In this document: positions 1 through 64,000 of the stretch, in pieces
Layout: the number at the start of each line of letters is the position of its first letter
How positions within the stretch are numbered: position 1 is the first letter of the stretch
Source of the DNA: Hyalangium ruber
Lineage (GTDB): Bacteria > Myxococcota > Myxococcia > Myxococcales > Myxococcaceae
Length of the DNA: 64,000 bases
Assembly: GCF_034259325.1 (NCBI RefSeq)
Contig: NZ_JAXIVS010000023.1
Coordinates: 1-64,000 of the forward strand
Reading direction: 5' to 3'
Translations under genes and position numbers: made by a program
Notes under the pieces: generated by a model
The model's input: only the letters and a program-made list of their open reading frames with translations
Told to the model about the DNA's origin: nothing
The model's database searches: none

Positions 1-895
1 CATCCACCAGGACGACGCCCTCGTAGTCGCCCAGCACCGTGCGCGCCGTCGCCCCGGAGCGGCTGGGGTAGATGCGATGGAAGACGGTGTCGGGCGAGGC
101 CACCGTCCACGCGTACCACTTGGTGCCCGGGCCCTTGTCCAGCAGGTACCAGTGCGTCTCGTCCGCGTGGATGAGGGGCGAGGTGAAGACCTCGGCCAGC
201 AGCGCCTCGTAGGACTTCTGCAGGTGCCGGGCGAGCGCCTCGAGCTGGTCCCACAGCGTCTGCGCCTCCACTACCAGGCCCTCGCGCCCGTAGAGCCTCT
301 CCTGACGAGCCAGCGGCAGGTGGAAGCCGTACTTCATGAGGGCCACGTGGACGGCGAAGTCTACCGAGTAGCGGCCGCCCGGAATCAGGCGCGGGGGGGC
401 CGGTGCCGTCACGGGTGCGCAGCCCTGGCCGCAGCGGTACTTCTGCCGCTTCACCCGCCGCAGCAGGAAGCTTCTCTCGACGACAGTGATTTCCTCGCAG
501 TCCTCGCTCTGGCCTTCCCAGGCATGCAGGCCGCCGCCACACAGGCCGCACACCCGGTCTGCCTCCTCCAGCGGCAGCAGCACCTCTTGCACCTTCAGCT
601 CGGGCTGAGCCTTGGGGCCGTGGCCTCGCTGCGGCTTGGCACGCGGAGGCTTCGGCGGCCTGGCCCCCCGCTTCTCGCTGGAGGCGCCGAAGAGCCGCTG
701 CTGCATGAGCGCCAGCTGCTCCTTGAGCTGCGTCAGCTCCAGCTGCAGGTGTGCCTGGGCGTCCTCGCCCTTGAGCCGGGCCACTTCCGCGACGAGCGCC
801 TCGAGGCGCTGGTGCAGCCGGGCATTCTCCGCCTCCAGCAGCGCCGCCACCTGCTTGGCCGTCTCCAAGTCTCGCAGCTGCTCCACTCGCACCAT
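1..895 (-). CDS. tnpC: IS66 family transposase TnpC (C-terminus outside window)
   Basis: This is the DDE transposase of the IS66 element. The visible 298 codons begin with a leucine-zipper-like coiled coil (about residues 5-75). A basic linker and a zinc-finger-like region with CGLCGGG and a later RCGQGC follow, and then the start of the catalytic core. The first catalytic aspartate is in IHADETHW, and the frame ends at GVVLVD, where the second aspartate motif begins; the final glutamate is off the edge. The ATG at 895 lies 16 bases after the tnpB stop, so the genes are probably co-transcribed. No frameshift or stop is seen in the visible part. Confidence 0.93.
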   Translation of the reverse strand, partial: MVRVEQLRDLETAKQVAALLEAENARLHQRLEALVAEVARLKGEDAQAHLQLELTQLKEQLALMQQRLFGASSEKRGARPPKPPRAKPQRGHGPKAQPELKVQEVLLPLEEADRVCGLCGGGLHAWEGQSEDCEEITVVERSFLLRRVKRQKYRCGQGCAPVTAPAPPRLIPGGRYSVDFAVHVALMKYGFHLPLARQERLYGREGLVVEAQTLWDQLEALARHLQKSYEALLAEVFTSPLIHADETHWYLLDKGPGTKWYAWTVASPDTVFHRIYPSRSGATARTVLGDYEGVVLVD

Positions 896-911
896 GACTA
901 CCTGACAGGTG

Positions 912-1292
912 CTACAAGCCACTGCCTACCGCAAGGACTTTCTCGTCCACCGCCGGAGGCGACAGCTTCCACCGCCCCGCCAGCTCGCAGCCTTCCAGGA
1001 AGAGCGACAGCTCGCTCACCGTCAGCTCCACTGCCTGCGCCCCCTCGTCGCACCAGGGCCGGGCGAAGCGTCCCCGGAAGAGTCTCTTGGTGAGCAGCAC
1101 CAGGCCTGTGCCGTCGAAGTGCAGCACCTTGGCCCGACGCCGGCACCGGCCCACGAAAAGGAACACGTCGCCCTTGAGCAACTGCCTTTCCAACTGCTGC
1201 TCAATGAGGGCGCTCAATCCATCGAAGCCCTTGCGCATGTCCACCGGGGCTGCGTACGCGAAGACGCGTACCGAACGCGTGAGCGTCAGCAC
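912..1292 (-). CDS. tnpB: IS66 family accessory protein TnpB
   Basis: TnpB (126 aa, usual length) is required for transposition of IS66 elements, though its biochemical role is unclear. The family signature is plain near the N-terminus: SVRVFAYAAPVDMRKGFDGL, followed by GDVFLFVGRCRRRAKVLHFDG and the C-terminal FARPW. I chose the GTG at 1292 because it gives the usual start just before the LTLTRSVRVF stretch. It also overlaps the tnpA stop in the string GTGCTGA, as expected for translational coupling. A longer open frame reaches 1493 but has no family resemblance upstream of this point. Confidence 0.92.
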   Translation of the reverse strand: MLTLTRSVRVFAYAAPVDMRKGFDGLSALIEQQLERQLLKGDVFLFVGRCRRRAKVLHFDGTGLVLLTKRLFRGRFARPWCDEGAQAVELTVSELSLFLEGCELAGRWKLSPPAVDEKVLAVGSGL

Positions 1293-1690
1293 CCCAGCTT
1301 CCCCAACAGCTGCACGGCGGCCTCCTCGCTGAGGCCCTCGACTCGCCAGCCTCCCGGTGACACCAGCGCCACCTGCTGCACTCCGGCCACCTCGGCTCGG
1401 GCGGGGCGCTCGCCCACGCGCACCGGCACCAGCGCCGCCCTCTTCTCCGCGGGCTTTGCACGGCGATGTCCCGCGGGACGGCCCTTGCGCCACTCGTAGA
1501 GCGTCGGCCCGGACACCCCCAGCTTCTGCGCCGCGTCCGTCACCGTCCCTCCCGCCGCCACGGTGTGCTCGGCGTAGCGCACCGCGAAGACGCGCAGCGC
1601 CTCAGGGAACGGCAACGAGCCACTGCGCCGCCCAGCCTTCAGCCGCTGCGCCTCCTGACGGAACTGCTCCAATTCCTTCTCCAACTCCAC
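1286..1690 (-). CDS. tnpA: IS66 family DNA-binding protein TnpA
   Basis: A 134-aa TnpA of the IS66 cassette. The central helix-turn-helix is visible at about residues 49-70 (GGTVTDAAQKLGVSGPTLYE followed by WRKG), the usual Tn3/IS66 orphan transposase fold. A basic linker and a C-terminal domain ending AAVQLLGKLGC follow. The start is a GTG at 1690, supported by an AGGAGG ribosome-binding site 7 bases upstream on the minus strand. It is the first gene of the element, reading inwards from the end near 1769, and overlaps tnpB by 7 bases. Confidence 0.9.
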   Translation of the reverse strand: MELEKELEQFRQEAQRLKAGRRSGSLPFPEALRVFAVRYAEHTVAAGGTVTDAAQKLGVSGPTLYEWRKGRPAGHRRAKPAEKRAALVPVRVGERPARAEVAGVQQVALVSPGGWRVEGLSEEAAVQLLGKLGC

Positions 1691-1769
1691 GGACCACCTC
1701 CTGGTGTGTGGCCGCAGGTGGTCTCACAAGAAGGAGAACCCGTCACGACGGGGCACGGCGAGGTCTTAC

Positions 1770-1841
1770 GATACCTTTGAAGTCAAGCACGAGACTGCCC
1801 TTGTGCAGGTCATCGCGCTGCAGGAGCGCGCTGCTCCGTAA
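1770..1841 (+). pseudogene. 3' remnant of a gene cut by the IS66 insertion
   Basis: Directly outside the IS66 end the plus strand has an open frame of 23 codons ending at TAA (1839-1841), reading DTFEVKHETALV then QVIALQERAAP. The amphipathic composition looks like a protein C-terminus, and the frame enters from the element side, so the rest of the gene would lie beyond base 1. The parent family is not recognised. The frame could also be chance. Confidence 0.35.
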
Positions 1842-2520
1842 GCCTCCAGAAAACCCTTGGCCAAGAAAGCGGCTGTGCAGTTATTTCTCCGCCCGAAGCG
1901 CCCACTGCAAAGAGGTTCAGGAGACACCCCACCGGTTCTTGTGCGACAGTCCACGCCCTTGCTCGTCGGTCATATCCTCGCCGCCGCCCAGCCGAGCGCA
2001 GAGTCCATCCTCTTCTGTGTGGTCGCTGGCGTTGTGCTGATCGCCCTCACCATCGCCTGGGCGGTACGTGTGGCGCTGCGCGCCCCAAGGAAGCCTCTAA
2101 CCACTGCGGCAACCGACGCCGGAGGAGCAGGCGAAGACGTGTGTGGGGAGAATCCCTCCAGGCAGGCACGCCAGGGCTGTTTTTGGGGGACGGGAGGTCC
2201 ACCTCTGTCCAGCGTAGCCGCTGCTGCCATGCGTAACAGGGCCTCCATCTCTCCTATACTTATACTTTGATCCCTCCGGAGCACTGGGTTCCGGGTCGCA
2301 TGAACGCCCCTCCACCGGCCCAGAGTTCCCCCCGTGGGGCACCCGTCAGCGTCCCTTGTCGCCCCCCTCTCCAGCCCACACCTCATTAGGCCTTCCATTA
2401 GCCCTATGCGTTCCAACAAGTTCCTACCCTTGAGGACGTCATGGCATCTCATCCCATCTATGCTCTACCCCCCCCAGGTTGAGTATAGTGCAAGGAGCAG
2501 GGCATCTTCGGGAGATCCTC
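1842..2520. other. Gene-poor accessory stretch between IS66 and the protease cassette
   Basis: About 680 bases without a convincing gene. The only frame with protein-like character is the weak membrane ORF listed at 1857-2270. The rest (2271-2520) is pyrimidine-rich and holds the leader of the next cassette; a TATAGT at 2484-2489 could be a -10 element but has no convincing -35 partner. No tRNA, terminator with a T-run or clear repeat was found. Confidence 0.4.
1857..2270 (+). CDS. Doubtful small membrane ORF
   Basis: A 137-codon open frame from a TTG start (a GTG at 1941 would give 109 aa). It contains one credible transmembrane segment, ILFCVVAGVVLIALTIAWAV, followed by a basic VRVALRAPRK stretch, which is the right order for an N-out/C-in anchor. 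Against it, no ribosome-binding site precedes either start and the C-terminal half is low-complexity. The family is not recognised. It may be a degraded gene in the IS66-flanking region or not a gene at all. Confidence 0.2.
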   Translation: MAKKAAVQLFLRPKRPLQRGSGDTPPVLVRQSTPLLVGHILAAAQPSAESILFCVVAGVVLIALTIAWAVRVALRAPRKPLTTAATDAGGAGEDVCGENPSRQARQGCFWGTGGPPLSSVAAAAMRNRASISPILIL

Positions 2521-3339
2521 ATGCGACGTCCTTACCACCTAGTGGCCTTGCTTCTGGCCGCCACCACAGCGTCAGGCGACCCTCCCGAACCCGATGGGCT
2601 CTGCGACCCCTCTCTCAAAGTCGACCCACGCAGCGAGTACGGCTACACACAGAGGGGCGACCGGTGCGAAGGTCTTTATATCCAATCTGTCTCAGGGGCC
2701 GGCTTGGCCTTGCTGTCGCTGACCACGAGCATCGCGGACTACAGCGATTCCGAGAATGAGTCCCTGTTCATTCAGTGGCCTCGACTCTCGGCTGAGAAGC
2801 TAAAGCTCGACGGGGAGCTTCACATCCGGGTGTCCCGGCTTCACAAAGGCCAGTACTACCGGATGGACACCCGGAGCCCCTTTGCTGCGTCCGAGTACAG
2901 TTGGAACGCAGAACTGGTCCGAGCCCTAGTACCCCCTCGGGATCTTGGAATTCTCGCGCACAGCCGAAGCCCGCTGATAAGCGAGGAGGATGTCTATGTC
3001 CCCACGCTCTTGGCTCATTCAAAGGCGGACATTGTTCCGATAGAGCGATACAGGCTCGGCTTCTTTCCAGGAACAATCTTGGCGGAGGTCCTAGTGACGA
3101 TCGCGCCCGTCGATGCCGTCGGCAAGATCGGCCCCCCCATCAAAGACATGGCGAAGCTCCCCTTTGCTCCCGTGCCGCCCTCTCTCCCACAGTTCCTGGA
3201 GCTTCCCACTGATTGGTTCTCCGAGACAGGGATCTACTGGGTTTGGATCTCCGCGAAGACCCGGGACAATAGCCCGCTCACGACCGACTTTTACCTCGTC
3301 CATGCGAAAGCCAAGCAAGCCCCCTCACAGAAAAGGTGA
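2521..3339 (+). CDS. Secreted protein of unknown function, first gene of a three-gene cassette
   Basis: A 272-aa protein of no family I recognise. The start is set at the ATG at 2521 because it gives a clean signal peptide (MRRPYHLVALLLAATTASG) and has GGGAG 6 bases upstream; the open frame extends 14 codons further up. The mature part begins with a cysteine-containing segment (GLCDPSLK, GDRCEGLY) and is then rich in beta-type sequence with alternating hydrophobics, suggesting a beta-sandwich. It ends in a basic tail (KAKQAPSQKR) that overlaps the next gene by 38 bases. The tight link to a membrane protein and a secreted protease suggests an envelope complex; that is inference. Confidence 0.75.
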   Translation: MRRPYHLVALLLAATTASGDPPEPDGLCDPSLKVDPRSEYGYTQRGDRCEGLYIQSVSGAGLALLSLTTSIADYSDSENESLFIQWPRLSAEKLKLDGELHIRVSRLHKGQYYRMDTRSPFAASEYSWNAELVRALVPPRDLGILAHSRSPLISEEDVYVPTLLAHSKADIVPIERYRLGFFPGTILAEVLVTIAPVDAVGKIGPPIKDMAKLPFAPVPPSLPQFLELPTDWFSETGIYWVWISAKTRDNSPLTTDFYLVHAKAKQAPSQKR

Positions 3340-4588
3340 AGCCGCCAATCCTCCCACGGCTACGCCTGGAGCGCTAGGCATCGTACAGGTGCCAGCGCCC
3401 AGTCTGCCCGAGGCGCCTGCAGCACTAGATCCGATGCATCTCGTGTCTACTGCAGTGCCGCACGTTGCCGTAGAGGAGTGGGAGCAGAAGTTGAAAGCTG
3501 AGGCGCACGCCCTCATCCAACAGGAACTCACCCAGGAACCTGGAGTCAGCAAGCCCCGGACTCTGTCTGAGTTGCAGCTGCTCCTCGATGTGGCAGAACG
3601 GATTGCTCCCAATCGCAAGAAGTTCATCTATCATCCCATGGTCCTCCTCGTCGTCGTGGCAGTGCTCGTATTAGTGGGGATGACCTGCATTCGGATACAA
3701 ACCACCGAGATCGAGCTATCTGCCACAATGTCAGGCTTCGACGCGACCCTTGGCAGGAAGTATCAACTGCTCAGGAACAACATTGAGGCTGCCTCTCTGA
3801 CCGTGACAGGCGCCAGCAAGCTTCGACTTCCTGACGATGCAGGCCGTCCTTTGTCCCTCAAGCCTCAGGGAGAGTCAGGCTTGACGCTGATGGTGAACCC
3901 TGAACCTGAGGCCACCATGCCATCGACGACCATCAAGTTGCGCCCCTTCTTCCTACCTGCTAATGCGCGATTTGGACTCAGCGTCGCCTCCGCTCGCGAC
4001 TTAGCCATCGACATCAAGCATCCCGAGGTGCTGCTGCAAGCGGACTTTGTCGGCCCAGTTCGCTTGGATGCGCTTGGCTTCGACTCCCGCTCTGTTCTTC
4101 TGAACGCTGCTGCAGGCCTCTCAGCCTGGAGCGGAGACGATTCACGCATTGACATCCAGGCTGCCCAGACACTGGACTGCATCATGTGTCTCCCCGTTCC
4201 GATCTCTCATCTCGCGTTCGACTCGACCGACGAGGGCTTTGATGGGAAAGAACGGATCGTGACGCCGTTCTCGCGGATCATCTCAGGAACGTTGGTGCTC
4301 AGAGACCTGGGGAACAAGGAGGTTCCTTTGCGCTTGGGGACGCCCGTCGTCTTGGGAATCCAGGACGGGGAACTGGGCCCTGCCTCCATCGATAGCGAGG
4401 GCAGGATCTCGATCGTCTTTCACGGCAACATTGATCGCCTGAAGATCGGTTCGGGCAACAATACTAAGAATCTCATGCCTAGCTATCTTGAGTGGGTCGC
4501 CGCCAATCAGAAGCTGGCGCTGATCTGGGGAGCCCTGGCATTCATCGTCGCGCTGACCATCTCTGTGTGGAACTGGTTCCGAGGGTAG
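3302..4588 (+). CDS. Two-helix inner-membrane protein with large extracytoplasmic domain
   Basis: A 428-aa protein of no known family. The ATG at 3302 lies inside the preceding gene (38-base overlap); the open frame continues upstream, but that part reads as a shadow of the first gene. Predicted layout: a cytoplasmic N-terminal region of about 110 residues with an acidic, helical segment, a first membrane helix at about 111-132 (MVLLVVVAVLVLVGMTC), an extracytoplasmic domain of about 270 residues rich in beta sequence with one CIMC motif, a second helix at about 404-426 (LALIWGALAFIVALTISVW), and a very short tail. Two bases separate it from the protease gene. Confidence 0.75.
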   Translation: MRKPSKPPHRKGEAANPPTATPGALGIVQVPAPSLPEAPAALDPMHLVSTAVPHVAVEEWEQKLKAEAHALIQQELTQEPGVSKPRTLSELQLLLDVAERIAPNRKKFIYHPMVLLVVVAVLVLVGMTCIRIQTTEIELSATMSGFDATLGRKYQLLRNNIEAASLTVTGASKLRLPDDAGRPLSLKPQGESGLTLMVNPEPEATMPSTTIKLRPFFLPANARFGLSVASARDLAIDIKHPEVLLQADFVGPVRLDALGFDSRSVLLNAAAGLSAWSGDDSRIDIQAAQTLDCIMCLPVPISHLAFDSTDEGFDGKERIVTPFSRIISGTLVLRDLGNKEVPLRLGTPVVLGIQDGELGPASIDSEGRISIVFHGNIDRLKIGSGNNTKNLMPSYLEWVAANQKLALIWGALAFIVALTISVWNWFRG

Positions 4589-4590
4589 TC

Positions 4591-6072
4591 ATGAGAGCGG
4601 CTTCATTCACTGCCTTCGCGCTCGCGCTCCTTCTCGGAGGCCCCAAGGTGGCTCATGCACAGCCGAGCCCCTCGAACGCTACCCAGATCAGGACTCAAGA
4701 TGAGTCCATGCGCATGGTCGTCATGATCAACGGCGCATCGAGGGGGAAGGTGCAGTTCGGCGCAGGGCTGATCATCGGAAACGTGGGCAAGGTGGTCTAC
4801 GTCCTGACGGCCAATCATGTCCTTCGCAACGACCGCGGGAAGATGTTCGATAAGCTCAAGGTCCGGCTCTGGGCGCCCTGGAGCAAGCCTCAGTGGGTGG
4901 AGGCCGGGAGTCTCAAACCTCTCGCCTATGATAAGGAACTCGATCTCAGCGTCGCGGTGTTCGAACTCCCTGAGTCTCTTGGAAACTATCTGAGCCAGGT
5001 TTCTCTTCGCTGCCTGACGGACTCCGGGAATTTTTCCGAGAGGATGCCCGTCTCTTTTATTGGGCAAGGGGGCGGAATTCCCTGGTTCAGCTCCACGAGC
5101 GGCAACGCGCTTGTCAGGCCATCCTCCTCAGGCGAGAGGATCTTGTTCGAATCCAGCAATGTCGAGCCCGGCGCCTCAGGAGGAGGGCTGTTCACCCCGC
5201 AGTGGGAACTGATGGGTTTGGTTCAGGCGGTTTCTCCCAAGGAGGGCCAGGCTTTCCCTATCGACAAGGCGCTCGAGTGGGCAGCGGCACGTGGGTACCC
5301 TGTCTCCCTGAGGCGGCATGTTGCCATCTATGACTTCTCAGCGGACCCAGCATTTATCCCTGCTGATAGCACCACCACGCTCTCCTGGAAGGCCTCGTAC
5401 GGAACAGCCTGCAGAATCGAGCCCAGAGTCGGAGTGGTCCCTGCCGTTGGCTCTGTGAAGATCGACTGGCTCACGGAGACCACCCGCTTCAGCCTTGTCT
5501 GCTCGTCCCCAAACGACCCTTTGCACATCGTTAAGGAGGTTCTGGTCGCGTTGCCCAGATCCCCACGCATCATCTCGTTCGTGTCTCAGAATGAGTTCGA
5601 GGCATACGATGATTCTCCCTCCAGTGTCAAAGCGAAGCGGAAGGCTGACGGAAATGTCACCTTGACGTGGGAGACAGAGGACGCCAGGAGATGCACTCTT
5701 GACGGGGAAGATGTACCCACACAGGGCCTGCGAATCGTCAAGCCTGTCACCGCTCGGAGCTACACCCTGGTCTGTTACAATGAGGGACTAGTAGACATGC
5801 GCGCGACGGTAGCGGAAGCAATCAATCCCCCTGTGGCCATTCAGTATTTTGGCGCCAAACCTGTGGAGGATAACGGCAGTAAGTTCTTGAACCTTTACTG
5901 GAACGTGGTCAACGGCACGGAATGCCGTCTGGTCGGAGGGGACCTCAATCGTGATGTCAGACCGAGAGACACGCTGAATGTCGCTCCTCCCAGGAGTTCC
6001 ACGATCTATTACTTGAGATGTCAAGGTATTGGCGGTCCCGTCAGCCAATACATAACAGTGGATGCTCAATAA
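4591..6072 (+). CDS. Secreted trypsin-like serine protease with C-terminal Ig-like repeats
   Basis: A 493-aa exported protease of the chymotrypsin fold. A signal peptide is cleaved after AHA at about residue 23. The catalytic triad can be read directly: His76 in LTANHVL, Asp118 in ELDLSVAVF and Ser196 in EPGASGGGLF. Ala replaces the Asp normally before Gly-Ser, as in many bacterial S1/HtrA relatives. No PDZ domain follows. Instead there are three related Ig-like modules (about 265-345, 350-430 and 435-493), each with a C-R/T-[LI] turn after the middle strand and a closing YxLxC or FSLVC strand. The start at 4591 follows the previous stop by 2 bases and gives the signal peptide. The substrate is unknown. 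Confidence 0.85.
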   Translation: MRAASFTAFALALLLGGPKVAHAQPSPSNATQIRTQDESMRMVVMINGASRGKVQFGAGLIIGNVGKVVYVLTANHVLRNDRGKMFDKLKVRLWAPWSKPQWVEAGSLKPLAYDKELDLSVAVFELPESLGNYLSQVSLRCLTDSGNFSERMPVSFIGQGGGIPWFSSTSGNALVRPSSSGERILFESSNVEPGASGGGLFTPQWELMGLVQAVSPKEGQAFPIDKALEWAAARGYPVSLRRHVAIYDFSADPAFIPADSTTTLSWKASYGTACRIEPRVGVVPAVGSVKIDWLTETTRFSLVCSSPNDPLHIVKEVLVALPRSPRIISFVSQNEFEAYDDSPSSVKAKRKADGNVTLTWETEDARRCTLDGEDVPTQGLRIVKPVTARSYTLVCYNEGLVDMRATVAEAINPPVAIQYFGAKPVEDNGSKFLNLYWNVVNGTECRLVGGDLNRDVRPRDTLNVAPPRSSTIYYLRCQGIGGPVSQYITVDAQ

Positions 6073-6415
6073 CCCTCAACCACCGCACCACTTGCAACTC
6101 TTGCTCACGGCTGGTGTGCAGCCGAGCGTGAATCAAAGGGAGAGGCGGCAGATGTACTCTCCATTCAGCTCGCTCTGAGCAAGTACTACTGCCATAACCG
6201 TATGGTTTCCCTCGGAGAACGGCGTGCCAGCAGAGCCTCTGAGACGGGGCTTTCCCAAAGGGAAGCAGAAGTTTATGACACAGTAGTACTAGCGCGAACG
6301 TCCCGCCCAGCAACCCGGCCCCATCCAACCATCATCGGAGTGAGCAGTACCGCGCACAAACTCGCATTGGAGCGCGAGGATGAGCGACTGCAGATCGTCG
6401 TAACAGGGTGCTGAG
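6073..6415. other. Non-coding stretch after the protease cassette
   Basis: About 340 bases with no convincing gene: the frames at 6041-6328 (minus) and 6202-6414 (plus) lack ribosome-binding sites and protein-like composition. It contains the inverted repeat listed at 6182-6290 and an internal small palindrome, TTCCCAAAGGGAA. No T-rich terminator follows the protease gene. Confidence 0.4.
6182..6290. repeat. 10-bp perfect inverted repeat flanking 89 bases
   Basis: AGTACTACTG at 6182-6191 is exactly inverted as CAGTAGTACT at 6281-6290. Just outside the arms the match continues imperfectly (GCAAGTACT against GCTAGTACT when read on the other strand). The size and arrangement would fit a small non-autonomous element or its remnant, or a long regulatory hairpin. 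No target-site duplication is evident. Confidence 0.4.
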
Positions 6416-7186
6416 ATGACAGCGACACGAGACTGTCTCGGGATCAGGGTCTTCGCGCCTGCGCTCTTAGGAAACGACGGCCGTGCGCTCGCTATCGTCC
6501 ATGGAATGGAACGGGCGTTCCCCGGCTTGCACCTGGGATGGAAGGTGTCCGAGGAGGGACGTCCCGTCGCGCTGCCTCGACGCGACGCATGGATCTCGGA
6601 AGTGACACCCGACGGAGGATTCCGCCTCGTATGCAACGGTGACGAGAGCTACCCCGTAACGATTAGCGCGTGGGAAAGACGCGCGGGGCCCGAGCCGCAT
6701 GCGCAGCCCCTGCTTCAAGTCAGCGCGGAGCTACCGCTGGACGCGGCGACCATCGCAGTGGCGGTGGATATGCTGGAGGAAGTGGCGGAGGGTGCCCGAG
6801 CGCTGTGGGGCCATGCAACGCCAGACCGTGCGGTGGGGGAGATCGCGCAGCAGTCGATCCGTCCATTACAGGGCCCGCCCCGCCCGCCACGAGGGCTGCC
6901 AGTGCTCGCGCTCTCAGAGCGACTCCGTGCGCCCGAGATTCCGCATTGCCTTGGGTGGCTGAACTACTGGTCCGCCGCCACCGCACGGTGGCTGAACTTT
7001 CCAGATCCTGCGCGCGACGCGGAGTTGCTCTCACGTTCTCGGCGCACCGCCACGGGAGGGTGGCTCGTCCGACTCACGGACGAGCCCCTCGACCTCGACA
7101 CCCCTGTCCACCTGGACGCCCTCCTGCGCGCATACGAACGCTTTCCAGAGATTGGCGGCCGAGGCACAGGAGCCTCCGGCGTATGA
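6416..7186 (+). CDS. DUF5953-like protein, possible orphan immunity protein
   Basis: A 256-aa soluble protein without signal peptide or membrane segment. From memory it resembles the myxobacterial family annotated as DUF5953: it opens LGIRVFAPALLGNDGRALAI with a VHGMERAFPGL helix, and later has HCLGWLNYWSAATARWLNF, then DAELLSRSRRT and a closing HLDALLRAYERFPEIGG. Such proteins are multi-copy in myxobacteria; a role as immunity to polymorphic toxins is my inference, from size, solubility and patchy accessory context. No toxin gene lies next to it. The ATG at 6416 has only a weak GAG upstream, so the start is not certain. Confidence 0.7.
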   Translation: MTATRDCLGIRVFAPALLGNDGRALAIVHGMERAFPGLHLGWKVSEEGRPVALPRRDAWISEVTPDGGFRLVCNGDESYPVTISAWERRAGPEPHAQPLLQVSAELPLDAATIAVAVDMLEEVAEGARALWGHATPDRAVGEIAQQSIRPLQGPPRPPRGLPVLALSERLRAPEIPHCLGWLNYWSAATARWLNFPDPARDAELLSRSRRTATGGWLVRLTDEPLDLDTPVHLDALLRAYERFPEIGGRGTGASGV

Positions 7187-7221
7187 CCGAACTCGAATCC
7201 TTCCGTCTGGGCGTGGCCGTC

Positions 7222-7944
7222 CTACGGCCGCTCGGGCACTTCGCAGCCGTCAGGCCCGCAGATGCCGGCGTCCGACTGGCCGGCGACGGAGACGAGCTTC
7301 TGCGGGTTCTTCTCACGCCACGCGGTCTCGAGCGCCTCCAGCAGCACCTCGACCGGCTGCGCGCCTGACACGCCGTACTTGCGGTCGATGACGACGAACG
7401 GCACCCCACCCGACCCCAACGAGCGGGCTTCGCGCCCGTCAGCGATCACCTTGCCGGCATAGCGCCTCGAGGTCATCGCCTCGCGCGCCGCCGTGGCGTC
7501 CAGGCCCAGCTGCGTCGCGAGCGGTGCGAGCGAGTCCACGTCGAAGATGGAGCGCGCCTCGGCGAAGTAGGTCTTGTAGAGCAGGCGCCACACCTCCTTG
7601 CCCTTACCGAGCTCCGTGGCCCAGGCGGCGAACTCATGGGCCAGCGAGGTGTTGCCGACGCGATTCTTCAGGACATTGTAAGGCGTCAGGCCGTCGGCCT
7701 GGGCCATCTGCTCGATGCGCCGGGTCATATCGACGACCTGCGTGTCCGACAGCCCCAGCTTGCTCTTCAACATGTCTCGCACCCGCTCCGTGACGCCGAC
7801 GCGGGCGCTCTCGTCGAGCTGGAACGAGCGGTGGACGAGCTCCACCTCCCCCTCGTGGCCGAAGCGGGCGAGTGCCTGCTCCAAGCGGTGATACCCCAGC
7901 CCGCACCAGGGGCAGACGATGTCAGTCCAGATTTCGACGCGCAT
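7222..7944 (-). CDS. DsbA-family oxidoreductase, FrnE-like
   Basis: A 240-aa thioredoxin-fold protein of the FrnE branch of DsbA. The redox motif is C11-P-W-C14, right after the first strand (VEIWTDIVCPWC), with a helical insertion (about 60-150) and the cis-proline loop GGVPFVVIDRKYGVSGAQP. The C-terminus carries an additional CGPDGC pair. There is no signal peptide, so it probably acts in the cytoplasm. The ATG at 7944 is preferred over an upstream TTG because GAGGAG stands just before it, inside the end of the kinase gene. It is the last gene of the efflux operon and may protect against thiol stress when the pump substrate is present; that is inference. Confidence 0.88.
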   Translation of the reverse strand: MRVEIWTDIVCPWCGLGYHRLEQALARFGHEGEVELVHRSFQLDESARVGVTERVRDMLKSKLGLSDTQVVDMTRRIEQMAQADGLTPYNVLKNRVGNTSLAHEFAAWATELGKGKEVWRLLYKTYFAEARSIFDVDSLAPLATQLGLDATAAREAMTSRRYAGKVIADGREARSLGSGGVPFVVIDRKYGVSGAQPVEVLLEALETAWREKNPQKLVSVAGQSDAGICGPDGCEVPERP

Positions 7945-7955
7945 GGACAATCTCC

Positions 7956-9335
7956 TCAAGGAGCCCGGGCTGCTGGGGCGTCCGCGAGGGTGAAGCCTAC
8001 CGTGTTGCCGCCCGCCGTGCTCGTCGCGAAGACGGTTCCGCCGTGCATCTTGGCAACCGCTCTCACGATCGACAGGCCCAGGCCGTGGTTGTCGCGGCTG
8101 TTCCGGCGCGCGCCGTCGACCCGGTAGAACCGATCGAACAGCCGCTCCAGGTGCTGCTCCGGAATCGGAGTTCCCGGGTTCGTGACGGCGATGCGCACCT
8201 TGGACTCCTGCTGTGCGATGGCCACGACGATCTCGGCGCCACGCTCGGAGTGCTCGATGGCGTTGAGGAGCAGGTTGCTGGCGGCCCGCCTGAACAGGGA
8301 GCGCTCGAACGGCGCGTGGGCATCACCCTCCACCCGCACCGAGACGCCCGCCTCATCGAGGAGCACCTCGAGGAACTCGACGGTCTTCGAGACCTCCTCC
8401 GCGGCAGACGTTTGGACCCGATGGAGCGCGGTCTCTCCCTGATCCGCGCGAGCGAGAAAGAGCATGTCGTTGACGATCGCCCGCAGGCGGTCGAGCTCCT
8501 CGAGGTTCGACTGGAGGGTCTCCTCGAGCTGCGGCGCGGTCCGCTCCTTCGCCAACGCGACCTGCGTCTGGCCGATGAGGTTCGCCAGCGGCGTGCGGAG
8601 CTCGTGCGCCACGTCGGCATTGAACCCCTCGAGCTGGGCGTATGCCCGCTGCACCCGGTCGAGCGCACCGTTGAACGAAGAGACCAGGTCGGCGAGTTCA
8701 GGCGGCAGGGGCGAGAGCCGCAGCCGCTGAGACAGGTCGCGCGGGCTGAGGGACTGGGCCTCCTGGGACAGGCTGCTCAGCGGCGCGAGCCCGACCTTGG
8801 CGATGCGGTGGCCGAGGAGCGCCACGAGCGCGACCCCGGCGAGGGAGAGCGCGACGAGCGCCCCAGCGAAGGCGTTCAGCGTGTCGAGGAAGCGCGTCGA
8901 ATCGACCGCCGTGACGACCTGGACCGCGGGACGTTCCCCATTCGAAGCAAAGGACCGCGAGGACGCCTTCATCGAGCGGCCCTCCAGGTCGATGACAAAG
9001 GGCCCGCCGGTGTGGGTGCTCAACCGCTCGCGGAGCATCGTCGGCGCATCGCCGTACTCGAAGCGCGGGTTGGGGCTCATGACCCAGAACCGCACGCTGC
9101 CGTCGAGCGGCGTGAGCGCATCGAGCTTCGAGCGCAGCGACTGCCACTTCTCGGCGCTGTCGTTCCGGGCGACCATCATGCCCACGTACTCGAGGCGGGT
9201 GTTCACCTCGCTGAGCTGGTGGCGATCGAGCTCCCGCTGAAGCACGTGCCGCAGGGCAAAGCCCACCAGCGAGAAGACCCCCAGTGCGGCCACCGCGAAC
9301 ATCACGGCCAGCCGGGTGGCGATCGCGGCCTTCAT
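7956..9335 (-). CDS. Heavy-metal-type sensor histidine kinase (CusS-like)
   Basis: A 459-aa membrane sensor kinase. It has an N-terminal helix (about 8-28), a periplasmic sensor region of about 130 residues and a second helix ([20 protein letters not shown]). HAMP, HisKA and HATPase domains follow. The phospho-acceptor is the His in [13 protein letters not shown]. The N box ([10 protein letters not shown]), the DRFYRVD segment and the G2 loop [10 protein letters not shown] are all present. The layout and the match to the CusS/CopS type suggest sensing of metals or another envelope stress. It overlaps the regulator gene by ATGA and sits in the efflux operon it presumably controls. Confidence 0.9.
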
Positions 9336-10018
9336 GGCGCCTCCTTGTCGCCGCGCACCTCGAGCACGTATCCCATGCCGCGGATGGTGTGGAGGAGCTT
9401 GCGCTCATGGGGCCCGTCGATCTTCGCCCTCAGGCGCTTGATGGCGACCTCGACGACGTTCGTGTTGCTGTCGAAGTTCATGTCCCAGACCTGCTCGGCG
9501 ATGACGGTCTTCGACAGGATCTGCCCTTCGCGCCGGGCGAGCAAGGCGAGCAGGGCAAACTCCTTCGCGGTCAGCTCGAGCCGGCTCCCAGCGCGGTACG
9601 CCTTCCGGCTGAGCAGGTCGATCTCCAGGTCCCCCACCCTGAGCTGGGTCGACTCCTGCGCGCGGCCGCGCCGGGTCACCGCCTGCAAGCGCGCGACGAG
9701 CTCGAGGAAGGAGAACGGCTTGACGAGGTAATCGTCCGCGCCCTCTCGGAGCCCATGGACCCGGTCATCGACCCGGTCGCGCGCGGTGAGCATGAGCACT
9801 GGCGTCTGCTTGTGCGTGCGAATAGCCCGGAGCACGGCGAAGCCGTCCATCTCCGGGAGCATCACGTCGAGGACGATCACGTCATAGTCGTGCTGCAGGG
9901 TCAGGGCGTGCCCCTCTGGCCCTGTCCGCGCCACGTCCACCGTGTACCCCTGCTCATGGAGGCCCCGGTGCAGATACTCGGCCGTCTTCGCCTCGTCCTC
10001 GACGATGAGGATCTTCAT
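9332..10018 (-). CDS. OmpR-family response regulator (CusR/CopR-like)
   Basis: A 228-aa two-domain regulator. The receiver domain has the acidic pair VEDE, the phospho-acceptor Asp51 in [11 protein letters not shown], the Thr in LTARD and Lys in VKPFSF. A winged-helix domain follows, containing LTAKEFALL, then VIAEQVWD, then [14 protein letters not shown] and the wing IRGMGYVLE. The sequence is closest in feel to heavy-metal regulators (CusR, CopR, IrlR). A matching binding site lies upstream of the first gene of the operon at 15751-15766, so autoregulation of the pump, the regulator and the kinase is likely. It overlaps the preceding lipoprotein gene by ATGA. Confidence 0.93.
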
Positions 10019-11412
10019 GCCGCCTCGGGGTTGGGAGGCATGAGCCCCATGGTCTGGTAGAGACTCACCAGGCGGAGCGACACGTCGGCGGTCGCCTGCA
10101 CCGCCTGCAATTCGAGCGTGTAGAGGGTGCGCTCGGCGTCGAGGACTTCCAGCAAGGAGAGGGTCCCTTCGGTGTACTGCCGCCGCGCGAGCCCTACCGC
10201 CCGCCGCGCCGACTCGGTGGCGTCGGCGAGCTCACTCCGACGGAGCTCTCCCTGGGTGTAGAGGATGAGCGCCGTCTGGACCTCTTGGAGTCCGACGCGT
10301 GCGGTCAACTCGTAGCTCAGATAGGCCTGCTCCTGTCTCGCATCCGCAGCGTCGATCATGGCGCGAATGCGCCCAAAGTCGAGCAGAGGCGCGAGCAGAT
10401 TGGCGCCGAGCGACCAGAGCAGCGAGGGAGCAGACAGGACAGCGGCCCCATCGCTGCCACTCTGGAGTCCGAGCATGCTGCCCAGGGAAATCCGGGGATA
10501 GCGAAGGGCCTCGGCCGCCTCCCGCCGAGCGATGGATGCGAGCAACCGGGCTTCGGCCGCCCGGACATCGGGCCGCAGGCCGACGACCTCCGTGGGAGTG
10601 AGGAGCACGCCGAGCGCGCTCGCGCTCGGGAGGGCCCCCGTCTCGGAGAGCACGCCGCCAAGCTCCTCGGGAGTCGTGGCGAGGAGCAGGACGATGCGGT
10701 GGCGCGAGGACTCGGCGAACTCCGCGAGCTGAGCGACCCGAGCCCGGGTCTCACCCCGGGCGGTGAGGGCGCGCTCGACGTCGAGGCGGCTGGCAATCCC
10801 CTGCTCGAACCGCGCTCGCGCGATCCGAAGCGTCTCCTCGGCGCCCTTCGCGTTGGCCTCCGCGAGGGTGTGCTGGGTGCGGTAGAGGCGGAACTCCAGG
10901 TAGGCCCTTGCCACCTCCGCGACCAGCGTGAGCCGCACGCCATCGCGATCGGCCACGGTCGCCGCCCACACCGCGTCCGCGGCGCGGGTCTCCGCACGCA
11001 GCCGCCCGAAGACGTCGGCCTCCCAACTCGCCTCGACGCCCAGCGTGGCGGCGGTGCGCTCCAGAACAGCACCTCCAACTCCCACGGTTCGACCGGTGCT
11101 GATGCCGGCGCTGCCGTTGAGCTGCGGGAAGAGCTCCGCCCCAGCTCCCTGACGCAGCGCGCGTGCCTCGCGGATTCGCGCATCCGCGAGGCGAAGATCC
11201 AGGTTCCGGCGCTCGGCCACGACGATCAGCTCATCGAGGACCGGATCACCGAACGAGCGCCACCACGCCGCGTCAATCGAAGCGCTTCGAGCCGTGGCGG
11301 GAGCGCTGACCCAATCCGCCTGGAGCTCGGCGGCACGCAAGCTCGGCGCGGTGGAGCCCGCGCAGCTGGTGACCGCGAGGAGCACGGCCATGAGTCGCAG
11401 GGACCGGCGCAT
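10015..11412 (-). CDS. RND efflux outer-membrane factor, NodT-type lipoprotein
   Basis: A 465-aa TolC/OprM-family channel. The lipobox (LLAVTSC-AG) gives an N-terminal lipid anchor. The protein has the two internally repeated outer-membrane-efflux halves, with the typical [21 protein letters not shown] and, later, [20 protein letters not shown] segments. It ends with the conserved [20 protein letters not shown] motif. The previous gene ends TGA and this one starts ATG in the shared string TGATG (a GTG codon just upstream is the alternative start). It forms the outer-membrane exit duct for the pump encoded upstream. Confidence 0.92.
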
Positions 11413-14400
11413 CACGTCGCCTCCAGTTCCGACGACGTGGAGGGCTTCACGACGGACGGGCCGCGCAGGCGCCCGAAGAGGCGATCGAGCGCCAGGTACA
11501 CGACAGGCGTCGAGTACAGCGTCAGGAGCTGGCTGACGAGCAAGCCTCCCACGATCGAGATGCCCAGGGGCTGCCGCAGCTCGGACCCAGTGCCGAAGCC
11601 CAGCATGAGCGGGATGCCTCCCAGGAGCGCGGCGAGCGTCGTCATCATGATCGGCCGGAAACGGACGAGACAGGCTTCATGCACCGCCTCTCGCGGCGCC
11701 AGCCCTCGCGTCCGCTGTGCGTCGAGCGCGAAGTCGACCATGAGGATGCCGTTCTTCTTCACGATTCCGATGAGGAGGACGATGCCGATCAGCGCCATCA
11801 CCGAGAAGTCATGGCCCATCGCCCACAGGAGCAGGATCGCCCCAAGCCCCGCCGAAGGGAGGGTCGAGAGGATGGTCAGCGGGTGTACGAAGCTTTCGTA
11901 GAGCACCCCGAGGATGATGTAGACCGCGAGGAGCGCGGCGAGGATCAGGAACGGCTGACTGGCCAAGGACTCCTGGAAGCCGCGCGCGGTCCCTTGAAAG
12001 GATTGCGCGATCGCGGCCGGCATTCCGATCTCGGCCTCGGCCCGCTCGATGGCCGTGACCGCATCTCCCAGCGCAGCCCCGGGTGCCAGGTTGAAGGAGA
12101 TGTTCACGGCCGGGAACATGCCGTTGTGGCTGATGGACAGCGGCCCCGTCGTCAGGGGCTCCAGCGTCGCGAACGCGGAGAGCGGCACCACCTCCCCCGT
12201 CCGGGGTGACCGTAGGTGAAGATAGGTGAGGCTCTGCGAGGTACCCCGCTGCTGCTTGTCGAGCTCGAGAATCACCCGGTACTGGTTGACCTCCGTCTGG
12301 TACTCGTTGATCTGCCGCTGCCCAAAGGCATCGTAGAGCGCCTGATCGATGTCGCGGGCCGTGATGCCGAAACGCGCGGCGGCGACCCGGTCGATCGTGA
12401 GGCGCGTGACGCTGGCGCCGAGCTGCAGGTCGTTCGAGACGTCGCGGAGCTGCGGGACCTGGGCGAGCTTCGTCGTGAGCTTCTCCGCCCACTCGGACAG
12501 CAGGGCGCCATCGCTGCTCTTCAGCGCGTACGTGTACTGCGCGCGCGAAGGGCCACCTCCCAGGTTGATATCCTGCGCCGGGCGCAGGTAGAGCATGATG
12601 CCGGGCACCTGGGCGAGCTTCGGCCGCAGCCGGTCGATGAACTCGGTGACCGAGACGTCCCGGTCCGAGCGATCCTTGAGCACGACCCAGAAGCGACCGC
12701 TGGAGGTGCTCTGGCTGCCGCCCGTCGCGCCGACGGCTTGCGCGAACTCCTGCACCGCCGGATCCTCCGCGATGATTTCGGCGAGCGCGGCGTGCTTGGC
12801 GATCATGTCCGCGTACGAGATGTCCTGCGCCGCCTGGGTCGTTCCCAGAACGAAGGCCGTGTCCTGAACCGGGAAGAACCCCTTGGGGACATACACGTAG
12901 CTCGCCACGGCAGCCGCCAACGCAAGTCCGAAGCCCAGCAAGGTGAGCTTCTGGTTGTCCAGCGCCCACCGCAGCGTCCGGTCGTACGCGTCGACGAGAC
13001 GCTGCGCGATCCCGCGGTGCGACTCGCCGGAACCGTGCGCCAGGGGCTTCATGAACCGCGACGCGAGCATCGGAGCGAGCGTGAGCGATGAGACCACCGA
13101 GAGGAGGATCGCCGCGGTCATCGTCATCGCGAACTCGTTGAACAGGCGCCCGACGACTCCGCCCATGAACAACAGCGGGATGAACGCCGCGATGAGCGAG
13201 AAGCTGATCGAGATGACCGTGAAGCCAATCTCCGCGGAGCCAGCCAGGGCTGCCTCCCGCTGGTCCATTCCGGCCTCGAGGTGACGGTGGATGTTCTCCA
13301 CCACGACGATCGCGTCGTCCACGACGAAGCCCACGGCGACGACGAGCGCCACCAAGGTGAGGTTGTTCAAGCTGAACCCCAGCGCGTACATCGCCGCGAA
13401 GGTCGCGACCAGCGCCACCAGGAGCACCGCGCCGACGATGAGCGTGGCCGACACCTGCCGCAGGAAGAGACCGATGATCACGACGACGAGAACGATCGTG
13501 ATGATGAGGGTGAGCTGGACCTCGTGCTGCGACGATCGAATCGTCCGCGTGCGGTCATTGAGGATGTCGACCTCGACGCTGGCGGGGAGCTGCTCCCGAA
13601 GCCGAGGCAGGGCCTCGAGGATCCGATCGGCGGTCTCGACGATGTTCGCACCGGGCTGGCGGCGGATGATGAAGTTGAGCCCGGGCTTGCCGTTCTGCCA
13701 GGCCTGGACGTAGTCGTTCTCCGCGCCCGCGCTCACGCGCGCGACGTCACGCAGGTAGACCGGCGCGCCTTCGCGGTAGGCGACGACGAGGTCGTCATAG
13801 TCCTCGGGGCGGAAGATCTGGTCGTTGGTCGAGAGCGTCGAGACACGGGTCTCCCCAAAGAGGGCGCCCTTCGCCTGGTTGACGCTCGCCGCCTGCACCG
13901 CCGCCCGGATGTCCGCGAGCGTCAGTCCCTGCGAGGCCAGCCGTTCGGGTGACACCTGGATGCGCAGGGCGGGACGCTGCTGGCCGGTCATGTTGATCTC
14001 GGCGACACCGGAGATCTGGCTGAGCTGCCGCGCGAGCTGCGTCTCCGCGATGTCGCTGAGCTCGGTGAGCGGCATCAGCTCCGACTGGACGCGAAGGACG
14101 AAGATGGGGCTGTCGTTCGGGTTGACCTTGCGCCAGGTGGGCAGGCTCGGCATCTCCGACGGGAGCCGACCCGAGGCAGCGTTGATGGCGGCCTGTACCT
14201 CCTGGGCCGCCGTGTCGATGCTCTTCTCCAGGTCGAACTGCAGGGTAATCGAGGTCGTGCCGAGGGAGCTGGTCGACGTCATCTCCGTGATGCCGGGGAT
14301 GGCGCTGAGCTGGACCTCCAGGGGTGTCGCCACGGCGGAGGCCATGGTCTCGGCGCTCGCGCCCGGCAGGCTCGCGCCGATCTGGATCGTCGGGAACTCC

Positions 14401-14534
14401 GCCTCGGGGAGCGGTGCGATGGGGAGGCGTGGGTAGGCGAAGAAACCCAGGAGGAGAACGCCCACCGTGAGCAGGGTCGTGGCGACCGGACGGTTCACGA
14501 ACCAGCTGGAGAGACCGCGCTGGGAGTGAATCAC
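11412..14534 (-). CDS. RND multidrug efflux pump, inner-membrane subunit (HAE1 family, MdtB/MdtC-like)
   Basis: A 1040-aa proton-driven pump, full family length. It has the N-terminal helix after FVNRPVATTLL, two large periplasmic loops and twelve predicted membrane helices. Helix 4 carries the proton-relay pair in VGFVVDDAIVVVENIHRH, and the later GIVKKNGILMVDFA is the repeat-two equivalent. The aspartate pair and IRRQPGANIVETADRI place it in the drug-exporting HAE1 branch, nearest MdtB/MdtC, not with the metal-exporting CusA branch, although its regulators look metal-type. The start is the GTG at 14534, overlapping the adaptor stop (GTGA). Confidence 0.94.
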   Translation of the reverse strand: MIHSQRGLSSWFVNRPVATTLLTVGVLLLGFFAYPRLPIAPLPEAEFPTIQIGASLPGASAETMASAVATPLEVQLSAIPGITEMTSTSSLGTTSITLQFDLEKSIDTAAQEVQAAINAASGRLPSEMPSLPTWRKVNPNDSPIFVLRVQSELMPLTELSDIAETQLARQLSQISGVAEINMTGQQRPALRIQVSPERLASQGLTLADIRAAVQAASVNQAKGALFGETRVSTLSTNDQIFRPEDYDDLVVAYREGAPVYLRDVARVSAGAENDYVQAWQNGKPGLNFIIRRQPGANIVETADRILEALPRLREQLPASVEVDILNDRTRTIRSSQHEVQLTLIITIVLVVVIIGLFLRQVSATLIVGAVLLVALVATFAAMYALGFSLNNLTLVALVVAVGFVVDDAIVVVENIHRHLEAGMDQREAALAGSAEIGFTVISISFSLIAAFIPLLFMGGVVGRLFNEFAMTMTAAILLSVVSSLTLAPMLASRFMKPLAHGSGESHRGIAQRLVDAYDRTLRWALDNQKLTLLGFGLALAAAVASYVYVPKGFFPVQDTAFVLGTTQAAQDISYADMIAKHAALAEIIAEDPAVQEFAQAVGATGGSQSTSSGRFWVVLKDRSDRDVSVTEFIDRLRPKLAQVPGIMLYLRPAQDINLGGGPSRAQYTYALKSSDGALLSEWAEKLTTKLAQVPQLRDVSNDLQLGASVTRLTIDRVAAARFGITARDIDQALYDAFGQRQINEYQTEVNQYRVILELDKQQRGTSQSLTYLHLRSPRTGEVVPLSAFATLEPLTTGPLSISHNGMFPAVNISFNLAPGAALGDAVTAIERAEAEIGMPAAIAQSFQGTARGFQESLASQPFLILAALLAVYIILGVLYESFVHPLTILSTLPSAGLGAILLLWAMGHDFSVMALIGIVLLIGIVKKNGILMVDFALDAQRTRGLAPREAVHEACLVRFRPIMMTTLAALLGGIPLMLGFGTGSELRQPLGISIVGGLLVSQLLTLYSTPVVYLALDRLFGRLRGPSVVKPSTSSELEAT

Positions 14535-15703
14535 GGGGCCGCTCCTTGCGCGGCCGCCCCACCAGCCGGGGTGAGCTTCACCACGCTCCCCGCTTTGAGG
14601 CGGGAGTGCCCATCGCTGACCACCGTGTTGCCGGGAGTCACGCCCGACGTCACGACCGCGAGCTCATCGTCCGCATAGCCGAGGGTGACGGGGACGACCG
14701 TGGCCTTGGCATCATCGACCCGGAACACGAACGGCCCCTGCAGTCCTCGCTGGACCGCACGTGCCGAGACGACGGTGGCGCCCTGGCTCTCTCCAATCCG
14801 GAGCTCGACGGTGACGAACTGGCCTGGCCAGAGCTTGCCTTCGGTATTCGGAAACTCCGCCCTCAGGGGAATGGTGCCGGTCGTAGGGTCGATCTGGTTG
14901 TCGATCATCGTCAGGCGCCCCTCGGCCACAGGCTCTCCACCTGCGCGACTGAACGCGATGACAGGTGCGCCAGCCGGCTCACGGAGCAGGGACTGCAAGC
15001 GCGGCAGATCGTCCTGAGGCAGAGAGAAGATCACCGAGATGGGATCGATCTGGGTGACCGTGACCAGCCCCTGGGTGTCGGACGCGCGCACGAGGTTGCC
15101 AGCGTCCACGCGACGCAGGCCCACCCTGCCCGTCACCGGAGAGGTGATGCGCGTGAACGACAGGCGAACCTGGGCTGCGGCGAGGGTGGCCTCGTTGGCG
15201 CGGAGGGTAGCCTCGAGCTGCTCGACCTGGGCTTTCTGTTGATCGACCGTCTGGCGTGCGATCGCCTCGTCACGGACGAGGTTGCCATACCGCTCGAGAT
15301 CGATTCGCGCCGCCTGGAGCTGCGCTTCGTTGCGGGCCTTCTCCGCGCGTGCCTGCTCGACCTCGGCCACGATGGCCCGGTCATCGATGCGGGCCAGCAG
15401 GTCACCCTTGTTGACGTGCTGGCCCTCCTTGAAGGCGACCTCGGTGAGGAGGCCGTCTACCTGGGCGCGGATGACAACGCTGTGAAGCGACTGAACGGTG
15501 CCGATACCGCGGAGGAGGTGCGGGATGTCCCTGCGGGCGACCTGCTCGACGACCACGGGGACCGGCGATGGCCCCGCCGCGGCGGGTGGCTTCGTGGAAC
15601 GGGAGAGCCACCACCCGCCTGCGCCGATGGCCAGGACTGCTACGGCGAGAAAAGGGAGCTTCCTGGCCCATACGCCACGGGACGGTTCTTCATTGGGAGC
15701 CAT
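14531..15703 (-). CDS. RND efflux periplasmic adaptor (membrane fusion protein, MdtA-like)
   Basis: A 390-aa adaptor linking pump and outer-membrane channel. It has an N-terminal membrane anchor (LPFLAVAVLAIGAGGWWLS) and the lipoyl/hairpin region (VIRAQVDGLLTEVAFKEGQH, then VNKGDLLARID). An alpha-hairpin coiled coil (about 110-175), the second lipoyl half (SFTRITSPVTGRVGLR) and beta-barrel and membrane-proximal domains (GTIPLRAEFPN) follow. It is the first gene of the six-gene operon. Its ATG lies about 48 bases downstream of the CusR-like box; the ribosome-binding site is poor (GGGG). Confidence 0.93.
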   Translation of the reverse strand: MAPNEEPSRGVWARKLPFLAVAVLAIGAGGWWLSRSTKPPAAAGPSPVPVVVEQVARRDIPHLLRGIGTVQSLHSVVIRAQVDGLLTEVAFKEGQHVNKGDLLARIDDRAIVAEVEQARAEKARNEAQLQAARIDLERYGNLVRDEAIARQTVDQQKAQVEQLEATLRANEATLAAAQVRLSFTRITSPVTGRVGLRRVDAGNLVRASDTQGLVTVTQIDPISVIFSLPQDDLPRLQSLLREPAGAPVIAFSRAGGEPVAEGRLTMIDNQIDPTTGTIPLRAEFPNTEGKLWPGQFVTVELRIGESQGATVVSARAVQRGLQGPFVFRVDDAKATVVPVTLGYADDELAVVTSGVTPGNTVVSDGHSRLKAGSVVKLTPAGGAAAQGAAP

Positions 15704-15750
15704 GCCCCAGTAGTCCTAGTGAACCGAGCGGGCACGAAGCTGACGCGAAG

Positions 15751-15766
15751 ATGACAAGAATGTCAG
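15751..15766 (-). promoter_or_regulatory. CusR/CopR-like operator upstream of the efflux operon
   Basis: The plus-strand sequence ATGACAAGAATGTCAG is an imperfect palindrome with half-sites ATGACA and TGTCA. This matches the core of the published CusR/CopR box, in which ATGACA and TGTCAT flank a 4-base centre. It lies in the 93-base gap upstream of the adaptor ATG at 15703. A wider GCTGAC/GTCAGC pair at 15739-15767 encloses it. The regulator encoded at 9332-10018 is the obvious candidate to bind it. No confident -35/-10 pair was identified. Confidence 0.6.
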
Positions 15767-15796
15767 CTACGTGCGGGACCGCCTGCGCACCCGGAT

Positions 15797-17425
15797 TTAC
15801 TGGCGGACGACGCGCTTGAGCCTGAAGGGCGAGGGGGCCTCGCTCATCGTGTAATAGCTCGTGCCGGTGGAGTCGTACTCAATGGCTTCGCCCTGGCCTT
15901 CCACGGTGTCCGTCAGGGATACGGGAGTGGCGGCGAAGGCGGTCTCGAAAGCCGCGCCCGAGGCAGCGCGGAACTCATACACCTTGCGGTAGGTGCGCAG
16001 CAGGAAGCGGTTGGCACACGGGTGGATGTTGCCCGAGGTGGCCGCGCCGTAGTTGGTGTCCGTGGTGGTGGGCAGTTGCAGGTTGGACACGAAGACGAGC
16101 GTGGACAGGGTGCCCGGCGTCGGCAGCGGCTGCGGGAACTTGTAGACCTTGCTCGCGCCCGAGTAGGACTTGGTGATGATGTAGATGTCGCCCGTGTTGG
16201 GGTGGACCATGATGGTCTCCGCGTCCTTGGGCGTGTCCGGGTACTGGAACGGGAAGGCCTCGGCCGTGAGGTTGCCGCTCGTCTGGCCCGCGCCGATGTT
16301 GGGCTCTGGGATGCGATAGACGGCGAAGGTGGACGGCGGCGTGGGGAAGTTGGCGCTCGAGCGGCCGATGTCCCCCATGTAGATGCACTGGCCCGAGGGA
16401 CACGGCCCGGTGGCGACGTCCTCCCAGTCCGCGGGCGTCACATTGGACACGTTGAAGGTGCCCAGGGTGCTCGCATCGGTGGTGCTGATGGCGACGATGG
16501 CGGTGGTGTCCTCGTTGTGTACGTAGAGGGCGCCGGGGGTGAGGCGGCTGGTCGCGAGGCCCGAGGGCTCTACGATGGCCGTGGACGTCACGGTGCCCTG
16601 GGTGGTGTACGTGGTGGCGAACGTGTCGCCCACGGAGCAGGAGGAGGACGCGTTCGCCGCTCGGAGCGCGACGACCTGGGCGATGTTCGTGTTCGGGTAG
16701 GGTGAGCTGCCGTTGAATGCGGCCTGGGCACCCGCGGCGCCCAGTTCCTTGTAGGCCACATCGAAGAGCAGGCCGGTATTCTGGGACACGAGGCAGGTGT
16801 CGAGCGGCTCGGTGAAGCCTGTGGGCGGGACGATGGGGCTCACCGGGCAGGCCGTGCCGGCCCAGACCTGCGAGCCGAACCACACCGCGACGCCGTTGGC
16901 CGTGCTCGTGGTGAGGGCGGGCGTGTCGAAGCTGGCGACATTGCCGTTCTTCTGGCCGCTGTGCGTGTCGATGGGGTTGGTCGGGTCCGCGCCGGAGAAG
17001 GCCGAGATGCTGCCGGCCAGGTTGCTGGCGAAATCGAGCGTGAACGTGTAGCTGCCAGGCTCGGACGCGGTCGCGACCTTGTAGAAGACCCACGCCTTGA
17101 TCTGCGAGGCGCTCTGGTCCGAGCGCAGCAGCGTCCAGCCCGTGGGCGGTGTCGCCACCGCGGTCGCGTTGTTACGGTTGATGATGCGCGCCAGGAGCAC
17201 GTCTCCCGCCGTCGTGCCGGCGGGCTGCGTGATGGCCAGCGAGGCGTTGCCACTCACCGCCGCCGTCGCCGTGGAGCTGCTCCGGTACGTCACCGTGGAC
17301 AGGGCTTGTTGCGTGGCGCGGACCTCGACGGGGCTCCCGTCCTGCTCCAGGGAGCCACACCCCACGAGCGCGAACAGCGATACCGCACACACCATTCGAG
17401 AGAGCTTCTGATGGAAGAGCTTCAA
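15797..17425 (-). CDS. Secreted lipoprotein with C-terminal propeller-like domain
   Basis: A 542-aa lipoprotein: the lipobox LVGC places the modified Cys at about residue 23. The first half (about 45-255) is a Ser/Thr/Ala-rich beta-type domain with TYRSSSTATAAVSGNASLAI and PPTGWTLLRSDQSA, of a kind often seen in myxobacterial secreted proteins. The second half (about 265-542) reads like a beta-propeller, with repeated strands such as GALYVHNEDTTAIVAIST, GQCIYMGDIGRSSA and GEAIEYDSTGTSYYTMSE. No catalytic motif was seen. The start is a TTG at 17425 with GGAG 7 bases before it. A terminator upstream separates it from the preceding gene. Confidence 0.75.
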   Translation of the reverse strand: MKLFHQKLSRMVCAVSLFALVGCGSLEQDGSPVEVRATQQALSTVTYRSSSTATAAVSGNASLAITQPAGTTAGDVLLARIINRNNATAVATPPTGWTLLRSDQSASQIKAWVFYKVATASEPGSYTFTLDFASNLAGSISAFSGADPTNPIDTHSGQKNGNVASFDTPALTTSTANGVAVWFGSQVWAGTACPVSPIVPPTGFTEPLDTCLVSQNTGLLFDVAYKELGAAGAQAAFNGSSPYPNTNIAQVVALRAANASSSCSVGDTFATTYTTQGTVTSTAIVEPSGLATSRLTPGALYVHNEDTTAIVAISTTDASTLGTFNVSNVTPADWEDVATGPCPSGQCIYMGDIGRSSANFPTPPSTFAVYRIPEPNIGAGQTSGNLTAEAFPFQYPDTPKDAETIMVHPNTGDIYIITKSYSGASKVYKFPQPLPTPGTLSTLVFVSNLQLPTTTDTNYGAATSGNIHPCANRFLLRTYRKVYEFRAASGAAFETAFAATPVSLTDTVEGQGEAIEYDSTGTSYYTMSEAPSPFRLKRVVRQ

Positions 17426-17535
17426 GGTGACTCCAGGCTGGGGGAATGCGAAACGGGTCTCTCCATACTCCGCCCGCTCGCCCTACCCTACCGTGGATGA
17501 AGCTCCGTGCCGCCGCCCGCGTCAGTCGCGGCACT

Positions 17536-17568
17536 CAAAAGCCGCGGCCCGGGTGAACGGGCCGCGGC
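17536..17568 (-). terminator. Rho-independent terminator for the 18442-17582 gene
   Basis: A perfect 10-bp stem, GCCGCGGCCC at 17541-17550 with GGGCCGCGGC at 17559-17568, has an 8-base loop and on the minus strand is followed by CTTTTGAG. It stands 13 bases after the stop of the gene ending at 17582, so it terminates leftward transcription of the M64 operon. Confidence 0.8.
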
Positions 17569-17581
17569 CAACCGCTTCGAG

Positions 17582-18442
17582 TTACTCGCGGACCTTGAAG
17601 CTCCGCTCCTGGATCTGCCGGCCGAACGCCCCACCCCGGCTCTCCACCAGCGGCTGGAGGTGGCGCCCTGCCTTGAGCTTCTCGAGCGTGGCCGGGTTGA
17701 TCTCCTCGGTCGCGGGGCCCGAGGTGATGCGGTACAGGCGCACGTTCAGCCGCTCCAGGTTGCTCCGCAGGTTGCGCTGCGGAACGGTCACCACGATCGT
17801 GGCCTCCTTCTGCACATGGAAGGCGTGACCCCGAAGGTCATCCTCCGGCCCTCCGAAGCTGTGGGCCTCGAAGAGCTCCGGCAGCGCCTCCACCGCCAGG
17901 GTCTGGGTGCCGTCGCTCACCTCGTACACCAGGTCACCCTTCGGCTCCTCGGAGAGCTTCGCCTCTCCCGGCAGCTCGGTGGCGCTCACCACCTCGGACT
18001 CGCCATCGGCCGTCACCCGCAGCACCACCCGCAGGTGTGAGCCGCTGGCCGGTGCCTGCCGGACCGGGTCCTGCTGCGTCCCACCGCGCGCCAGCGACGC
18101 CTGCACCTGTCGTCGGGGAGGCAGCTCGCCCGCGACCTGCCCCGGGCTCTTGAGGGCCTCCTCCATCGTCCGCACCTTCCCGCCCACCAACATCGGCTGG
18201 GCCTGGAGCTTCACCGTGCCGGGCTGGAGGTTCGCCCCGGGCATGGTGCCCGCGCGAGCCTCGCTCCGGGGGGAGGGCTGCGGCTGCCCCTGCGTGTGAA
18301 CACCCTGGCCCCGGGGCATCTCCGGGGTGTGGGCGAAGGCCACCGGCGCGCTCAGCATCGCCAGCACCACGGGAAGCCCTGCTTTCTTGAACAACGACCT
18401 GCGGATCTCGAGAGACATGGATTCAAACCTTTCAAAGTTCAT
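17582..18442 (-). CDS. Exported protein of unknown function, partner of the M64 peptidase gene
   Basis: A 286-aa protein whose family I do not recognise. The ATG at 18442 (alternative 18418) gives a signal peptide: basic LEIRRSLFKKAG, then LPVVLAMLSAPVAFA. A Pro/Gln-rich low-complexity linker (about 45-110) follows, then a C-terminal domain (about 130-260) of alternating strands, including LRVVLRVTADGESEVVSATE and DLVYEVSDGTQTLAVEALPE. The open frame runs far upstream of 18442, but that part overlaps the M64 gene and lacks coding character. Only 32 bases separate it from the M64 gene, so the two are co-transcribed and end at the terminator 17536-17568. Confidence 0.7.
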   Translation of the reverse strand: MNFERFESMSLEIRRSLFKKAGLPVVLAMLSAPVAFAHTPEMPRGQGVHTQGQPQPSPRSEARAGTMPGANLQPGTVKLQAQPMLVGGKVRTMEEALKSPGQVAGELPPRRQVQASLARGGTQQDPVRQAPASGSHLRVVLRVTADGESEVVSATELPGEAKLSEEPKGDLVYEVSDGTQTLAVEALPELFEAHSFGGPEDDLRGHAFHVQKEATIVVTVPQRNLRSNLERLNVRLYRITSGPATEEINPATLEKLKAGRHLQPLVESRGGAFGRQIQERSFKVRE

Positions 18443-18474
18443 GGAAGCTTCAGTGCGTGTCGTGCGGTGGCGGC

Positions 18475-20694
18475 TCACGGCAGGGTGTCCGACCACGGCT
18501 TCGAGTCGTGCAGCGGGCTGTAGATCCAGTGGTAGTAGCCGCGGTCCAGGACGAAGCCGCTCGACGAGCGCCGAACCATGCCGAACCACTCCGCGTTGCG
18601 GATGAAGATGTCCGCCTTGCCAGCGCCCCCCTCGTAGTTGACGGCCTGGATCTGGTCGGCTGTCCCAAGGCCCCAATCCGAGGCGGCGCCGTTGATAAAG
18701 TCCGACGACCAGCTGCCGCTCAGCGCGGTGGACGACGACATCAGCGTGCCCAGGTACTTCGGGGTCCAGTCGGTGACGTTGAGGACGAAGAGGTCCGCCT
18801 TGCCGTCCTTGTTCGCATCCGCGACGGTGAACTTGTCGCCCGTCTTCATCGTCCAGCCCGGGATGTTGGTGGCCCAGTCCGTGCCCGCGTCGTCGTCGTA
18901 GCGCTTCACGTAGTTCAGGGCCGTGCCCGTGGACTTCGTCAGCTCCAGGTAGGCCACCCCCCAGTCCGCGCCGTTGAAGACGTAGAGGTCGTCCTTGTTG
19001 TCGCCGTCGATGTCGCCCACGAAGTGCTGGTCGTTGGCGCCCATGTTCCAGCCCGAGGCGAGCGTCGTCGTGTAGAGCTTGATGTCCGACAGGGTCGTGC
19101 CCGTGGTGCGGATCATCCCCAGGTACTTGTAGCTCCAGTCCACGCCGTTGAAGACGTAGAGGTCCGACTTGTTGTCGCCGTCGAAGTCGGCCACGTAGAA
19201 CTTGTCATGGGGGCCCATGCTCCAGCCCGGGATGCTGGTGTCGTAGCGCTCCACCGTGGAGAGCGCGGTGCCGCTCGACTTGAGCATGCCCATGTACCGG
19301 ATGCTCCAGCTGGTACCCGTGAACAGGTAGAGGTCATCCTTGGCGTCACCGTCGAAGTCGGCCACGAAGAGCTGATCCGCCGCGCCGATGGAGCCGTAGC
19401 CCGGCAGGGTGCCGGCGTAGTGGATGACGGTCTCCAGGCCCGTGCCGTTCGAGCGCAGCAGGCCCAGGTAGCGGGTGCCCCAGCTCGTGGTGTTGAGCAC
19501 GTAGACGTCGTCCCGGCCGTCACCGTTGAAGTCCGCCACGAAGAGCTTGTCGCCGGCCGCCAGCGTCCAGAAGTAGGTGCTGCTCGGCGCCGAGGGCACC
19601 AGGTTGTTCGCGGTCCAGACCCGGTCCAGCTGGAGCGGGCTGCCCTGCGAGCGGTAGATGGCCAGGTCGTTCCCGTTCTGGATGAGCACGTCAGTCCGCC
19701 CGTCCCCGTCGAAGTCACCCGGGAAGCTCTTGCTGAAGTCATGGTCGAGCTGGGGATAGAGCGACTGGCGCATGAGCGTCTGGCACACGGGGCAGTAGTT
19801 GGGGGTGTTGCCCTTCATCCGGCAGTTGTTCACGGGGCGGTAGAGGCCCGACTCATAGGTCCCACACCCGTTGAACATGCCCACGGTGCGGTTGCTGTCC
19901 ATGCCGGACAGGAGCGTGGTGGGGATCGACGTGGTGGGGCTGATGAAGCGGTTCCACAGCACGGTGCTGCGGTTCAGGACGGTCGAGCAGTTGCGGGTGT
20001 TGATCGCCGCGCCCGTGTACGCGCCCTTGCCGGAGGCCGAGTACTCGTCCCTCAGCCCGCCAATGCCGTGGCCCGCCTCGTGAGCGACCACCTGCCAGGA
20101 AGAGGAGCGCGTCTGGACGATGTCGCGAGGGCCCCGGTTGCAGCCGCCAAAGCCCGGCTCGTTGAGCAGGACGATGATGTAGTCCGCGTGGGACAGGCCG
20201 TTGTCGCTCAGCGCGGTGTTCTTCAGGTTCTCCGTCAGGTTCACGCCGAAGAGCGAGGAGTGCTGCAGCCAGCAGTGCGCCCAGGAGCCAGAGTAGATGT
20301 AGCGCAGCGCCGTGTTCCGGCTCGTCTGGCTGATGACGGTGTCATCATCCGGGTCGCTGCTGGTGCCGTTCTCGTCGTATTCGATCTGGCTGACGCCCGA
20401 GTCCGTCGAGTTCAGGTTGAGGCGGTAGACGTTGAAGGCGTTGTGCTGCTCTCGGAAGAAGTCGTTGCCGAAGACGCCGTTGGCCACCAGGTCGTTGACC
20501 TGCGTGTTGTAGGCGGCCTGCTCAGCGGCCGTGTAGCCGTCGCCCATGACGACGACGACCTTCTTCCCTGAGTCCGGCCCGTTGTTGATCAGCTTGGTGC
20601 AGGTGGGTGCCTCGCACTGCGCCGCCGCCTCGGTGGCGGACAGGAGCATGGCGCAGAGCACTCCTGGAAGGATGGTGATGACTTTGGACAGCAT
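18475..20694 (-). CDS. Secreted M64-type metallopeptidase with FG-GAP/VCBS repeats
   Basis: A 739-aa exported protease. A signal peptide ends at about residue 25 (ATEAAA-Q). The peptidase domain (about 43-330) starts KKVVVVMGDGYTAAEQAAYN and carries the zinc site H205-E-A-G-H209 and Asp216 in AHEAGHGIGGLRDEYSA, the M64 (IgA peptidase-like) signature. A cysteine-rich end (NYCPVCQTLMRQ) closes it. From about 340 to 680 there are six or seven FG-GAP/VCBS repeats, each with a DxDGDxxxD calcium-type loop (for example DFDGDGRTDVL and DIDGDNKDDLY), predicting a beta-propeller. The ATG at 20694 has GGGGAG 7 bases upstream. The role is probably extracellular proteolysis. Confidence 0.9.
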   Translation of the reverse strand: MLSKVITILPGVLCAMLLSATEAAAQCEAPTCTKLINNGPDSGKKVVVVMGDGYTAAEQAAYNTQVNDLVANGVFGNDFFREQHNAFNVYRLNLNSTDSGVSQIEYDENGTSSDPDDDTVISQTSRNTALRYIYSGSWAHCWLQHSSLFGVNLTENLKNTALSDNGLSHADYIIVLLNEPGFGGCNRGPRDIVQTRSSSWQVVAHEAGHGIGGLRDEYSASGKGAYTGAAINTRNCSTVLNRSTVLWNRFISPTTSIPTTLLSGMDSNRTVGMFNGCGTYESGLYRPVNNCRMKGNTPNYCPVCQTLMRQSLYPQLDHDFSKSFPGDFDGDGRTDVLIQNGNDLAIYRSQGSPLQLDRVWTANNLVPSAPSSTYFWTLAAGDKLFVADFNGDGRDDVYVLNTTSWGTRYLGLLRSNGTGLETVIHYAGTLPGYGSIGAADQLFVADFDGDAKDDLYLFTGTSWSIRYMGMLKSSGTALSTVERYDTSIPGWSMGPHDKFYVADFDGDNKSDLYVFNGVDWSYKYLGMIRTTGTTLSDIKLYTTTLASGWNMGANDQHFVGDIDGDNKDDLYVFNGADWGVAYLELTKSTGTALNYVKRYDDDAGTDWATNIPGWTMKTGDKFTVADANKDGKADLFVLNVTDWTPKYLGTLMSSSTALSGSWSSDFINGAASDWGLGTADQIQAVNYEGGAGKADIFIRNAEWFGMVRRSSSGFVLDRGYYHWIYSPLHDSKPWSDTLP

Positions 20695-20844
20695 CGTTTG
20701 ACTCCCCTCACAGCGTCGCGAGCGACGCGGCACAGGGCCCGGAAGCCGGGCCTCGTACCCAGGTGAACGGAGCCTCCGGAGGATCTTCCCGGAAGGGGTG
20801 CCAAAAACCTTGCGGACCTGAACCTACATCAGGCTCGCGTCATC

Positions 20845-21729
20845 TCATCCAACGCCGAGGAGCGCCAGGTCGAGGCGGCCGGCCGCGACCGGCGGGCACC
20901 AGTAGTAGCCGCCGCTCACGGGCCGCGAGAACATGAAGAGTCCGTCCACGACCCCGTCCTCCAGCCCCGCCATCCGGCGCATCATGATCTCGAACCGGTC
21001 GAACGACTCGACCTGGGCGATGAACTCGAGCCCCTCCTGCGTCGCGGTCGCCCACGGCATGGAACGGCGGAGCATGAAGGCCGGTGGCTCGAAGCTCTCC
21101 TGCGCCGTGCGCTTCACGTGAGCGGACTCCGGCGCTTCTTCGATCTCATCATTCGAGTCGGCACGCCGGCCGATCAGCATCTCGCGGCGATCCTGGGTGA
21201 ACTGACGGAAGCGCACGAGGTCATGCACCCATCGCTGCACGACGAGGAAGCTCGAGCCACGCAGGTGCTCGCCTCCGGACACGAGCGCCGACTTCACCGC
21301 CAGTTCTCCCTGGGGGTTCTCCGTCCCGTCCTCGAAGCGCGTCAGGTCGCGACCCTCGCGGTAGGTGAACATGTCGTTCGAATCGGCGAGCAGGAACGCG
21401 TCGGCGACGAGCTCGCGAATGTGCTGGGTGAGGTCGAACACCACGCCACGATCAGGGCCGCGCAGCAGGAAGCAGAGCGCGTCCTGCGTCGACGGAACGC
21501 TGCAGGCAGGACCGGACATGGCCGGAAACGTGCGCAGCCCGGGGATCTTCTTGCCGAGCGCGAGCGCCACCGGCTCGCCGATGCCGATGACGCCGCAGTC
21601 CAGCGAGACGCCGTCACGAAGGCGGCGGAGCGCGCCGAGCACATCCGTCTCCGGCGCGATGCGAAAGGTGAGCGAGCGGCCGACCGTCGGGCGGTCGGCG
21701 AGGACTGAAGGCTGAGCGTTCTCGACCAT
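20845..21729 (-). CDS. Dyp-type heme peroxidase
   Basis: A 294-aa DyP-type peroxidase, the short cytoplasmic form. The family motif GxxDG appears as RFEDGTENPQG with catalytic Asp134, and the proximal heme ligand is His204 in ESAHVKRT. The distal arginine region is RRSMPWATATQEGLEFIA, and the fold ends GLFMFSRPVSGGYYWCPP. There is no Tat signal, so it acts in the cytoplasm or inside an encapsulin shell; no encapsulin gene is near. The start is taken as the ATG at 21729; an in-frame start at 21753 is possible and neither has a good ribosome-binding site. Confidence 0.9.
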   Translation of the reverse strand: MVENAQPSVLADRPTVGRSLTFRIAPETDVLGALRRLRDGVSLDCGVIGIGEPVALALGKKIPGLRTFPAMSGPACSVPSTQDALCFLLRGPDRGVVFDLTQHIRELVADAFLLADSNDMFTYREGRDLTRFEDGTENPQGELAVKSALVSGGEHLRGSSFLVVQRWVHDLVRFRQFTQDRREMLIGRRADSNDEIEEAPESAHVKRTAQESFEPPAFMLRRSMPWATATQEGLEFIAQVESFDRFEIMMRRMAGLEDGVVDGLFMFSRPVSGGYYWCPPVAAGRLDLALLGVG

Positions 21730-21819
21730 GGGCGCGCGATTACCGCAAGCCACGCCGTGCGTCGAGGCACATGCGCCCCGGGCTGCTGGGGACTCGACAC
21801 GGCCCAGGGCCGCGCTGCC

Positions 21820-23037
21820 TCAAGGCCTGCTGAGGTTCGACAGGAACGTCTGCAGCGTCGTCATGGCTGGGCCGCGGGGATGATGCCACCTTCCCCCGCG
21901 CTCGAGCCGATAGACCGGAATGTTGGCGAGTCCCTCATCCCCCAGCTGCGCGGGCAGGTCGAGCAGGCTGATGTGGTAGTAGTAGCCCCCGCAGCCATCG
22001 GTGGCCATCTCCACATACGGACGCTTCTCGTACGCCTCCATGTCCAGGAAGTGCGGCGGGCCGAAGTCGACCGAGATCTCGCTGTGGGCGTCGCTCCCGA
22101 ACATCCATTCGTTGCCCCGAAGGCGGCCGCGCGGCCACTCCACGGCGAACAAGTACCGGAAGGGCAGTGGCACCTCGACTTCGCCGGCGGGCGACTGCAT
22201 GCGCTCCGGCCGGTACACGCGAGGATTGAACTGACACCCGAGCCGCTGGAGCTCGGCGATGACCGGCCAGCCCACGGAGCACTGCTCCCAGACAGACTGG
22301 GGCGCTGACAGCCCTCGCGCTTCGAGCTCCTTTCGCGCCAGCTTCCGCAACGCCCCGTTGGGGTAGTCGAGCAGCGGCGTCAGCGCCCGGCTCACCGGCT
22401 CCACGGGCGCGTCACACCCCAGGAGCGCCTCGACCAGCCGCTGAAGCGCCGGCGTGGTCTTCTGCGAAGGACGCCGCGCCCTCATCTCCACGGCGCGGTC
22501 CGCCAGCGCGTCGGCCGCCTCTCGGGCCACGGACCCGAGTTGCTTCGCGAACTCGGCCATCGACTCGTAGCGCTTCTCCGTCCCATCCGGCTCACGCAGC
22601 GCCGAGATGATCGCTGGCACCGAGAGCGCGCCGAAGTCGACCAGCTGCTTCATCATCGTCCGGTCCTCGACGCGGACGAAGTAGGTGAGCACCTTGCTCG
22701 CGGCCCCGGGCACGTGCGCGACCAGCCGATCCACGAACTGCCGCCGCGCCGCGGGCTTGAGCTGCCTGGCCGCATCGAAGGTGTCTGCCGTCGCCAGCAG
22801 CGGGGCCCGACCCACGCCCTCCCCTTCCAGCCAGGCGCCAGGCGCGTTCCTCAGCCCTGGCGGCCAGTTCCCCAGGCGCTCCTCGAGCAGGGGCACCCAC
22901 TCCGAGGCCAGCGTCTCGGGAGCGAGCGCCCAGGCATCGTTGATGACCCGGGCAAGCCGCTCCCACGTCTCGTAGCTCGGTTCCCACGCGAGCAGCGTGT
23001 CGCGGGCCTCCTGCAGTGCCTTCAGGTCATTGGCCAC
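21820..23037 (-). CDS. Conserved hypothetical protein, phosphate-operon tail
   Basis: A 405-aa soluble protein of unrecognised family. The N-terminal two thirds are helical, with a repeat-like character (VDRLVAHVPGAASKVLTYFV, DFGALSVPAIISALREPDG) that recalls HEAT-like arrays. The last third changes to strand-rich sequence (RYLFAVEWPRGRLRGNEWMF, GSDAHSEISVDFGPP, GCGGYYYHISLLDLP). That end has a faint resemblance to SMI1/KNR4-type folds; I would not assign it. It starts at a GTG (23037) with GAGGAAGAGG upstream, 29 bases after the previous gene, and so is probably read from the phosphate-transport operon. Confidence 0.7.
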   Translation of the reverse strand: MANDLKALQEARDTLLAWEPSYETWERLARVINDAWALAPETLASEWVPLLEERLGNWPPGLRNAPGAWLEGEGVGRAPLLATADTFDAARQLKPAARRQFVDRLVAHVPGAASKVLTYFVRVEDRTMMKQLVDFGALSVPAIISALREPDGTEKRYESMAEFAKQLGSVAREAADALADRAVEMRARRPSQKTTPALQRLVEALLGCDAPVEPVSRALTPLLDYPNGALRKLARKELEARGLSAPQSVWEQCSVGWPVIAELQRLGCQFNPRVYRPERMQSPAGEVEVPLPFRYLFAVEWPRGRLRGNEWMFGSDAHSEISVDFGPPHFLDMEAYEKRPYVEMATDGCGGYYYHISLLDLPAQLGDEGLANIPVYRLERGGRWHHPRGPAMTTLQTFLSNLSRP

Positions 23038-23066
23038 GTTCCTCTTCCTCCCCGAGGGTGCTCAGG

Positions 23067-23669
23067 TCAGAAGCGTACGTGCGTGAGTGCCTCTTCCACG
23101 AGTTCTAGTTTCACGCCGTCCCAGCCCCAGAGGTTCTCCGCCTCCAGCCCGCGGCGAGGTCCCCAGAGCGTGCCCGTCAGGTGGTTGAAGTACTTGCGCT
23201 CTGCTTGGAGCACATGCCCCCGCTCCCGCGCCTTGGCGAGCAGCGCCTCGCTCGCGGGCTCGAAGCGAGACCAGCTCGACACGTGGTAGTCGAACTCTCG
23301 CGGCTCGGGATAGGTGCGCAGGAACCACTCGTACTCCTGGTCCAGGAGCGCGACGAGCCGCTGCTCCCCCGTCGCAGCGTGCGGCCCGGCTAGGTCGAGC
23401 ACCACCGAGGCCAGCAGCACATCGCCGTGGATCACGACCATGGGACTGGGGGAGACCGCTCCCGCCCGCTCCAGCAGGGCCGTGCGCTCGGCCAGCATCC
23501 GCGGGCCATACCGCGCCAACCAGCCCTGCATGAAGCCGCGCCCGACGCTGTACTGCTCCTGGTAGAGCGCGGGCATCTCCTCGACGACGGAGGTGCGCCG
23601 CATCGCGTGCGCACTGCGCGAGTAGGAGCACAGCCGCTCCTCCCACGCCTCTTTCGACAGTCCCTCCAC
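23067..23669 (-). CDS. Hypothetical protein translationally coupled to pit
   Basis: A 200-aa soluble, mainly helical protein of no family I recognise. It opens MEGLSKEAWEERLCSYSRSA; a conserved-looking core reads MVVIHGDVLLASVVLDLAGP and RLVALLDQEYEWFLRTYPEP, and it ends WDGVKLELVEEALTHVRF. Its GTG start at 23669 follows the pit stop codon without a single intervening base (TAG-GTG), strongly suggesting coupled translation. There is no signal peptide or membrane segment. A link to phosphate uptake is suggested only by position. Confidence 0.7.
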   Translation of the reverse strand: MEGLSKEAWEERLCSYSRSAHAMRRTSVVEEMPALYQEQYSVGRGFMQGWLARYGPRMLAERTALLERAGAVSPSPMVVIHGDVLLASVVLDLAGPHAATGEQRLVALLDQEYEWFLRTYPEPREFDYHVSSWSRFEPASEALLAKARERGHVLQAERKYFNHLTGTLWGPRRGLEAENLWGWDGVKLELVEEALTHVRF

Positions 23670-24695
23670 CTACCCGACGAGCCCTACCACCAGCCGGGTG
23701 AGCCCGTAGACGAGCACGGCCACCAGCGCCGCCGCGGGGATGGTGAACACCCACGCCCAGAGGATGCGCCCGGCCATGCCCCACTTCACCGCGCGCCAGC
23801 CCTTGGTGCTGCCCACGCCGACGATGGCGCCCGTGATGGTGTGCGTGGTGGACACGGGGATGCCGAGCTTCGCCAGCGCGATGATGGTGACGCCGCCGCC
23901 CGTCTCCGCGCAGAAGCCGCCGATGGGGGCCAGCTTCGTGAGGCTGTGGCCCATGGTGCGGACGATGCGCCAGCCGCCAAAGAACGTCCCCAAGGCAATC
24001 GCCGCGTGGCAGGAGAGGATCATCCACGTGTCGATGTGGAACTCGCGGTCCTTCCAGATGGTGCCGAACAGCACCACGGCGATGATGCCCATCACCTTCT
24101 GCGCGTCGTTGGTGCCGTGGCTGTAGGAGAAGATGGCCGAGGACACCAGTTGCAGCCGCCGGAACCAGGAGTCCACCTTCAAGGGCGTGGAGCGCCGGAC
24201 GATCCACGTGCTCGCCACCATCATCATCGTGCCCAGCGTCACGCCGATGAGCGGGGAGAGCACGATGAAGGCGACGATCTTCGCGATGCCCGAGCCGACG
24301 AGGCCCGAGGGGCCGAGCACTGGCAGCGTGGCGCCGATCATCCCTCCGGCCAGCGCGTGGGACGAGGAGGAGGGCAGCCCCCACCACCACGTCAGCAGGT
24401 TCCACACGATGGCGCCCATCAGCGCGGAGAAGATGACCATCAGCACGCCGGTGGAGCCCTGCGCACGCAGCATCTCGAAGTCGATGATGCCCTTGCCCAT
24501 GGTGTTGGCCACCTTCACCCCACCGCCGAACGCCGCGATGAAGTTGAAGAAGGCCGCCCAGGCCACCGCCAGGTTCGGCGACAGCACGCGCGTGGACACC
24601 ACCGTGGCGATGGAGTTGGCCGCGTCGTGGAAGCCGTTGATGAAGTCGAAGATGAGCGCGAGCGCGACGATGGTGATGACAGAGATGAGCAGCAT
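23670..24695 (-). CDS. pit: PiT-family low-affinity inorganic phosphate transporter
   Basis: A 341-aa inner-membrane proton/phosphate symporter. Both halves carry the PiT signature: FDFINGFHDAANSIATVVST near the N-terminus and YSHGTNDAQKVMGIIAVVLF in the middle, equivalent to GANDVANAFG in other members. The conserved GLPSSSSHALAGGMIG and VSTTHTITGAIVGVG segments are present. About ten membrane helices are predicted. The length is that of the short bacterial PiT form without a large cytoplasmic loop. The ATG at 24695 is one base after the stop of the DUF47 gene, the usual regulator/partner arrangement. Confidence 0.95.
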   Translation of the reverse strand: MLLISVITIVALALIFDFINGFHDAANSIATVVSTRVLSPNLAVAWAAFFNFIAAFGGGVKVANTMGKGIIDFEMLRAQGSTGVLMVIFSALMGAIVWNLLTWWWGLPSSSSHALAGGMIGATLPVLGPSGLVGSGIAKIVAFIVLSPLIGVTLGTMMMVASTWIVRRSTPLKVDSWFRRLQLVSSAIFSYSHGTNDAQKVMGIIAVVLFGTIWKDREFHIDTWMILSCHAAIALGTFFGGWRIVRTMGHSLTKLAPIGGFCAETGGGVTIIALAKLGIPVSTTHTITGAIVGVGSTKGWRAVKWGMAGRILWAWVFTIPAAALVAVLVYGLTRLVVGLVG

Positions 24696-24696
24696 C

Positions 24697-25323
24697 TCAG
24701 GAGTGCTCCAGGACCACGCCCTCGATGACGTTGGCCACGTCGTTGCACTTGTCCGTCGCCGTCTCGATGAGGTCGTAGATCTCCTTCCACTTGATGATGG
24801 TCAGGGTATCCGCGCCGCTCTTGAAGAGCCGCCCCATCCCGGAGCGCAGCGCCTCATCCGCCTGCGACTCCAGCTTCTTGATGTCCTTGCAGCCGGCGAG
24901 GATCTGATCAGGCCGCTTGATGAGCCGCAGCGCGGCCACCACCTCGCGGACCTTCTCCGTACACAGCACCAGCAGCCGCGCCAGCTCCGTGGCGTCCGGC
25001 AGGCTGGAGGGAATCTCGTAGTAATGCAGCCGCGCCGCCGCCGCGTTGGTCAGGTCCAACACGTCGTCGATGCGCGAGAGCAGCGAGTGGATCTGCGTGC
25101 GGTCGAACGGGGTGATGAACTGCTTGTGCAGGCGGTTGAAGGCCGTGTGCGTCACCTCATCGCCCTTGTGCTCGATGTCCTTGAGCGCCTGCACCCGCGC
25201 GGGCACGTCCCGGTAGTCACTGAGCAGCGCGTGCAACATCTTCGCGCCTTCCACCGTCACCGCGCACTGCGCGTCGAAGTCGTCGAAGAACTCGTCGGAC
25301 TTCGGCATCAACTTCTGGAGCAT
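24697..25323 (-). CDS. DUF47 (PhoU-like) phosphate transport regulator
   Basis: A 208-aa, all-helical PhoU-like protein of the DUF47 family, which accompanies PiT transporters (Pit accessory protein). The visible family pattern includes FFDDFDAQCAVTVEGAKML, then IEHKGDEVTHTAFNRLHKQF and ITPFDRTQIHSLLSRIDDV, and near the end WKEIYDLIETATDKCNDVAN. The ATG at 25323 is chosen because AGGAGGCGGA precedes it directly; the open frame continues upstream without family similarity. It is the first gene of the run DUF47-pit-two hypotheticals. No Pho box was found in the 156-base upstream gap. Confidence 0.93.
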   Translation of the reverse strand: MLQKLMPKSDEFFDDFDAQCAVTVEGAKMLHALLSDYRDVPARVQALKDIEHKGDEVTHTAFNRLHKQFITPFDRTQIHSLLSRIDDVLDLTNAAAARLHYYEIPSSLPDATELARLLVLCTEKVREVVAALRLIKRPDQILAGCKDIKKLESQADEALRSGMGRLFKSGADTLTIIKWKEIYDLIETATDKCNDVANVIEGVVLEHS

Positions 25324-25479
25324 TCCGCCTCCTGCTTGCGCCCGGCATCTGGGCGCGCTCGGCGGGAGGCCGCGACACAATCGCGACACTCCCGTTACGG
25401 AGGCGTCACCTACCCTACCTGTAGAGAATCTCCAGTGCTCTGTGAGGTGGGGGGGTGTTTCACATGTAGGCGCAGCGGC

Positions 25480-26169
25480 TTACGCCACGCCACCGCCCTT
25501 GTACGTCCAGTGCCAGTGCTCACCGGCCACGTCGTTCTTGAAGCCGTACTTGGCCGCGTTGTTCTTCAGCCAGTTGTAAGCCTTGGTGTTGTAGCCCCCG
25601 ATGCCGCCGATATCCATGGAGATACCGTTCTGGTGGTTGGAGTAGCCGGGCTTGGCCGCCAGGTTGCCCGTGCCGTTGAGGTACTTCTGATAGAGGACCT
25701 TCTGCTCCTCCATGGAGCGGAAGCCGCTGGTGGCCGTCAGGTTGATGCCGGCCGCCTTGGCCGCCTTCTGCATGGCCATGAAGTTCTTCGCCGCGTCGGC
25801 GCGCATGTACTTGCCGTTGCCCACCGGCACCACGGTGATGGTGGAGGGCTTGCCCTGCACGTACGCCGTCACCTGCTTGGAGCCCGCCGGGGTGCCCGGG
25901 TTGGACACCGCGCCGCCCTTGAGCGCCGCCCACGTCTTCGGCCCGACGACGCCGTCAGCCACCAGGCCCTTGGAGCTCTGGAACTTCTTCACCGCCGCCT
26001 CGGTCTTCGGACCAAAGTCCCCGTCGGCCGAGATGTTGTAGCCCTTGTTGCGCAGCAGGTTCTGCAGCTGCGTCACCGCCGCGCCCTTCGAGCCATTGCG
26101 GAGCGTGGGCTGGCTGCTGGTGGCGGAGAGGCTCGTGGCCTGGGTGCGCGTCGCGCTAACGGTGGTCAT
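25480..26169 (-). CDS. M15-type D-Ala-D-Ala peptidase with peptidoglycan-binding domain
   Basis: A 229-aa cell-wall hydrolase. A PG_binding_1 domain (about 25-84, LRNGSKGAAVTQLQNLLRNK ... DGDFGPKTEAAVKKFQSSKG) is followed by an M15B/VanY-like zinc peptidase domain (about 118-225). The zinc and catalytic residues are visible: His179 and Asp186 in SNHQNGISMDIG, and Glu217 with His220 in GEHWHW. No signal peptide is present; the first 20 residues are Thr/Ser-rich. This is reminiscent of phage endolysins or of proteins exported by another route. It lies 137 bases downstream of the sigma54 response regulator, with its own leader region. Confidence 0.9.
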   Translation of the reverse strand: MTTVSATRTQATSLSATSSQPTLRNGSKGAAVTQLQNLLRNKGYNISADGDFGPKTEAAVKKFQSSKGLVADGVVGPKTWAALKGGAVSNPGTPAGSKQVTAYVQGKPSTITVVPVGNGKYMRADAAKNFMAMQKAAKAAGINLTATSGFRSMEEQKVLYQKYLNGTGNLAAKPGYSNHQNGISMDIGGIGGYNTKAYNWLKNNAAKYGFKNDVAGEHWHWTYKGGGVA

Positions 26170-26206
26170 GGGGGAAAGACCTCATTTCTTGAAAGAAGAG
26201 AGAACC

Positions 26207-26222
26207 TGCCTGGTTATCGCCA
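26207..26222 (-). promoter_or_regulatory. Weak sigma54-like promoter before the M15 peptidase gene
   Basis: On the minus strand TGGCGATAACCAGGCA has GG and GC at the exact -24/-12 spacing, but only a partial match to TGGCAC-N5-TTGCA. It stands 38 bases upstream of the ATG at 26169 and just after the gene for a GAFTGA-containing activator, which makes it worth noting. The string also forms part of a CCTGG/CCAGG palindrome. This is tentative. Confidence 0.25.
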
Positions 26223-26306
26223 GGATCAGGTCCGGGTTGCGCCCAACCCCCACATTCTCCCCCTCATGTTTTCCGGTTTTCGAGGCGCGGCGCGTCAAAA
26301 ACCCAG

Positions 26307-27700
<1,394 letters not shown>

Positions 27701-27704
<4 letters not shown>

Positions 27705-29146
27705 ACGCCCTCCCCGGCCGGCGGCAGGTGCAGCGTGAAGCGTGCGCCTCCCAGCGGCCCCGTGTCCGCCTCGATGCGCCCGCCGTGCGCGTGGGCGATC
27801 GCCTGGCTCACCGCGAGCCCCAGCCCCGTGCCCGAGGCCTTCGTCGTGAAGAACGGCTCGAAGAGGCGCGGGCGGTCCTCCGGCTTCACCCCCGGCCCTG
27901 AGTCCGACACCGCCACGCTGGCGCCTCCATCCGCGCGGCCTTCGATTCGCACCTCCACCCGCCCGGTGCCTCCCGCTGCCTCGGCCGCGTTCTTCACCAG
28001 GTTGAAGAGCACCTGCCGCACCCGCTGCGGGTGGATCCACGCCGGCGCGTCTCCCTCCACCCGCACCTGGGCGCTCCCCAGCCGCGCCGCCTCCTGGAGC
28101 CGCGCCACCACCTCGTCACAGACCTCTCGCAGCGCCACGCGCTCCACCGCCACCCGCCCCGGCCGCGCCAGGTCCAGCAGCCCCTCCACGATTTCCTGGC
28201 AGCGCACCGCTTCCTCCTCCACCACCTTGAGGTCCTCGGCGAGCGGGCCTTGCGCCTTGCGCTGCAGCAGCCGCACGTAGCCGAGGATGACGCCCAGCGG
28301 GTTGTTGATCTCGTGCGCCACGCCCGCCGCCAGCCGGCCGATGCCCGCGAGCTTCTCGTGCTGGACGAGCTGCTCCTGGTGCGCGCGCAGCGCCTCCGTC
28401 ATCCGGTTGAACTGGGCCGCCAGGCCTCCGAACTCCCCCGGCTCGTCCTCGGGGATGCGGGTGTCCAGCTCTCCGCGCGCCAGCCGCGCCGCCCCCTCCG
28501 TCAGCCGCGCCACCGGACGCGCCACCGAGTTGCCGATGTAGAGCCCCACGCCCGCCGCGAACAGCGTGGCCCCGCCCAGCAGCAGCAGCGTCCACTGGAA
28601 GCTGGTGTGCTCCACCGCGCCCACGTGCTCCTCGAACGAGCCGATGGACGCATCGAACCTGCGCGCCAGCGCGTCCGCTCGGGCCTGGATGACGGACACC
28701 AGCTCCAGCGCACGCCCGTGGGCGGCCGTCACCGCGGCGTGGTCCTTCGCCACCACGGCTGGCAACAGCGTCTCACGGTAGAGCCGGTCCAGCGCGTCTC
28801 CCGACTCCTGGATGTCGCCCACCCAGGCGCGCTCCTCGGCGTCGCGGGCCTGCTCCCAGAGCCGGCGGGTGAGCGCCTCCACGCGGGCCCGGGACTCCGC
28901 GTGGAAGCGGGCGTGGCTGTCGTTGCCGAGGATGATGGTGTGCGCCAGGTGCGCGTACTGGTCCCTCACGGCGGTGGCCAGCTCCAGCGCGTCGCGGACC
29001 CGGCCGCTGGCCGCCTGGAGGGTATGCGTGCCCTCGTGAATGTCCGAGAGGCGGCCGAGCGCGAACACGGACGCGGCGGCGAACAGGGCCACCAGCGCCC
29101 CGAAGGCGAGCAGCAGCTTGCGCGTGGTTCCAGACGGGGGACGCAT
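27701..29146 (-). CDS. NtrB-like membrane sensor histidine kinase
   Basis: A 481-aa sensor kinase paired with the NtrC-type regulator. It has an N-terminal helix (about 9-30), an extracytoplasmic four-helix-type sensor of about 160 residues (many Ala/Glu/Arg heptads) and a second helix (WTLLLLGGATLFAAGVGLYI). HAMP (NSVARPVARLTEGAARLARG), HisKA with the His in GVAHEINNPLGVILGYV, and an HATPase domain with NLVKNAAEAAGG, SDSGPGV, LFEPFFTTKASGTGLGLAVS follow. The HEINNP motif is the NtrB-type H box. The ATG at 29146 has GAGAGAAG upstream. It is transcribed divergently from the MBL hydrolase gene. Confidence 0.93.
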
Positions 29147-29283
29147 GAGTTCTTCTCTCTATATAAGGAGGGAGCCGCGTCTGGCGGCTCTCCTCGCGTG
29201 CGGCCGACATCTCCCCTCTTGCGCGGACAGGCTCCGGGCGAGCATGAACGGGGGAGCGGGCCCCGCGCCCGAGGAGAGCCCCC

Positions 29284-30219
<936 letters not shown>

Positions 30220-30252
30220 GCCCGGCGAAGCGGTGTGCTTTGGGAGCCCCCC

Positions 30253-32010
30253 ATGCTCCTGTCCACCCTCCTTGCCGTGGCGCTCGCGCAGGCACCGCTC
30301 ACCACCACCGCCGAGCGCAGCAACTGGACGCGCACCGGCCGCTACCCCGAGGTGGAGGCCCTCTGCCGCGCCTTCCCCCAGGCCTTCCCAGGCAAGGTGC
30401 GCTGTGAGACGTACGGCACCACCCCCGAGGGCCGCCCGCTGCTGGCCTTCATCGCCAGCGCCGACGGCACCCTCACCCCCGCCGCCACCGCGAAGAAGGG
30501 CCGCTCCGTCGTCCTCTTCCAGGGCGGCATCCACGCCGGGGAGATCGACGGCAAGGACGCCGGCTTCTGGCTGCTGCGCGACATGCTCGCGGGCAAGGCG
30601 CTGCCCGGCGTGCTCAAGCAGGTGACGGTCGTCTTCGTCCCCGTCGTCAACGTGGATGGCCACGAGCGCTTCGGCCCCAACAACCGCCCCAATCAGGTGG
30701 GCCCCGAAGAGATGGGCTGGCGCGTCACCGCCCAAAACCTCAACCTCAACCGCGACTACACCAAGGCGGACGCGCCCGAGATGGTGGCCCTGCTCAAGCT
30801 GCTCCACACGTGGGACCCGCTCGTCTACCTGGACCTGCACGTCACCGACGGCGCCAAGTTCGAGCCGGATGTCTCCGTCTCCCTCGAGCCGTACAAGGGC
30901 GGCCCCGAGTCCCTGCGCGCGCTGGGCGCGAAGCTGAGCGCGGAGCTCGTCACGGGGCTGGAGGCCCAGGGTCACCTGCCTCTCGTCTTCTACCCCTCCT
31001 TCATCCAGGACGACGACCCGGCCTCGGGCTTCCGCTATGGCATCTCTCCCCCGCGCTTCAGCCACGTCTACTGGGCGGTGAACCGCCGCTTCGGCGTGCT
31101 GGTGGAGACGCACTCGTGGAAGAACTACGCGCACCGGGTGAAGACCACGCGCGACGTGCTGGAGGGCACGCTGCGGCTGGTGGCGCGGGACGGCGCCGCC
31201 CTGCGGACCGCCGTGAAGGCGGTGGACGCGGAGGCCGAGGCCGGCAAGGTGCGCGAGGTGGTGCTCACCTGGGAGAGCACCGACAAGAGCCGGCAGATCG
31301 ACTTTCGCGGCTACGCCTATACCCACGAGACCTCCCCCATCTCCAACCAGCGGGTGGTGCGCTACGACGACACGAAGCCGCAGGTGTGGAAGGTGCCCTA
31401 CTTCGATGAAGTGCGTCCCGCCCACACCGCCCCGCTGCCCCAGGGCGGCTACCTGGTGCCCCCGGCCCACGCCGCGTGGGTGGCCGAGAAGCTGCGCACC
31501 CACGGCCTGCGCTTCCAGCGCCTGGAGAAGGAGGTCCCTTCCGCCGAGGTGGAGGTGTTCCGCGCCACCGACGCGAAGCTCCGGCCGCAGTCCTATGAGA
31601 ACCGCCAGCCCTTGAGCGTGCAGGGCACGTGGAAGAAGGAGCCGCGCGCCCTGCCGGCCGGAACACTCTACGTGCCGGTGGCTCAACCCGGAGTGGAGGT
31701 CCTCGCCCACCTGCTGGAGCCCCTGGGCCCGGAGTCGCTGCTGGCCTGGGGCTTCTTCAACGCGCACTTCGAGCAGAAGGAGTACATCGAGGAGTACGTG
31801 CTGGAGCCGTTCGCCCGGGAGCTGATCCAGAAGGACGCCGCCGTGAAGGCCGCCTGGGAGCAGCGCCTGAAGGACCCCGCCTTCGCGGCCGACCCCCGCG
31901 CCCGCTACCGCTTCTTCTACGAGCGCCACCCCACCTATGACGAGCGCTTCAACCTCTACCCCGTCTTCCGCGCGGACTCTCCCCCCGCGGGCCTGCGCCC
32001 GGCCCGCTGA
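30253..32010 (+). CDS. Secreted M14-family zinc carboxypeptidase
   Basis: A 585-aa exported peptidase. The ATG at 30253 gives a signal peptide (MLLSTLLAVALAQA) and has GGAGCCCCCC before it. The peptidase domain (about 30-300) shows the zinc ligands His and Glu in GGIHAGEIDGKDA and the third ligand in LDLHVTDGAKFE. The substrate-binding NLNLNRDYTK and the catalytic Glu in VLVETHSWKNY are also present. A C-terminal domain of about 250 residues (PYFDEVRPAHTAPLPQGGYL ... HLLEPLGPESLLAWGFFN) is typical of large bacterial M14 members. It is probably periplasmic or secreted and digests peptides; specificity is not clear. Confidence 0.92.
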   Translation: MLLSTLLAVALAQAPLTTTAERSNWTRTGRYPEVEALCRAFPQAFPGKVRCETYGTTPEGRPLLAFIASADGTLTPAATAKKGRSVVLFQGGIHAGEIDGKDAGFWLLRDMLAGKALPGVLKQVTVVFVPVVNVDGHERFGPNNRPNQVGPEEMGWRVTAQNLNLNRDYTKADAPEMVALLKLLHTWDPLVYLDLHVTDGAKFEPDVSVSLEPYKGGPESLRALGAKLSAELVTGLEAQGHLPLVFYPSFIQDDDPASGFRYGISPPRFSHVYWAVNRRFGVLVETHSWKNYAHRVKTTRDVLEGTLRLVARDGAALRTAVKAVDAEAEAGKVREVVLTWESTDKSRQIDFRGYAYTHETSPISNQRVVRYDDTKPQVWKVPYFDEVRPAHTAPLPQGGYLVPPAHAAWVAEKLRTHGLRFQRLEKEVPSAEVEVFRATDAKLRPQSYENRQPLSVQGTWKKEPRALPAGTLYVPVAQPGVEVLAHLLEPLGPESLLAWGFFNAHFEQKEYIEEYVLEPFARELIQKDAAVKAAWEQRLKDPAFAADPRARYRFFYERHPTYDERFNLYPVFRADSPPAGLRPAR

Positions 32011-32119
32011 TCGGGTACGCCCCTCGCCGAGGCCGTGCTACAGCCCTGCAGGGAGGGGTCTAGCGCCCACTCCCTGACGGGTTGGGAGAACTTTCGCATC
32101 CTAGATGTGGAGGCCGGGA

Positions 32120-33090
32120 ATGACTCGGGTATGTTCCCGGGACGTGCCTACCTTCAGTCTCGCAGCGTTGTGGAATGCCTCCGCCATCCCGGGCCACGTG
32201 GCGGGTATCGTGGAGGCCATCGATGAGCTGCTGCCCTCCACGCAGCCCGTCGAGATCGTCGTCGCGCTGCGGGAAAACGAGGCCAACCTCGAGCTCAAGC
32301 TGGAGATGTCCACCTTCCCCCGCATGGAGATGGACCGCTTCGCCTGGGAAATCAAGGCGAGCAAGGGCACCCTGGTGGAGCTGTGGCGCCTGCCCAAGGC
32401 CGAGCGGGATGCCTTCCGCGCCGCCGCCTTCACGGGCGGCAACATCATCACCACGACGAACTACTGGGAGGCGGCCAGCTCCCTCAAGGAGCACCTGGAG
32501 GCCATCACCGCGCGTGGGCTGAAGCCGATCCTGCCTCCGACGGGCCTTCCGCCTCCGAACGCGGCCGCCGTCTGGGCGGGCCAGGCTCCGGCTGCCGCGG
32601 CGGGTGGCGCTCAGGCCGCGGCGGGTGGCGATGAGCCCCTGGGGACCGATGTCGTCGATGAGCCCCTGGTCGGCGTGGAAGAGGCGGAGGAGGAAGCCGA
32701 GCCCATCGAGCCGCTCGAGACGGTGGAGCCGGAGGAGGAGGTCGAGGAGGCGCAGGAAGAGCTGCAGCCTCCCGCGGGGCCGGAGAACCGCCGCGCCCGG
32801 CGCTTCCCGGTCCAACTGGAGATGGAGTTCCGCACGGAGCTGGACTTCGTGCGCGAGCACGCCACGAACATCTCCAACGGCGGCCTCTTCGTGCGCACGG
32901 CCCACCGGCCGCCCATCGACACCATCGTGAAGGTGGACCTGCGACTGCCCAATGGCGAGCGGCTCCAGGGCGAGGCCCTGGTGGTCCACGTGGTGGACGA
33001 CCCGTACAAGGGCGGCGTGGGGCTCGCGTTCCTCAGCGATGACCCCACCTTCGCGGAAACGCTGGACCGGTACCTGGCGAGCCTCGCCGG

Positions 33091-33094
<4 letters not shown>
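32120..33094 (+). CDS. PilZ-like domain protein with acidic linker
   Basis: A 324-aa soluble protein. The N-terminal part (about 1-135) is a helical domain (SAIPGHVAGIVEAIDELLPS, ALRENEANLELKLEMSTFPR) I cannot name. A long Ala/Pro/Glu-rich linker (about 150-215) leads to a C-terminal PilZ-like domain (about 220-320): RRARRFPVQLEMEF, ATNISNGGLFVRTAHRPPID and GEALVVHVVDDPYKGGVGLA. That C-terminal domain matches the paralogous myxobacterial PilZ family (TIGR02266 type). The RRARR and NISNGG motifs stand where cyclic-di-GMP is bound in canonical PilZ proteins, so a signalling role is plausible. The ATG at 32120 has GGAGG 7 bases upstream. Confidence 0.85.
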
Positions 33095-38117
<5,023 letters not shown>

Positions 38118-38380
38118 CCGGTACCACCCCTCCTCGGCCGCGCGCGCAGCCTCCAACACTCCACGTACCCGGTCCAAGCACCAGGCGGGGGCTCGCTTAC
38201 ACCCTCGGTCTGACATGCGCGATTCAGCGTGGAATTTCGGGCACTTGCGCAGGTAACCCACCCTCGCAGGTGGAGCGAGGCGATCCCACATGCCGCGATG
38301 GGCAGGCAGGCGTGGGCGGCAGGCAGAATGGCGACCCTGCGCCGTGCCCATCATCTTCGACGCGTTCCCGAGAGATGCCT

Positions 38381-39940
38381 ATGCCTTCCCGCCATGCTCC
38401 TCAGGGCTTCCCAGGCTGGCGCTCCCTGGCGGCAGTGCTGGCACTGAGCCTGAGTTCTTGCGCATCCACATCCGGGAAGCTCCCGCGGCGCACTTCCCAG
38501 CTGCAGCAGAGCCGACGCATCCACACCGCGCCCCCGCTCGGCGCCTCCTCCCGCGGAGAGGTGGGCCGCATTGATGGCGCCCTGGTCGATGTCGACTACT
38601 TCGCGGGACTGCTGGTGCGCTCAGGCGTTGCCCCATCTGCCCTGCCTCAGAACAGGCGCCAGCTCACCCCGGACGAGGCGGTGCGCCTGCTCAACCTCGT
38701 GCTGGCCGCGAAGGTGCCCCTGAACGACTTCGGCCCCTGGCGCATGGCCGCGCACCTGCTGCTGGAGGTGGCTCAGGGAGAGGCGCCAATCCGAAGCCAG
38801 GTGCTGCACGAGCGCATGCGCCGCTTCGTTCCTCTGTTGGTGCTACGACCCGATGGCTATCTGGTGCGCGCGACCACGGGCAGAGCCGTCCAACACGTCG
38901 GGGACGTGCAGTTCGCGCGCGAAGCACTTCGCGCGGAGGGCTTCGAGGTCGGTCCCTTCTACCTGCCTCGGGGGCGCTTCCTCTATCCCGTGGACAGCAC
39001 ACTGGACATCCACCCGGATGCGGCCGTTGCCGGCGTCTATGTTCCGGATGAGGACACGTTGGGCCCGATGTTGGAAGGTGCCAACTCCGCGGTGGCCGAC
39101 ACCATCGGCGGCATCGTCGCGCTGGTGCTCCACCCGCTCGACAGCCTGGAGGGGCTGTCCCGACTGCCTGCCACCGTCCGTGCCCTGCTGGAGAATGCTC
39201 CGGCCCACTACGCGCACTTCCGCGCCGTGACGCACGGTGAGCGGGTTCGCCTCGTCTCGCGCATCGTCACGAACCTCGTGCTGATCGGCGTGACAGCGGG
39301 AGCGGGCAGCACGCGGCTGGCGTCCGTCGGCAGCACGCTGGGGAGCCTCCGAGTGCCAGTCCTGTCCCTGTCCGCGCAGGGTGCGTTGACGCTCGAAAGG
39401 GTGGCGCTCCCCGCCAGCAGCACCGTGACGGCGATCAGCGCGGCGCCAGGTGCCCTCTACATCCTCCACATGACCCAGCATGGGGCGGGCGGTGGCGGAG
39501 ATGGAGGAGCCCCACGCGATTCATCCTGGAAGCCTCCGCCTGGAGGTCCTGGCAGGTGGATACCCAAGAACGAGGGCATGTCTCCACGCTCACGCAAGTA
39601 CCAGTCTCAGATAACAGATGCACCCGAGGGCTGGGTCTACCGGGTCGAGCGCGGCGGAGAGAAGTTCGACTTCGACGGGCACAAGGACGGCTTCCTGGTG
39701 GACGCCAAAGGCCCGGGTTATGACAACAAGTTCCTGGACACCCTGGAGCCCGCGTATTGGTTCCGGGAGACAGGTGCCAGGGAGATGGTTGAAAACGCCC
39801 AGCGACAACTCCGGGTTGCCAATGGCGTGCCCATCCGCTGGTACGTCGCGGAGGCCAAGGCGGCACGGGCCATCCGCAGGCTCCTAGGCGACGCCTTGCA
39901 TGAAGCCATTGAGATCATCCACGCGCCACCCATGCGCTGA
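38381..39940 (+). CDS. Lipoprotein polymorphic toxin with C-terminal Tox-REase-5-like domain
   Basis: A 519-aa lipoprotein: basic start, hydrophobic core LAAVLALSLSSC and lipidated Cys27. Residues about 60-340 form a delivery/linker region with a hydrophobic stretch near 285-315. A Gly/Pro-rich hinge (about 365-395) precedes the C-terminal toxin module (about 400-517). There, FDFDGHKDGFLVDAKGPGY supplies the acidic residues and the D-x-K of a restriction-endonuclease fold; LEPAYWFRETG, ENAQRQLRVANGVPIRWYVA and AIRRLLG follow, matching Tox-REase-5. The predicted action is DNA cleavage in a neighbour cell. The outer-membrane anchor resembles SitA-type toxins that pass between myxobacteria by outer-membrane exchange. 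The ATG at 38381 (GAGAG 8 bases upstream) is preferred over 38375. Confidence 0.85.
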   Translation: MPSRHAPQGFPGWRSLAAVLALSLSSCASTSGKLPRRTSQLQQSRRIHTAPPLGASSRGEVGRIDGALVDVDYFAGLLVRSGVAPSALPQNRRQLTPDEAVRLLNLVLAAKVPLNDFGPWRMAAHLLLEVAQGEAPIRSQVLHERMRRFVPLLVLRPDGYLVRATTGRAVQHVGDVQFAREALRAEGFEVGPFYLPRGRFLYPVDSTLDIHPDAAVAGVYVPDEDTLGPMLEGANSAVADTIGGIVALVLHPLDSLEGLSRLPATVRALLENAPAHYAHFRAVTHGERVRLVSRIVTNLVLIGVTAGAGSTRLASVGSTLGSLRVPVLSLSAQGALTLERVALPASSTVTAISAAPGALYILHMTQHGAGGGGDGGAPRDSSWKPPPGGPGRWIPKNEGMSPRSRKYQSQITDAPEGWVYRVERGGEKFDFDGHKDGFLVDAKGPGYDNKFLDTLEPAYWFRETGAREMVENAQRQLRVANGVPIRWYVAEAKAARAIRRLLGDALHEAIEIIHAPPMR

Positions 39941-39952
39941 GGAGCGGCGGAA

Positions 39953-40705
39953 TTGAACGAGACCTACTATGCGGGAGCCTATTGGGGCCCGCGCCAGGAG
40001 AACGCCGAAGCATGTGCGCGGCGCGCGCAGCGCTTCTTCCAGGCTCTCGCACGGCATGACGCCTTCTTCGCTCGATGGTTCCTTCCTCCCAGGTCCCGAG
40101 GGCAGGTTCCCCGTCCCCTCGAAACAGACCTCCCCACCCTTCAAGAAACGTTCGAGCAGAACAGGATCCGAAACGACACGGGTGGCGTCATCCAGGACCT
40201 GGGCTTCCAGGTCACCGCGGACAATGGCATGCAACCCGGGAAGCAGCAGCGCGACCATGCGTATCTGCGCTTCTTGTGCGGCGCATACATCGATCCCGTA
40301 GGCAATTCGTGCGTCCTCAACCTGCCTGCCACGGGCCCTCTTGTGGACCGGGTATTGACCGGGCCGGTGCTGGGAGAAGTCCTGCGCGCCATGGCTCTCG
40401 GCTGGGAGCCCGACTGGGCCATCGCCACCTCCCATGAGCACCGAGAGCAGACGGCACAGCGCGCGAGCGCGGGCACTTTCGTCGGCTGGGTGATGTACTT
40501 CTCCCAGCGTCGCGGCCCCGTGCCGCCTCTCCCCTCCCCCGTGCGCGTCGAGCCCGTGGAGGGCCTGGGCACCCTGGTCACTCTCACTCCCGAGCGATTC
40601 ACCGTCTCCAGCCCTTCCCACGTGGAGCTGGCCGCTCACGTTCATCAGGCCCTGGAGCGCGCCGGCCTGCTGGTGCCCGTCACCCCTCGCGGGAAGCCAG
40701 GGTGA
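39953..40705 (+). CDS. Imm52-like immunity protein for the adjacent toxin
   Basis: A 250-aa soluble protein beginning with a TTG at 39953 (GGAGCGGCGG about 4 bases before it), 12 bases after the toxin stop. The opening ETYYAGAYWGPRQENAEACA and the following FFQALARHDAFFARWF are the pattern I associate with the Imm52 family, known partners of Tox-REase-5 toxins. A later GWVMYFSQRRGPVPPLP and the closing VRVEPVEGLGTLVTLTPERF support a full-length family member. It should bind and block the nuclease domain in the producing cell and its kin. Its last 26 bases overlap the convergent alkC-like gene. Confidence 0.85.
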   Translation: MNETYYAGAYWGPRQENAEACARRAQRFFQALARHDAFFARWFLPPRSRGQVPRPLETDLPTLQETFEQNRIRNDTGGVIQDLGFQVTADNGMQPGKQQRDHAYLRFLCGAYIDPVGNSCVLNLPATGPLVDRVLTGPVLGEVLRAMALGWEPDWAIATSHEHREQTAQRASAGTFVGWVMYFSQRRGPVPPLPSPVRVEPVEGLGTLVTLTPERFTVSSPSHVELAAHVHQALERAGLLVPVTPRGKPG

Positions 40706-41804
40706 CGGTAAAGGCACCCACGGAGGCGGCGAGCCCGTTGACGAGCGCCTCCACGCGGTGTGTCCCCGGGTAGTGCTGGCGCGTGGTCAGGTCCGCCAGC
40801 GACACGGTCTTCTGGAGCGTCGTCACAGCTCCCGGTGCCAGCTCCACCGCGCCCCCCTTGAAGACCTTGGGGCGAGGAGTACCCCGAGCCTTGATGAAGT
40901 GAACGACCAGGTCCACCATGGCCTTCTGGCGCTTCGAGGAGCGGTTGGCCACGTGCAGCGTCACCTGCACGGACTGCCCGATGCTCACGCGCTTGGGCTT
41001 GAAGGTGGCCGTGACGTCCAGCGTGGCGGAGCCCTCGAAGCCCAGCAGCGCGAGGGCACGCCGATCCCCTCGCTTCACCGCGGAGCGGAGCGCATGGCGG
41101 ATGATCCACCCCCGCGCTGCGGGCGCGTCCCGGCTCCAGCGCTCGCAGGTGGCGACGAGCAGGTCCGGGTGGTCCTTGCCAATGTCATTCAGGTTGTTGG
41201 CGACGGAGCGCTGGACGTAGCTCTCCGGGTCATCCTTGAGCAGCTCGAGCAACTCCAGCACAGGTGCCGGGTCCCGCTGGTAGGCGCGGAGCCGGGGAGC
41301 CCAGGGCAACCGAGGCCGCGTGCCCTCGGAGACCAGTCGGCGAACATGGACGCTGGGGTCTCTGGCCCACTGGCGCAGGCGCGCAAGGGTCTCGCGTGGG
41401 TAGCGCTCCAGATAAGGGCGGATGGAGAACTCCGCGGTGAAGCGCTGGGTGAGCTCGTACTGCAGGCGCATGGCGGGCTCGAAGTGCCCCAGCCCATGCT
41501 CAGCGACATAGAGGACGTGGGGCAGGTAGAGGAACACGGACATGCCATGGCCCTCGGTCTGCTCCAGCCCTGGCCCGAGCGAGCCCACGAGGATGTTCGC
41601 GGCGTGCTCGAAGTCGGTGGGCAGGGCGCGGTGCAGGGCACTTTTGATGTGGCGCGCACGGTCCATGAGTTCCAGCGAGCCAAGGCCCTCGGAGGCCTCC
41701 GCCACGAAGCGACGCTCGGGGAAGGCGGACCAGGCGGTGCGCAGCATGGCGGCGATACGGCGTACCGCGCCCTCATCGAAGAACGTCTTGAGTGCTTCGG
41801 CCAT
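40680..41804 (-). CDS. DNA alkylation repair protein, AlkC-like, with C-terminal Ig-like domain
   Basis: A 374-aa HEAT-like-repeat protein of the AlkC/AlkD DNA glycosylase superfamily. Characteristic helices are RPYLERYPRETLARLRQWAR, HVRRLVSEGTRPRLPWAPRL and ESYVQRSVANNLNDIGKDHP, the AlkC-type core. After the repeats (about residue 260) comes a strand-rich module of about 110 residues (LDVTATFKPKRVSIGQSVQV, TLHVANRSSKRQ), which corresponds to the Ig-like domain reported in some AlkC proteins. It would excise 3-methylated purines such as 3-methylcytosine-class lesions or 3-methyladenine. It lies 48 bases after the ammonia-lyase gene. Confidence 0.85.
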   Translation of the reverse strand: MAEALKTFFDEGAVRRIAAMLRTAWSAFPERRFVAEASEGLGSLELMDRARHIKSALHRALPTDFEHAANILVGSLGPGLEQTEGHGMSVFLYLPHVLYVAEHGLGHFEPAMRLQYELTQRFTAEFSIRPYLERYPRETLARLRQWARDPSVHVRRLVSEGTRPRLPWAPRLRAYQRDPAPVLELLELLKDDPESYVQRSVANNLNDIGKDHPDLLVATCERWSRDAPAARGWIIRHALRSAVKRGDRRALALLGFEGSATLDVTATFKPKRVSIGQSVQVTLHVANRSSKRQKAMVDLVVHFIKARGTPRPKVFKGGAVELAPGAVTTLQKTVSLADLTTRQHYPGTHRVEALVNGLAASVGAFTVTLASREG

Positions 41805-41852
41805 GGCCGCGCATGTTAGCGACGAATCGCCTCGCGGCGACTGCCAGTTGCG

Positions 41853-43481
41853 TCACGGCGTCTCGCGCTCGCCGAGCACGACCTTGGCCTCCAGGAAGGC
41901 CCGCGCCTCGCGCCCCATCACCCACTGGCGCACCTCGGCGATGAGCTCGTTGAGCGGTACGTCGTCCCGGTACGGCTCGCGGAGCACCGGCATCCGTGCG
42001 TGGAACTCGCGCACCACGGGGCTCAAGCGCTCGGCGTCTCCCGGGGGCAACAGGTGCGAGGCCTGCCGGCAGGCCGCCACCGCCACCGCGAGAATGGTCC
42101 CCACGTTCTCCACCAACTGGCGCGAGCGCCGCGCCGCCGTCAGCCCCATGCTCACCACGTCCTGGTTCTGCCCATTGGAGGAGATGGACTTGATGGACGA
42201 TGGCGCCGCCAGGTTCTGGTTCTCCGAGGCGATGCTGACCGCCAGGTACTGCCCGCCCTGGAAGCCCAGGCCCAGCCCCGTGTTCCTGTACGCCAGGAAC
42301 GCCGGCAGCGCGCCATTGAGGTGCGGATCCACGAGCCGGTTGAGCTGCCGCTCGGCCAGCACGCCCACCTCCGTGAGCGCGATATTGAGGTAATCGCACG
42401 CCATGGCGACGTACTGGCCGTGGAAGTTGGCCCCGTGGAAGCTCGTCTCCGGCGTGTCGAAGATGAGCGGGTTGTCGTTGACGGAGCTGGCCTCCTCCTC
42501 GACGGCGCGCCGGCAGAAGTCCAGCGTCTCCACCACCATGCCCAGCACCTGGGGCACCGCGCGCAGCGAGTAGGCGTTCTGCAGGTACATCTTCGTGTCC
42601 ACCACTCCAGCGCCCGCTGGAGCCTGGGCGCGCATGGCCTCCATCAGCGCCTCGTGCCCTCGCGCCAGGGAACCTCCCGCCAGGAGCTCCCGCATCGCCC
42701 GCGCCACCGACACCTGCCCCGCGTGGTTCTTCAGCGCGTTGCCTCGGTGCTCGAAGGGCTGGGTGGAGCCTCCGAGGCACTGCACCACGTCGGCGGACAC
42801 CAACAGCGCCAGCCGCAGCAGGTGGTAGCTGTCCACGAGCGCCAGCGCCGCCACCGCCGTCATCGGCGCCGTGCCGTTGATCAGCGCCAGCCCCTCTTTG
42901 AAGCCGGGGACGAGCGGCCGCAGCCCATGCTCCTCCAGCACCACGGCCGCCTTGCGCCGCCTGCCCTCGTAGCGCACCTCGCCCTCGCCGATGAGCGCCA
43001 GCGCCATCTGCGCCAGCGGCCCCAGGTCACCGCTGGCTCCCAGGGAGCCCTGCTGGGGGATGATCGGATGGATGCGCCGGTTGATCAGCTCCTCAAGCAG
43101 GTGAGCCCCCTCGATGCTGACACCGGAGTAACCCTGGGCCAGGCAGTTGAGCCGTACCGCCATCACCGCCCGCACCACCTCGTCCGGGAACGGCTCGCCC
43201 CAGCCCGCCGCGTGTGAGCGCAGCAGGTTGTACTGCAACTGAGAGCCATGCTCGGGAGGAATGGCGACGCGGATCATCTCCCCGAAGCCGGTGTTGACGC
43301 CGTAGATAGGCTCCTGGCGCAGCCCCCACTCCTGCACCCGCGCATGGGTGGCCTCGATGGCCCGCTCGCACTCCGGCGCGAGCTCCACGCCCACGCCGTC
43401 CACCGCCACGCGCCAGATGTCGAAGATCGACAAGCGCTCCCCGTCGACCACCTGCCGGGCCGAAGCCCCTGCCTCGCTCAT
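41853..43481 (-). CDS. MIO-family aromatic amino acid ammonia-lyase (histidine ammonia-lyase-like)
   Basis: A 542-aa enzyme with the self-formed MIO cofactor, from Ala149-Ser150-Gly151 in GSLGASGDLGPLAQ. Catalytic Tyr60 is in IYGVNTGFGEM, and Ser89-His90 in NLLRSHAAG is the histidine-type selectivity pair. The usual NDNPLIF and QNAYSLRAVPQVLG segments are present. Two features differ from ordinary HutH. Residues 439-446 read NQDVVSMG where HutH has a QEDHVSM-like string, and no hutU, hutI or hutG lies nearby. The NQDVVSMG form is, as I recall, found in bacterial phenylalanine lyases and tyrosine aminomutases of secondary metabolism. Histidine remains the default substrate guess. Confidence 0.88.
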   Translation of the reverse strand: MSEAGASARQVVDGERLSIFDIWRVAVDGVGVELAPECERAIEATHARVQEWGLRQEPIYGVNTGFGEMIRVAIPPEHGSQLQYNLLRSHAAGWGEPFPDEVVRAVMAVRLNCLAQGYSGVSIEGAHLLEELINRRIHPIIPQQGSLGASGDLGPLAQMALALIGEGEVRYEGRRRKAAVVLEEHGLRPLVPGFKEGLALINGTAPMTAVAALALVDSYHLLRLALLVSADVVQCLGGSTQPFEHRGNALKNHAGQVSVARAMRELLAGGSLARGHEALMEAMRAQAPAGAGVVDTKMYLQNAYSLRAVPQVLGMVVETLDFCRRAVEEEASSVNDNPLIFDTPETSFHGANFHGQYVAMACDYLNIALTEVGVLAERQLNRLVDPHLNGALPAFLAYRNTGLGLGFQGGQYLAVSIASENQNLAAPSSIKSISSNGQNQDVVSMGLTAARRSRQLVENVGTILAVAVAACRQASHLLPPGDAERLSPVVREFHARMPVLREPYRDDVPLNELIAEVRQWVMGREARAFLEAKVVLGERETP

Positions 43482-43577
43482 CCCCCACCCCTACCGCAGG
43501 CGCGGCTCCGAGCGGAGCCACCGCCGAGGGGAATGTTCCGCTGTTGAGCACTCAGCAGAGCGCCTTGGGGAACCCGC

Positions 43578-44357
43578 TCAAACGGTGATGTGCCCTGAGA
43601 GGTAGAGCACGGCCTGTCCGGCGATATGCACCCGCTCGCCGAGGTCCTCGCACCGCAGCTCCCCGCCGCGCGCGGAGACCTGGCGGGCCCGCAGGCGCGA
43701 CTTGCCCAGCCGCTTTGCCCAGTAGGGCACCAGCGAGCAGTGCGCCGAGCCCGTCACCGGATCCTCCGGCACGCCCGCGCGAGGGGCGAAGAAGCGCGAG
43801 ACGAAGTCCACGTCCGTACCGGGCGCCGTCACCGCCACCGCGAACGTGTTCAGCGCGGAGAGCTTCGCCATGTCCGGGCGCAGCGCGCGCACCTCGGCCT
43901 CGGAGTCGAACACCGCCACCCAGTCCCGCGCGGCGAGCAGCTCGCGCGGAGCGGCCCCCAGCGCCTCGGCGAGCGCGGAGGACATCGCCAGGGGCTTGGG
44001 AGGCCGGGAGGGGAAGTCCAGCACCAGCCAATCCCCGTCCCGCGTCACCACCAGCGGCCCGGAGCGCGAGGCGAACTCCACCCGCTCCAGGCCCGGCTGC
44101 ACGTGCTGGAAGAGGACGAAGGCCGCCCCCAGCGTGGCGTGGCCGCACAGGTCCACCTCCTGCGCGGGAGTGAACCAGCGCAGGTGCCAGCCGGCCGGCT
44201 CCTTCACGAAGAACGCGGTCTCCGAGAGGTTGTTCTCCAGGGCGATGGCCTGGAGCGTGGCGTCCGGAAGCCACGACTCCAGCGGAACGACAGCGGCGGG
44301 ATTGCCCCCGAAGACGCGGGAACTGAAGGCATCCACCTGGAAGAGGCTCAGGCGCAC
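43578..44357 (-). CDS. PhzF-family isomerase-like protein
   Basis: A 259-aa member of the PhzF/DapF-fold family. It opens LSLFQVDAFSSRVFGGNPAA, has the catalytic Glu in NNLSETAFFV, and shows the family blocks WFTPAQEVDLCGHATLGAAF and GVPEDPVTGSAHCSLVPYW, and the closing GQAVLYLSGHITV. PhzF itself isomerises a phenazine precursor, but most members have no known substrate, and no phenazine genes are near. The start is a GTG at 44357 that overlaps the end of the plsC-like gene by 10 bases, so translation is probably coupled. Confidence 0.93.
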   Translation of the reverse strand: MRLSLFQVDAFSSRVFGGNPAAVVPLESWLPDATLQAIALENNLSETAFFVKEPAGWHLRWFTPAQEVDLCGHATLGAAFVLFQHVQPGLERVEFASRSGPLVVTRDGDWLVLDFPSRPPKPLAMSSALAEALGAAPRELLAARDWVAVFDSEAEVRALRPDMAKLSALNTFAVAVTAPGTDVDFVSRFFAPRAGVPEDPVTGSAHCSLVPYWAKRLGKSRLRARQVSARGGELRCEDLGERVHIAGQAVLYLSGHITV

Positions 44358-45115
44358 TCGGACTTCCTTTCGTCGGTGCTCGCCTGGGGCAGCGGGGGCA
44401 AGCCGAGCGCCTCGAAATAGAGGGCGCGAACGCGCTCGGCAAGCGCCACGTCGTCACTTCCGAGCGACTCCACCGGCAGCGGCGGCAGCACGCGCACGCG
44501 CACCGAGGCGCGCGGCCCCATCCATGGCCCGTCTCCAGCGACGACGTCGGTGGTGCCCTCCAGCAGCACGGGCACCACGGGCACCTGCTCCTCGATGGCG
44601 AGGCGGAAGGCGCCGCGCTTGAAGGGCATTGGCTGGCGGGTGGGGGCGTAGGTGCCCTCGGGGTAGATGAGCACCGGTACCCCGCGTCGCAGCCACCCTC
44701 GGCAGTCGGCCAGCATCTGGTCCATGGCGTGGGCGTGCCCGCGCACCACGGGCACGTACTCCATGAGCCGCATCAGCCACCCCACCATGGGCACGTTGAA
44801 GAGGGAGGCCTTGGCGACGAACTTGAACGGATGGAACAGGCCCATGGCGCACAGGATGTCCGCCGCGGACTGGTGGTTGGAGACGATGATGACCGGCCCC
44901 GGGGGCAGCCGCTCACGGCCCTCCACGCGCACCCGCCAGCCGGGCATGGCCCGGAGGTAGAGGTAGTGGCACCAGCGGGAGACGAAGGCGTGCAGCAGGG
45001 CCCGGTTCCGGTCGAACGGCAGGGAGACGAGCCACAGCGACGCTCCGAGCACCACGCACACCGGCGCGGTGACCAGGAACACGAACCAGAACCAGCATGT
45101 GACGAGGTACTTCAT
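44348..45115 (-). CDS. plsC: 1-acyl-sn-glycerol-3-phosphate acyltransferase (PlsC family)
   Basis: A 255-aa lysophospholipid acyltransferase that makes phosphatidic acid from lysophosphatidic acid and acyl-ACP or acyl-CoA. An N-terminal membrane helix (WFWFVFLVTAPVCVVLGASL) is followed by the catalytic HX4D motif in SNHQSAAD. The substrate motifs VAKASLFNVPMVGWL and YPEGTYAPTRQ and the late VPVVPVLLEGT are also present. Another copy probably exists elsewhere, so this may be a paralogue. Its end overlaps the phzF-like gene, and 136 bases separate it from the SDR gene upstream. Confidence 0.9.
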   Translation of the reverse strand: MKYLVTCWFWFVFLVTAPVCVVLGASLWLVSLPFDRNRALLHAFVSRWCHYLYLRAMPGWRVRVEGRERLPPGPVIIVSNHQSAADILCAMGLFHPFKFVAKASLFNVPMVGWLMRLMEYVPVVRGHAHAMDQMLADCRGWLRRGVPVLIYPEGTYAPTRQPMPFKRGAFRLAIEEQVPVVPVLLEGTTDVVAGDGPWMGPRASVRVRVLPPLPVESLGSDDVALAERVRALYFEALGLPPLPQASTDERKSECA

Positions 45116-45141
45116 AGGAAGGCGCCGGACAGCGGGGACGA

Positions 45142-45256
45142 GGTGAGCCTCGCACTCTCGAGAACCAACCAGGAAGTGCCCCCAGGTCGGTCCTTGTGAG
45201 CCGCCCCGCTGCTCCCCCGCTCCTGCTCCGAGCGAGGAGGCAAGCCGAGGCTCACC
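45142..45256. repeat. 11-bp perfect inverted repeat around the SDR-plsC gap
   Basis: GGTGAGCCTCG at 45142-45152 is exactly inverted as CGAGGCTCACC at 45246-45256. The right arm includes the stop codon of the SDR gene. The arms bracket the 93-base interior of the gap, and could pair in the transcript and affect read-through into plsC. No T-run follows, so it is not a standard terminator. Confidence 0.45.
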
Positions 45257-46046
45257 GGGTCGGCTGGGTGAGGTTGGCGGCGAAGTTCATCGCGTAGTTC
45301 ACCTCCAGACCACCGTCGACGACGATGGTCTGCCCGTTGATATAGGAGGAGGCCTCGGAGCACAGCCACTCGATGGGGCGTGCAATCTCATCCGCGCTGG
45401 CGATGTGGCCCACGGGGACGTTGTCCTTCACGCGGGCCTCCAGGGCGTTCCAGGCCTCGCCCATGTAGAAGCGGCTGGAGTCGGTGTCGATGTAGCCCGG
45501 GTTCACGGCGTTGACGCGGATGCCAGAGCCGGTGAGCTCGGCGGCGAAGTACTTCACCAGCACCTCCATGGAGCCCTTCATGGCGCCGAGGAAGCCATGG
45601 AAGGGCAGCGGCATGCGCGAGTCCATGCCGGAGACGGCGACGATACGGCCCTTGCGGCCCTCCATGAGGGGCACGGCGCGCTGCACGCCGAGCACGAAGC
45701 TCTTCACGGTGACGTTGAACGTCTTGTCCATCTGGTGGAGCTTCATCTGCATCAGCGGCACGAAGGCGGTGGAGGCCGCGTTGGCGACGAAGGCATCCAG
45801 CCGGCCGAACTCCTGCTGGATGGTGTCGAACACCCCATTGAGGCTGGCCGGCTCGAGCTGGTCGGCGACCACGGTGCGGCAGCGCCGCCCGAGCGCTTCC
45901 ACCTCCTGAGTGAGCGAGGCGGCGGACTCCTCGTCACGCCGGTAGGTGGAGACAATGTCATAGCCCGCCTTGGCGAGCCGCAAGGAGACGCAGCGGCCCA
46001 CGCCGCGCGAGCCACCGGTGATGAGAGCCACGGGAGAGGAAGTCAT
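45252..46046 (-). CDS. FabL-like short-chain dehydrogenase/reductase lacking the usual catalytic Tyr
   Basis: A 264-aa SDR. The cofactor site is standard ([28 protein letters not shown]), and the C-terminal half resembles enoyl-ACP reductase [23 protein letters not shown] and [16 protein letters not shown], then [11 protein letters not shown]. In the active site the serine is present ([11 protein letters not shown]) and the lysine aligns ([17 protein letters not shown]), but the FabL-type Tyr-x6-Lys tyrosine is replaced: the segment reads [13 protein letters not shown], with His at that place. Either the chemistry differs or the protein is not an active reductase. The ATG at 46046 is chosen over an upstream in-frame start at 46064. 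Confidence 0.87.
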
Positions 46047-46095
46047 GGCCCCAGGAAATACCACCTTCTGGGCCCGCCCGGAGCAGGAGCGTCGC

Positions 46096-46701
46096 TCAGG
46101 GCAGATTCTCCAGGCGGTCCGAGAGCAAGGCGGTGAGCAGCGTGGGCTGAGCCCTCTTGAGGTAGCCCACGCGAAGTTCTGGCAAAGCCACCTCCGCCAG
46201 CGGGAGGGGAAAAGGCCTGTATCCGAGGACGCGCTCGATGAGGAGTGCGAGCGTGCCCGCGAGAGGACGCACTTCGCTTGGAGGCTCCAGGAAGAGCTGC
46301 GCGGGCGTGGAGCGCTGGCGAAACCAGATGGCCTGGGTCGTCACATAGACACGGTACACAGGCGCCAACACACTGACGGCAGCAACGACCCGGGTCACGC
46401 GTTGGCCGCCATCGGCTTGCGATTCTTTCCGGTAGAGGCAGCAGCGAAGGCAGGCCGCCATCCTCGGCTGGGTGACATCTCCCGCTTCATCACCGGGAAA
46501 CGCCTCATGGACCGCATCCAGCAGGCTGTCCCAATCCTTCCAGGCCAGTGCCTGCTCCCAGGCCGCGAGCCACCGCCCATACTCGGCGGTACGCTGATAG
46601 GGGTGAAGGGGCTGCTCGGGAGTGTCTGTCTCCACGGGGAAGCCCACGGGGTAATAGTGGTGTGCGACCCGGATGAGCTCCTCCCGAGTGAAGTCACTCA
46701 T
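46096..46701 (-). CDS. Hypothetical soluble protein, possible immunity protein
   Basis: A 201-aa protein with no signal peptide, of no Pfam-type family I can name with confidence. It opens [20 protein letters not shown], has a cysteine-rich helix ([14 protein letters not shown]), then [19 protein letters not shown]-like strand sequence and a C-terminal half with [20 protein letters not shown] and [12 protein letters not shown]. The ATG at 46701 overlaps the stop of the upstream lipoprotein gene (ATGA). Its size, solubility and coupling to a small lipoprotein suggest the immunity end of a myxobacterial toxin cassette, here without a toxin; this is inference. Confidence 0.65.
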
Positions 46702-47210
46702 GGCGCAACACCACGCGGGAGATCGAAGTACACCGTCTCCACGCCCTGCGTGACGCATTCCGAGACGCGCGCCCCTTGGATTTGCTCACCCAGCACTCGC
46801 TCGTACTCCTCCTTGAAGGCAAGGCACAGCACCGCCAACATCTCCCCAGCGTGCGCCTTGGATAGAACCGTATGCGCGGAGCGGTTGGCCCGATACGCCG
46901 CGACCCGTTGCGCATCTTCCAAGGGAATGTCTCCCTGCTGCTGATTGCGTACCGGCAACCCCACCTCGAACTTACAAACGGTCGTGGCGCCGGAGTCCCC
47001 TTGGGTCATACGGGCGTGGATGCAGACAGCCCTCCACCCGCTCGGCGCCCTACGTGATACCGCGGTCACCGTCGTGAATTTGAAGTGCTGAGGGGTAATG
47101 CGCCCCGTCACGGTGTTGGGGCCGTGAGCGCATCCGCCCAGAACTCCGGCGACCAGAACTCCAGCGGCGACCCGTCGAAGGCACGAGGTGCTGATGAGAG
47201 GTGGCCGCAT
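46698..47210 (-). CDS. Small lipoprotein, resembling the SitB-type gene of toxin cassettes
   Basis: A 170-aa lipoprotein: the ATG at 47210 has GAGGAG 4 bases upstream and gives a lipobox (VAGVLGGC-AHG) with Cys27. The mature part reads PNTVTGRITPQHFKFTTVTA, GWRAVCIHARMTQGDSGATT and VCKFEVGLPV, with a C-terminal helix AGEMLAVLCLAFKEEYERVL and a final ARVSECVTQGVETVYFDLP. I associate this pattern with multi-copy myxobacterial lipoproteins that precede toxin and immunity genes (SitB-like), but could not verify it. Four cysteines in the mature part may form disulfides. It is divergent from the NmrA-like gene. Confidence 0.7.
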   Translation of the reverse strand: MRPPLISTSCLRRVAAGVLVAGVLGGCAHGPNTVTGRITPQHFKFTTVTAVSRRAPSGWRAVCIHARMTQGDSGATTVCKFEVGLPVRNQQQGDIPLEDAQRVAAYRANRSAHTVLSKAHAGEMLAVLCLAFKEEYERVLGEQIQGARVSECVTQGVETVYFDLPRGVAP

Positions 47211-47323
47211 GCATCTCCTCGAAGGACCGAGCATACCGCAGGCTCTACTCATCCTGGGCCTCCACTCTCTCAAAACGAGAATCACCGAAATGTGACGGCA
47301 CGACAAATCAAGGCCTTGGAAGC

Positions 47324-47339
47324 TGGCACTGCCCTTGCT
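47324..47339 (+). promoter_or_regulatory. Sigma54 (-24/-12) promoter of the NmrA-like gene
   Basis: TGGCACTGCCCTTGCT matches the sigma54 consensus TGGCAC-N5-TTGC[AT] at every conserved position, with the required GG to GC spacing. It lies 38 bases before the ATG at 47378, so transcription would begin about 12 bases further on and leave a leader containing the AGGAG ribosome-binding site. It points towards the NmrA-like gene, possibly with the zwf-pgl-gnd run 77 bases beyond it. Confidence 0.75.
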
Positions 47340-47377
47340 CCAGGTGAGATACGTCCCCTCACTTCCAGGAGAATCCC

Positions 47378-48256
47378 ATGTCCCAGTCCCTGACCGTCCT
47401 CGTCACCGGTGCCACGGGCCAGCAGGGCGGCTCGGTCGCCCGCGCGCTGCTCAAGAAGGGCCACAAGGTGCGCGCCCTCACCCGCAAGCCGGACTCCAAG
47501 GGGGCCCTGGCCCTGCAGAAACTCGGCGCGGAGCTGGCCGTGGGCGACTTCGATGACCGCGACTCGCTGGCGCGCGCGATGAGCGGCGTGGACGCCGTCT
47601 ACATCATGGGCACCCCCTTCGAGGCGGGCGAGAGCACCGAGACGCGCCAGGGCATCACCGCCGTGGACGCCGCCAAGGCCGCGGGCGTGAAGCACATCGT
47701 CTACAGCTCGGTGGGAGGAGCCGACCGCAACACCGGCATCCCCCACTTCGACAGCAAGTTCGCCGTCGAGCAGCACCTGGCCAAGGCGGGGGTCCCCTAC
47801 ACCATCGTCGCGCCCGCCTTCTTCCAGGACAACCTCCTCAGCCCCATGTTCGTCGGCGGCATGAAGGCCCAGGGTGTCGTCGCCATGGCCCTCTCGGCGA
47901 AGCGCCCGCTGCAGCAGATCTCCGTGGAGGAGATCGGCGCCTTCGGAGCGCTGGTGCTGGAGCAGCGCGAGAAGTTCCAGGGCAGGCGCGTGGACATCGC
48001 CTCCAACGAGCTGACCGGGGAGCAGCTCGCCGCCACCTTCTCGCGCGTCTCCGGCAAGCCGCTGCGCTACATGGAGGTGCCCATCGAGCAGGTGCGTGCG
48101 CGCAGCGAGGACCTGGCCCGCATGTTCGAGTGGTTCGAAAAGGTGGGCTACAGCGCCGACATCGCCGCCCTGCGCCGAGACCACCCCGAGGTGGGCTGGC
48201 GCTCCTTCGAGGACTGGGCACAAGCCCAGGACTGGAAGGCACTGCTCGGCGCGTGA
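47378..48256 (+). CDS. NmrA-family NAD(P)-binding protein
   Basis: A 292-aa atypical short-chain dehydrogenase-fold protein of the NmrA/HSCARG type. The dinucleotide site is TVLVTGATGQQGGSVARALL. It is followed by RALTRKPDSKGALAL, the helix KAAGVKHIVYSSVGGADRNT, and VPYTIVAPAFFQDNL. Such proteins act as redox sensors or NAD(P)H-dependent reductases; the catalytic Tyr-x3-Lys of classical SDRs is absent, as usual for the family. AGGAG stands 7 bases before the ATG. A sigma54 promoter precedes it. It may sense NADPH, which the next operon produces; that link is inference from position. Confidence 0.9.
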   Translation: MSQSLTVLVTGATGQQGGSVARALLKKGHKVRALTRKPDSKGALALQKLGAELAVGDFDDRDSLARAMSGVDAVYIMGTPFEAGESTETRQGITAVDAAKAAGVKHIVYSSVGGADRNTGIPHFDSKFAVEQHLAKAGVPYTIVAPAFFQDNLLSPMFVGGMKAQGVVAMALSAKRPLQQISVEEIGAFGALVLEQREKFQGRRVDIASNELTGEQLAATFSRVSGKPLRYMEVPIEQVRARSEDLARMFEWFEKVGYSADIAALRRDHPEVGWRSFEDWAQAQDWKALLGA

Positions 48257-48333
48257 GTCCGGCCGGCAAAGCCCAGGACAAAGCTTTATAAGGTGTAGCC
48301 GCACAACTACCGCCGTCTTCGGAGGGAGCCAGC

Positions 48334-49878
48334 ATGGAAGCGCAGGGTCTCCACATCGAAACCACCCCGCGCGAGGGCGAGCCGATCGTCTCCGCGGGCC
48401 GGCCGGACCCGTGCATCGTGGTGCTCTTCGGCGCCACGGGAGACCTGGCCCAGCGCAAGCTCTTCCCCGCGCTCTTCGAGCTGCAGCGCTCGGGGCTCTT
48501 GCCCGAGCACTTCGGGCTGGTGGCCTTCAGCCGCTCGGCGCAGGACGACGACGCCTTCCGCGCGCAGGTGAAGGAGGGCCTCCAGCGCTTCGCCCGTACG
48601 CAGCCGTTGGACGAAGCCGCCTGGGAGCACTTCGCCTCGCGGCTGGAGTGCATCTCCGGCGGGTATGACGACCCGGCCGCCTTCGCGCGGCTGCGCGAGC
48701 GGCTGGAGGCCACGGAGAAGCGCCAGGGCACAGGGGGCAACCAGCTCTACTACCTGGCCACGCCCGCCTCCACCTTCCCCACGCTGCTCAAGGGCCTGGC
48801 GGGAGCGGGGCTGCTGCCGCGCGAGGAGCAGCCCGGCCAGAAGCCCTGGCGGCGACTCGTCATCGAGAAGCCCTTCGGCAGGGACCTGGAGACAGCGCGC
48901 GAGCTCAACCGCAACCTGGCCTCCGTGCTGGACGAGCGGCAGATCTTCCGAATCGACCACTATCTGGGCAAGGAGACGGTGCAGAACCTGCTGGTGTTCC
49001 GGTTCGCCAACACCATCTTCGAGCCGCTGTGGAACCGCAACTACGTGGACCACGTGGAGATTACGGCGGCGGAGACGCTCGGCATGGAGGGCGGGCGCGG
49101 GCGCTTCTATGACGAGACGGGCGTCATCCGCGACATGGTGCAGAACCACCTGTTGCAGGTGCTGGCGCTGTGCGCGATGGAGCCGCCCACCTCGTTCGGG
49201 GCGGAGGACATCCGCGACGAGAAGAACAAGGTGTTCCGCGCGCTGCGCTCGGTGGAGGGCGGCGAGGTGGGCAGCCACGTGGTGGTGGGCCAGTACCAGG
49301 GCTTCCGAGAGGAGCAGGGCGTGGCGAAGGACTCGCGCACGCCCACCTACGTGGCGATGCGGATGAACGTGGACAACTGGCGCTGGAAGGGCGTGCCCTT
49401 CTACCTGCGCGCGGGAAAGAAGCTGTCCAAGCGGGTGACGGAGGTGTCCATCCACTTCAAGCCGGTGCCCATCAGCCTGTTCTCCACGAGCGACGCCTGC
49501 CAGCGGCTGGAGCCCAACGTGCTGCGGCTGCGCATCCAGCCGCAGGAGGGCATCGCGCTCTCGTTCGAGTCCAAGGTGCCGGGAGAGGACGTGAGCATCG
49601 CCGGCGTCACCATGGACTTCGCCTACGCGGAGAGCTTCCGCAAGCCGGTACCGGAGGCCTACGAGCGGCTGCTGCTGGACTGCATGCGCGGCAACGCCAC
49701 CCTGTTCGCGCGCAAGGACAGCGTGGAGCAGGCGTGGGCGTACGTGACGCCCATCCTCCAGGCGCTGGAGTCGGGAGTGGGAGGGCCCATCCACACGTAC
49801 GCGCCAGGCAGCGCGGGGCCGGATGCGGCGGCGGCGATGCTCTCGAAAGAGGGGCGGCGCTGGACGGTGCTCAAGTGA
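48334..49878 (+). CDS. zwf: Glucose-6-phosphate 1-dehydrogenase
   Basis: A 514-aa enzyme oxidising glucose 6-phosphate to 6-phosphogluconolactone with NADP+. The coenzyme motif is IVVLFGATGDLAQRKLFPAL, and the substrate/catalytic motif RIDHYLGKETVQNLLVFRFA contains the active-site histidine. VIEKPFGRDLETA and the C-terminal YERLLLDCMRGNATLFARKD are also standard. The N-terminus has about 20 extra residues. GGAGGGAG stands before the ATG. It is the first gene of the oxidative pentose-phosphate run zwf-pgl-gnd and overlaps pgl by GTGA. Confidence 0.97.
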   Translation: MEAQGLHIETTPREGEPIVSAGRPDPCIVVLFGATGDLAQRKLFPALFELQRSGLLPEHFGLVAFSRSAQDDDAFRAQVKEGLQRFARTQPLDEAAWEHFASRLECISGGYDDPAAFARLRERLEATEKRQGTGGNQLYYLATPASTFPTLLKGLAGAGLLPREEQPGQKPWRRLVIEKPFGRDLETARELNRNLASVLDERQIFRIDHYLGKETVQNLLVFRFANTIFEPLWNRNYVDHVEITAAETLGMEGGRGRFYDETGVIRDMVQNHLLQVLALCAMEPPTSFGAEDIRDEKNKVFRALRSVEGGEVGSHVVVGQYQGFREEQGVAKDSRTPTYVAMRMNVDNWRWKGVPFYLRAGKKLSKRVTEVSIHFKPVPISLFSTSDACQRLEPNVLRLRIQPQEGIALSFESKVPGEDVSIAGVTMDFAYAESFRKPVPEAYERLLLDCMRGNATLFARKDSVEQAWAYVTPILQALESGVGGPIHTYAPGSAGPDAAAAMLSKEGRRWTVLK

Positions 49879-50543
49879 GCCGGCCCGCCCCCATCGTCGT
49901 GGAGGCGGAGGCGCTGGTTCCGCGCGCGGCGGAGTGGCTCACCGAGGCGCTCACCCGGGCACTCGCGGGCGGCGGCCGGTGCAGCATCGCGCTCTCGGGA
50001 GGGAAGACAACGGGCCCCATCTACCGCCAGCTCGCGGGCAAGGACCTGCCGTGGGAGCGAGTGGACTTCTACTTCGCGGACGAGCGCTGCGTGCCGCCGG
50101 ACCATCCGGAGAGCAACTACCTGCTCGCGGAGGAGACGCTGCTGCGCCCGCTGGGCATCAAGCGTGAGCAGGTCCACCGCATGGAGGGGGAGCGCGAGGA
50201 CCGGGACGCGGCCGCGCGGGACTACGAGGCCTTGCTGCCCCCGGTGCTGGACGTGGTGGTGCTGGGCATGGGCGAGGACGGTCACACAGCCTCGCTGTTT
50301 CCGGGCGGCTCGGAATTGCAGGAGAAGGAGCGGCGGGTGCTGGCGGTGGTGGGCCCCAAGCCACCACCGTGGCGGCTGACGTTGACCCTGCCGGTGCTGT
50401 CCGGAGCGAGGCAGGCGCTGTTCGTGGTGTCCGGCGCGGGCAAGCGGGACGCGGTGCGGCGGGTGCTGGCGGGAGAGGACCTCCCGTCGGCGCGGATCGC
50501 GCAGGCCGTGTGGATCATGGATCGGGCGGCGGCGGGGCAATGA
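49875..50543 (+). CDS. pgl: 6-phosphogluconolactonase (DevB/SOL type)
   Basis: A 222-aa enzyme that hydrolyses 6-phosphogluconolactone to 6-phosphogluconate. The SOL/DevB family is recognised by SIALSGGKTTGPIYRQLAG, RVDFYFADERCVPPDHPESN and VVVLGMGEDGHTASLFPGG. The start is the GTG at 49875, which shares GTGA with the zwf stop; the longer open frame upstream is a shadow of zwf. The gene lies between zwf and gnd, completing the three oxidative steps in order. Confidence 0.95.
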   Translation: MSRPAPIVVEAEALVPRAAEWLTEALTRALAGGGRCSIALSGGKTTGPIYRQLAGKDLPWERVDFYFADERCVPPDHPESNYLLAEETLLRPLGIKREQVHRMEGEREDRDAAARDYEALLPPVLDVVVLGMGEDGHTASLFPGGSELQEKERRVLAVVGPKPPPWRLTLTLPVLSGARQALFVVSGAGKRDAVRRVLAGEDLPSARIAQAVWIMDRAAAGQ

Positions 50544-50586
50544 GTTGAAGGCGCCGAGCGAGTCGCGGCGCCACGAGGAGAGCCAG

Positions 50587-52008
50587 ATGACCTCAGCAGC
50601 GAAGTTCCAGTTCGGAGTGGCTGGCATGGGCGTGATGGGCGCCAGCCTCGCGCTCAACATCGCCGACCGCGGCTTCAAGGTGGCGGCGTGGGACCGGCAC
50701 CCGGAGAAGATTGACGAGATCCACGCGAAGCACGGGCACCCGGAGATGAAGGGTACGGGCTCGCTGGAGGAATTCGTCGGCATGCTCGAGCGCCCGCGCC
50801 GCATCCTGCTGATGGTGACGGCGGGCGCGGCGGTGGACCAGATGATGGACCGGCTGACACCGCTGCTCTCCCCGGGAGACGTGGTGATCGACGGGGGCAA
50901 CTCCTGGTTCCAGGACACCCAGCGCCGCGAGAAGGCCTACCGGGAGAAGGGCCTGCACTTCATCGGCATGGGCGTCTCCGGAGGCGAGGAGGGCGCACGC
51001 CACGGTCCCTCGCTGATGCCCGGAGGCCCCGCCGAGGCCTACGCCCTGCTGCGCCCCGTGCTGGAGGCGATCGCCGCTCGCGCGGAGTCCGGCCTGTGTG
51101 TCACCCACGTGGGTCCGGATGGCGCGGGCCACTTCGTGAAGATGGTCCACAACGGCATCGAGTACGCGGACATGCAGCTGCTGGCGGAGACGTACGACGT
51201 GCTGCGCCGGGGCCTGGGTCTGTCTGCGGACGCGCTAGCGGACACCTTCACGAAGTGGAACGAGGGCATCGCCGAGTCCTTCCTGCTGGAGACTACCCTC
51301 AAGGTGCTGCGCAAGAAGGATGCGGAGACGGGCAAGCCGCTGGTGGACCTGGTGTTGGACAAGGCGGGCCAGAAGGGCACCGGCAAGTGGACGGTGCAGG
51401 TGTCGCTGGACCTGGGCATCCCCGTGCCCTCCATCGCCTCGGCGCTGGATGCGCGCAACCTCTCGGCGATGAAGGACGAGCGCGTGGCCGCGAGCGCGAA
51501 GCTCCCCGCGCCGCCCCTCACGCTCACGGCCGAGGAGAAGGCGAACCTCATCTCCTGGGCGCACGACGCGCTCTACGCCGCGCGGGTCGTCACCTATGCG
51601 CAGGGCATGCGCCTCATCCAGGCGGCCTCGAAGGAGTACCACTGGAACGTGTCGCTGGCGGAGATGGCCCGCATCTGGCGTGGCGGCTGCATCATCCGCG
51701 CGAAGCTGCTCACCCCGCTGCGAGAGGCCTTCACCCAGCAGCCGGACTTGCCCAACCTCATCGTCTCGGAGGCCTTCGCGCCGGTGCTGACGAAGATGGC
51801 GCCAGCGTGGCGGCAGCTGGTGGGCACGGCGACGCGGCTGGGCATCCCCGTGCCGGTGTTCTCCTCGAGCCTGGCGTACTTCGACAGCTACCGCAGCGCC
51901 GAGCTGCCGCAGAACCTCACCCAGGCCCAGCGCGACGCCTTCGGCGCCCACACCTACCAGCGCCGGGACAAGCCCGAGGCGGGCTTCGTCCACTCCGACT
52001 GGAGCTGA
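50587..52008 (+). CDS. gnd: 6-phosphogluconate dehydrogenase, decarboxylating
   Basis: A 473-aa enzyme making ribulose 5-phosphate, CO2 and NADPH. The coenzyme fold is FGVAGMGVMGASLALNIADR, and the substrate/catalytic region is VSGGEEGARHGPSLMPGG with the lysine-containing GHFVKMVHNGIEYADMQL. The C-terminal domain has IIRAKLLTPLREAF and FGAHTYQRRDKP. The ATG at 50587 has GAGGAGAG 4 bases upstream, 43 bases after pgl. Together with zwf and pgl it forms the complete oxidative branch supplying NADPH. Confidence 0.97.
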   Translation: MTSAAKFQFGVAGMGVMGASLALNIADRGFKVAAWDRHPEKIDEIHAKHGHPEMKGTGSLEEFVGMLERPRRILLMVTAGAAVDQMMDRLTPLLSPGDVVIDGGNSWFQDTQRREKAYREKGLHFIGMGVSGGEEGARHGPSLMPGGPAEAYALLRPVLEAIAARAESGLCVTHVGPDGAGHFVKMVHNGIEYADMQLLAETYDVLRRGLGLSADALADTFTKWNEGIAESFLLETTLKVLRKKDAETGKPLVDLVLDKAGQKGTGKWTVQVSLDLGIPVPSIASALDARNLSAMKDERVAASAKLPAPPLTLTAEEKANLISWAHDALYAARVVTYAQGMRLIQAASKEYHWNVSLAEMARIWRGGCIIRAKLLTPLREAFTQQPDLPNLIVSEAFAPVLTKMAPAWRQLVGTATRLGIPVPVFSSSLAYFDSYRSAELPQNLTQAQRDAFGAHTYQRRDKPEAGFVHSDWS

Positions 52009-52020
52009 TCCCCGCCGCCC

Positions 52021-53127
52021 TCAGTTGATGGGGTACGAGTGGGTAAACAGGAAGAGGAACAGGCCCTGGAGCATGGCGAACGCCGTAATCACCGGCGTGC
52101 GGAAGTCAGGGTACTTCTCCAGCAGGTACGCCATCGGCAGGAACGCGGGCCAGCAGGCCTGCGTGTAGCGCCCCAGCCCCAGCAGGCCGATGCACCAGAG
52201 GGCGATCATCAGCCCCACGCCAAACCCCGCCAGCCCCCACCACTGGCGCCGGGACAGCAGCGCCAGCGCGCCCACGCCCGGGATGGCCGAGAGCACCACA
52301 TACGCGTGGATCTGCGGCTCCCACCGCGAGGTATCCGAGAAATACTGCCCCAGCCCATACCAGGCGCCCTCGCCCCACCCTTCGGAGCGCGCGTGCAGGA
52401 ACGCGAGCGGATCGCCAAAGCGATACGCGAGGAAGACGCTGTAGGTACCGGCCACCACGAAGGGCAGCACCAGCCCCAGGAAAGCGGGGTGGAACACGAA
52501 GCGCAGCGGCTTGCGTCCCCGCTCCAGCAACTGCATGACGAGCAGCGACAGCCCGGCGACGACGGTCAGGTGCCGGCCGAGGATTCCCACGCCCAGCACC
52601 ACCCCAGCCCACAGATGCCGCCCGCGCAGGGCCAGGTAAATGGCCGTCACGCTGGTGAGGAACATCAGGGACTCGGGGTAGCCCGTCGCGTGGAAGAAGC
52701 TGAACGGCCACGCGGCGAGCAGGGCCACGCCGGTGCGGGCCACCGACTCCCCCTCCAGCGCCTCGAACAGCCGGTAGGTGACCACGAGCCCCGCCGCGCC
52801 AAACAGGTTGGCCCACAGCACCAGCGCATAGGGCAGCGGCATCCCCGTGAGCTGATGCAGCCAGCGGCCCAGCAGGGGGAACAGCGGGAAGAAGTTGGAC
52901 CAGAGTGGGTCCTGGTAGCCGAGCTGGGCGATGCGGACGAACCAGCCACAGTCCCACCAGCACAGGGAGTCCACGCCCGGATGATCCAGGATGGCCGCGC
53001 CCCGGTGCAGCCGGGGGTCGATCCTCAGCCCCCAATGCGAGAGCAGAACAATGGCCACCCGGCTCATCGCGAACACGGCGAGCGGGAAGCGCATCCACCG
53101 ATACTTCTCCATCCAGGGAGCGTTCAC
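52021..53127 (-). CDS. Multi-pass membrane glycosyltransferase, PIG-V mannosyltransferase-like
   Basis: A 368-aa membrane protein with about nine predicted helices. The pattern matches the PIG-V-like (GT-C fold) group: FPLAVFAMSRVAIVLLSHWG, then VDSLCWWDCGWFVRIAQLGY with the acidic DSLCWWDCGW active-site loop, NFFPLFPLLGRW, and HATGYPESLMFLTSVTAIYL. GT-C enzymes use lipid-linked sugars at the outer face of the inner membrane. The acceptor is unknown. The start is taken as the GTG at 53127 (ATG at 53112 is possible), 5 bases after the upstream stop, so it belongs to the lipoprotein cluster operon. Confidence 0.8.
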   Translation of the reverse strand: MNAPWMEKYRWMRFPLAVFAMSRVAIVLLSHWGLRIDPRLHRGAAILDHPGVDSLCWWDCGWFVRIAQLGYQDPLWSNFFPLFPLLGRWLHQLTGMPLPYALVLWANLFGAAGLVVTYRLFEALEGESVARTGVALLAAWPFSFFHATGYPESLMFLTSVTAIYLALRGRHLWAGVVLGVGILGRHLTVVAGLSLLVMQLLERGRKPLRFVFHPAFLGLVLPFVVAGTYSVFLAYRFGDPLAFLHARSEGWGEGAWYGLGQYFSDTSRWEPQIHAYVVLSAIPGVGALALLSRRQWWGLAGFGVGLMIALWCIGLLGLGRYTQACWPAFLPMAYLLEKYPDFRTPVITAFAMLQGLFLFLFTHSYPIN

Positions 53128-53132
53128 GTGCG

Positions 53133-53660
53133 CTAGGCCGCCGCGATGGCCAGCTTCGAGGTGAGCGCCGCGGTGAAGGCCGTGGCGCGCAGCAGCACCT
53201 CGACGCCCTTGAGCACCCGCTGCAGGTTCTGCCGGGCCGCGATGTCCTTGGCCGCCTCGGCGAGGATGGTCTTGAGTTCGTCTTTGTTGTCGTCCAGGAG
53301 CTGCTCGATGCGCAGGACGCTCGCCGCCTTGTAGGTGCCCAGCACCGCCAGACACCGGGTGATGTGCCGCTGCGCCGACAGCCGCTCCTGAAAGTCCGGG
53401 CTGGTGCTGTTGATGATCTCCAACAGCTCCAGGTCCGCCTCCAGCTGGGCGATCTTCCGCTGCCGCTCGGCTTCGGTGAGCTCCGTCTTGCGCACGATGT
53501 CCTGGACGGCGAGGAGCGCCGCCTCCACCTCCTTCACCCTCTCCTCGGCGCGCGTCCCCGCCTCGCCCCGGTCGTGGATGTCCTGCAGCTCCTTCTTGGA
53601 GACGCCGAGCTTCTGGACCAACCCCTTGAGCTCCGTGGCTACCGCCTTGTAGTCCGCCAT
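53133..53660 (-). CDS. Coiled-coil protein of unknown function
   Basis: A 175-aa, almost entirely helical protein with heptad patterns: KAVATELKGLVQKLGVSKKE, then RVKEVEAALLAVQDIVRKTE and AERQRKIAQLEADLELLEII, and a C-terminal part ending VEVLLRATAFTAALTSKLAI. There is no signal peptide, so it is probably cytoplasmic. No family was recognised. It starts 3 bases after the stop of the lipoprotein gene upstream and ends 5 bases before the glycosyltransferase start, so it is the third gene of a tight four-gene operon. Confidence 0.7.
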   Translation of the reverse strand: MADYKAVATELKGLVQKLGVSKKELQDIHDRGEAGTRAEERVKEVEAALLAVQDIVRKTELTEAERQRKIAQLEADLELLEIINSTSPDFQERLSAQRHITRCLAVLGTYKAASVLRIEQLLDDNKDELKTILAEAAKDIAARQNLQRVLKGVEVLLRATAFTAALTSKLAIAAA

Positions 53661-53663
53661 GGC

Positions 53664-54380
53664 CTATTTCTCCTTGAGCGAGTTGAGCCTGGGCCAGAAC
53701 TCGATGAACTTATCGAGCCCCTCGTCCACCTGATCCAGCCGCTTCTGCGCCTGCTGGCCCACCTCGGTCAGCACGGGCATGAGCGCGTTCTGCTGATCCG
53801 TCTGTTGGACCTCCTGGTTGAAGGCGACGAGCTGCCGGCCCGCCTCCGCCAGGGAGTCCGCGAACTGCTGGGGTGGCGACTGGTTCAGGTACTGGTGGAG
53901 CGCCTTCTCCGTCTCGACCACCTGCCGGGTGTGCGAGACCACCTCGCCATAGAGCTGCGAGAGCTGCTTGCGCTGCGCGTCCGCGGTGGCGAGCGCCGCC
54001 GAGACACGCTCGTTCTCCGCGTCCACCGCCTCCACCAGGTGGTAGAGGATGACCTTGTTGCGCGTCACCTGGATGAACTCGGCCGAGTCGCCCTTGGGAG
54101 CGGTCAGCATCTCGCGCAGCGAGTAGATCCTCCGAGCGTTGGCGATCCGGCTCTCGAACGAGGCGATCTCCCGGAGGGCCTGCGCGTCCACCCGGGCCGC
54201 GTCCGCCAACAACCCATCGATGGGCTGCTGGCTGGCCTCCAGCTCCTTCGCCAGGGCCTCGAAGTATTGCTTCTCGATGTCCTCCAGCTTGCGGATCCCC
54301 CTGCCGCCCACGCACCCGGAGAGGAGCGCCGCGACAAGCACCAGACTCCACCCTGCTCCATGGCCAGTTCGCGTGCGCAT
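53664..54380 (-). CDS. Coiled-coil lipoprotein of unknown function
   Basis: A 238-aa lipoprotein with lipobox VAALLSGC-VGG after a basic start. The mature chain is a long helix-rich coiled coil: IRKLEDIEKQYFEALAKELE, then LREIASFESRIANARRIYSL, VVETEKALHQYLNQ and ALMPVLTEVGQQAQKRLDQV. The ATG at 54380 shares TGATG with the previous stop (a GTG lies one codon upstream). No family was recognised. With its neighbour it could form a periplasm-spanning or outer-membrane-attached helical assembly; that is inference. Confidence 0.72.
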   Translation of the reverse strand: MRTRTGHGAGWSLVLVAALLSGCVGGRGIRKLEDIEKQYFEALAKELEASQQPIDGLLADAARVDAQALREIASFESRIANARRIYSLREMLTAPKGDSAEFIQVTRNKVILYHLVEAVDAENERVSAALATADAQRKQLSQLYGEVVSHTRQVVETEKALHQYLNQSPPQQFADSLAEAGRQLVAFNQEVQQTDQQNALMPVLTEVGQQAQKRLDQVDEGLDKFIEFWPRLNSLKEK

Positions 54381-55237
54381 CACTTCGCCTCCTCCTTCGA
54401 ACCCTTCGCCAGGTCGCGCAGGCTCGGGAACTCGTCCGGGCTCACCGCCGCGCCCGCCGCCGCGGCCTTGGCGATCGCCGCACCATCGATGGTCGCATCC
54501 GTGCCGAGGTACTCGTCGATGACGCCGTGGAAGGAGCGCATGACACCGAGCTGGGCCTCGAGGTGCGCCAGCTTGGTATCCAGCGTCGCGGCCTGCTGCT
54601 TCAGCCCCGCCGCCGCCTGCACATGGGTCAGCTCCTCATCCGTGAGCGCCAGTTGCCGCTCCAGACCGCGCAGGGCCTGGGTCTGCAGCCGCACCCGTTG
54701 CTCCTTCGCCGCGCGCGCGCCCTCCCCCTCCGCTTCCTGGGCTTGGAGCCTGACCAGCGCCGCCTGGAGCTTCTCGACCTGCGCCCCTAGCGTGACGCGC
54801 TTCTCGGCGAGCGTCACCCCCTCGAGCTTCATCCACCAGTCGAAGTTGTCTCCCCAGAAGCGATAGCCGGACGCGATGCCGTTGCCGAGCGCCAGGAAGT
54901 CATTGGCGGTGGAGTCCGGCACGCCCTGCGAGAGCTTGGGCGCGCTGTTGAACCGGATGCCCAGGGACTGGCCGTATGTCAGCGTGGAGAACTGGTCCTG
55001 AGCGATCTGATCCAGGTCCCTGCCCATCATCTGGGAGATGTACGCCTGACGCTGCCGCTCCGCGAGCTTGACGTAGTAGTCGGCGAGCGTGGCGCGGTAG
55101 CCCTGAACGGAGCTCCTCAGGGTCTCGAGGTTCTGCCCGTGAAGCCTCGAGGCCTCCTTCGTGGCCGCGGGTGTCGCACAGCCACTGACCAGCGCGAGCG
55201 CCACCAGCCAGCAGCAACTCCAAGTCAACCGGTTCAT
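54380..55237 (-). CDS. Coiled-coil lipoprotein of unknown function
   Basis: A 285-aa lipoprotein; the ATG at 55237 has GAGGGG 3 bases upstream and gives the lipobox LVALALVSGC-ATP. The mature part has an N-terminal helical region (SSVQGYRATLADYYVKLAER), a middle segment with aromatic residues (ASGYRFWGDNFDWWMKLEGV), and a strong coiled coil (LGAQVEKLQAALVRLQAQEA, then RVRLQTQALRGLERQLALTD). No family was recognised. It is the first gene of the operon that ends with the glycosyltransferase at 52021. Confidence 0.72.
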   Translation of the reverse strand: MNRLTWSCCWLVALALVSGCATPAATKEASRLHGQNLETLRSSVQGYRATLADYYVKLAERQRQAYISQMMGRDLDQIAQDQFSTLTYGQSLGIRFNSAPKLSQGVPDSTANDFLALGNGIASGYRFWGDNFDWWMKLEGVTLAEKRVTLGAQVEKLQAALVRLQAQEAEGEGARAAKEQRVRLQTQALRGLERQLALTDEELTHVQAAAGLKQQAATLDTKLAHLEAQLGVMRSFHGVIDEYLGTDATIDGAAIAKAAAAGAAVSPDEFPSLRDLAKGSKEEAK

Positions 55238-55315
55238 ATGCCCCTCGGCGCCACGCATCGGCGCAGTCATCATGAAAGGAGGGGCACGCCAGCCAAGTCA
55301 ACGACAGAACCGCGC

Positions 55316-56953
55316 TCAGGCGGGCTTGAGCGCGCCTCGCAGCTCCGCGCGGCGGATCTTTCCGCTCACCGTCTTTGGAAGCTCGGTGACGAATTCGATC
55401 TCCCGCGGGTACTTGTACGGGGCGGTGATGCGCTTGACGTGCTCCTGTAGCTCCATGGCGAGCTCGGGCGAGGGGGTGTGCCCGGGCGCCAGCACCACGA
55501 ACGCCTTGATGCGCTGGCCGATGCGCTCGTCCGCCACGCCAATGACCGCCGACTCGGCCACCGCCGCGTGCTCCAGCAGCGCCGACTCCACCTCGAAGGG
55601 CCCCACCCGGTAGCCCGAGGTCTTGATGACGTCATCGGCCCGCCCCACGAACCACAGGTAGCCGTCCGCGTCCTGCACCGCGCGGTCCCCCGTCACGTAC
55701 CAGTCCCCCCGGCGGCAGGCCTGGTTGGCCGCCTCGTCCCCCAGGTAGCCCTGGAACAACCCCACGGGCCGCTCCGGCGCCACCCGCACGGCGATGTCTC
55801 CCTCTTGCCCCGTGGGTACCTCCTGGCCGTGCTCGTCGATGACCGCCACCGTGAAGCCCGGGGAGGGCTTGCCCATCGAGCCCACGCGAGGCTCCAGCGA
55901 AGGGAACATCCCCACCACCATCACGGTCTCCGTCTGCCCGTAGCCCTCACGGATGTGCAACCCGGTGGCCTTCTTCCAGGAGTCGATGACCTCCGGGTTG
56001 AGCGGCTCCCCCGCGCTCACCGCATGGCGGATGGAGGACAGATCGAACTGAGACAGGTCCTGCAGCACGAGGGCCCGCCACGCCGTGGGCGGCGCGCAGA
56101 AGGTCGTCACCTTCTGTCGCTCCAGCATCTTGAGCACCTTGGCCGCGTCGAAGCGCCCCCGGAAGTCGTAGACGACGTTGCACGCGCCCTGGCTCCAAGG
56201 GCCGAAGAGCTTGCCCCAGGCGCACTTGGCCCAGCCCGTATCCGAGAGCGTGAGGTGTCGATCCTCCGGCGTCAGGTCCAGCCAGTAGCGCCCGGTAATC
56301 TGGTGCCCCAGGCCATAGCTGGCCTGGGTATGGAGCACCATCTTCGGCATGCCCGTGGTGCCGGAGGTGAAGTAGATGAGCATCGGATCCTCCGCCCGCG
56401 TGGGCCCGAAGCTCGAGCCGTGCGCACCCGTGCCCGAACCCGGTTCGTAGCGCACCCACGGCGCGGGTGCCTCGCCCACGGCCACCCAGTTCTCTACCCT
56501 CCCGTTGCCCACCAACCCCTCGAAGCGGTCCAGGCAGCTCGCCTCGCTGATGACCGCCTGCGCATCCGAGGCCGAGAGCCGGTAGCGGATGTCCTTGGGC
56601 GTGAGCATGGGCGTGCCAGGCATGAAGACGATGCCAGCGCGGATGCAGCCGAGCACCACGAACCACCACTCCGGCACCCGGGGCATGAGGATGAAAACCC
56701 GGTCTCCCCGCCGAATGCCGAGGCTCGAGAGGAACTGCGCCGCGTGCAGCGAGCGCTGCTTCAGCTCCGCGAAGGTGAAGCGCCGCTCCCGCCCCGCTTC
56801 GTCGGACCACAGCAACGCCAGCGACTCCGGACGCTCGGCGGCGTACCGGTCGATGACGTCGGTGGTGAAGTTGAAGTGCTCGGGCCGCTCCCACTGAAAG
56901 GACCGGCGGACGGCCTCATAGTCGCTCATGTTGCGCGGGGACGCAGGAGACAT
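55316..56953 (-). CDS. AMP-forming acyl-CoA synthetase (medium-chain ACSM/acetyl-CoA synthetase-like)
   Basis: A 545-aa adenylate-forming enzyme. The phosphate loop is MLIYFTSGTTGMPKMVLHT, the adenine-binding motif HIREGYGQTETVMVVG, and the hinge WYVTGDRAVQDADGYLWFVG leads to RADDVIKTSGYRVGP. The catalytic lysine sits in ELPKTVSGKIRRAELRG. The N-terminal DRYAAERPESLALLWSDEAG and DTGWAKCAWGKLFGPWSQGA favour the medium-chain acyl-CoA or benzoate-type branch; the exact acid cannot be told. The ATG at 56953 has GGAG 7 bases upstream. It is transcribed divergently from the GntR-type regulator. Confidence 0.92.
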   Translation of the reverse strand: MSPASPRNMSDYEAVRRSFQWERPEHFNFTTDVIDRYAAERPESLALLWSDEAGRERRFTFAELKQRSLHAAQFLSSLGIRRGDRVFILMPRVPEWWFVVLGCIRAGIVFMPGTPMLTPKDIRYRLSASDAQAVISEASCLDRFEGLVGNGRVENWVAVGEAPAPWVRYEPGSGTGAHGSSFGPTRAEDPMLIYFTSGTTGMPKMVLHTQASYGLGHQITGRYWLDLTPEDRHLTLSDTGWAKCAWGKLFGPWSQGACNVVYDFRGRFDAAKVLKMLERQKVTTFCAPPTAWRALVLQDLSQFDLSSIRHAVSAGEPLNPEVIDSWKKATGLHIREGYGQTETVMVVGMFPSLEPRVGSMGKPSPGFTVAVIDEHGQEVPTGQEGDIAVRVAPERPVGLFQGYLGDEAANQACRRGDWYVTGDRAVQDADGYLWFVGRADDVIKTSGYRVGPFEVESALLEHAAVAESAVIGVADERIGQRIKAFVVLAPGHTPSPELAMELQEHVKRITAPYKYPREIEFVTELPKTVSGKIRRAELRGALKPA

Positions 56954-57118
56954 GGCCACACTCCGTCAAGAGATGCGCCGAGCATGGCATGGGCCTTGGA
57001 TGAGTGGCGGCGCTATCTGAAGGCGTAACGCCCGCTCGCGAACATCCCGCCTGCATCCAAGCCATGTCAGACAGAGGTGATGGGATGGAGGGCAACTGCA
57101 ACGAGGAGGGTGGCGGAC

Positions 57119-58366
57119 ATGGAACGGATGGGGCTCGTTTGGCAAGTGGAGCAGGAACTGGAGCGCGTCATCTCGCAGGGCCAGCTACCGCAAGGGGGAC
57201 ACCTGCCCGCCGAGCACACGCTGGCGCAGCGCTACGGTGTCTCCCGAGCCACGGTGAGAGAGGCGCTGCTGAAGCTGGCCGCCCGAGGGTTGGTGGTGCA
57301 GCACCCTGGGCGCAGAAGCCGCGCGGTGGCGCTGGAGCAGGCGTTGACGCTGGAGAACCTGAGCGTGGCCCTGCACGCGAGGAAACAAGCCCCCACCCAG
57401 AGTCGCCAGCTGCTGGAAGGCTTCTGGGCACTCAAGCGCGAAACCGCGGTGGAGCTGCTGAGTGCCTGCTGCGAATGCGCCAGCGAGGCGGACTTGAAGC
57501 GGCTGCAGGAGGCCTGCTTGAGCCTGGAGGACGCGGTGCGCTGGGAGCCGCAGGCTCGCTGGGCCCAGCTCGAGTTCGAGTTGCTGCGGCTGGCGGCACG
57601 TGTGGCCGAGCGGCCGGGACACCTGCTGCTGCTGCAATCCCTGGAGCGCTCCTTCTGGGGCATGGTGGACCGGGTGGTGCTCCAGTCGGACAGCCAGTCC
57701 GTCCTGCAATGGGCGAAGTGTGCTTATGAAGGCCTGACTCAACGGGACGCGCAGGCCCTGAGGCGACAGCTCCCGGCACTGCTCCAGGCCAGCGATGAAC
57801 ACCTGCTGCGCAACGTGTGGGCGGCTCACGAAGCCCCCCAGTCCCTCCCCATCGAGACACTGCCCAACCCTGCACGCTCCGTAGAACTTGAGCCTGTCGG
57901 GAGCGAGCCGCCACCCGCGCAACTATCTGCTGGCACCGCGGCACGTGCGTCCAAGCCTGCGAAGGAGGACAAGTGTACGGAACGTTTCGCGGTCCCGACT
58001 GCACCTGAGCACCGGGAGATTCCAGCACCGGGGGATGCTGCACCCCCTCCCAGCCCCACCTCCGAAGTCCGCCAGTGTGCCCACGTCAGCGCCTCCGCCT
58101 CCCAGTGGGGACCGGCCGGAGGCGGGCTCTCCAAAGCTGTCTGGTTGTCAGACAGGTTTCTGCCAGTCGCTGTCGACGGGCGGCCCTGGTCGGGGGCTCC
58201 CTCTGTCTGTTTCGGCGCTCCCCCAGGGGCACTGGGCTTGGACGTGGCACTGCGGTGCTTCCGCCCGCCTTGTCGGACTCCAAACGAGCGCTTCTGCCAC
58301 GCCTCGCTCGCTCCAGACCCGAGCGATGAGAGCTCGCACGGCCAGGGAGCAGCCGATGTCCCCTAG
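57119..58366 (+). CDS. GntR/FadR-family regulator with an unusual C-terminal extension
   Basis: A 415-aa DNA-binding protein. The winged helix (about 5-75) is plain: LPAEHTLAQRYGVSRATVRE followed by ALLKLAARGLVVQHPGR. An FCD-like helical ligand domain follows (about 85-250, with LLEGFWALKRETAVELLSAC and LEFELLRLAARVAERPGHLL). From about residue 260 the sequence becomes Pro/Ala/Ser/Cys-rich with no visible domain; normal family length is about 230-250 aa, so the last 155 codons are suspicious. The ATG at 57119 has GAGGAGGG upstream. The divergent acyl-CoA synthetase gene is a likely target. Confidence 0.85.
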   Translation: MERMGLVWQVEQELERVISQGQLPQGGHLPAEHTLAQRYGVSRATVREALLKLAARGLVVQHPGRRSRAVALEQALTLENLSVALHARKQAPTQSRQLLEGFWALKRETAVELLSACCECASEADLKRLQEACLSLEDAVRWEPQARWAQLEFELLRLAARVAERPGHLLLLQSLERSFWGMVDRVVLQSDSQSVLQWAKCAYEGLTQRDAQALRRQLPALLQASDEHLLRNVWAAHEAPQSLPIETLPNPARSVELEPVGSEPPPAQLSAGTAARASKPAKEDKCTERFAVPTAPEHREIPAPGDAAPPPSPTSEVRQCAHVSASASQWGPAGGGLSKAVWLSDRFLPVAVDGRPWSGAPSVCFGAPPGALGLDVALRCFRPPCRTPNERFCHASLAPDPSDESSHGQGAADVP

Positions 58367-58596
58367 GGCTTCCAAGCCGCTCAGCCCTGGCCCGACTCCC
58401 ACGCACCTCTTTGAAATCAGAGGGCTTTCATACCGCTCTGTGAGCTGCCGAGGAGGGGAGCACGAATCGCCTCGCTCGCGGTGCCTGCGGACCAGGGAGG
58501 GCGCGGCCGCCAGGGGGTTGGCGGCCAGGCGCAGCGGGAAGGGAGCTTCTTCTCCAATTGTCCGAGGTGCCGCAACTGGAACGAAAGGACCTGCTT

Positions 58597-59628
58597 TTGA
58601 CGCGTTACCTCAGACTCGTGCCGCTCCTGTTGGTGCCCATGGTGGCGTCCGCCTCCACCCTCTGGAAGGGAGACTTCGAGCCCGGCAACCTCTCGCAGTG
58701 GACGAAGTCCCAGAGCGTCTCTTCGGATCGCCTGCTCGTCGTCACCGACATGGTGCGCGAGGGCAAGTACGCGCTGAAGGCGACCGTGCGCAAGGGCGAT
58801 GACCCCATCGGCGCGAGCGGTAACCGCAACGAGCTGGTGTACCTGAGCCGCGAGACGACCGGTAACGAGTACTTCTACAAGTGGAGCACCCTCTTCCCCG
58901 CGAACTACCCGTCAGCCAACAAGTGGCAGGTGTTCGCGCAGTGGCACCAGGATGGGTGCTGCGGCTCACCTCCGCTGGAGTTCTACGTGGTGGGCGAGCA
59001 GATGCGCATGCGCGTGGGAGGCTCCAACGGCAAGATCGTCTGGACCGCTCCGCTGGTGCGCGACAGCTGGCATGACTTCGTGCTGCGAGTGAAGTGGTCC
59101 TCGGACCCGAAGGTGGGCTTCGTGGAGATGTACAAGAACGGCAAGCTCGTCGTTCCTCGCACGATGGCCGCCACGCAGTTCGGCAAGGAGAAGAACTACC
59201 TGAAGCTGGGGCTCTACCGAGACGCCTCCATCTCCCCTGTGGGCGTCGTCTACCATGACGGCTTCACCATGGGGACGAAGCTGGAGGACGTGATGCCGCC
59301 GGCCCCCGCGCCCACGCCCGTGACGACGCCTGAGCCCACGCCCGCGCCGCCGCAGGAGACCGCGCCCGCGCCGCAGCCCGCGCCCACGCCGCAGCCCCTG
59401 CCCGAGGTGGAGCTGCCCTCGACCCTCAATCCCACGCCGGACTTCAGCACCTTCCCGAGTGATCCGGAGGGGCCTCCCGGCGATCTGGGTGCCGGCCCGA
59501 TGCCCCAGGGCTGTGGTGCCTCCGCCAGCGGTGGCATGCCCCTGGTTGTCGCGGCCGCCCTGCTGGGTGTGATGATGCTCACGCGGCGCCGCCAGGCGCT
59601 CGCCCGGGCGCGCTCGCGTAACCGGTAG
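58597..59628 (+). CDS. Polysaccharide-lyase-like protein with MYXO-CTERM-like sorting tag
   Basis: A 343-aa surface protein. The TTG at 58597 (AAAGGA 7-8 bases upstream) gives a signal peptide RYLRLVPLLLVPMVASAS. The main domain (about 22-225) resembles the heparin-lyase-like polysaccharide lyase family: LWKGDFEPGNLSQWTKSQS, NRNELVYLSRETTGNEYFYK, KWQVFAQWHQDG and WHDFVLRVKWSSDP. A Pro/Thr-rich linker (about 232-295) leads to a C-terminal tag with PQGCGASASGG, a hydrophobic helix (MPLVVAAALLGVMML) and a basic end TRRRQALARAR. That is the MYXO-CTERM architecture, so it is probably processed and displayed on the cell surface. Confidence 0.87.
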   Translation: MTRYLRLVPLLLVPMVASASTLWKGDFEPGNLSQWTKSQSVSSDRLLVVTDMVREGKYALKATVRKGDDPIGASGNRNELVYLSRETTGNEYFYKWSTLFPANYPSANKWQVFAQWHQDGCCGSPPLEFYVVGEQMRMRVGGSNGKIVWTAPLVRDSWHDFVLRVKWSSDPKVGFVEMYKNGKLVVPRTMAATQFGKEKNYLKLGLYRDASISPVGVVYHDGFTMGTKLEDVMPPAPAPTPVTTPEPTPAPPQETAPAPQPAPTPQPLPEVELPSTLNPTPDFSTFPSDPEGPPGDLGAGPMPQGCGASASGGMPLVVAAALLGVMMLTRRRQALARARSRNR

Positions 59629-59637
59629 CGCCCTGCT

Positions 59638-59667
59638 CTCACGGGTCGGGCACCTCCGGCCCGTGAG
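59638..59667 (+). terminator. Strong hairpin after the lyase gene
   Basis: CTCACGGG (59638-59645) pairs perfectly with CCCGTGAG (59660-59667), and an inner CGG/CCG extends the stem, 9 bases past the stop codon at 59628. No T-run follows on the plus strand, so it may be a terminator working without a U-tract or an mRNA-stabilising hairpin. Confidence 0.5.
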
Positions 59668-59767
59668 CTTCGCTGCTCTCCCAGGGAGCAGCCTCGCTGT
59701 GCTTCCAGCTCGGGACGTGGGGCCTCAGTATCTCGTCAGAGGCATCTCCCGCGGATGCAGAGGTCCC

Positions 59768-60115
59768 ATGCGCTCCCTTGTCCTGCTCTGGCTCGTTTCC
59801 CTGGTGGCTTGTAGTGGCGTGCAGCCGGCGCAGTCGTCCGCCGACACGACGGACCGTCCTCGGACGACGCTGGAGGTGCGGAACCGGCATCCGGTGGATG
59901 TCGACCTCTACGCGCTCGACAGGACCCAGCGCGTGCGAATGGGCACGGTGCCAGCCCGCAGGACCCGCACCCTCGTCATTCCTCCCCAGCTGCTCACCGA
60001 AGGGGCAGGCAGGCTCCGTTTCCAGGCCGAGGCCCTGGGCTCGGACAACCTGCTGACCCGCGAGGAGGAGCTGCTGGTGCGCGAGGGAGAGCAGCTCTCA
60101 TTGACGCTTCAGTGA
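59768..60115 (+). CDS. Small lipoprotein of unknown function
   Basis: A 115-aa lipoprotein: the ATG at 59768 has GAGG upstream, then MRSLVLLWLVSLVAC-SG with the lipidated cysteine at 15. The mature part reads TTLEVRNRHPVDVDLYALDR, then RVRMGTVPARRTRTLVIPPQ, and ends in strands, suggesting a single small beta-sandwich. No family was recognised. It converges with the L,D-transpeptidase gene with only 3 bases between stops. Confidence 0.72.
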   Translation: MRSLVLLWLVSLVACSGVQPAQSSADTTDRPRTTLEVRNRHPVDVDLYALDRTQRVRMGTVPARRTRTLVIPPQLLTEGAGRLRFQAEALGSDNLLTREEELLVREGEQLSLTLQ

Positions 60116-60118
60116 GCC

Positions 60119-60904
60119 TCAGGGCTTCAGCGCCGGCAATCCCCAGGATTGACGTGCGGCCTCATACTCGGCCTCGGGGAGCTGCAGCAGCAGGCTGCGC
60201 GGCTCGAGGGTGGCCAGGACACGTTCGAACTCCTTCTTCTCCAGCGCCGTGCAGCCCACGGTGGGCTTACCGGGCCCACGCCAGATGTGGATGAAGATGC
60301 AGCTTCCGGCCCCGGGGACAACCGCCTTGGCGTCTTCCAGGCCGTTGTGGTCCACCGTCAGCAGCAGCTCGTAGACGCCATCCTTGCGGCGAAGCACCTC
60401 CGCCGATTTCCACTGGACCTTCTCGCCCTGAGCGAGGTCCACGAGCTGGTTGTAAGCAGCGGAGGCTCCATCATCGACACAGAAGGAGCGCTGGGTAGAG
60501 GGTGCGTAGGGAAGCCGCAGCCCCGAAGGAGGCTGCGCCCCGTAGCCGCGCACACGTCCCAGGCGGAACAGCCCAGCCGGGGCCCGGCCGTCCCCCTCGC
60601 GCTTGATGGGATTGCGGGCCTCCGCCGGTGGCTGCGACAGGCCGCGGCCCCAGCCCAGTCCCGCCCGCCCGACGTTCACCTTCATCGGGCTGCCGAGCTG
60701 GCGCCAGCCGTCGCCGTCGCGTGTCAGCATCCACAAGTGCCCGGTGGGAGCATCCCAACCGGGAGTGGTGACAACGAGCACCGTCCCCTTCTCGGTGAGC
60801 GCGGCCCGGAGTCCCGGGCCTTCGACGGGAAGCTCGACCCCTGCCGCGGACACCACCAGAGGAAAGAGCAGACTCAAGAGAGCCAAGGCATTCGCGCGCT
60901 TCAT
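60119..60904 (-). CDS. L,D-transpeptidase-family (YkuD-like) exported protein
   Basis: A 261-aa envelope protein. The ATG at 60904 has AAAGGAAG upstream and gives a signal peptide (ANALALLSLLFPLVVSAAG). The catalytic region reads SCIFIHIWRGPGKPTVGCTA: the histidine in FIHIW and cysteine in GCTAL are the L,D-transpeptidase pair. Upstream blocks such as RAPAGLFRLGRVRGYG and LPYAPSTQRSFCVDDGASA match the ErfK/YafK-like branch of the YkuD fold. It would form 3-3 cross-links in peptidoglycan or attach proteins to it. It is divergent from oxyR. Confidence 0.88.
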   Translation of the reverse strand: MKRANALALLSLLFPLVVSAAGVELPVEGPGLRAALTEKGTVLVVTTPGWDAPTGHLWMLTRDGDGWRQLGSPMKVNVGRAGLGWGRGLSQPPAEARNPIKREGDGRAPAGLFRLGRVRGYGAQPPSGLRLPYAPSTQRSFCVDDGASAAYNQLVDLAQGEKVQWKSAEVLRRKDGVYELLLTVDHNGLEDAKAVVPGAGSCIFIHIWRGPGKPTVGCTALEKKEFERVLATLEPRSLLLQLPEAEYEAARQSWGLPALKP

Positions 60905-61023
60905 TCTTCCTTTCCGGGAGGCCCAACCGCTGCGCCACCCGCCGGCCATCGTCCGGATCTCATGGGGTGAAGTGCCGCACCATACGCTCCTGCACGTCGG
61001 GATGGGCCTGATAGCCTGCGCCT

Positions 61024-61935
61024 ATGAGCTTCTCGCCTCATCCCTTCACCCTTCGACAGCTCCAATACGTCGTCGCGGTCGCGGACGCGCTGAGCTTCCG
61101 GAAGGCGGCGGAACGCTGCCATGTGTCCCAACCCTCCCTCAGCGCGCAGCTGGCGCAGCTCGAAGGGGTCCTGGGAGCGCGCCTCTTCGAGCGTGATCGC
61201 CGGCGCGTGCTGCTCACGTCCGCGGGCAAGGAGCTGGTGGAGCGCGCCCGGAGACTGCTCGTCGAGGCGGACGAACTCGTGGAGGCTGCCCGGCGTGCGG
61301 GTGACCCCTTGAGCGGCACCCTGCGGGTGGGCGTGATTCCCACGGTGTCCCCCTACCTCCTGCCCACCGTGACTCCCGCGCTTCGCAAGAGCTACCCCCG
61401 GCTCAAGGTGCTCTGGCTCGAGGACAAGACCGAGGTGCTGACTCGAGAGCTGGAGCGGGGCGCGCTGGATGCCGCGCTCGTAGCCCTGGAGGCGGACATT
61501 GGAGATGTGGAGTCGGAGGTCATCGCCGAGGACCCGTTCGTCCTCGTGGTGCCGAAGGACCATCCTCTCGGGGCGCGGAAGGACGAGGCCTCGCCGGCGG
61601 AGCTGCGCGGGGAGGACGTGCTGCTGCTGGATGAGGGGCACTGCTTTCGAACCCAGGCCCTGGCGCTGTGCTCCAAGGCTCGCGCACACGAGCTCGAGTT
61701 CCGCGCGACGAGCCTCACTACCCTCACACAGATGATCGCCTCGGGAGCCGGAGTTACCCTGCTACCCAAACTGGCGGTGCCCACGGAGGTGCAGCGCTCG
61801 CAGCTCCGAGCGCGCCCCTTCGCGGAGCCAGCCCCCAAGCGGACGCTCGCCCTCATCTGGCGGAAGCGCTCCTCCCTCGCCGGAGCGCTCAAGCAGGTCG
61901 CGACGACCCTCAAGAGCGTCTATCCCGGGAGCTAG
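61024..61935 (+). CDS. oxyR: Hydrogen-peroxide-sensing LysR-family regulator OxyR
   Basis: A 303-aa LysR-type regulator. The winged helix is FTLRQLQYVVAVADALSFRK then AAERCHVSQPSLSAQLAQLE. The effector domain contains both redox cysteines in LLLDEGHCFRTQALALCSKA, spaced nine residues apart, as between Cys199 and Cys208 of E. coli OxyR. The neighbouring SGTLRVGVIPTVSPYLLPTV and ASGAGVTLLPKLAV are also OxyR-type. It should be a disulfide-switched activator of peroxide defence. No katG or ahpC is adjacent; the DyP-type peroxidase at 20845-21729 is a possible regulon member by function only. Confidence 0.92.
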   Translation: MSFSPHPFTLRQLQYVVAVADALSFRKAAERCHVSQPSLSAQLAQLEGVLGARLFERDRRRVLLTSAGKELVERARRLLVEADELVEAARRAGDPLSGTLRVGVIPTVSPYLLPTVTPALRKSYPRLKVLWLEDKTEVLTRELERGALDAALVALEADIGDVESEVIAEDPFVLVVPKDHPLGARKDEASPAELRGEDVLLLDEGHCFRTQALALCSKARAHELEFRATSLTTLTQMIASGAGVTLLPKLAVPTEVQRSQLRARPFAEPAPKRTLALIWRKRSSLAGALKQVATTLKSVYPGS

Positions 61936-61954
61936 CGTGGCGGCAATGAACCGC

Positions 61955-62305
61955 TCAGCGCTCCACCAGCGACTTGAAGCCGCCGTAGATCATTCGCTTC
62001 ATGTCGAAGGGCGTGTCCTTCGGCTGCTGCAAGCGCGGGTCCGCCATGACCTTTTTGTTGACGCGGTCGCGATGCGCGCGTGACTTGAAGACGATCCACG
62101 AGAAGATCACGATCTCATCCGGCTTGAGCTTGACGCTCTGCGGGAACGACGTGACCTTGCCCGGTTTCACGTCGTCAGCGACACACTCGATGTACTCGAG
62201 CGCGCCGTGCTCCTTCCAGATCTTCCCCGCCTTCTGAGCCATGCGGCGATAGGCCTGCACGTTCTTCTTGGGTACCGGTAAGACGAAGCCATCGACGTAT
62301 CTCAT
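61955..62305 (-). CDS. DUF1428 family protein (YbaA-like)
   Basis: A 116-aa dimeric alpha/beta-barrel-type protein, full family length. The family is recognised by RYVDGFVLPVPKKNVQAYRR, then ALEYIECVADDVKPGKVTSF and EIVIFSWIVFKSRAHRDRVN, ending with RMIYGGFKSLVER. The function is unknown in all members. It converges with oxyR with 19 bases between stops. Confidence 0.93.
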   Translation of the reverse strand: MRYVDGFVLPVPKKNVQAYRRMAQKAGKIWKEHGALEYIECVADDVKPGKVTSFPQSVKLKPDEIVIFSWIVFKSRAHRDRVNKKVMADPRLQQPKDTPFDMKRMIYGGFKSLVER

Positions 62306-62411
62306 GAATCCTCCATGTGAAGGCCCGAACCGTGCTTCAGGTCGAGGTGTCGCTCAAGCACGTCCACATTCCTTCATCGTCTTTCGAGCACAAGCAGGCG
62401 CGCACGGCCAG

Positions 62412-64000
62412 CTACAGCTTCCCCAACTCCTGGTCGAGCTGGATGCGGATGAACTCCGTGTCATCCGGCGCGCCGGTGCCCACGTGGCGGCCCACGCTGA
62501 AGGGGAAGTTGTTGTCGTTGATGACGCCGATGTGCGTGCTGTCGAAGAAGAGCACGTCCTCGATGGTGACGAACGGGAAGGCGAAGTCCGCGCCGAGCCC
62601 CACGTCCCCTGGGCTCCCCGCGCCAGCGATGCCGGCCGTGTCATCGATGCGCAACAGGTCCACCGCCAGCCGCTTGGACACTTGCTGCCCGTCTCCGTTG
62701 AACTTCAGCTCGTAGACGGCCTTGAAGCCGTCCAGCTTGCCCTGAGTGCCGTCCCGCTCCAGGGCCAGGCCGCGCCCCTCGTCGAAGAGGATGAAGTCAC
62801 CGATGGACTCGCCCTTCTCCTCCATCTTGTAGAGGTGCTTCACGCCGGTGTAGCGGCGGCTGGCGATGTCGAACTCGTAGATGATCCGCGAGCCCGCCTC
62901 GCCGCCCACCAGCCCCTTCTCCAGCATCGGGTAGAGCTTCGTGCCGTCCTTGCCAAGCGCCAGGCTCTCGAAGCCGCCGCTCGGCAGCACGCGAAACGGC
63001 TTGTCCGGTGCCGTGGAGCGGTAGGGCCAGTACAGCCCCGCGAGCCACGGCGTGTTCGCCGTGTCTTCCGGCTGCAGGTTGGTGCCATCGTCCGTGCCCG
63101 CCAGCGAGGTGTCCGCGTACACGGGGAAGTCACCGAAGAGGAACACCGTGCGGAGCTGTGGGTACTTCTCGTGTACCCGCAGCAGCGTGCGGAAGTCGAA
63201 GCTCTGCATGTCCGCCCGGTCCGCCAAGCCATTGCCGAGGATGACCCGCGCGACCGCGTCCGCGAACGCCTTGGGCTCCACCGTGTTCGCGGCGTAGCGC
63301 GCTCGCGGGTTCACCTTCGTCTCGATGTTGAAGCGCACCCGCTCCGCGTTCTTCGCGCGCCGAGCGGCCTCCGGGTGCGAGGCCCCTGCTCCTGTGCGGT
63401 AGTACTCGCCATAGAAGCGGACGAAGTCGAACACCTGCTGCAGCGTGGGCATCACATACACGTGCCGCAGCCCCCTGCCCGCCGCGAAGGCCGCCGCCGC
63501 CGGTGAGCGTGCCGGGTCATTGAGCTGGCTGGCTCCCCGAACAACCTTGTCGCAGATGAAGGTGGACTGAATCTGCGCCGCGGTGAGGCTCTTCACCAGC
63601 ACCTGGCTGCCCCGGTCGTAGGTGCGCTTGTCCGCACGCCGGCACCTGGCGGCTTCGATGCTTGGATCATGGTCGAGCATCGGCACGCCATCGGCGCTGA
63701 TGCCGGTGTCCAGCTCCAGCGTCGTCATGAGGTGGTCCAGCGCCACCTCCATCGCAGGCAGGGTGTTCTCCGGGCGCAGGTCCCGGCCGCCCCGGTGGCC
63801 CTGCGCATCGAATCGGGAGCCGTCGATGAGGCCGTCCGCGTCCATCAGGCCACCGGGCTGGGCCTGTCCGGGAACCACGTGCTCGCGCACCGCCTGGAGC
63901 AGCAGGTCTGGCCGATCGCTGATCATCCCGTTCACACCCAAGGCGAGCACTGACTTCATCGAGGCCAGGTCATTCACCGTCCACGGGACGACGGGGTAGC
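62412..64000 (-). CDS. Double glycerophosphodiester phosphodiesterase fused to phytase/esterase-like domain (N-terminus outside window)
   Basis: The reading frame is open to base 64000. The first visible residues (YPVVPWTVNDLASMK, then LALGVNGMISDRPDLLLQAV) are the C-terminal end of one GDPD domain. A second GDPD domain follows: DAQGHRGGRDLRPENTLPAM, LELDTGISADGVPMLDHDPS and RVRFNIETKVNP, with the catalytic His, Arg, Glu and Asp residues present. From about 63060 down to the stop comes an esterase-like/phytase-like region (GFESLALGKDGTKLYPMLEK, FILFDEGRGLALERDG, VGVINDNNFPFSVGR-like). The predicted role is hydrolysis of glycerophosphodiesters or phosphate esters, probably extracytoplasmic; the signal peptide cannot be seen. 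Confidence 0.88.
   Translation of the reverse strand, partial: YPVVPWTVNDLASMKSVLALGVNGMISDRPDLLLQAVREHVVPGQAQPGGLMDADGLIDGSRFDAQGHRGGRDLRPENTLPAMEVALDHLMTTLELDTGISADGVPMLDHDPSIEAARCRRADKRTYDRGSQVLVKSLTAAQIQSTFICDKVVRGASQLNDPARSPAAAAFAAGRGLRHVYVMPTLQQVFDFVRFYGEYYRTGAGASHPEAARRAKNAERVRFNIETKVNPRARYAANTVEPKAFADAVARVILGNGLADRADMQSFDFRTLLRVHEKYPQLRTVFLFGDFPVYADTSLAGTDDGTNLQPEDTANTPWLAGLYWPYRSTAPDKPFRVLPSGGFESLALGKDGTKLYPMLEKGLVGGEAGSRIIYEFDIASRRYTGVKHLYKMEEKGESIGDFILFDEGRGLALERDGTQGKLDGFKAVYELKFNGDGQQVSKRLAVDLLRIDDTAGIAGAGSPGDVGLGADFAFPFVTIEDVLFFDSTHIGVINDNNFPFSVGRHVGTGAPDDTEFIRIQLDQELGKL

What the first reader, a model, noticed from the sequence alone, without database searches (positions are those of the whole stretch)
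2521..6072. Unrecognised three-gene envelope cassette built around a secreted trypsin-like protease
Three genes overlap or nearly touch (38-base overlap, then a 2-base gap): a secreted protein with no known family, a two-helix membrane protein with a ~270-residue outer domain and a CIMC motif, and a protease with an intact His76/Asp118/Ser196 triad followed by three Ig-like modules in place of PDZ domains. They lie between an IS66 copy and an orphan DUF5953 gene. The arrangement suggests an envelope complex in which the membrane protein anchors or activates the protease. It is the best candidate in the window for an undescribed system.
Basis: partly seen in the sequence, partly recalled or inferred. 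Interest (0 to 1): 0.62.

Follow-up and report, generated by a model that had tools for sequence, protein, structure and literature searches.

The report
Envelope protease trio with swappable modules
Three neighbouring genes in a myxobacterium turn out to be one copy of an unnamed three-part cell-envelope system that recurs in distant bacteria with different modules on its protease and, in two relatives, a TIR immune-type signalling domain on its membrane part.

Summary
In detail: A (2521-3339, exported), B (3302-4588, two membrane helices), C (4591-6072, trypsin-like, H76/D118/S196). The trio is not a local accident. I read the neighbours of 18 places found with A as the only query (Myxococcota, an Acidobacteriaceae MAG, Gemmatimonadota, the order of Variovorax, Henriciella); 17 have B and C, the 18th looks like a chance match. 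With each locus left out in turn, its A and B are still the best of 618 frames, 17 of 17. Window A and B match no curated family; C has only Trypsin_2. The window copy is about 10 points poorer in GC than the window.

Two facts change the picture. The module beside the protease differs between lineages: Ig-like, RCC1, HEAT, FGE/C-lectin fold, others unrecognised; RCC1 is fused in three loci and a separate neighbouring protein in two. And in 2 of 17 loci B starts with a TIR domain, so there B spans the membrane with a signalling output inside.

Best reading: a horizontally moving envelope sensor in which a modular exported protease acts on or with A and B, and B passes the signal inward. Linkage and anatomy are shown; sensing, cleavage and defence are inferred. 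It fits no described conflict system that I tested.

The parts
2521..3339 (+). Gene A: exported protein of 272 aa, orphan family; signal-peptide-like N-terminus, beta-sandwich domains in the model
2644..2679 (+). Conserved motif YTQRGDRCEGLY of gene A (residues 42-53)
   Evidence: alignment of 9 members
3302..4588 (+). Gene B: membrane protein of 428 aa, orphan family (start uncertain, possibly residue 45)
3629..3688 (+). B, first membrane helix (model residues 110-129)
3704..4447 (+). B, beta-rich domain between the two membrane helices, taken as periplasmic (residues 135-382)
   Evidence: side of membrane inferred from charges and from the TIR domain of relatives
4514..4582 (+). B, second membrane helix (model residues 405-427)
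4591..6072 (+). Gene C: exported trypsin-like protease of 493 aa
4759..5220 (+). C, Trypsin_2 domain (residues 57-210) with H76, D118, S196
5323..6069 (+). C, module region: three Ig-like repeats by pattern (residues 245-493)
   Evidence: homologous to the L037 module, E 6e-19; other folds in this place in relatives

Best explanation
A-B-C is a self-contained, horizontally moving cell-envelope sensing system. Shown by sequence: A and C have export signals, B has two membrane helices around a domain of roughly 250-270 residues, the three travel together, and the module beside C's protease domain differs between lineages while A, B and a trypsin domain stay. Inferred: the module on C (or on a partner protein) recognises something outside the inner membrane, such as a phage, predator, rival or wall component; this engages C, which cuts A or the outer domain of B; B then changes state and passes the signal inward. 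In two loci the inward output is a TIR domain on B, expected to consume or convert NAD and so stop the cell. In the window B has only a helical cytoplasmic stretch, so its output is unknown and may be recruitment of another effector or purely extracytoplasmic. The most likely benefit is defence or conflict with other cells or viruses.
For: Linkage: 18 places found with A only were read; 17 carry B and C. Leave-one-out profiles: A and B of each of 17 loci rank first of 618 frames; worst A E 3e-16, worst B E 1.5e-8 (L072), best other frame E 0.0027 or weaker. Export and membrane. Different modules beside the trypsin domain: RCC1 (3 loci), HEAT (1), FGE-sulfatase (3 proteins, 2 loci), Sel1 just under cut-off (1), BamE (1). 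RCC1 fused to C in L046 is 35% identical, E 8e-54, to a separate neighbouring protein in L047. TIR on B: PF13676 E 1.4e-25 (L072) and 1.5e-22 (L071). Sporadic: A in 15 of 1429 genomes over. Low GC in the window.
Against: TIR was seen in 2 of 17 loci (six of the others were not scanned with Pfam for B); no effector was recognised elsewhere. No link to phages or plasmids: nothing with the queries tried (A or B, not C) in 72,556 plasmids, 50,697 phages or the viral contigs (one search matched only the TIR part). Defence islands were not searched for; some neighbours are housekeeping genes. Five of 22 C proteins lack a standard triad at the aligned columns. C similarity is weaker than that of A and B: of ten pairwise C comparisons in the first four loci, five are not significant (E 0.01 or worse), and the two L039 C proteins miss Pfam's trypsin cut-off. 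The module labels change 10 times on the A+B tree, only one more than the minimum for ten labels, so the tree does not by itself prove repeated exchange. No ligand, substrate, cleavage or expression evidence.
Confidence: 0.5

Rival explanations
1. Envelope quality control: C is a periplasmic or outer-membrane housekeeping protease of HtrA type, A an adaptor or inhibitor, B an anchor or stress relay; modules only recruit different substrates.
For: Export signals and trypsin fold; BamE match in L069 and barrel-like ends of some C proteins (by eye); no effector recognised in most loci.
Against: No PDZ in window C; very sporadic (15 of 1429 genomes); different modules in different lineages; TIR on B in two loci.
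Confidence: 0.2
2. Protease-inhibitor conflict set: C is the exported weapon or surface protease against rivals or prey, A its inhibitor, B the anchor of the pair; a toxin-and-immunity logic.
For: A is small, exported and a beta-sandwich protein in the model, beside C in 17 loci; modules could be target-binding; a tandem C copy without the triad in L039.
Against: B is as constant a partner as A and carries TIR in two loci, unneeded for a weapon. Secretion systems were not looked for.
Confidence: 0.17
3. Cargo of mobile elements without a shared function: three genes kept together by recent spread (IS66 beside the window copy).
For: IS66 next to the window copy; low GC; sporadic spread.
Against: A and B are mostly 20-40% identical across phyla yet keep neighbourhood and open frames, which speaks for old linkage under selection; IS66 not confirmed beside other copies.
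Confidence: 0.05

Closest known systems
Predicted trypsin/TIR conflict systems of Kaur et al. 2020 (PMC7159879): vWA-MoxR ternary, EACC1 two-gene membrane system, NucA-trypsin
   Same: Trypsin-like peptidase, TIR, a constant core with variable domains, sporadic spread
   Different: No MoxR, vWA, caspase or nuclease domain recognised in the window trio; here the protease has an export signal and the constant partners are two orphan families (paper seen as passages and section 33)
DGR-diversified antigen sensors, Dore et al. 2024 (PMC10907252)
   Same: FGE/C-lectin-fold modules as proposed sensors, trypsin-like and TIR parts; some sensors predicted secreted or periplasmic (passages)
   Different: Those systems rest on STAND or MoxR NTPases, none recognised in the trio proteins scanned; here the FGE module is on the protease itself; reverse transcriptases were not searched for
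HtrA/DegP and MXAN_2756 trypsin-like proteases
   Same: Exported trypsin fold with H-D-S
   Different: No PDZ; NCBIfam scores 11.1 and 11.9 bits against cut-offs 416.2 and 200
Insect Toll pathway (modular serine protease, Spatzle, Toll with TIR): analogy only, mostly recalled; Spatzle as Toll receptor ligand from the start of an abstract in a listing (PMC8509142)
   Same: Modular exported serine protease, exported partner, membrane protein with cytoplasmic TIR
   Different: No homology claimed; TIR seen in 2 of 17 loci only; no ligand or cascade shown

Membership tests
HtrA/DegP (Do) proteases | Trypsin domain followed by PDZ domain(s) | tested here: not met
   Trypsin_2 met, no PDZ at E up to 10 in window C; degP_htrA_DO 11.1 bits against 416.2
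MXAN_2756 family trypsin-like endoprotease | NCBIfam NF050173 cut-off of 200 bits | tested here: not met
   11.9 bits
vWA-MoxR / VMAP ternary conflict systems | MoxR ATPase and vWA protein in the operon | tested here: not met
   Pfam of the trio and the four genes at 6416-10018 shows trypsin, DUF5953, DsbA, histidine kinase, response regulator; upstream frames scanned are IS66-type; genes beyond 10018 not scanned
EACC1 two-gene system | EACC1 single-TM protein with caspase or cNMP cyclase protein | tested here: not met
   B has two membrane stretches; no caspase or cyclase in the trio
NucA-trypsin systems | NucA-type nuclease with trypsin | tested here: not met
   No nuclease domain in the trio
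TIR-effector systems (for the window copy) | TIR domain | tested here: not met
   None in window A, B or C; present on B in relatives L071 and L072
Known anti-phage systems in PADLOC-DB 2023 | Strong profile match over the protein | tested here: not met
   Window trio best E 0.003; among ten relatives' proteins the matches lie in trypsin, HEAT or TIR stretches
DGR-diversified sensors | Reverse transcriptase with template/variable repeats nearby | not tested
   Not searched
FN3/Ig or CopC-like sandwiches (gene A) | Fold match standing clear of unrelated rows | tested here: inconclusive
   VIA best Z 8.6, rmsd 3.2 over 97 residues (9i25_C), then a crowd of FN3/Ig folds at Z 7-8; CopC/PcoC chains TM 0.37-0.49 on the target

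The most novel reading that the evidence does not exclude
A bacterial surveillance pathway built like the insect Toll pathway: a modular exported serine protease reads the outside with exchangeable recognition modules, processes an exported partner (A), and thereby switches a membrane-spanning receptor (B) whose cytoplasmic part is a TIR domain or recruits one. It would be an envelope-level immune system with two new protein families.
Probability: 0.2. Interest if true: 0.88.

Novelty: categorically new. Interest (0 to 1): 0.72.

Why it matters
The trypsin and TIR conflict systems in the passages I read are built round NTPases or adaptor domains, with some sensors predicted outside. A conserved set that puts a modular protease outside, a dedicated exported partner beside it and, in some members, a TIR domain on the inner side of a membrane protein would suggest that bacteria watch their envelope with a protease relay. 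It also defines two orphan families (A and B) that can be built into profiles at once, and gives a natural experiment: same core, different module, different cytoplasmic part.

Tried and rejected
Searching with window B alone in 145 genomes of the order found only itself; the trio came to light through A and the trypsin domain. Window C matched in 27 of 145 genomes, mostly through its Ig-like part in frames that I did not examine; apart from the window itself only G098 and G082 matched through the protease part. The G054 hit of A (L036/L040; E 0.003, 29% identity over 97 residues) was dropped: its 3.3-kb contig shows a helicase-like frame, by eye, and no B or C. CIMC as metal or disulfide motif: dropped. 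PDB by sequence: A and B profiles no credible match (best E 0.5 and 0.09), P0003 none at 0.01. PDB by fold: B's model is weak (pLDDT 63.7, pTM 0.54); its six Foldseek rows with E up to 0.001 have probability 0.14-0.21 and TM 0.08-0.09 on the query, VIA best Z 3.7: no conclusion. PHROGs: no match for A and B of window and L046; weak for C; TIR part only for P0006 and P0007. Plasmid TIR hit L074 (Novosphingobium): no A, B or C by profile; the other plasmid hits were not opened. IS66 beside the G109 copy and a toxin-like frame in L038 were guesses by eye; Pfam gave no hit. Barrel-like ends of C in L038, L047, L068, L069 are read by eye; only L047 and L069 are similar to each other. Trees have long branches; 2 of 13 inner branches are strongly supported in each. 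Weak hits that I discount: P0005 to JetB E 0.042 and P0002 to HisB E 0.012, one B and one A relative at E 0.004 and 0.013 below cut-off. Literature: searches for the combination returned no paper describing it (open-licence PMC only).
Full report
1. The observation. C has Trypsin_2 (E 2.1e-8) and no PDZ; A and B match no Pfam family up to E 10; NCBIfam gives nothing near its cut-offs and PADLOC nothing better than E 0.003. IS66 lies upstream (TnpB_IS66) and DUF5953 downstream. GC of the trio is 58.4% against 68.1% for the window; GC3 is 0.68-0.71 against 0.90-0.92 in the three genes after DUF5953, which itself has 0.715. B's first ATG gives a 38-base overlap, but the in-frame ATG at residue 45 seems to fit the relatives better, so the overlap is uncertain.

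2. Recurrence. Searching 145 genomes of the order with A gave five genomes: the own one, G082, G098, G109 and a weak G054. Around the first four, a two-helix protein and one or two trypsin-like proteins follow A in the same order. Pairwise comparison among these four: all six A pairs and all six B pairs are significant (worst E 5e-5 and 7e-5); of ten C pairs among five C proteins five are not. G054 has neither B nor C and is taken as chance. A scan of 84,980 genomes with one strict motif gave six relatives, one of them G082 again and five new: an Acidobacteriaceae MAG, two Gemmatimonadetes MAGs, Variovorax sp. WDL1 and a Henriciella MAG; all five have the trio. Profile searches with A found it in 4 of 195, 5 of 298, 1 of 347, 4 of 300 and 1 of 289 genomes (the window's phylum, the phyla of the Gemmatimonadetes and Acidobacteriaceae finds, the order of Variovorax, the class of Henriciella). 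Together 15 of 1429, including five genomes already known and used as centres and three more (G082, G098, G109) already in the alignment; seven were new. A second copy turned up in G858. Those searches scored only part of the candidates in many genomes, so these are lower bounds.

3. Linkage. In all, 18 places with A were read; 17 carry B and C. As a control, each locus was left out in turn and profiles of A and B were built from the others: the left-out protein ranks first of 618 frames in 17 of 17 cases for A (E 3e-16 or better) and 17 of 17 for B (worst L072, E 1.5e-8; next worst L070, E 9e-12), while the best unrelated frame never beats E 0.0027. The other frames of the same loci were the control set. 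A was the only query in the searches that found the 17 loci, so linkage was not built in. The order is A-B-C in 16 loci (some with a second C) and B-C-A-C in L072. Flanking genes that I read differ from locus to locus, for example carB and a desaturase (L037), recQ and a regulator (L047), a permease and a dipeptidase (L049), glyQ/glyS (L078), named by eye from translations. Nothing was found on plasmids, phages or viral contigs with the A and B queries tried.

4. Anatomy. By a simple hydropathy rule 13 of 16 B proteins show both membrane stretches and three (L039, L047, L049) only the first; L078 was not in that call. The AlphaFold model of window B, from seven sequences, has two cytoplasmic helices at low confidence, a helix 110-129, a beta domain 135-382 and a helix 405-427. 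A is predicted as beta sandwiches (pLDDT 76.2, pTM 0.76), close to FN3/Ig and CopC-type folds but not decisively. By a crude rule 16 of 17 A proteins start with a signal-like stretch; L069's A frame is short (163 codons) and lacks the N-terminal part. The same rule finds it in 19 of 22 C proteins; in the other three (L048, L067, L078 C2) I see one by eye. At the columns of H76, D118 and S196, 17 of 22 C proteins have H, D, S; L038 has another residue at the Asp column, L071 C2 and both L078 proteins have G there, and L039 C1 has none of the three. One of the 22, L070 C0, lies 2.2 kb before its A and may not belong. Thus 15 of 17 loci keep at least one standard triad. Pfam does not recognise the two L039 C proteins as trypsins at its cut-off.

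5. Different modules. Pfam finds beside the trypsin domain RCC1 repeats in L046, L049 and L067, HEAT repeats before it in L048, FGE-sulfatase in L072 (two proteins) and L073, a Sel1 match just below cut-off in L071, and a BamE match in L069. Window and L037 share a module with Ig-like repeats by pattern (E 6e-19); the rest have no recognised module. L046's fused RCC1 module is 35% identical (E 8e-54) to a separate RCC1 protein encoded after C in L047; L069 has two such proteins; they look like lipoproteins by eye. On the A+B tree of 16 loci my ten module labels change at least 10 times, 9 being the least possible, and on the trypsin tree 11 times; the two Ig-bearing loci are not neighbours, though most branches are weakly supported. 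So the variety itself, and RCC1 in cis and in trans, are the evidence for exchange; the tree adds little. That the module recognises anything is inference.

6. TIR. In L071 and L072, from two genomes of the order of Variovorax, B starts with a TIR domain (E 1.5e-22 and 1.4e-25) before the first membrane helix; the two proteins align over their length (E 1e-43). The motif W-V-x-x-E, where TIR NADases keep their glutamate (recalled), is present in both. This suggests the topology: N-terminus inside, beta domain outside. L073 and L078, in the same clade (support 100/99), lack TIR, and none was found in the other B proteins that I scanned with Pfam: window, L045 (the G082 copy), L047, L049, L068, L069, L070. 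B of L037, L039, L046, L048, L050 and L067 was not scanned with Pfam; by eye none starts with a TIR-like stretch. L072 also has a WD40 protein before and a DUF4062 protein after the set.

7. Mechanism. Most likely C, or C with a partner protein, is the part that reads the outside; its protease acts on A or on B's outer domain; B passes the change through the membrane; a TIR domain is the output where present. In the window the output is unknown. I give 0.5 to this as a conflict or defence sensor, 0.2 to envelope quality control, 0.17 to a weapon-and-inhibitor set, 0.05 to cargo without a shared function. Mending the module-change count did not move these odds, because strengthened the linkage.

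8. Novelty. Kaur et al. 2020 (passages and one section), Kaur et al. 2021 (PMC8195603, passages) and Dore et al. 2024 (passages) describe trypsin, TIR and FGE parts in other settings; the MoxR, vWA or caspase parts that define those systems were not found in this trio. A 2025 paper on nuclease-protease pairs (PMC12799240, start of abstract in the listing) pairs a trypsin-like protease with a nuclease, which this trio lacks. Searches for the combination returned no description, in open-licence papers only. I therefore call the set categorically new as a system, while its trypsin, TIR and module domains are known, and its function is unproven.

Noticed in passing
window 6416-7186: The DUF5953 gene has GC3 0.715, like the trio and unlike the three genes after it (0.90-0.92), so it may have arrived with the same foreign stretch.
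   Followed up: partly
window 2-1690, minus strand: IS66 genes: TnpB_IS66 at 912-1493, an HTH_Tnp_1 frame at 1286-1690, and a transposase-like frame cut by the window edge; the window starts at the first base of contig C23.
   Followed up: partly
L039:4692-7129: Tandem C genes, one with the triad intact and one with none of the three residues: possibly a protease and pseudoprotease pair.
   Followed up: partly
L069:9915-14106 and L047:9544-11691: RCC1-repeat proteins after the trio, two in tandem in L069 with Big_1 matches below Pfam's cut-off; they look like lipoproteins by eye and like modules supplied in trans.
   Followed up: partly
L072:8652-10997 and L072:1-2259: A DUF4062 protein follows the TIR-bearing set and a WD40 protein precedes it; possible further parts of a conflict locus.
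   Followed up: partly
L078:3161-8570: Second, diverged copy of the set in the genome that also holds L071, with two trypsin proteins lacking the usual Asp and followed by what look like helical repeats.
   Followed up: partly
loci: The Ig-like part of window C has relatives in many other myxobacterial frames, mostly of 400-1400 codons, apparently a common building block of these genomes.
   Followed up: no
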